Shown: positions 1-27,152 of the stretch, one piece after another | Layout of the letters: each line of letters begins with the position of its first letter | Position numbering within the stretch: the stretch's first letter is position 1 | Virus record (IMG/VR): IMGVR_UViG_3300034375_009759 | Location: 1 to 27,152 of that record | Direction: 5' to 3' (one strand) | Length of the DNA stretch: 27,152 nt | Origin: a virus | Made by a program: the position numbers and the translations under genes | The notes under the pieces: generated by a model | The model's input: only the letters and a program-made list of their open reading frames with translations | Databases searched by the model: none | What the model was told of the DNA's origin: nothing

Positions 1-1781
1 CCGACCTTGTCCGCCCAGCTCCGGCCAGGGTCACCGAACCACGCAGCCCAGGCGACCCGCCCCGGGCTGGGGTATCCAGGCTCCCCAGGGTTGAAACCTT
101 CCCCTTCCTGGTCGGACTCATGGCGTGCGAACCAGGCGCGCATCTTCCTTGCCTTCTCGAAGGTGACCGGCTCCCCGTTGGCGACCTTGCGCGCCCAGAC
201 CTTCGTGGACTGAACCATCCCATCCCCGGCCAGTCCCTCTTCGATCCAGCGCACGGCCCGCTCTGCTTCTTCGACCATGCCAGCGGTTGGCGTAAAGTCA
301 ATGTGATCGTATTTGGTCGGCGTCGGGCGGGTGATCAGGCTCTTTAGGTCCTCTTCGGTGACAGCCCGATAGAAGCAGCGGCATTGCGGATGCCTGGGCA
401 GCTCGGGACCGTCGTGGGAGCCATCCGGGCGAACCATGTAGACTTCATCGTGTTCCGGCCCGCATATCTCGCAGACCCGCTCATCCACGGAAGTCTGGTA
501 GCGGACAGCATAGGGGACGGCCCGCTGCTGGAAGGGGAGGACGTTGCGGACCTCCGGCTCCGGCTCTGGAGCTGGGACCGGCTGGCTGGCCGGCTGGAGC
601 ATTGTCTCGTCTATTTCGGTGAAACCTTCAACCTGTAGCGCTGCAATCGGCTCTATACCGAACTTCTCAACCAGTAGAGCCGCCCGGGTCATCCGGTCGG
701 TGCGACTCTCTTGGAGCGCTTCCACGTTGCTGGTGTCGTGTGCGACCCGGTCCGATACCCTGCCCATCCGGACGGCGACGACTGACAGCGCGTCCTCTAC
801 CAGAGCAATCAGCCCCAACAAGTTTTGCCAGTAGATCCGGTTCTGTTGTTTGGCGGTCGCAAAGTTGGCACTGGGCAGGAAGAGCCGGACGTAAGCCACG
901 CCGACGACGGCCAGGATGGACGCCCGCGTCCAGTCCCGTGCAGCTGAAAACTCCATGTCCCGGGCATTGAAGGGAAGCTGAGTAATGTCGACCGGCCCGC
1001 CGATGGGAACGATCCCGGTGCGGTTGGCGTGTCTCTGGATGGACGCAACCAGCTTCTCCAGCACGTCGGGACGGATGCTTGCGCCGTCCTTTGGGCTGAT
1101 CGTCATCGTCGGCTGACCGCGGCCGGCTTCGTCACGCCAGCGCTGGCTGGCTGCGTATTCGCCAGTAAGCTCCGTCTCCAGCACTTCAATGACACCCTGA
1201 CCGTAGAGACTCTGCGGCCCGTCTCTGTAGCTGGTCTGACGGACGTGGATGACGTCGTCCGGGCTGTAGTCCGTCGATACACCCTCTTCGGTGTAGCGGT
1301 ACGCGGCGACCCCGCCGGAGCTGGAGGGGATGATCTGGACGTGCTCTGGATGGAGCCGGACCAGACTGGTCACGCTGCTACCCCGGCCCAGGATCAGGGC
1401 GAAGTAATTGCCGGTCAGGAGCAGGTCCACAATCATCTGACGTCGCCAGAGTGTCGGTCCGGTGCTCGATGTCGGGCGCTCCATCAGCCGCAGGAACGGG
1501 TGACGTTGAACGGCGCGGTTGCGGTCACCGACCAGGCGCCGGACTTGGAGCGGTAGACCGGCGATGTCTGTAGCGACTGCTTCCACGGCCGCGTAGATCC
1601 AGGGGAACTTCCCGAAGGCGGACATGGAGTTGACGGCCGGATAGGGCTGCTGGACGCCGACTTCCTGGGTCCAGGCGTGTCCGTAGCGGATCTGCTCTGG
1701 CTCTTCCACGACTTGGAGCCGGCGGATGATCCAGCGCCAGCCCTCAGCGATGCGGTCCGCGATTGTTCGGGATTGACTCAC
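1..1781 (-). CDS. Portal protein fused to a Mu gpF-like minor head domain (runs off left edge)
   Basis: 593 codons are open from a GTG at 1781 to the window edge with no stop. Residues about 40-390 look like an HK97/lambda-type portal, the dodecameric DNA channel of the head: the segments FGKFPWIYAAVEAVATDIAG, LLTGNYFALILGR, DDVIHVR and SLYGQGVIEV are typical. After a Pro/Glu-rich linker (about 395-412) comes a Mu gpF/SPP1 gp7-like minor-head signature: C437-x2-C440, then H464-x2-C467-R-C469. The last 90 residues (EEAERAVRWIEEG ... GYPSPGRVAWAAWFGDPG) resemble a module I recall from phage head proteins but cannot name. A usual portal is about 400-450 aa, so this is a fusion. The start is uncertain: no Shine-Dalgarno is visible, but promoter-like boxes end 7 nt upstream. 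An in-frame TGA lies upstream of the GTG. Confidence 0.86.
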   Translation of the reverse strand, partial: MSQSRTIADRIAEGWRWIIRRLQVVEEPEQIRYGHAWTQEVGVQQPYPAVNSMSAFGKFPWIYAAVEAVATDIAGLPLQVRRLVGDRNRAVQRHPFLRLMERPTSSTGPTLWRRQMIVDLLLTGNYFALILGRGSSVTSLVRLHPEHVQIIPSSSGGVAAYRYTEEGVSTDYSPDDVIHVRQTSYRDGPQSLYGQGVIEVLETELTGEYAASQRWRDEAGRGQPTMTISPKDGASIRPDVLEKLVASIQRHANRTGIVPIGGPVDITQLPFNARDMEFSAARDWTRASILAVVGVAYVRLFLPSANFATAKQQNRIYWQNLLGLIALVEDALSVVAVRMGRVSDRVAHDTSNVEALQESRTDRMTRAALLVEKFGIEPIAALQVEGFTEIDETMLQPASQPVPAPEPEPEVRNVLPFQQRAVPYAVRYQTSVDERVCEICGPEHDEVYMVRPDGSHDGPELPRHPQCRCFYRAVTEEDLKSLITRPTPTKYDHIDFTPTAGMVEEAERAVRWIEEGLAGDGMVQSTKVWARKVANGEPVTFEKARKMRAWFARHESDQEGEGFNPGEPGYPSPGRVAWAAWFGDPGRSWADKV

Positions 1782-1788
1782 AATAGAC

Positions 1789-1818
1789 CGGATAGCCCAA
1801 ACAAACCGGAACAGTCAA
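1789..1818 (-). promoter_or_regulatory. Putative promoter of the portal gene, possibly leaderless
   Basis: On the minus strand TTGACT (1818-1813), an 18-nt spacer and TATCCG (1794-1789) sit directly before the GTG at 1781, with only 7 nt between the -10-like box and the start. No Shine-Dalgarno is visible, so the transcript may be leaderless or nearly so. The -10 match is weak. Confidence 0.35.
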
Positions 1819-1857
1819 GGGGCTGTCTTCGCCCTCTTCGCTGTATTCGTCGGGGTA

Positions 1858-1874
1858 TCCGGCCGGCCGGCCTG
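1858..1874. repeat. Dispersed GGCCGGCC repeat, intergenic copy
   Basis: TCCGGCCGGCCGGCCTG lies in the gap between the portal start and the end of the 1949-2209 gene. Because it is non-coding, it shows that the repeat is conserved as DNA. See the finding on the dispersed repeat for all copies. Confidence 0.7.
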
Positions 1875-1890
1875 CTTTGTTCAGCGGTGA

Positions 1891-1946
1891 CGGCTGGGGC
1901 TCCCTACACGCCAGTTAAAGAGCGCCCCAGCCGGGGGGATATCCCC
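1891..1946. other. Intergenic inverted repeat plus GGGGATATCCCC palindrome
   Basis: CGGCTGGGGC (1891-1900) pairs perfectly with GCCCCAGCCG (1924-1933) across a 23-nt loop. A 12-bp perfect palindrome, GGGGATATCCCC, follows at 1935-1946. Both lie just 3' of the minus-strand gene ending at 1949 and upstream of the portal promoter region. There is no T-tract on either side, so a standard intrinsic terminator is unlikely. An operator or a structured 3' end is possible. Confidence 0.5.
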
Positions 1947-1948
1947 AG

Positions 1949-2209
1949 TCAGTCTATCACGACCGCCAGCTGGAGCAGGGTCTGGAGCCGGTCGTGCGCT
2001 TTGCTGTACCCGACCCGGGCGCCCTCCACCTCTTCGTCTGACCCCATGAAGAGCGCATTAACGTATTGCCGGTGCATCTCTTCTCTGGAGTATCGGGCGG
2101 CCAGGATGTCCAGCCACAACCAGCCAACGTCATCGGCCAGGGCTGCGGCGACTTCGGACAGCTGCTGGAAGTGTCCGGCGTCGTACAATGATCGAAGAGC
2201 TCTAGACAC
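1949..2209 (-). CDS. Small hypothetical helical protein (86 aa)
   Basis: The GTG start at 2209 has AGGAG eight nt upstream. The product looks all-helical and soluble. I do not recognise a family. Its N-terminal segment (LRSLYDAGHFQQLSEVAAALADD) resembles the C-terminus of the protein at 7143-7532 (LRRLCDAGHIDQAVELARVL), which suggests a shared helical hairpin or a duplicated segment. It sits alone between the plus-strand moron at 2318 and the portal gene. Its upstream region is the AT-rich element shared with the plus-strand promoter, so the two genes are divergently arranged. Confidence 0.7.
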   Translation of the reverse strand: MSRALRSLYDAGHFQQLSEVAAALADDVGWLWLDILAARYSREEMHRQYVNALFMGSDEEVEGARVGYSKAHDRLQTLLQLAVVID

Positions 2210-2230
2210 GTCGTGGACTCCTGGGGTGAC

Positions 2231-2287
2231 TAAAATAAATATCAGAAAGTGATGACTGGTCCTTTAGTGACTGTTATAAATATCAGG
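2231..2287 (+). promoter_or_regulatory. Tandem AT-rich promoter module, copy 1
   Basis: Two direct repeats, AATAAATATCAG (ending 2245) and TATAAATATCAGG (2275-2287), are 41 bp apart. The second supplies a -10 box TATAAA (2275-2280), 17 bp downstream of a -35-like ATGACT (2252-2257). Closely similar modules precede the genes at 11587 and 12651, which supports a real shared control element. The upstream member may be a second promoter or an activator/repressor site, and could also serve the divergent gene at 2209. Confidence 0.65.
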
Positions 2288-2317
2288 CAAGCAAGCAAAC
2301 CCAAACAGGAGTAAATC

Positions 2318-2578
2318 ATGCCCGACCAGACCACCGACCTCACACAGAAAGCGCTGGACACCTTGCAGTTTTTCGGCTGGGTCGTCATCGAAGAGAAGGA
2401 GCACACGCTGACCGTAGCAGATGACCACTCCGGTCCCTACGTCACCAGCTACTCCAGCCTCAACGAAGCAGCCCTCAGCGCTGACCAGCGACAGGACATT
2501 CTGGACAGCGACGACCCGGAAGCCCGCTACGATGCACATTGTGACTGGTGTAGCGACTGGGACGCCTGGGAGCAGTAG
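2318..2578 (+). CDS. Small acidic hypothetical protein, moron-like (86 aa)
   Basis: The ATG follows AGGAG by 6 nt. The product has about 20 Asp/Glu against 4 Lys/Arg, and ends in a Trp/Cys/Asp-rich tail (HCDWCSDWDAWEQ). No family is recognised. It is on the opposite strand from its neighbours, has its own promoter module and its own terminator (2617-2639), and is wedged between terminase and portal genes, which is the classical moron arrangement. Strong acidity in a small early-type phage protein fits a DNA-mimic or other host-inhibitor role, but that is inference only. Confidence 0.75.
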   Translation: MPDQTTDLTQKALDTLQFFGWVVIEEKEHTLTVADDHSGPYVTSYSSLNEAALSADQRQDILDSDDPEARYDAHCDWCSDWDAWEQ

Positions 2579-2616
2579 AGCCCACCCCGACAGCCCGACC
2601 CCGACAGCCCGCCCCG

Positions 2617-2639
2617 CCCCGCCCTCCCCGGCGGGGTTT
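2617..2639 (+). terminator. Intrinsic terminator after the acidic moron gene
   Basis: CCCCGCC (2617-2623) and GGCGGGG (2630-2636) form a 7-bp GC stem with a 6-nt loop, followed by TTTC. It lies about 40 nt after the stop at 2578 and close to the end of terL on the other strand. The U-tract is short. Upstream (2586-2612) is a short direct duplication of CCCCGACAGCCCG. Confidence 0.65.
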
Positions 2640-2645
2640 CCTGCG

Positions 2646-4136
2646 TCAGACGACCCATTGGGGAGACAGGGACAGGTAGTAGACCAGATACCGGAGACAG
2701 TCGGCCAGGTGGTCGTCTTTCTTGTGGATGCTTCCGTCCGGCTTCCGTCTGTAGAGGTTCAGCTCCCGCAGCAGCTCCGTGCAGCTGGGATCGATGACCA
2801 GACGTGGGTGTCCCTGGGCGCAGACAGCCAGGCGCTCCCCGACAGCGTCCAGTCCTGCCTCCACGTCCTTCCGGGCTGGGGTTGTGTAGATGTCGTGATC
2901 CCTTGCCAGCGACTCCCGCCCATCCCGGTCGGCGGGGTCGGCTACCGTCCATTCGTAGACCTCGGCGCCGGACAGGTTGCGGATCTGGCGAGCATTGCCG
3001 GACAGCTTCACATCCTGGGTCAATAGCTCCCGGTAGACCACCAGCTGGTCCCGGTTCGTGTCGAGCGCAGCCCAGAGACAAGCAAAGTTGAAGCCGAAGT
3101 CAATGGCCCGATACTTCGGCCAGTCTTCGGGGATCTGGCCGGCCAGCCGGACGTGGACCGCTCTGGACAGGGACGGGTAGATCAGACCGCGGGCACGTGC
3201 GAATTTTCCATAGAGTCGTGCATCCCGCTTGTGGGGCTCCAAGTGCTGGAAGCGGGCCAACAGTCCTCTGGACCGGACGTGTGGATTGTCCAGCCCAGTG
3301 ATCCGGCTGTATAGGTGACCCGGCGGTGGGTCGTGGACGAAGCGACTGTAAGCCCAGGTCAGCCCCTTCAGCGGTGTCATGGACAGGATCGCCGGCCCGT
3401 CCGTCTCTGCGAGCCCGCGACTGATCTCTTCATAAACGTCTTCCGGGTGTTCTTCGTCCAAAATCGCAGCCCGGGGCGCATTGCCCTGGAATTTTTCGCG
3501 TCCCTGGGCAGCTGCCTTACAGACGATCCTCCCCCCATTGGGGAGGATGACCTCCGCTTGGTCCTGCGCCTTCCACTTCCGCCGACGGGAGCCGGCCGGG
3601 AGCCATCGGTCCAGCTTCGGCCGGTGATACTCCAGACTGTCGTTGAAGGTCAGCGCAGAGACGACCACGGCGCGGTCCGCTGTCGCTGGGCTCGCAGGGA
3701 TGGCGTCCTCTGGTATGCCATTGATCGACAGCCAGCGCCGGACCCACCATTCCCCAGACCCCGCAGCCAGCGCCACGGCCAGCTGGATGGCGGACTCACT
3801 CTTCCCGGCCCGGTTTGCCCCGCCGATCATGTACGCGACCAGGCGCCGACTGGTCAGCAGCTCCCGGATGGTGTCCCGCTGGCTGGTCCGCTCTTCGGGC
3901 TGTCCATGCTGGGCACAGTCTGGATTGACACAGACGAAGACCCCGCGCTCCCCTTCGACCGGCTCCAGCTCCAGCCCGCAGCCCCGCGGCCGGTCCGGGT
4001 CCAGGTTCCAGCGGGTGCAGTGTGGACGCCAGAGACGACCGAACGCCAACGGGAAGTCCTGCTCGAGCTGGATCAGCTCCCCCGCAGCACGCCGGAGGGC
4101 GTGGACGTCAACCCGGCCGGCTGGCTGGGCTGTCAT
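2646..4136 (-). CDS. terL: Terminase large subunit (DNA packaging ATPase/nuclease)
   Basis: This 496-aa protein is the packaging motor that pumps DNA into the prohead through the portal and cuts it. The ATPase part has Walker A GGANRAGKS (105-113), Walker B AAILDEE (223-229) and the coupling motif SMTPLKG (252-258). The C-terminal RNase H-like nuclease shows acidic residues in AIDFGF (D346), VADPA (D400) and DDHLADC (D475/D479). A Cys/His-rich stretch (VCVNPDCAQHG, about 69-77) precedes the ATPase and may bind zinc. Length is normal for the family. The ATG overlaps the terS stop as ATGA. Its N-terminal QPAGR is encoded by a copy of the dispersed repeat. Confidence 0.95.
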   Translation of the reverse strand: MTAQPAGRVDVHALRRAAGELIQLEQDFPLAFGRLWRPHCTRWNLDPDRPRGCGLELEPVEGERGVFVCVNPDCAQHGQPEERTSQRDTIRELLTSRRLVAYMIGGANRAGKSESAIQLAVALAAGSGEWWVRRWLSINGIPEDAIPASPATADRAVVVSALTFNDSLEYHRPKLDRWLPAGSRRRKWKAQDQAEVILPNGGRIVCKAAAQGREKFQGNAPRAAILDEEHPEDVYEEISRGLAETDGPAILSMTPLKGLTWAYSRFVHDPPPGHLYSRITGLDNPHVRSRGLLARFQHLEPHKRDARLYGKFARARGLIYPSLSRAVHVRLAGQIPEDWPKYRAIDFGFNFACLWAALDTNRDQLVVYRELLTQDVKLSGNARQIRNLSGAEVYEWTVADPADRDGRESLARDHDIYTTPARKDVEAGLDAVGERLAVCAQGHPRLVIDPSCTELLRELNLYRRKPDGSIHKKDDHLADCLRYLVYYLSLSPQWVV

Positions 4137-4579
4137 TCTTCGTCTTCGTGGACAACCAGGGACGACAGCTGGCCCCGGATCTCTTCGGCACGCCCCAGGG
4201 TAGACAGCAGCTCATCCAGATCCGCCCCGGTCTGGATCGGTCGGCGGTCCGCTTCTTTGTACTCCGCCCGGACGTCCAGCTGACGGTGATAGCCGAAGCG
4301 TCTCTCCATGATCCAAGCTGCGGCCCTCCAGTCTTCGGCGCTGGCCTGCTGGATACGATGCAGGTTCAGCGCTGCACACTGGCTGCGTCCCCGCGAGACG
4401 GCGTCCGAAAACTCCCGGTATATTGTCCCGGGCTCCTCTGATCCTCGGCGTATCCACTCAAATACCGTCGAACGGGCAACGCCGATGTAATCGGACAGCA
4501 GGTCTATGCTCATGCCCATCTGTGAAGCGGTCAAGGCGTCCCGGATGACGTCCTTGTTCAGTTTCTTCGGTCTTCCCAT
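4133..4579 (-). CDS. terS: Terminase small subunit (DNA-recognition, HTH)
   Basis: This 148-aa protein begins MGRPKKLN, and a helix-turn-helix follows (about 13-45: ALTASQMGMSIDLLSDYIGVARSTVFEWIRRG). A helical oligomerisation region then leads to an acidic C-terminus (VVHEDEE). This matches phage small terminases, which select the packaging site and hand DNA to TerL. It is immediately upstream of terL, with a 4-nt ATGA overlap. The Shine-Dalgarno is weak (GGAT), so expression may rely on coupling to the membrane-protein gene upstream. Confidence 0.88.
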   Translation of the reverse strand: MGRPKKLNKDVIRDALTASQMGMSIDLLSDYIGVARSTVFEWIRRGSEEPGTIYREFSDAVSRGRSQCAALNLHRIQQASAEDWRAAAWIMERRFGYHRQLDVRAEYKEADRRPIQTGADLDELLSTLGRAEEIRGQLSSLVVHEDEE

Positions 4580-4596
4580 AGTTTATCCATAGCCTG

Positions 4597-4866
4597 TTAG
4601 CGATCCAGACCCCGGACACGCCCTTCCCCGATAGGCCTTAGCTGGTCCCGGTCCGCGTCCAGGATGGCCTCCATCCGCCAGGCCCCAGCATCCGCAGGAC
4701 GACGGGGGAGGACATCGGCGGGCGCTGGGGTCGTCTCGATGGGCGCAGCGCTGGACCGGCCGGCCGGCCTGTACCAGTACCAGAAGACAAGGAGCAGGAC
4801 GCAGGACGTCCAGACCAGCCCCAGCAGCCCGCAAGCAATCAGGATGTCACTCTGCGTCAGTGTCAT
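4597..4866 (-). CDS. Small single-pass membrane protein (89 aa)
   Basis: The chosen ATG at 4866 lies inside the end of the HTH gene (20-nt overlap). It yields a short N-terminus, one strong transmembrane helix (about residues 8-30, ILIACGLLGLVWTSCVLLLV then FWYWY) and a charged, Pro/Ala-rich cytoplasmic-type tail. YRPAGR after the helix is encoded by a dispersed-repeat copy. The single-helix topology could suit a holin-like or superinfection-exclusion peptide, but its location next to terS, far from the endolysin, argues against a simple lysis role. The function is unknown. Confidence 0.62.
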   Translation of the reverse strand: MTLTQSDILIACGLLGLVWTSCVLLLVFWYWYRPAGRSSAAPIETTPAPADVLPRRPADAGAWRMEAILDADRDQLRPIGEGRVRGLDR

Positions 4867-5068
4867 CGTCGTCCCGGACCTGCTTGGCGTGGTTGTAGAC
4901 GGAGCGGACCGACAAGCCGTACCGGGCGCCCAGCTGCGCGGCGTGCGCTCGGGACAGCTCGCCGGACTCTTCCAGACGGCTCCGGATGGTGTCGTGCAGC
5001 CGGTCCTTCTCAAACGGCTGGAGGATACGGCGGACACGTCCGCGGCCGATCCAGGGCGGTGGGCTCAT
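4847..5068 (-). CDS. Small HTH DNA-binding protein (73 aa)
   Basis: The protein has a basic N-terminus (IGRGRVRRILQPF), a predicted helix-turn-helix (about 40-65, AHAAQLGARYGLSVRSVYNHAKQV) and an acidic tail (RDDDDTDAE). It starts by ATGA overlap with the upstream exported-protein gene and overlaps the downstream membrane-protein gene. It could be a second small-terminase-like or a late regulator, given its position two genes before terS. No specific family is assigned. Confidence 0.68.
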   Translation of the reverse strand: MSPPPWIGRGRVRRILQPFEKDRLHDTIRSRLEESGELSRAHAAQLGARYGLSVRSVYNHAKQVRDDDDTDAE

Positions 5069-5529
5069 GAGGAGCCCCGGACGATGTAGAGGACCGGGAC
5101 GTCCGGGGCGTTGGACGTGGTCAGGGTCACCGTCTCAACCAACGGGATGGTGCTGTGTCGGGTGGCCTGGACGCAGACGACCAGGTGGGAGCTGGTCCCC
5201 GGCGGGCCAGAGGGGAAGCGGGCGGGGACGGTCAGCACGTCAGCGCAGTCCGTGCTGGAGCTGACCCAAACGGCTGTACTGGCATACTGAACAGACACTG
5301 AACAAAGGAAGCCCGGGTCATCCGGTTGGGACAGCAGGGTCAGCGTATGGACGCCGTATGGACTCGACGGGTCCAGGGATGGACCGGACGGCGTCTGGAC
5401 GGTCTGGATCTCCGGACACGCCGGAGGGACGACGGCTGGAAGGTCACCGGCCAGGGCGCCCAGGACGTCCAGCGGGTCGGCGGTGTCGGCGCCCAGCAGG
5501 GCCAGGAAGGGGATCAGCAGGAAGCGCAC
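5065..5529 (-). CDS. Predicted exported protein of unknown function (154 aa)
   Basis: The GTG at 5529 is preceded by GGAGA. The N-terminus is a short signal-peptide-like segment (MRFLLIPFLALLGADTA). The rest is Ser/Thr/Val-rich and beta-like, with about four Cys that could form disulfides outside the cytoplasm. No family is recognised. It follows the inverted repeat at 5545-5611 and starts a three-gene overlapping set (exported protein, HTH, membrane protein). A role at the cell surface, such as superinfection exclusion, is possible but unsupported. Confidence 0.68.
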   Translation of the reverse strand: MRFLLIPFLALLGADTADPLDVLGALAGDLPAVVPPACPEIQTVQTPSGPSLDPSSPYGVHTLTLLSQPDDPGFLCSVSVQYASTAVWVSSSTDCADVLTVPARFPSGPPGTSSHLVVCVQATRHSTIPLVETVTLTTSNAPDVPVLYIVRGSS

Positions 5530-5544
5530 GGGGATCTCCGAAAA

Positions 5545-5611
5545 TGCCGGCGTTGGGGTTCGTGACTATGAACCGGTGATTTGCTTGACTTAATATACCC
5601 CAACGCCGGCA
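5545..5611. promoter_or_regulatory. 15-bp perfect inverted repeat around a 37-bp AT-rich spacer
   Basis: TGCCGGCGTTGGGGT (5545-5559) is matched exactly in reverse complement at 5597-5611. The spacer (5560-5596) is much poorer in GC than the surroundings and contains TTGACT and TAATAT boxes. In the minus direction the second arm is followed by ATTTTCGG and then the Shine-Dalgarno of the exported-protein gene. It may be a pair of operators around a promoter, or a terminator/attenuator with a long loop. Confidence 0.65.
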
Positions 5612-5615
5612 ATGA

Positions 5616-6458
5616 TCAGGAAGAGACAGGAAGCCAGCATCCGACGGCGTCCCCGCGGCGGGAGCGGGACACGGTCAGCGTAGTCTGGAAGGTCGTGGCG
5701 GATGGACGCCAGCAGCCGACCCCATCCCCAGGGCTGGCCTGTCGGCGGTCGAAAGCGCGCCCCACCGTCGTCTGATCCTCTGCGGAATAGTGGACGGTCA
5801 GATCCAGCCGGCCGTCCTCGAGGCGGTCCGCCACCATTGCCAGCCGCCAGCGCTCGGCGCCGTCCGGCCCGTCGGCCAGTCGATACTCCACATGTCTGGA
5901 GCTGGCCGCGATCAGCTCCCGGTGCTCCGGGTCGGTGGGATGGAGCAGGACGGACAGGTCCACAGAGACGCCGTCGTGCTGGGTCGTGACCAGGGCGGTC
6001 CTCCAGCGGGGTCGGCGGGTGTTGGGGTCGTCGGTCAATCGGTACTGAACGGCGGAATAGTTGAGCATGACGGCGGATAGCTCCAAGATGACAGGAGGGG
6101 AGGGAAGACCGGGAAGAGGGCGGAGGACCAGGACCAGCTGCCCGGAGCAGTACCCGCAGACCAGATAGCCCCAGCCAGGAGGCGGACGGGCCGCGGCCCG
6201 CTGTCTATCGTCGACCAGGCTGGCCGGGTCGGGGACGTCCTGCGGGTCGTCCAGCGGGCGGACAGCCGGACGGCGGGGACGCACACGAAGGTAGCGGTCC
6301 ACGGGCAGGGTCCAGTGCTGGGGCTTGCCGCAGAGCGGACAGGGGAGGGGACCGGATGGCATTTCGTACCACCACGACGTGCGATTGTACCGCAGCCCGT
6401 CCAGCGTGGACGGGTCGGGGATGGGCTCATCGGTCCGGGGATAGGTCAAGTTAGTCAC
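5616..6458 (-). CDS. Hypothetical zinc-ribbon protein (280 aa)
   Basis: The GTG at 6458 overlaps the upstream ORF by 8 nt. Two CxxC pairs, C40-PL-C43 and C101-GY-C104, suggest a zinc ribbon. The remainder is Arg/Asp/Pro-rich with beta-type stretches, and contains two similar halves (QYRLTDDPN...RWRTALVTTQHDG...DLSVLL and EYRLADGPDGAERWRLAMVADR...DLTVHY), pointing to an internal duplication. No family is recognised. The two repeated units, each about 45 residues, are the clearest structural feature. Confidence 0.65.
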   Translation of the reverse strand: MTNLTYPRTDEPIPDPSTLDGLRYNRTSWWYEMPSGPLPCPLCGKPQHWTLPVDRYLRVRPRRPAVRPLDDPQDVPDPASLVDDRQRAAARPPPGWGYLVCGYCSGQLVLVLRPLPGLPSPPVILELSAVMLNYSAVQYRLTDDPNTRRPRWRTALVTTQHDGVSVDLSVLLHPTDPEHRELIAASSRHVEYRLADGPDGAERWRLAMVADRLEDGRLDLTVHYSAEDQTTVGRAFDRRQASPGDGVGCWRPSATTFQTTLTVSRSRRGDAVGCWLPVSS

Positions 6459-7122
6459 GGTCGTCCGCTGCTATGGGAGAGGAGTATAGCGCGTCCAGAT
6501 GGCCAGGAGCGCCAGCTCCAGCGCCAGCACCGCAGGGTGGAACCCCAGCCCCGCCCCGGCGATCAGGATCAGCAGCGATATGGACGCCCTGGCCAGATAG
6601 ATCGTCTCCGTCGGAATGACCCAGCGAAGAGTGGGCACCGTCTTCCGCGTCCGTGTCTTCGGTCCAGTCGACACCGTCCACCCCCAAAGCAGCCGCCACG
6701 ACGTCCGGCCGGCTGGCCTGTTCACTATAGCGATCTATCTCCGTTGGGCCGAAGAGCGGGATAACGTGGCCGCGGCCGGTGCCCTGCGGGACGTCGTTGG
6801 CGTGCTGCCGGACTTCGTCCAGGGCGATGGCGCCCTGTCTGTAGCAGACGGAGCAGATCCAGTGACCGGCGATGGAGTCCGGGGTGGGCTCGGTGGAGCT
6901 GTCGGCGTAGTCCTCCAGCGTGTCCAGTCCGGTGTCCAGGAGTCCGTCTTTGTAGGTCGTCCGGCGTCCGTGGCACTCGTCGTCCGTGCAGCGGGAGCCC
7001 TCCCCAGTCCACGCGGGCCAGGAGGGGGTCAGGTGCGTCCGGGCGTGTCTCCACACGTCGGTCCCGGGGTGTGTCCCCTTCAAATACCAGTCGCGGTCAG
7101 GTAGCAAGTCGCTGGGTTTCAT
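6451..7122 (-). CDS. Hypothetical zinc-finger protein (223 aa as read)
   Basis: The ATG at 7122 has GAGGAA upstream. Residues 45-93 carry C45-x4-C50 and C90-x2-C93. The second pair lies in GHWICSVCYRQG, closely matching GRWACSKCSRRG in the protein at 8685-8966. After about residue 155 the reading becomes Gly/Ala/Asp-rich and unlike a folded protein, while another frame there encodes a clean transmembrane segment (6471-6638). The C-terminal third may therefore be only overprinted sequence, or the gene may frameshift. The stop overlaps the next start (GTGACTAA). Confidence 0.6.
   Translation of the reverse strand: MKPSDLLPDRDWYLKGTHPGTDVWRHARTHLTPSWPAWTGEGSRCTDDECHGRRTTYKDGLLDTGLDTLEDYADSSTEPTPDSIAGHWICSVCYRQGAIALDEVRQHANDVPQGTGRGHVIPLFGPTEIDRYSEQASRPDVVAAALGVDGVDWTEDTDAEDGAHSSLGHSDGDDLSGQGVHIAADPDRRGGAGVPPCGAGAGAGAPGHLDALYSSPIAADDRD
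6471..6638 (-). CDS. Candidate nested small membrane protein (55 aa), +1 frame
   Basis: Inside the 6451-7122 ORF, in the +1 frame, a GTG at 6638 with GGAAG just upstream opens a 55-codon ORF. It has a long hydrophobic stretch (SISLLILIAGAGLGF and AVLALELALLAIW) that reads as one or two transmembrane helices, and ends 12 nt before the next gene's start. It may be an independent overlapping gene or the C-terminus of the zinc protein reached by a frameshift. Support is compositional only. Confidence 0.4.
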   Translation of the reverse strand: MPTLRWVIPTETIYLARASISLLILIAGAGLGFHPAVLALELALLAIWTRYTPLP

Positions 7123-7142
7123 GGCGTGTTCCTCGGTTGTAG

Positions 7143-7532
7143 TCAGGATAGAACGCGGGCCAGCTCTACAGCCTGGTCAATGTGGCCTGCGTCGCAGAGT
7201 CGCCGGAGCGTGTCGTGGTGCTGCGGCGGGGTAGCCCGGAGCAGGTCCACGGCTGCGACCAGCTCCCGGATAATCCTGTCCCGGTCCGTCCGGATCTCGA
7301 TGGACGTCCGCCGAAGGAACCATCCGGAGCTGACCCCGTCCCCATAGTGGTGGACGGTCAGCCCGTAGCGCTCCGGCAGACGCCCGCCCCGGGTCCAGTG
7401 CTCCCACACTTCGATGTCATCCCGGTCCAGCTGGATAGGCGCCGTCCGGTCGGGGTTGGGGTGGACTTCGTAGGTGTAGACACGGCGGGAGCGGACACAG
7501 CCGGCCCCCCGCCCGCCGTAGCGCTTCGGCAT
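7143..7532 (-). CDS. Hypothetical protein with C-terminal helical motif (129 aa)
   Basis: The ATG at 7532 overlaps the upstream stop as TGATG. The first half contains YTYEVHPNPDRT and HHYGDGVSSGWFLRRTSIEIR, probably beta-rich. The C-terminus (TLRRLCDAGHIDQAVELARVL) matches the N-terminal segment of the protein at 1949-2209. No known domain is recognised. It is coupled to the antirepressor-like gene, so it may act in the same regulatory step. Confidence 0.68.
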   Translation of the reverse strand: MPKRYGGRGAGCVRSRRVYTYEVHPNPDRTAPIQLDRDDIEVWEHWTRGGRLPERYGLTVHHYGDGVSSGWFLRRTSIEIRTDRDRIIRELVAAVDLLRATPPQHHDTLRRLCDAGHIDQAVELARVLS

Positions 7533-8665
7533 CAGTGATCCCGCCACAAGAACGTCTGCCCACCGGACAGGGCATGGAAGACAGCCGCGACCATTGCGGG
7601 CGAGTAGAACCACACCGGCCACGCCCGCCCGACGGGGACCCGCTGCTCTGAGTAGCCTGGAAGACCCTCCCCCCAGACCCCGCCGGATTCCTGCTTCTCT
7701 ATCTCCCGGGCGATTTGATGGACTTCTGACTCCGTCACCGGGCGGAAGAGCTGGCGAGATACGAGCGTAGCCGCACGGCTTGCAGTCAAGGTGCAGCGGT
7801 GATCGCTTCCCCGGCTGGCCGGCTGGCTGAGTGCGGGGACAATCTGGGCGATGGCCTCCCGGACGGCGACGGCGACCACGTCCCGGACCAGCTGCTCCGT
7901 CTGCTGCTTGTGTGCGGCCAGCTCTGCCCGTAGCTCTGCCCGTATCTGGGACCGCAGCTGGTCCGCCGTCAGTGCTGCGGCGAAGCGGTCCCCGTCCTGC
8001 TGGATGACTGCGGCGCCGATCTCCCGCATGAATCCAGAGCGGGACAGGGCGTTGCGGATCTCGGCGCAGACAGGGGAGCGGGACTTCATCAGGGCCAGGG
8101 CGACACCGGCCGGTGTCAGGCAGGACAGCTGGCTGGTCTTCTGGAGCCATGATGGTAAGAGAAAATTTCCACTACCCTCTGATCTCATTGCGCCCAGGCT
8201 GGAGCCCCGCAAGACAATCAGATGGACACCGGGCTGATACTCTCCGGACTTCATGATCTGACTACGGAGCGAACCCCGGCCCATCCCCAGCAGCTCTTCC
8301 AGCATCCGCAGCGGGATCAGCTCCTGGCCATCCAGACGCGCCCCCAGCAGCTCCCGCCCGCCGACGTCGATGGGGACCAGGTCGCAGGAGTGCTCTGGCG
8401 CTGGAGCTGGAGATGGGATCAGGACTGGGGCAGGCCCGACGTTCCGACGGTGACGGCTGGGGCGATGGTTGGGTGCACGCTGGACGAAGTCCTGGCAGGA
8501 CTCCAGACTGACCAGACGGCGCCGGCCCTGCTTGCAGGACACCACCTTCCCGTCGATCACCCAGCCGCGGACCTGGTTGGGTCGACGCTGGACGGCTTGC
8601 GCTGCTTCCTGGATGTTGACCCAGTCCGTCCGGCTCAGGTACGGCTCTTCTCTGTATTTGCTCAC
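7532..8665 (-). CDS. Antirepressor-like regulator with N-terminal HTH (377 aa)
   Basis: The GTG at 8665, behind AAGGAGGG, is preferred over the longer frame. Residues 14-62 form an excisionase/MerR-type HTH (WVNIQEAAQAVQRRPNQVRG, later GRRRLVSLESCQDFV). A central region (DGQELIPLRMLEELLGMGRGS, then LTPAGVALALMKSRSPVCAEIRNALS) resembles phage antirepressor or BRO/P22-Ant-type domains. A helical segment rich in RAEL repeats and a Trp-containing C-terminus follow. Such proteins switch phage gene expression by DNA binding or repressor inactivation. The domain assignment is by pattern, not by search. Confidence 0.58.
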   Translation of the reverse strand: MSKYREEPYLSRTDWVNIQEAAQAVQRRPNQVRGWVIDGKVVSCKQGRRRLVSLESCQDFVQRAPNHRPSRHRRNVGPAPVLIPSPAPAPEHSCDLVPIDVGGRELLGARLDGQELIPLRMLEELLGMGRGSLRSQIMKSGEYQPGVHLIVLRGSSLGAMRSEGSGNFLLPSWLQKTSQLSCLTPAGVALALMKSRSPVCAEIRNALSRSGFMREIGAAVIQQDGDRFAAALTADQLRSQIRAELRAELAAHKQQTEQLVRDVVAVAVREAIAQIVPALSQPASRGSDHRCTLTASRAATLVSRQLFRPVTESEVHQIAREIEKQESGGVWGEGLPGYSEQRVPVGRAWPVWFYSPAMVAAVFHALSGGQTFLWRDH

Positions 8666-8684
8666 GATTCCCTCCTTGCTTGCT

Positions 8685-8966
8685 TCAGATTGTAGACCGG
8701 CCGGCCGGCCGGACGTCTCTCCAATAGATCCAGCCCCGACGGGAGCACTTCGAGCACGCCCAGCGCCCCACATTGTCCCCGTCGTTCATGCCCTTCCCTT
8801 CGGCCGCCCGGGTGTCCACGACGTCCGCGATGGACGGAAGCCGGAGCGGGCGCCGGTCTGCTTCCGCAGACGGCTGGGCCCGGACCTGGTGTGTCTGACC
8901 CGTGCAGAGTCGGCGTGCACAGTCGCGGCCCTCTCCGATCCAGCGGTAGTCCGTATACAGGATCAT
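8685..8966 (-). CDS. Small zinc-ribbon protein (93 aa)
   Basis: The ATG overlaps the preceding stop as ATGA. C16-x4-C21 and C71-x2-C74 make a likely zinc site with the same order and spacing type as the 6451-7122 protein. GRWACSKCSRRGWI is the shared signature. The C-terminus (RDVRPAGRSTI) is encoded by a strong copy of the dispersed repeat. The function is unknown; binding nucleic acid or a partner protein is the usual role of such small ribbons. Confidence 0.66.
   Translation of the reverse strand: MILYTDYRWIGEGRDCARRLCTGQTHQVRAQPSAEADRRPLRLPSIADVVDTRAAEGKGMNDGDNVGRWACSKCSRRGWIYWRDVRPAGRSTI
8696..8714. repeat. Dispersed GGCCGGCC repeat, gene-end copy
   Basis: ACCGGCCGGCCGGCCGGAC spans the 3' end of the 8685-8966 gene, about 30 nt from the start of the antirepressor-like gene. 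It is one of the longest copies, with two overlapping GGCCGGCC octamers. Confidence 0.7.
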
Positions 8967-9751
8967 GCCCCCCTCCTTTGTGCCAGTCGGCGCCGGACGT
9001 GGTCGGCGGGGTCAATCGTGCCGGACAGGACACCGTCCACGATCCGGCGGGCATTGTGGGCGCTCGGGGTCGGTCCCTCCAGCTCTTCGGGGCTGGGGCG
9101 GGAGAAGAAGGGGCTTCGGGGATCTGCGTCCCGTTCGTTCCAGCGGGCTCTGGTGCCGGTCAGGAAGACTTTGACGTCACCGGGGCGGCCGTAGTGCTCC
9201 CAGGCTCCCCGCAGGTCCAGAGTCGGACGCCATCCGGCCGGCCGGCTGGTCTTCTGGCCTTTCTCCGGCTGGGCCTGGGCGTACAGCTTCTGCTGGGCGT
9301 GGATCTTCCGGCCCTTCTCACAGTCGCAGAGGACGCGGACGGACCCGATCTTGATGGGCGCAGCATCGAAGAGGACACGCCCGTCCACGGTGGGGAATCG
9401 ATGCTGGATCAGGGTACGGAAGCCGGTCCCGTGCTCCCGGACGGTCCCATCGTCCTCGAGGACCTCCCCACAGTGATGGCAGCCGCGGGACTGCTCCCGG
9501 CGTTCGCTTCGGAGCTGCGCCTCTACCGTCAGGCAGAGCCCCAGCAGCTCCGGCGCGGCGGGGAACCAGGCGCCCCGGTCCGGGTCGGACATCCAGGAGC
9601 GGGTGGCCGCTTCCAGGACTTCGGTGGCGATGTTCTGGAGGACGTCGCTATATGCGCGTTCTGCGGCGACGTCCCCGGGGCGGGGTACCTTTTTCAAGCC
9701 GGCGGACCGGCAGTAGTCGAAGAGGTCAATGATATCGTCTGGGCTTGCCAT
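8963..9751 (-). CDS. Putative replication-accessory protein with Cys motif (262 aa)
   Basis: The ATG at 9751, behind GGAGG, lies 2 nt after the initiator gene's stop. The first 75 residues (DIIDLFDYC ... ATEVLEAATRSWMSDPDRGAWFPAAPELL) look like the helical domain of phage replication accessory or helicase-loader proteins that follow an initiator. C91-x2-C94 and C142-x-C144 could bind metal. SRPAGWRP (169-176) comes from a dispersed-repeat copy. No ATPase motif is visible, so it is not a DnaC-type AAA+ loader. Function is inferred mainly from position. Confidence 0.5.
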   Translation of the reverse strand: MASPDDIIDLFDYCRSAGLKKVPRPGDVAAERAYSDVLQNIATEVLEAATRSWMSDPDRGAWFPAAPELLGLCLTVEAQLRSERREQSRGCHHCGEVLEDDGTVREHGTGFRTLIQHRFPTVDGRVLFDAAPIKIGSVRVLCDCEKGRKIHAQQKLYAQAQPEKGQKTSRPAGWRPTLDLRGAWEHYGRPGDVKVFLTGTRARWNERDADPRSPFFSRPSPEELEGPTPSAHNARRIVDGVLSGTIDPADHVRRRLAQRRGA

Positions 9752-9753
9752 CT

Positions 9754-10641
9754 CTACACCTCCCACGGTGCTGGGGTTTCGTTTGCTTGCTGGGGTTCTG
9801 GGGTAGGTTCTGGGCGCTGGATTCGTCGGCGGGTTGCCCAGGTTGGGATGCGCTGGTCCGTGTCCTTGACGGCGGGTCTGGACGCCCGGGGAAGCTCCTC
9901 GAGCCAGGAAGTCTTGATCCCCTTCCACCCGCTCTCAATGGCCCGCTCCAGCCCCTGGACCACGTCCTTCCCTTCGCTGTACGCTTGCAGGAGCTTCCGG
10001 TGTGTGCGCTCGATTTGTGCGGGCGACTGTCTCCAGGTCGACCCCGGCCGGACTTCGCACCACGTTGTAAAGGCGTCCGCGTAGCCAGCCGGAAGCCCAT
10101 CCGGGATCGGGAGCGCTGCGGCTTGCTGACGGGTCAGACAGCGGGTCTTCTTTTTAGCCGGTGTGACTTTCTGGGATTTGTTCACAGATGGAGAAGTCTT
10201 GATCTCCTTCAAGTGATCTCCTTCCTGATCTCCTTCTTGATCTCCTTTGGGTACCTCTGTGGTACGGGTGGGGTACCTCTGTGGTACTGGGGTAGTACCA
10301 GGGTGGTACGGGTACCCGTCCCTATGTGGTACTGGTACCTCTGTGGTACTGGTACCAGTGTGGTACTGGTTGGCCCGCAGCCAGTCCAGGTCCAGGGTGT
10401 AGACGTTGGAGCGACCAGGCGCACGGGTGATCTGGATGGCCCCCAGCTGCTCCAGCTCTGCCAGCGCTCGGAGGACTGACATCCGACTGTAGCCGGTCCG
10501 GAGCTGGAGCCGGGGGACCGACGGATAGCAGCTGGCGTTGCTGCCCAGGTGATCAGACAGCGCCAGCAGGACCAGCTTACAAGCCGGGGACATCTCGGCG
10601 CCGAAGACCAGGCGGGCACGCTGCCAGTAAAGCTCCTTCAC
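9754..10641 (-). CDS. Phage replication initiator with N-terminal winged helix (lambda O-like)
   Basis: The GTG at 10641 overlaps the upstream stop as GTGA. Residues about 15-85 (SPACKLVLLALSDHLGSNAS ... RTGYSRMSVLRALAELEQLGAIQI) form a typical HTH_36/winged-helix domain of phage initiators. Residues about 90-140 are low-complexity (PVPHRDGYPYHPG, GDQEGDQEGD) because the DNA there is the repeat array proposed as the origin. The C-terminal half (about 175-260, YADAFTTWCEVRPG ... GLERAIESGWKGI) resembles the DnaT/O-type replication C-domain. An origin inside the initiator gene is the lambda arrangement. It is followed by a likely partner protein. Confidence 0.75.
   Translation of the reverse strand: MKELYWQRARLVFGAEMSPACKLVLLALSDHLGSNASCYPSVPRLQLRTGYSRMSVLRALAELEQLGAIQITRAPGRSNVYTLDLDWLRANQYHTGTSTTEVPVPHRDGYPYHPGTTPVPQRYPTRTTEVPKGDQEGDQEGDHLKEIKTSPSVNKSQKVTPAKKKTRCLTRQQAAALPIPDGLPAGYADAFTTWCEVRPGSTWRQSPAQIERTHRKLLQAYSEGKDVVQGLERAIESGWKGIKTSWLEELPRASRPAVKDTDQRIPTWATRRRIQRPEPTPEPQQANETPAPWEV
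10200..10248. repeat. Four TGATCTCCTTC direct repeats beside the iterons
   Basis: Copies start at 10200, 10214, 10226 and 10238 (spacing 14, 12, 12); the last ends CCTTT. They encode the GDQEGDQEGD run of the initiator. Purine/pyrimidine asymmetry and lower GC than the surroundings would suit the melting side of an origin. Confidence 0.75.
10251..10366. repeat. Putative replication origin: six GTACC-N-GGTAC iterons
   Basis: Six partly palindromic units, GTACC-N5-GGTAC, occur at 10251-10265, 10273-10287, 10295-10309, 10335-10349 and 10352-10366, with one longer unit at 10312-10332. Spacing is 22, 22, 17, 23 and 17. Three units are identical (GTACCTCTGTGGTAC). They lie inside the initiator gene, in the linker after its DNA-binding domain, as in lambda-type origins. 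Binding by the encoded initiator is inferred. Confidence 0.72.
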
Positions 10642-10844
10642 TGGCTGACCACATAGGCGACGGAGATGACGATGGAGGGGATCAGGACGGTCAGTGCCCA
10701 GTCCAGGGCGACGGCGACCAGCTCCAGTCCGAAGGCGGGCCAGATCAGCCCGGGGACGGTCAGGGCCAGCCCGCAGAGTCCAGTACCCAGGACGGCATAC
10801 CAGAAAGACACACGACCAGCCGGCCGGGGGGTGTTATAGTGCAT
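10638..10844 (-). CDS. Small two-helix membrane protein (68 aa)
   Basis: The ATG follows AAGGAGAA. The product has a short polar N-terminus (MHYNTPRPAGRVS, part of it from a dispersed-repeat copy) and two hydrophobic helices (FWYAVLGTGLCGLALTVPGLI and ALDWALTVLIPSIVISVAYV). It is coupled to the initiator gene by GTGA. A role in membrane attachment of replication, superinfection exclusion or a holin-like function are all possible. Nothing in the sequence decides. Confidence 0.68.
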   Translation of the reverse strand: MHYNTPRPAGRVSFWYAVLGTGLCGLALTVPGLIWPAFGLELVAVALDWALTVLIPSIVISVAYVVSQ

Positions 10845-10884
10845 TTGCGTTCTCCTTGTAGTGGGGCTCTTGCTTGCGTCCCTA

Positions 10885-10920
10885 CCCCGTCGGCCAGCTC
10901 AGAGGCCGACGGGGTTTCTT
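10885..10920 (+). terminator. Strong hairpin with plus-strand T-tract
   Basis: CCCCGTCGGCC (10885-10895) pairs with GGCCGACGGGG (10904-10914) over an 8-nt loop and is followed by TTTCTTCT on the plus strand. It lies between two minus-strand genes, and its T-tract runs into the stop codon of the HTH gene at 10921. On the minus strand there is no U-tract. It should stop plus-strand (antisense) transcription. Confidence 0.7.
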
Positions 10921-11145
10921 CTATCGCCAGGGCGGGACTCTCAGGGCGATACGCTCCAGCAGGAAGATGCTGGACTGGTAGAGGTTCAGCAGGGTCAGGA
11001 CGTGACCACGGCTGATTGTGCCGGTGTATTCCCAGTATCGCAGGGTCAGCGGGGACACGCCCAGGACCTGGGCAGCGTCCTCCAGCTCTACCTGCGCGGC
11101 CTCCCGCTCCCGACGGAGCAGGAGGGCGACCCGTGACGGGATCAC
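10921..11145 (-). CDS. Small HTH regulator, Cro/MerR-like (74 aa)
   Basis: The GTG at 11145 gives a protein with a clear HTH (about 18-50, QVELEDAAQVLGVSPLTLRYWEYTGTI), whose SPLTLRYWE is typical of Xre/MerR recognition helices. The remaining helical part (VLTLLNLYQSSIFLLERIA) may dimerise. With the neighbouring HTH gene at 11267 it makes a two-regulator pair at the boundary with the plus-strand block, as in a phage control region. No good Shine-Dalgarno is visible. Confidence 0.7.
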   Translation of the reverse strand: MIPSRVALLLRREREAAQVELEDAAQVLGVSPLTLRYWEYTGTISRGHVLTLLNLYQSSIFLLERIALRVPPWR

Positions 11146-11266
11146 GGGTCAACCCGGGCTGCGGAGGGGGTAGCGCCCAGGACAGGGCGCCGGAGGGGAA
11201 GCTGGACCGCTCCATTCTCAGCGTCAGCACTTGTCAGGAGATGTACTGTGGAGCAGTCCAGCATCA

Positions 11267-11467
11267 TCAGTCTACCGGGTTGATCTGGAAGGTAAAGGGC
11301 TCATCCAGTGCGTTGACCAGCTTCTGTATGGTGCTCAGGCGGACGTCCCCGCCCTTCTGAAGATGATGGAGGGCATAGGTAGACAGTCCAGAACGGCGCG
11401 ACACTTCGCGCATGGACAGCCCCTGCTCCCGGATGGCTTCAACGAGTCTTTGTGTGATGTTTTCCAT
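11267..11467 (-). CDS. Xre-family transcriptional repressor-like protein (66 aa)
   Basis: The ATG at 11467 is chosen because a TTGACC-N17-TACCAT promoter ends 6 nt before it; a TTG at 11485 is the alternative. Residues 5-55 form a canonical Xre HTH (LVEAIREQGLSMREVSRRSG, LSTYALHHLQKGG, STIQKLVNAL). It is divergent from the plus-strand block, whose promoter module copy 2 lies immediately upstream. It is therefore the best candidate to bind the AT-rich repeats there and control both directions. Confidence 0.78.
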   Translation of the reverse strand: MENITQRLVEAIREQGLSMREVSRRSGLSTYALHHLQKGGDVRLSTIQKLVNALDEPFTFQINPVD

Positions 11468-11473
11468 GTGTGC

Positions 11474-11502
11474 ATGGTATTTCAAGATATCAGACGGGTC
11501 AA
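11474..11502 (-). promoter_or_regulatory. Promoter of the Xre gene, likely leaderless
   Basis: On the minus strand TTGACC (11502-11497), a 17-nt spacer and TACCAT (11479-11474) leave only 6 nt to the ATG at 11467. There is no room for a Shine-Dalgarno, so a leaderless mRNA is likely if this start is used. The arrangement resembles the portal gene's. Confidence 0.55.
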
Positions 11503-11512
11503 TAGTAAATGC

Positions 11513-11570
11513 TATAAATAAATAGCAGAAAGTGTTGTAAGGGCTTCCGTTGTTTGGTATAAATATCAGG
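11513..11570 (+). promoter_or_regulatory. Tandem AT-rich promoter module, copy 2
   Basis: TATAAATAAATAGCAG (11513-11528) and TATAAATATCAG (11558-11569) have their shared ends 41 bp apart, as in copy 1. A -35 TTGTAA (11535-11540) stands 17 bp before -10 TATAAA (11558-11563). The string CAGAAAGTG after the first element is also shared with copy 1. It drives the gene at 11587. Confidence 0.68.
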
Positions 11571-11586
11571 CACCACGGAGAAACAA

Positions 11587-11814
11587 ATGGAACGCAAGCC
11601 CGAAGACGTGACTATCGACACTTACACCGAAGAGGACCTGGGCGCCGTCCTGGAAGACCACGCCGACGACGGCGCCCAGCTCCTGGACGACCCCCACGCC
11701 GAAGAGCGGACCGCCCTCGAGCAGCTCTACTATCTGGCGATCCAGTCCCGTGACTGGGCACGCGCTTTCGACCTGGCCGCCCAGATCGAAGCCCTCTCCC
11801 CCAGCGTCTACTAA
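11587..11814 (+). CDS. Small acidic hypothetical protein (75 aa)
   Basis: The ATG follows CGGAGA, close to the promoter. There are about 19 Asp/Glu and 5 Lys/Arg. The N-terminal half is acidic (TYTEEDLGAVLEDHADDGAQ); the C-terminal half is a helical hairpin (LEQLYYLAIQSRDWARAFDLAAQIEAL) reminiscent of a TPR unit. First gene of the plus-strand block, 12 nt before the next gene. The function is unknown; its acidic character is shared with the other module-driven genes. Confidence 0.75.
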   Translation: MERKPEDVTIDTYTEEDLGAVLEDHADDGAQLLDDPHAEERTALEQLYYLAIQSRDWARAFDLAAQIEALSPSVY

Positions 11815-11826
11815 GGAGCCCCCATC

Positions 11827-12390
11827 ATGCCCGCTATCGACCTCTCCACCATCCTCTCCGTCCTCCAGGACGAGCTGCGCCAGCTGGCCGGCGGATACCA
11901 CCCCGCCCTGGCACACGCCCGGCCGGACGACGTCCTGGCCACGATCGTGTCCGGCGCGTACCGGGCTGGCCTGGGCGCCGACGACCTTAACCGGGAGCTC
12001 CTGGCGTCCGGTGTCCAGCTCCGCGGACTGGCTACCCTCCGGCGGGTCACCATGACCCCGCTGGCCCTCCGGTCGGACGCATGGGTCCGGCTCTGGGCGA
12101 ATCGGCTCCCCCGTGTCCTGATTGCTGCTGGTCGGGGCGCTGTCCCCTACACCGCAGCCGGACGCAAGTATACCCGCACCGAAGTCAACGAAGTTGTGCA
12201 CTGGTGTGTCGTCGCCCAGTGTGAAGCCAACGGACTGGAAAGCACGCCGGATAACTTCGTCCAGCTGGCCAACTGGGGACTGGACAGCCTGTATCCGGAG
12301 TATCGTCGGCGGACCGGCAAGGTCCATCCCTGCGAAGCACGGGTCCGGGATCTCCTGAGTCACCTGAACGTCCAGACCTGGCCCCTGTAG
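11827..12390 (+). CDS. Hypothetical helical protein (187 aa)
   Basis: The ATG follows AAGGAG. It is largely helical, with a mid-region (RVTMTPLALRSDAWVRLWANRLPRVL), two close Cys (WCVVAQC) and a conserved-looking LANWGLDSLYPEYRRRTGKVH. I recognise no family. It is the second and last gene of the unit that starts at 11558. The stop at 12390 is followed directly by a full dispersed-repeat copy and an intrinsic terminator. Confidence 0.72.
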   Translation: MPAIDLSTILSVLQDELRQLAGGYHPALAHARPDDVLATIVSGAYRAGLGADDLNRELLASGVQLRGLATLRRVTMTPLALRSDAWVRLWANRLPRVLIAAGRGAVPYTAAGRKYTRTEVNEVVHWCVVAQCEANGLESTPDNFVQLANWGLDSLYPEYRRRTGKVHPCEARVRDLLSHLNVQTWPL

Positions 12391-12394
12391 AGAC

Positions 12395-12416
12395 ACCGGC
12401 CGGCCGGCTGGCCTGA
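12395..12416 (+). repeat. Dispersed repeat, complete intergenic copy
   Basis: ACCGGCCGGCCGGCTGGCCTG starts 5 nt after the stop of the 11827 gene and before the terminator. It is identical over 21 nt to the copy at 13678. Neither is coding, so the identity is at DNA level. Confidence 0.78.
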
Positions 12417-12432
12417 ATACCTCTTCTCAATG

Positions 12433-12460
12433 CCCCAGGGTCCGACGCCCTGGGGTCTTT
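12433..12460 (+). terminator. Intrinsic terminator of the first plus-strand unit
   Basis: CCCCAGGG (12433-12440) pairs with CCCTGGGG (12448-12455) over a 7-nt loop, then TCTTT. It separates the 11587-12390 unit from promoter module copy 3, which begins about 10 nt later. Confidence 0.78.
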
Positions 12461-12470
12461 CGTTGGGTGG

Positions 12471-12525
12471 TATAAATAAATAGCATTTAGTACTTGACTG
12501 CCTTAGTGATTGGTATAAATATCAT
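12471..12525 (+). promoter_or_regulatory. Tandem AT-rich promoter module, copy 3
   Basis: TATAAATAAATAGCAT and TATAAATATCAT have their ends 39 bp apart. TTGACT (12494-12499) lies upstream of TATAAATAT (12514-12522). The spacing to TATAAA is only 14 bp, but 16-17 bp to the overlapping TAAATA or AAATAT. It precedes the 12651 gene by a leader of roughly 120 nt that holds a GCAAGCAAGC run and a small GCCCC-GCA-GGGGC hairpin, but no convincing gene. Confidence 0.62.
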
Positions 12526-12650
12526 TCAACGGGGCGAGCAAATAGCCCGACCCGGTTCCAGAGAGCTGGCGATGACGGCCGGCGAAGACGAAGGGACACA
12601 GCACGACACGCCCCGCAGGGGCACGCAAGCAAGCAAGCAAGGAGCACACC

Positions 12651-12839
12651 ATGACACACGAAGAGACTGAGGCATTGGAACAGCTGCTGGGCGACCTCGC
12701 ACCGCAGCACGACAGCCCCGAAGCGGTGGACGCTATGCTCTGGGACCTGGAAGACGACGACGACGACCAGTATCTGGAGTATCTGGCAGCCCAGGAAGCC
12801 TTCCACGCTGCGCACGGCGCGGACGCTTCCCTCTACTGA
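12651..12839 (+). CDS. Extremely acidic small protein without Lys or Arg (62 aa)
   Basis: The ATG follows AAGGAG, set in a run of GCAA repeats. I count 18 Asp/Glu and no Lys or Arg in 62 residues, with a DLEDDDDDQ core and helical flanks (EALEQLLGDL, YLEYLAAQEAFHAAHG). This composition is that of DNA-mimic proteins such as Ocr-type anti-restriction or some anti-CRISPR proteins; no homology is claimed. First gene of the third module-driven unit. Confidence 0.74.
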   Translation: MTHEETEALEQLLGDLAPQHDSPEAVDAMLWDLEDDDDDQYLEYLAAQEAFHAAHGADASLY

Positions 12840-12852
12840 CACCGAACCAGGG

Positions 12853-12874
12853 CGCCCTCCCCAGCTGGAGGGCG
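12853..12874 (+). other. Intergenic hairpin without T-tract
   Basis: CGCCCTCC (12853-12860) pairs with GGAGGGCG (12867-12874) over a 6-nt loop between the 12651 and 12894 genes, 8 nt before the AGGAGG of the next gene. It is more likely an mRNA-stability or translation element than a terminator. Confidence 0.45.
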
Positions 12875-12893
12875 TCCGCATAGGAGGACACCA

Positions 12894-13184
12894 ATGACCG
12901 AAGCAGAGAAGATTGCGGAGCGCTACGGCGACGACGGACAGCGCTGGGAAGATGACAACGGCGTCAACATTGTTGACCTGCTGAACGACATCAAGACCAG
13001 CCGGTGGGACCGACGCGACGGGATGGACGTCTGGGAGCTGGAAGACGGCTCCATGATCGTCACCTGTGACGGCTGGTGGGACATCGTCACCGTCAACGGA
13101 AGCCGCTGGGAAGACGGCAACGGGGAGCCCCTGGCCGACCTCTACCCCGACGGGGAGCCGAAGGGCTGGGGGTACCGGGCATGA
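12894..13184 (+). CDS. Small acidic Trp-rich protein with internal repeat (96 aa)
   Basis: The ATG follows AGGAGG. Two copies of a GxRWEDxNG motif appear, at about residues 15-23 (GQRWEDDNG) and 69-77 (GSRWEDGNG), each followed by a xxDL segment. Between them is a beta-rich part (MDVWELEDGSMIVTCDGWWDIVTV). Single-domain beta proteins of this sort often bind other proteins. No family is recognised. The stop overlaps the next start (ATGA). Confidence 0.74.
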   Translation: MTEAEKIAERYGDDGQRWEDDNGVNIVDLLNDIKTSRWDRRDGMDVWELEDGSMIVTCDGWWDIVTVNGSRWEDGNGEPLADLYPDGEPKGWGYRA

Positions 13185-13405
13185 GCCGGACGGACTTCGA
13201 GGATCTGTTCTGGGAGTTGGAGGGGTGCGGCCTGGCTGTCGCCCTCTACAACGACCCGCCGGAGATTGTCTGTCACAAGGGCGCCGTGATCACTCCGGAG
13301 CCCGACGGCCACGGCTGGCGGCTGACCCTGGGGACGGTCCCGCTGGACTTCACCGCGCACACTTCAACCAAAATGGTTTACCTACTGAGGAGATACAACC
13401 GATGA
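13181..13405 (+). CDS. Small hypothetical protein (74 aa)
   Basis: The ATG at 13181 overlaps the previous stop. The predicted fold is a beta sheet with one helix (DFEDLFWELEGCGLAVALYN, then AVITPEPDGHGWRLTLG). Not recognised. The ATGA overlap on both sides places it in a translationally coupled trio with 12894 and 13402. Confidence 0.68.
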   Translation: MSRTDFEDLFWELEGCGLAVALYNDPPEIVCHKGAVITPEPDGHGWRLTLGTVPLDFTAHTSTKMVYLLRRYNR

Positions 13406-13578
13406 CACCACACTATCCCGACCTCTCCAACGCCAGCCGGGAGGAGCTGCTGGTCCGGCTCCAGGAAGTCCGCTTCATTAACACCGTGCTCCATGAGCAG
13501 ATTGTGGCGGAGCGGGAGCGGGTTAAGCAGATGGCGACTCAGCTGCACGCCATGAAGAAGCAGATGGCAGCAGAGTAA
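13402..13578 (+). CDS. Small coiled-coil protein (58 aa)
   Basis: The ATG follows GAGGAG and overlaps the preceding stop as ATGA. After a short N-terminus the protein is one long amphipathic helix (EELLVRLQEVRFINTVLHEQ to MATQLHAMKKQMAAE) with heptad-like hydrophobics, so probably a dimeric coiled coil. Last gene of the plus-strand block; the strong terminator follows within 40 nt. Function unknown. Confidence 0.68.
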   Translation: MTPHYPDLSNASREELLVRLQEVRFINTVLHEQIVAERERVKQMATQLHAMKKQMAAE

Positions 13579-13611
13579 GCCGACACCGGCGACGAAGACG
13601 AAGACGAAGAC

Positions 13612-13642
13612 GGCCCCGGGGCAAACACCCCGGGGCCTTTTT
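13612..13642 (+). terminator. Strong intrinsic terminator ending the plus-strand block
   Basis: GGCCCCGGGG (13612-13621), loop CAAACA, CCCCGGGGCC (13628-13637), then TTTTT. It is preceded by a GACGAA short tandem repeat (13591-13611). It separates the plus-strand block from the convergent late minus-strand operon. Confidence 0.88.
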
Positions 13643-13677
13643 GTTTGCTGAATCCACAAGAAACCCAGCGACAGACT

Positions 13678-13700
13678 ACCGGCCGGCCGGCTGGCCTGTC
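13678..13700 (+). repeat. Dispersed repeat, complete copy in convergent gap
   Basis: This complete copy carries the same 21 nt as 12395-12415, here followed by TC. It sits between the plus-strand terminator and the end of the last late gene (13709). It marks the boundary between modules. Confidence 0.78.
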
Positions 13701-13708
13701 AAGCCCTC

Positions 13709-14452
13709 TTAGATTGTGACGTTCAGGGACAGCGCTTGCAAACGGACGCTAAACCGCTGCTGGTCGTCCTCGGTGACCGCTACAGAGCCTTCCGTCCCAA
13801 CGCCAACGAACAAATATTGATTTGCGGTGCTGGCCAGCGCTTCGTCCTGTCGCTTCGCATAGTGCAGAGTCGAGTTTACCAGGCCGGAGCTGTTGAGGTT
13901 GGCCGCTTGACCCCCCATCATATTGCGCCCGCCCCGGAAGACGTTTCCGCTCAGGGTATCATTGCTGGCGTTATCTGCGGCGTTACGGGTATTCTCGCAG
14001 AACACCCCGCCCCCAGGGTTGCCCGCCGTGGTCTGGTAGACGATCCCGCCGGAGGCATCCAGCGTGGACGCGGTGACGTTGGTGGGGTCGGTGCAGACGC
14101 CGAAGACGAACTGGTGGTTGAAGTCGCGGACGGTCGCGTCCGTCTTCCCCAGGAAGAAGGCGTTTATAAGGTTGTCGGACGTGATCTGGTTCCCGTCGAT
14201 GGTCAGGAGCTTATACCACCGGGGCGCTCTGATCGTGGCGCCGGAGTGCCAAATGTTGTTCGTGGACGCGGTCGCAGCGTACCAAGTGACGGTATTGTAT
14301 CCACCGCTATGCGCGACGTTCTTGACCAGGCCGTCCGGGTCATAGAGCGACCAGCTACCGTCCGTCAGGTCAACCAGATCCGGCGAGACGTTGTAGAAGC
14401 TGGCCCCAGCAGCCGCCCCAGCTGGGCGGCCGGCCATTGGGTACATGCTCAC
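13709..14452 (-). CDS. Putative tail fibre / receptor-type structural protein (247 aa)
   Basis: The GTG at 14452 overlaps the preceding stop (GTGA). After a Gly/Ala linker (MAGRPAGAAAGASF, repeat-encoded) the protein is Asn/Thr/Ser/Gly-rich and beta-like (LYDPDGLVKNVAHSGGYNTV, STNNIWHSGATIRAPRWYKL), as in secreted or virion surface proteins. Last gene of the late operon, downstream of lysis genes, which is a common place for fibres. There is no recognisable receptor-binding domain. Confidence 0.58.
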   Translation of the reverse strand: MSMYPMAGRPAGAAAGASFYNVSPDLVDLTDGSWSLYDPDGLVKNVAHSGGYNTVTWYAATASTNNIWHSGATIRAPRWYKLLTIDGNQITSDNLINAFFLGKTDATVRDFNHQFVFGVCTDPTNVTASTLDASGGIVYQTTAGNPGGGVFCENTRNAADNASNDTLSGNVFRGGRNMMGGQAANLNSSGLVNSTLHYAKRQDEALASTANQYLFVGVGTEGSVAVTEDDQQRFSVRLQALSLNVTI

Positions 14453-14745
14453 GCCGTCACCCGGTAGAAGATGTTTTGGGTTCCACGTCCGGAGCCGGTC
14501 GCAAAGTAGACCACCTTGTCCCCGGTGTTGTCCGTGGACTCCCGCCGGTAGACCTCGACCCAGACGGAGTTGGGGAGCGTGACGGCGTCCGTGTTGTTCC
14601 CAATGCTGAAGGTTCCGTCTGTGTTGTCGCTGAGGTAGACGTTCAGCGCTTGAGCACGGTCCCCGATTGTGATCGAATTTGCGGACATCGTCTCTGTCGT
14701 CGACAGCGTCCCGGTCCCTTCCAGGTCTACGGTTGCAGTAGCCAT
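14449..14745 (-). CDS. Small beta-rich structural-type protein (98 aa)
   Basis: The ATG follows GGAGGAAA. Thr/Ser/Asn-rich with alternating hydrophobics (TIGDRAQALNVYLSDNTDGT, VWVEVYRRESTDNTGDKVVY), probably a beta sandwich. Coupled to the fibre-like gene by GTGA overlap, so it may be a fibre partner, chaperone or head/tail decoration. Family not recognised. Confidence 0.6.
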   Translation of the reverse strand: MATATVDLEGTGTLSTTETMSANSITIGDRAQALNVYLSDNTDGTFSIGNNTDAVTLPNSVWVEVYRRESTDNTGDKVVYFATGSGRGTQNIFYRVTA

Positions 14746-14746
14746 T

Positions 14747-14959
14747 CTATTTTTCCTCCCCAGCCGGCCGGCCGGTCAGTCGGTGTAGTGTGCGGGCGAC
14801 CAGCTCCCGGACGGCGCGTAGTCTCCAAGTCAGATGTGCGAAGGGCGTCCATTCGGCGGGCAGCTCTGCATCCGGACGGACGCGTGCGCCTGGTTGGGGC
14901 GTCCAGCCTCCCGCCGGTGTGACGGTGACCCGCTCCCGCTTCCACGTCGCTCTATCCAC
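14747..14959 (-). CDS. Small basic hypothetical protein (70 aa)
   Basis: The GTG at 14959 overlaps the end of the coiled-coil gene by 8 nt (GTGGATAG). The stop lies 1 nt before the next ATG. The product is Arg-rich (ATWKRERVTV, LTWRLRAVRELVARTLHRL) and ends in LTGRPAGEEK from a dispersed-repeat copy. Function unknown; chosen over an alternative frame because of the tight couplings. Confidence 0.55.
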   Translation of the reverse strand: MDRATWKRERVTVTPAGGWTPQPGARVRPDAELPAEWTPFAHLTWRLRAVRELVARTLHRLTGRPAGEEK

Positions 14960-15437
14960 GTCCGCCTCCCTTGCGCTCGGTGACTTCGATTGCTCGGTCC
15001 AGTCTGCTGTGCAGCTGCTGGAGCGGTGCCAGCAGGCGCTCCAAGCTCTGGTCCCGCTTGTGATTGTTCAGCTCCGTCTGGAGCCGGGAGACGTCTTCCT
15101 TTGCGCTGGTCGCGATTGCCCGGACCAGGGTGACATCGTTGGCGAGCTTGTCCAGCTTCCCCTCCAGCCGGTCCACGGTGCTCTGGTAGTGCTCCAGCCG
15201 GTCTTGGAGGACCTGGTCTGCATTGTCGCGGGCGATGGCCGCGGCCGCTTTTGCGGTCAGGTGCTCCCGCCCCTCGAGCCCGTTCCGGTGTCTCTGGTAC
15301 CAGATCCCGGTCCCGCCCAGGGCGGTGATCAGTGCGGCGACGATTGCGCCGACGGCGTTGGGGTCCACGCCAGGAGCTGCCCAGGCTGCCGACGGGACGG
15401 CCAGCAGGACGGCCACGACGACAGCCTGAAAGAGCAT
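14952..15437 (-). CDS. Signal/anchor coiled-coil protein, possible lysis accessory (161 aa)
   Basis: The N-terminus is signal-like (MLFQAVVVAVLLAVPSAAWA). A second hydrophobic helix follows (about 28-46, AVGAIVAALITALGGTGIWY), then a long charged coiled coil (about 60-150, AAIARDNADQVLQDRLEHYQ to RLDRAIEVTERK). Position two genes after the endolysin and this architecture suit a spanin-like or holin-like partner, or an envelope-anchored structural protein. The ATG overlaps the previous stop as TGATG. Confidence 0.62.
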   Translation of the reverse strand: MLFQAVVVAVLLAVPSAAWAAPGVDPNAVGAIVAALITALGGTGIWYQRHRNGLEGREHLTAKAAAAIARDNADQVLQDRLEHYQSTVDRLEGKLDKLANDVTLVRAIATSAKEDVSRLQTELNNHKRDQSLERLLAPLQQLHSRLDRAIEVTERKGGGRG

Positions 15438-15937
15438 CAGATCCCCCCGTCCATGCCCCAGCCGCCCGGGTCGCTGGTGACCTCGAGGGCAGACGGGCGG
15501 GACTCCGGAACATCCACGACGGACACCGAAGCGGCGACCGGCTGGCCGGCTGGCCTGCGATTGTCCACGATACGCGGGAAGCGGCCCCGGACTTCCCCCA
15601 GGGTGGGGATGTCACCACGGCGACGACGGCGCCGACGTGCGGCCCGGACGAAGAGCCGGAGCAGCTGTTCTATTGCCAGCCCGTCCAGCAGCTCCACGAT
15701 CTGACCGGCCAGCCCCGGGAGGATCTGCTCCCAGTCCACCGCGTCATCCAGCTTGCCGGCCAGGAGCGGGACGGAGTCGACGTAGCGGTCCCGGATCTCT
15801 TCGTATACCAGCTCTTCGTCCAGACCCAGGTCGAAGAGGTCCAGCGCTTCCTGCACGATCTTGGGGCGTGCTTTCTGGATGGCTGCTTTGAGCTGTCTCA
15901 ATCGCTCCTGGGCGGCTTGTAGGATCTTCGCTTTCAT
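15437..15937 (-). CDS. Helical protein downstream of the endolysin (166 aa)
   Basis: The ATG at 15937 follows CGGAG. The first 100 residues are amphipathic helices (MKAKILQAAQERLRQLKAAI ... LDLFDLGLDEELVYEEIRDR) leading into an Arg run (RAARRRRRRRGD). The C-terminus is Pro/Val-rich, with RRPAGQPVAAS from a dispersed-repeat copy. No transmembrane helix is obvious. Neighbours suggest a lysis-cassette or virion role; not recognised. Confidence 0.6.
   Translation of the reverse strand: MKAKILQAAQERLRQLKAAIQKARPKIVQEALDLFDLGLDEELVYEEIRDRYVDSVPLLAGKLDDAVDWEQILPGLAGQIVELLDGLAIEQLLRLFVRAARRRRRRRGDIPTLGEVRGRFPRIVDNRRPAGQPVAASVSVVDVPESRPSALEVTSDPGGWGMDGGI
15537..15557 (+). repeat. Dispersed repeat, variant coding copy
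   Basis: ACCGGCTGGCCGGCTGGCCTG differs from the complete copies in the second unit (CTGG for CCGG), as do the copies at 577-597 and 7811-7829. It lies in the 15437-15937 gene and encodes RPAGQP on the minus strand. Confidence 0.6.
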
Positions 15938-15947
15938 AGGGGCTCCG

Positions 15948-16664
15948 TTAGGTGGGGTTGACGTAGAGGGCGTCTTTTGCCAGTGATAGCAACGCCTTCC
16001 GGTCGTTGATTCCATTTGTTCCGCCGTTGATCGCACGGGTGACGGCCCGCAGGTCGTCCCGGTCGGCGTCCGCGTTAATGTTGCGATCCAGCCAGTAGAA
16101 CGCGGCCAGTCGATAGGCGACCTCCGGAAGCGCAGCCAGCTCCGGCTGTCGCTCCAGATCCAGACCCAGGTACCGGCCGGCCCGCTTGTAGTTGGCCCGC
16201 CCGGTCAGCTGGATCACCCCGCGGCCCTTGTACCGGCGTCCGTCCCCGGGCTCTGTGTTGCCCAGGTCCCTGCGGCCTTCATAGGCGTCCCCGCTGGCGT
16301 ACTCCGTAAGGGCCTTAAAACGGTCACTTTCATGCGCGATTTGAGCGATAAAATGCGCCGTTCTAAGGGGTGTAGCCGCTATTTCGTATGTAGCGGCTTG
16401 TAAGAGCCGCAGGTGTTCGGCGGGGAAGGTCTTGGTAATGCGCCGAAGGTCGCCCAGCTCCAGCCAGTTTACCCCGGAGATGACCCTGGCCAGTCTGCGG
16501 TCCAGGTCAGCGACCAGGACGCCGGAGATCTGGCCCGTCGGCCGCAGTCCGGCCGCCCGCTCTGCGGCCTTGATTGCAGACGCGGTCCGCCGTCCGGCGA
16601 CACCGTCCAGCGGTCCCGGTTCGTAGCCCAAGCGGGCCAGGGTATGCTGGACGCGGAGTATCAC
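15948..16664 (-). CDS. Endolysin: peptidoglycan-binding domain plus GH19 muramidase/chitinase-like domain
   Basis: Residues 2-42 are a PG_binding_1 repeat (VQHTLARLGYEPGPLDGVAG then RTASAIKAAERAAGL). Residues about 72-235 form a GH19 lysin domain: AHESDRF with the likely catalytic E112, a second acidic E121 (TEYASG), YKGRGVIQLTGRANYKR (145-161) and AINGGTNGINDR. Enzymes of this type cut peptidoglycan glycan strands at lysis. There is no signal peptide, so release needs a holin. The GTG start overlaps the upstream stop (GTGA). A stretch near 16310-16400 is poorer in GC than its surroundings, which may hint at separate origin. Confidence 0.92.
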   Translation of the reverse strand: MILRVQHTLARLGYEPGPLDGVAGRRTASAIKAAERAAGLRPTGQISGVLVADLDRRLARVISGVNWLELGDLRRITKTFPAEHLRLLQAATYEIAATPLRTAHFIAQIAHESDRFKALTEYASGDAYEGRRDLGNTEPGDGRRYKGRGVIQLTGRANYKRAGRYLGLDLERQPELAALPEVAYRLAAFYWLDRNINADADRDDLRAVTRAINGGTNGINDRKALLSLAKDALYVNPT

Positions 16665-16909
16665 GACTGACCGCCGATGGACGCGGCGACGATCCGGTAA
16701 AGAAGCGGCCGTCCGTCCGGTCCGTTCCGTGCTGCGTATGCGCTGATCGACTCGATGTATATCGGGCCGGTCAATCCTTCCTTGACCAATGCGGGAAAGT
16801 CCTCTGCTTCCGCGTTGGGACGGAGCGGGGACGATGTCGGCGCCCTCCAGCTCTGACCCTGGAAGGGCTCGGGGACGTGGTCAACGACAAATGTCTGGAG
16901 CTTGGGCAA
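16661..16909 (-). CDS. Small hypothetical late protein (82 aa)
   Basis: TTG at 16909 is used because AGGAG stands 6 nt before it and no other start fits. Beta-rich (LQTFVVDHVPEPFQGQSW, GPIYIESISAYAARNG). Located between a tail-tip protein and the endolysin, so probably a minor virion component. Not recognised. Confidence 0.6.
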   Translation of the reverse strand: MPKLQTFVVDHVPEPFQGQSWRAPTSSPLRPNAEAEDFPALVKEGLTGPIYIESISAYAARNGPDGRPLLYRIVAASIGGQS

Positions 16910-16919
16910 TGGTTTCTCC

Positions 16920-17357
16920 TTAGACTCTGTATACCGTAACTGCGACCGATAGAGAAACGCTCCCGGCCGTCGTCGCCATCGTGATCCCTACCGTCACGAC
17001 ACCTTTCGCGCTTACCCACGCTGCTGGAGCGCTGCGGACGGTAGAGGGCGCATTCTGGGCCAGCCCTACAACGACCAGGTCCCCGACGCGGGCATCCGTC
17101 ACATTGATCGTGTCCGTCAGCCATGCGTTGGGGATACCGGGGTTGTCCACGTTGATGGTGTCCGTCTTCAAGGCTCGCAGACGGGGACCGCCGACGGGCT
17201 CCGGGAGCAGACGGAGCCGGCGGGAGCCCAGGGCCAGGACCAGCTGCTCAGAAGCGGCGTCCAGATACATGACCGGCCGGCCGGCCGGCGGGTCGGGGAT
17301 CTCCCGCAGTCTGGGGAGCGCAAGACAGGACGCCAGGATTCCGCGTAGTCTGCTCAT
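16920..17357 (-). CDS. Tail-associated protein with C-terminal beta domain (145 aa)
   Basis: The ATG at 17357 overlaps the 536-aa gene's stop as ATGA. The C-terminal 80 residues (TDTINVTDARVGDLVVVGLA then VSAKGVVTVGITM) resemble the short beta domains often found at the ends of phage tail or fibre proteins. A duplicated TDTINV occurs at about 66 and 82. The N-terminus has PPAGRPVMYLD, encoded by a strong dispersed-repeat copy. Confidence 0.6.
   Translation of the reverse strand: MSRLRGILASCLALPRLREIPDPPAGRPVMYLDAASEQLVLALGSRRLRLLPEPVGGPRLRALKTDTINVDNPGIPNAWLTDTINVTDARVGDLVVVGLAQNAPSTVRSAPAAWVSAKGVVTVGITMATTAGSVSLSVAVTVYRV
17272..17291. repeat. Dispersed repeat, long coding copy
   Basis: ACCGGCCGGCCGGCCGGCGG lies near the start of the 16920-17357 gene. 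Another copy (17451-17465) lies 160 bp away near the end of the adjacent gene, so two copies flank this gene junction. Confidence 0.65.
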
Positions 17358-18964
17358 GTCCCGCCGTCCTCCGTGATGTCCAGCGGAAGGACAGCCAGCG
17401 TCAGTCTGGTCCTGTTGGCCCGCAGGTCCATTTGCTCCCGGATGACGAAGACCGGCCGGCCGGCGTAGCCGTCCCGCGTCCCGTCCAGCCGTCCATACGC
17501 GGCGGAGCTGGTCAGATGGATCACGTCCCCAGGAGCATAGGAGCGCAGACCCCAGACCGTGACGTCGACGTACTCCGGGCACAGATGGCCCCAGGGCGCT
17601 AGGCGGTCCCGTGTCTCCACGGCGATGTCTGCCGCATTGGACCGGGCTATCGTCTGGTCGACCAGATCATAGGGCAGCTCCTCCCGGCTGGGGAGCGTGG
17701 TCGTATTGCTGACGGAGCTGGACACGCTGGTCCCGTGGTAGACCCGGACGGCGGTAAAAGTCTCCGGGACGTCGGCGGGATACCATGTAACGCTGGGGAC
17801 TTCGGCCAGGTCGTCGTCTGATAGGTCCGCTACCTGCCTGTTCAGTCCGGCCGTGTTGGGGTCACGGGCGACCCTGGGCACGATCATGCCCTCCCGGACG
17901 CAGATCCAGATCCCAGCGGCGCCCCAGGTCTGGGCGATCCACGCGGCGGGGTCGTCTATTTCCTGCTCTACAATCAGTCTCCAATGGTAGCTGCCGGAGG
18001 ACAGCTGGAGTATCCGCTCCGCTTGCGCCCAGGCGCCCAGGTCGAATAGCTCCGCAGGGATCGCCAGTCCCCATTGCTGGGGGTAGATGTCGGCGGGTCC
18101 ATTGGTCCCGGTCCCGGTGCTGGTCAGGACACGCCGGAGGATGTCCAGCGGATGGCCTTCCAGGAGGACCGCGCTGGACACCCGGTTCCCAGCCGCGGCG
18201 TCCCCTTCGGTCGTGCCATACTGTCCGGTACTGGACAGCCCGGACAGGGTGGACCCGGACTGGCCGGTAAAGGACAGGTAAAAGTCATCTCCGGTGTCCG
18301 GTGTGACCCGGACGGCGCCATCCTGTCCGATCTCCGTCAGGAAGCGGTCGGCGGTGCTCCCGGTGATGGTCAGGGAGCTGTCCCCGGCGGTGTAGTCGCT
18401 GGACAGTGTGTCCTGCTGACCGGCGCAGCCGTAAAAGAGACGCTGTCGGACGTCCGACCCGCTCCCGACCGTGGAAGGGCGTGTCCGCAGCCCGGTCTGG
18501 AGGTCCCAGATATCGACCCGGAAGGTGGACGGGTGCCCATCTTGTCGGACGCTGTAGACCCGCCCCAGACGAAGGGGCTGGTAGTCGCTGCGACTGTAGC
18601 CCGTCTCTCCAATGGACAGCCGGACGAAGGCGCCCCGCCGAAGGGCCTGGGCAGCAAGGGCCAGATAGGACCGTCCGGCGCTGGTCCCGCTGGGCGTACC
18701 GTCGGGGACCTGGATGGTCACCGACCAGGCGCCCTCCACATAGCTCCACGACTGCGGACGGACCGCGGACGCGCCCAGGGCAGGCTCGTAACCCCGTTTC
18801 TGGAGTAGATAGGCGAAGGGTTGGAGCGTTGGGTCCGTGCAAGCGAACCACCGATCCAGCCCCACACCTTCCCCGGTTGCCGGTATCCAGACATCCAGGA
18901 TCAGCGACTGGTGGACGCGCTGACCGCTGTAGAGCTGCTGTCGGAAGGATACGGGCCAGGGCAT
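17354..18964 (-). CDS. Tail tip / baseplate hub-like protein (536 aa)
   Basis: The ATG overlaps the upstream stop as TGATG. A large beta-rich protein with tail-tip style segments: an early FRQQLYSGQRVHQSLILDVW region, a middle with Cys-bounded ends (LFYGCAGQQD), LRLIVEQEIDD-like helical parts (HWRLIVEQEIDDPAAWIAQT) and a C-terminus (WGLRSYAPGDVIHLTSS, VIREQMDL) reminiscent of hub proteins that set phage tail geometry. Third gene after the tape measure in transcription order counting from it, as expected for tail-tip genes. Exact family not assigned. Confidence 0.68.
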   Translation of the reverse strand: MPWPVSFRQQLYSGQRVHQSLILDVWIPATGEGVGLDRWFACTDPTLQPFAYLLQKRGYEPALGASAVRPQSWSYVEGAWSVTIQVPDGTPSGTSAGRSYLALAAQALRRGAFVRLSIGETGYSRSDYQPLRLGRVYSVRQDGHPSTFRVDIWDLQTGLRTRPSTVGSGSDVRQRLFYGCAGQQDTLSSDYTAGDSSLTITGSTADRFLTEIGQDGAVRVTPDTGDDFYLSFTGQSGSTLSGLSSTGQYGTTEGDAAAGNRVSSAVLLEGHPLDILRRVLTSTGTGTNGPADIYPQQWGLAIPAELFDLGAWAQAERILQLSSGSYHWRLIVEQEIDDPAAWIAQTWGAAGIWICVREGMIVPRVARDPNTAGLNRQVADLSDDDLAEVPSVTWYPADVPETFTAVRVYHGTSVSSSVSNTTTLPSREELPYDLVDQTIARSNAADIAVETRDRLAPWGHLCPEYVDVTVWGLRSYAPGDVIHLTSSAAYGRLDGTRDGYAGRPVFVIREQMDLRANRTRLTLAVLPLDITEDGGT

Positions 18965-19779
18965 CAGAAGACCCGGAAGTTGGAGGACTGGATCGTCTCG
19001 CTTGTGGCCTGTCTGGTGTCCTGGAAGCTAGAGCTCTGGACCTGCTCTTCGATGGTCAGCCCGCCGGCCTCCCGCTGATTGGTCGCCGTTGCCAGGAGTC
19101 CCTGCGCTTGTGCCTCGACTTCGTGGGGCAGCTCGACCAGGGTCAGGTCCAGCTCGTAGATCACCCCAGGGAAGCGGGAGTCATCCAGCCAGCGGGCGCC
19201 GGAGTTGGCCCCGGCTGCATCCAAGTAGAGGACCGGGAAGGTGTACTGGGGTCGGATCAATGCGCCGGATGGCGCGGTGTAGAACAGGTTTGTGGAGAAG
19301 GTCAGCTTGTGACCCGTCCCGCTGGCGACTTGACCCGTGGACATCTTGACCCGCTCATAGCGTAGCGGTTGGGTCGTCTGGATGGTCAGCTCGGTGTCCG
19401 CTTGGAGGACTACGCCGGACGTGTACGGGAGCAAGTTGGTATCCGTGTATACAACATTGACCCCGGACAGCGAAGAGCGGACCAGGACGGACAGGTAAGC
19501 CAGGTCGGAGTCCAGGCAGAAAGCGATCCGCCCGCCGTACCGAAGATGACTGTCCAGCGTATGCAAGTCCCGGATCGTGTTGGGATGGTTGGCCGTCGTG
19601 TAGCGTCCGCGGATTGTGACCAGGCGCCCACCGCCCCGGTCCAGGCGGGTCATGGTCAGCCCTTCGGCGTCGACGACGTCCCGAAACTGCGAGACGTGGA
19701 CGGCGCTGACGTGCGGCAGATTGATTGTGCGGAAGCTGGACGACCCGTCCGGATACCAGAAGATTTTGGGGGTGCCCAT
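18964..19779 (-). CDS. Distal tail-type protein (271 aa)
   Basis: The ATG overlaps the tape-measure stop as TGATG. It begins MGTPKIFWYPDGSSSFRTIN and contains TMTRLDRGGGRLVTIRGRYT and LHTLDSHLRYGGRIAFCLDS, patterns common in the first tail-tip protein after the tape measure, which replaces or caps the tube. The C-terminus is helical (ATNQREAGGLTIEEQVQSSS). Assigned mainly by position and style. Confidence 0.66.
   Translation of the reverse strand: MGTPKIFWYPDGSSSFRTINLPHVSAVHVSQFRDVVDAEGLTMTRLDRGGGRLVTIRGRYTTANHPNTIRDLHTLDSHLRYGGRIAFCLDSDLAYLSVLVRSSLSGVNVVYTDTNLLPYTSGVVLQADTELTIQTTQPLRYERVKMSTGQVASGTGHKLTFSTNLFYTAPSGALIRPQYTFPVLYLDAAGANSGARWLDDSRFPGVIYELDLTLVELPHEVEAQAQGLLATATNQREAGGLTIEEQVQSSSFQDTRQATSETIQSSNFRVF

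Positions 19780-27152: not shown

Follow-up and report, generated by a model that had tools for sequence, protein, structure and literature searches.

A probable lambda-type replication origin inside the HTH_36 initiator gene of an uncultured phage, and covariation between recognition helix and iterons in Phage_rep_O initiators

Introduction

In phage lambda (J02459), interrupted-palindrome iterons are located within the initiator gene itself, in the order of protein domain, iterons, and AT-rich tract. The four lambda units, which have been described as hyphenated inverted repeats (PMC6022878), are 18 bp long with CCCTC-type arms, and in the lambda record, they are spaced 20, 24, and 23 bp apart. 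In the Stx phages, six iterons occupy the middle of the O gene, and the O protein binds as a dimer (PMC7466680). After silent mutation of the Stx iterons, with no change to the protein, transformation by the plasmid was lost, and these mutants constitute an experimental precedent for a DNA-level function of such units (PMC7466680).

Here, we describe an array of this kind in an uncultured phage. The window, i.e., the whole stretch of DNA analysed, corresponds to a 27,152-base IMG/VR virus record, and it very probably contains a lambda-type intragenic origin, which adds an uncultured phage and an HTH_36 initiator to a known kind. The window resembles lambda in that interrupted-palindrome iterons lie within the initiator gene in the same order of elements, with 10 bp between the corresponding bases of the two arms and a spacing of about 20–24 bp. 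It differs in having six cores of 15 bp, whose arms are GTACC, and spacings of 17 bp at two places, and its initiator is placed by Pfam in HTH_36 and not in Phage_rep_O. The origins of the Stx phages P27 and 933W (PMC7466680) have lambda-like iterons, whereas the arms in the window are unrelated to these and its initiator belongs to a different family. An earlier note on this DNA regarded the array as unusual relative to the lambda O sites because it is so short and tightly packed; this view did not survive the comparison, given that the lambda iterons are also interrupted palindromes at the spacing described above, and that the Stx phages have six.

Results and discussion

Domain structure of the initiator

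The gene at positions 9754–10641 on the minus strand, with a GTG start, encodes an O-like replication initiator of 295 amino acids. It matched Pfam HTH_36 at amino acids 16–67 (E = 7.7e-9; 35.7 bits vs the curated cut-off of 25) and PHROG 678, "replication initiation O-like", at amino acids 22–274 (E = 5.2e-17). HTH_36 was the sole Pfam family matched, with no match to Phage_rep_O (PF04492). The structure predicted with AlphaFold2 had a mean pLDDT of 52 and was used only for the domain–linker–domain layout. Its N-terminal block (pLDDT about 60–82) corresponds to a winged-helix domain at about amino acids 12–90 (10372–10608, minus strand), with helices at 19–30, 42–49, and 53–65 and strands at 69–72 and 80–83. 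Foldseek returned weak matches to PDB structures of winged-helix regulators, and phage HTH proteins were also matched by structure. The third of these helices, amino acids 53–65 (10447–10485, minus strand), is the predicted recognition helix according to the alignment. Helices at 171–236, modelled with moderate confidence, define a C-terminal helical domain at about amino acids 171–240 (9922–10131, minus strand), which presumably contacts the helicase loader or the helicase, a role taken from lambda O.

The stretch between the two domains, amino acids 92–171, was of low confidence and predicted to be disordered, and the iteron array occupies its opening part (codons 92–131), in agreement with the earlier placement of the array in the linker-coding part of the gene. 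The units are thus placed where the protein needs only a disordered linker, which leaves the underlying DNA free to obey the rules of a binding site. Directly behind the initiator gene in the ORF list, in the position of lambda P, lies a gene of about 262 amino acids (8963–9751, minus strand), which had no match in Pfam, PHROG, or NCBIfam and is, by position only, a candidate for the helicase loader. Small HTH genes occur upstream of the initiator in the same strand order.

The iteron array

A motif scan confirmed six copies of the iteron at positions 10251–10366. The unit is a 15-bp interrupted palindrome, GTACC-N5-GGTAC, with five copies exact and one carrying a single mismatch. Listed without strand assignment, the units are GTACCTCTGTGGTAC at 10251–10265 and 10273–10287, GTACCAGGGTGGTAC at 10295–10309, GTCCCTATGTGGTAC at 10318–10332 (the mismatched copy, with a GTCCC arm), GTACCTCTGTGGTAC again at 10335–10349, and GTACCAGTGTGGTAC at 10352–10366. 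The earlier note was therefore right about the position of the array, the number of copies, the three identical copies (those starting at 10251, 10273, and 10335), and the palindromic character of the unit. It had written the unit with a single-base spacer (GTACC-N-GGTAC), a form that has no match in the array, the true spacer being N5. It had also given the spacings as 22, 22, 17, 23, and 17 bp; these values stand, but their order from start to start is 22, 22, 23, 17, and 17 bp, because the fourth unit had been anchored on a GTACC at 10312, 6 bp away from its true start at 10318. The two arms of each unit are 10 bp, or one helical turn, apart, and an interrupted palindrome of this form is fit for a dimer.

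When one mismatch or fewer was allowed, the motif had seven matches in the window vs 0.65 expected, and the seventh (10262) overlapped two of the six units. Relative to the reading frame of the initiator gene, the units lie in phases 2, 1, 0, 2, 0, and 1, i.e., in all three phases. When synonymous codons were shuffled with the protein kept, five exact copies were reached in none of 20,000 shuffles (mean, 0.27). The shuffle test and the three-phase placement together imply that selection acts on the DNA and that the array is a DNA repeat written through a coding gene rather than a peptide repeat. The idea that the units are a peptide repeat or the products of slippage, with no function in the DNA, draws on their location in a low-complexity linker and on the neighbouring 12-bp repeats, which are in frame; it is already contradicted by the placement in three phases, the spacing of 22, 22, 23, 17, and 17 bp, and the shuffle result, and a spacing of 17–24 bp is also seen in unrelated genes whose arms differ, which makes this explanation barely credible.

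The adjoining AT-rich tract

On the side of the iterons that encodes the C-terminus, the same side as in lambda, lies an AT-rich tract that we regard as a candidate DNA unwinding element (10160–10250, minus strand). Its GC content is about 0.43–0.47 vs about 0.65 in the surroundings, and its coding strand is purine-rich. For the 70 bp downstream of the array, the GC content is 0.44 vs 0.66 in the 70 bp before it. Within the tract, four direct repeats of TGATCTCCTTC (coding strand, GAAGGAGATCA) are found at 10200–10248 on the minus strand, with spacings of 14, 12, and 12; TGATCTCCTTC had seven matches in the window vs 0.45 expected. The same composition is widespread in Phage_rep_O genes, in which the AT content of the 70 bp after the array exceeded the gene mean in 109 of 113 cases and that of the preceding 70 bp in 102 of 113. 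No DnaA-box-like match was found near the array, and the GC skew, which is uninformative on a linear contig such as this, showed no clear turn there.

The array is very likely a lambda-type replication origin of this phage, situated within the very gene that encodes its initiator. We infer that, in this phage, the initiator binds to the units as a dimer, that unwinding and helicase loading follow, and that the array functions as the origin. The winged-helix domain would bind each GTACC-N5-GGTAC unit as a dimer, with one subunit per arm, and the six dimers on the array would assemble into an O-some, in which the AT-rich, repeat-bearing stretch at 10160–10250 would be strained and opened. The C-terminal domain would then recruit the helicase via a loader, for which the gene behind the initiator perhaps codes.

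Distribution of the layout in related initiators

When viral contigs were scanned for pairs of neighbouring units, 57 stretches were identified, and 21 of the 28 array-bearing ORFs tested matched Phage_rep_O, with five matching HTH_36. Relatives found in this way say nothing about the frequency of the layout because the motif itself selected them. A second collection was chosen by protein only, comprising prophages identified with PHROG 678 and PF04492, viral contigs identified with a profile, and prophages identified with an HTH_36 profile. HTH_36 as a genome-wide query was dropped because it pulls in generic regulators, and a profile built from 11 diverse initiators was dropped as too diverse for the viral scan. 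The array detector accepted arms of any 5-bp sequence that recurred within a gene in the form of an interrupted palindrome, with codon-preserving shuffles as the control; the counts rest on 20–40 shuffles per gene, without p-values, so that individual genes may be false positives, but the totals are not false.

Arrays beyond all shuffles were present in 13 prophage initiators of the first protein-chosen set, in 25 of the 27 members of a single HTH_36 family, whose arms are GTGCA, and in 116 of 150 non-redundant Phage_rep_O genes. In one of the 25 HTH_36 genes (L296), the array lies outside the linker and is probably spurious. In a wide HTH_36 set, which may include non-initiators, palindromic arrays were found in 17 of 56 genes, so the layout is not universal in HTH_36. 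The spacings in the relatives cluster at 17–19 and 21–24 bp, and only nine of the 116 Phage_rep_O arrays are confined to one phase. The arms are lineage-specific and include GTACC, GTCCC, GTTAC, GTGCA, TTAGC, and others. The in-gene iteron design is thus very common and not unusual. Two Phage_rep_O genes (L360 and L406) contain eight units each, with a spacing that alternates near 21 and 27 bp vs the usual 17–24 bp.

The Phage_rep_O phages with GTACC or GTCCC iterons (e.g., L044, L354, and L370) resemble the window in the geometry of arms and spacer, in their often GTACC-type arms, and in the location of the units within the gene, whereas their initiators belong to PF04492 and have an R-X-H helix, in contrast to R-M-S in the HTH_36 protein of the window. 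The nearest named relative of the window initiator is that of Pseudanabaena phage Pam5 (ON014757), with 35% identity over 101 amino acids. The Pam5 gene also contains identical interrupted palindromes followed by an AT-rich stretch, but these are three units of GGGTCAGAATGTGACCC, with other arms in the same place. The Pam5 initiator is a 279-amino-acid HTH_36 ORF (L185, 3920–4756; about 34499–35335 of ON014757), which is unannotated in the deposited record. A single-protein scan for close relatives of the window initiator yielded just three near-identical contigs. Between the window and one close relative (L008), there are 23 differences, none of which fall in the 60 arm positions vs about 1.6 expected, a difference that is not significant.

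Covariation of the recognition helix and the iteron arms

The recognition helix of Phage_rep_O proteins carries the triplet [R/K]-X-H, and residue X is tied to base 3 of the GTACC arm: this base is A where X is P, T, S, or A, and C where X is Q or N. Among 46 genes whose arms are GT[A/C]C, X alone fully separated the arms, and the rule is obeyed by all 79 of the Phage_rep_O genes in which the arms read [GT]T[A/C]C. The mutual information between X and the arm base is 1.0 bit, and the next best column reaches 0.38. When the tree was computed with the helix columns removed, the two traits each changed 11 times, and all eight independent pairs on well-supported branches agree (sign test, p = 0.0078). 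The first residue of the triplet is mostly R where the arms begin with GT and K where they begin with TT, according to a tally made off the tree. The rule was first noticed in 73 genes and then checked on a pooled set of 150, and this enlarged test is only partly independent because the pooled set contains the first 73. These findings are computational evidence suggesting that initiators of the Phage_rep_O type read the iterons in their own genes. No earlier report of the rule was found in the literature searched, which left out most subscription journals, and this may be the new part, one that a specialist may not expect.

This covariation also bears on other explanations of the array. The units might act at the mRNA level, each forming a 5-bp hairpin in a row of such hairpins; the strand does fold better than shuffles (z = −3.8, DNA parameters), as would any row of interrupted palindromes. 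Pairing alone, however, requires neither that the arms be constant across units nor that they change together by lineage, both of which are observed, and it is with a residue of the winged-helix domain that the arm base covaries in the sister family Phage_rep_O; a role as hairpins is extremely improbable. Binding by another phage or host protein, such as the repressor at 11267–11485 or a defence protein, could be imagined because further HTH proteins are encoded nearby. Outside the array, a motif search of the window found no GTACC-N5-GGTAC, the surroundings of the repressor included, and in Phage_rep_O, the arm follows the recognition helix of the initiator itself, so we consider a foreign binder very unlikely. 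The units might instead be operators through which the winged-helix protein autoregulates the transcription of its own gene, with replication starting elsewhere: palindromic sites for a winged-helix dimer would suit an operator too, and covariation shows the specificity of binding, not its effect. Against this, the six tightly spaced units adjoin an AT-rich repeat tract and lie mid-gene rather than at its promoter, like the lambda origin, and mutants show that the same anatomy has origin function in lambda and the Stx phages (PMC7466680; PMC6022878). Autoregulation in place of replication is therefore unlikely. The iteron-type origin inside the initiator gene that the earlier note had proposed is the best-supported reading, in view of the O-like initiator, the selection at the DNA level, the adjoining AT-rich repeats, the presence of the layout in most protein-chosen relatives, and the helix–iteron covariation in Phage_rep_O.

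In a two-family alignment, R53-M54-S55 of the window helix (S52-R53-M54-S55-V56) align with R-X-H of Phage_rep_O. The presence of R53 and the lack of Q or N at X agree with the GTACC arms, whereas M and S are outside the range of Phage_rep_O. An otherwise different HTH_36 phage protein (L041), 39% identical to the window initiator over 83 residues, has a helix in common with it, SRM[ST]V..RAL, and its gene carries three GTACC-N5-GGTAC units; the two initiators may share this helix and iteron trait by descent. The SRM[ST]V helix was also searched for at the DNA level, with a pattern that was one N too long and would miss L041; this gave two new matches, neither of them an initiator. By analogy with Phage_rep_O, the initiator in the HTH_36 family of the window would likewise read its own iterons.

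We lean slightly towards the broader proposition that at least two winged-helix phage initiator families follow a readable protein–DNA code, in which a few residues of the recognition helix would set the arm sequence of the iterons in the same gene, so that protein and origin would evolve as one cassette and origin specificity would be predictable from sequence alone. Where the helix predicts the iteron base, origins could be called and compatibility between phages forecast from sequence, and these genes offer a convenient system in which to study how an initiator changes together with the binding site in its own gene. Because no solved structure was found for this initiator family, the helix code can also guide structural work.

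Other repeats encountered in the motif scans

The motif scans also encountered repeats of other kinds. In MAGs of rumen Bacteroidaceae and Prevotellaceae (L066–L102 and others), GTACCCCTCGGGTAC-type palindromes were paired 23 bp apart on many contigs per MAG; these dispersed repeats, which had no link here to initiators, were set aside as a different thing. In the viral contigs L018, L021, L031, L036, L043, L058, L063, L011, and L040, GGTACC recurred every 11 bp, or one helical turn, and these arrays were set aside as different from those with a spacing of 17–24 bp. In L015, L024, L025, and L037, GTACCAACTTGGTAC or its complement occurred in pairs at a distance of 30 bp that were not spanned by any ORF of ≥80 amino acids, and these pairs are possibly operators.
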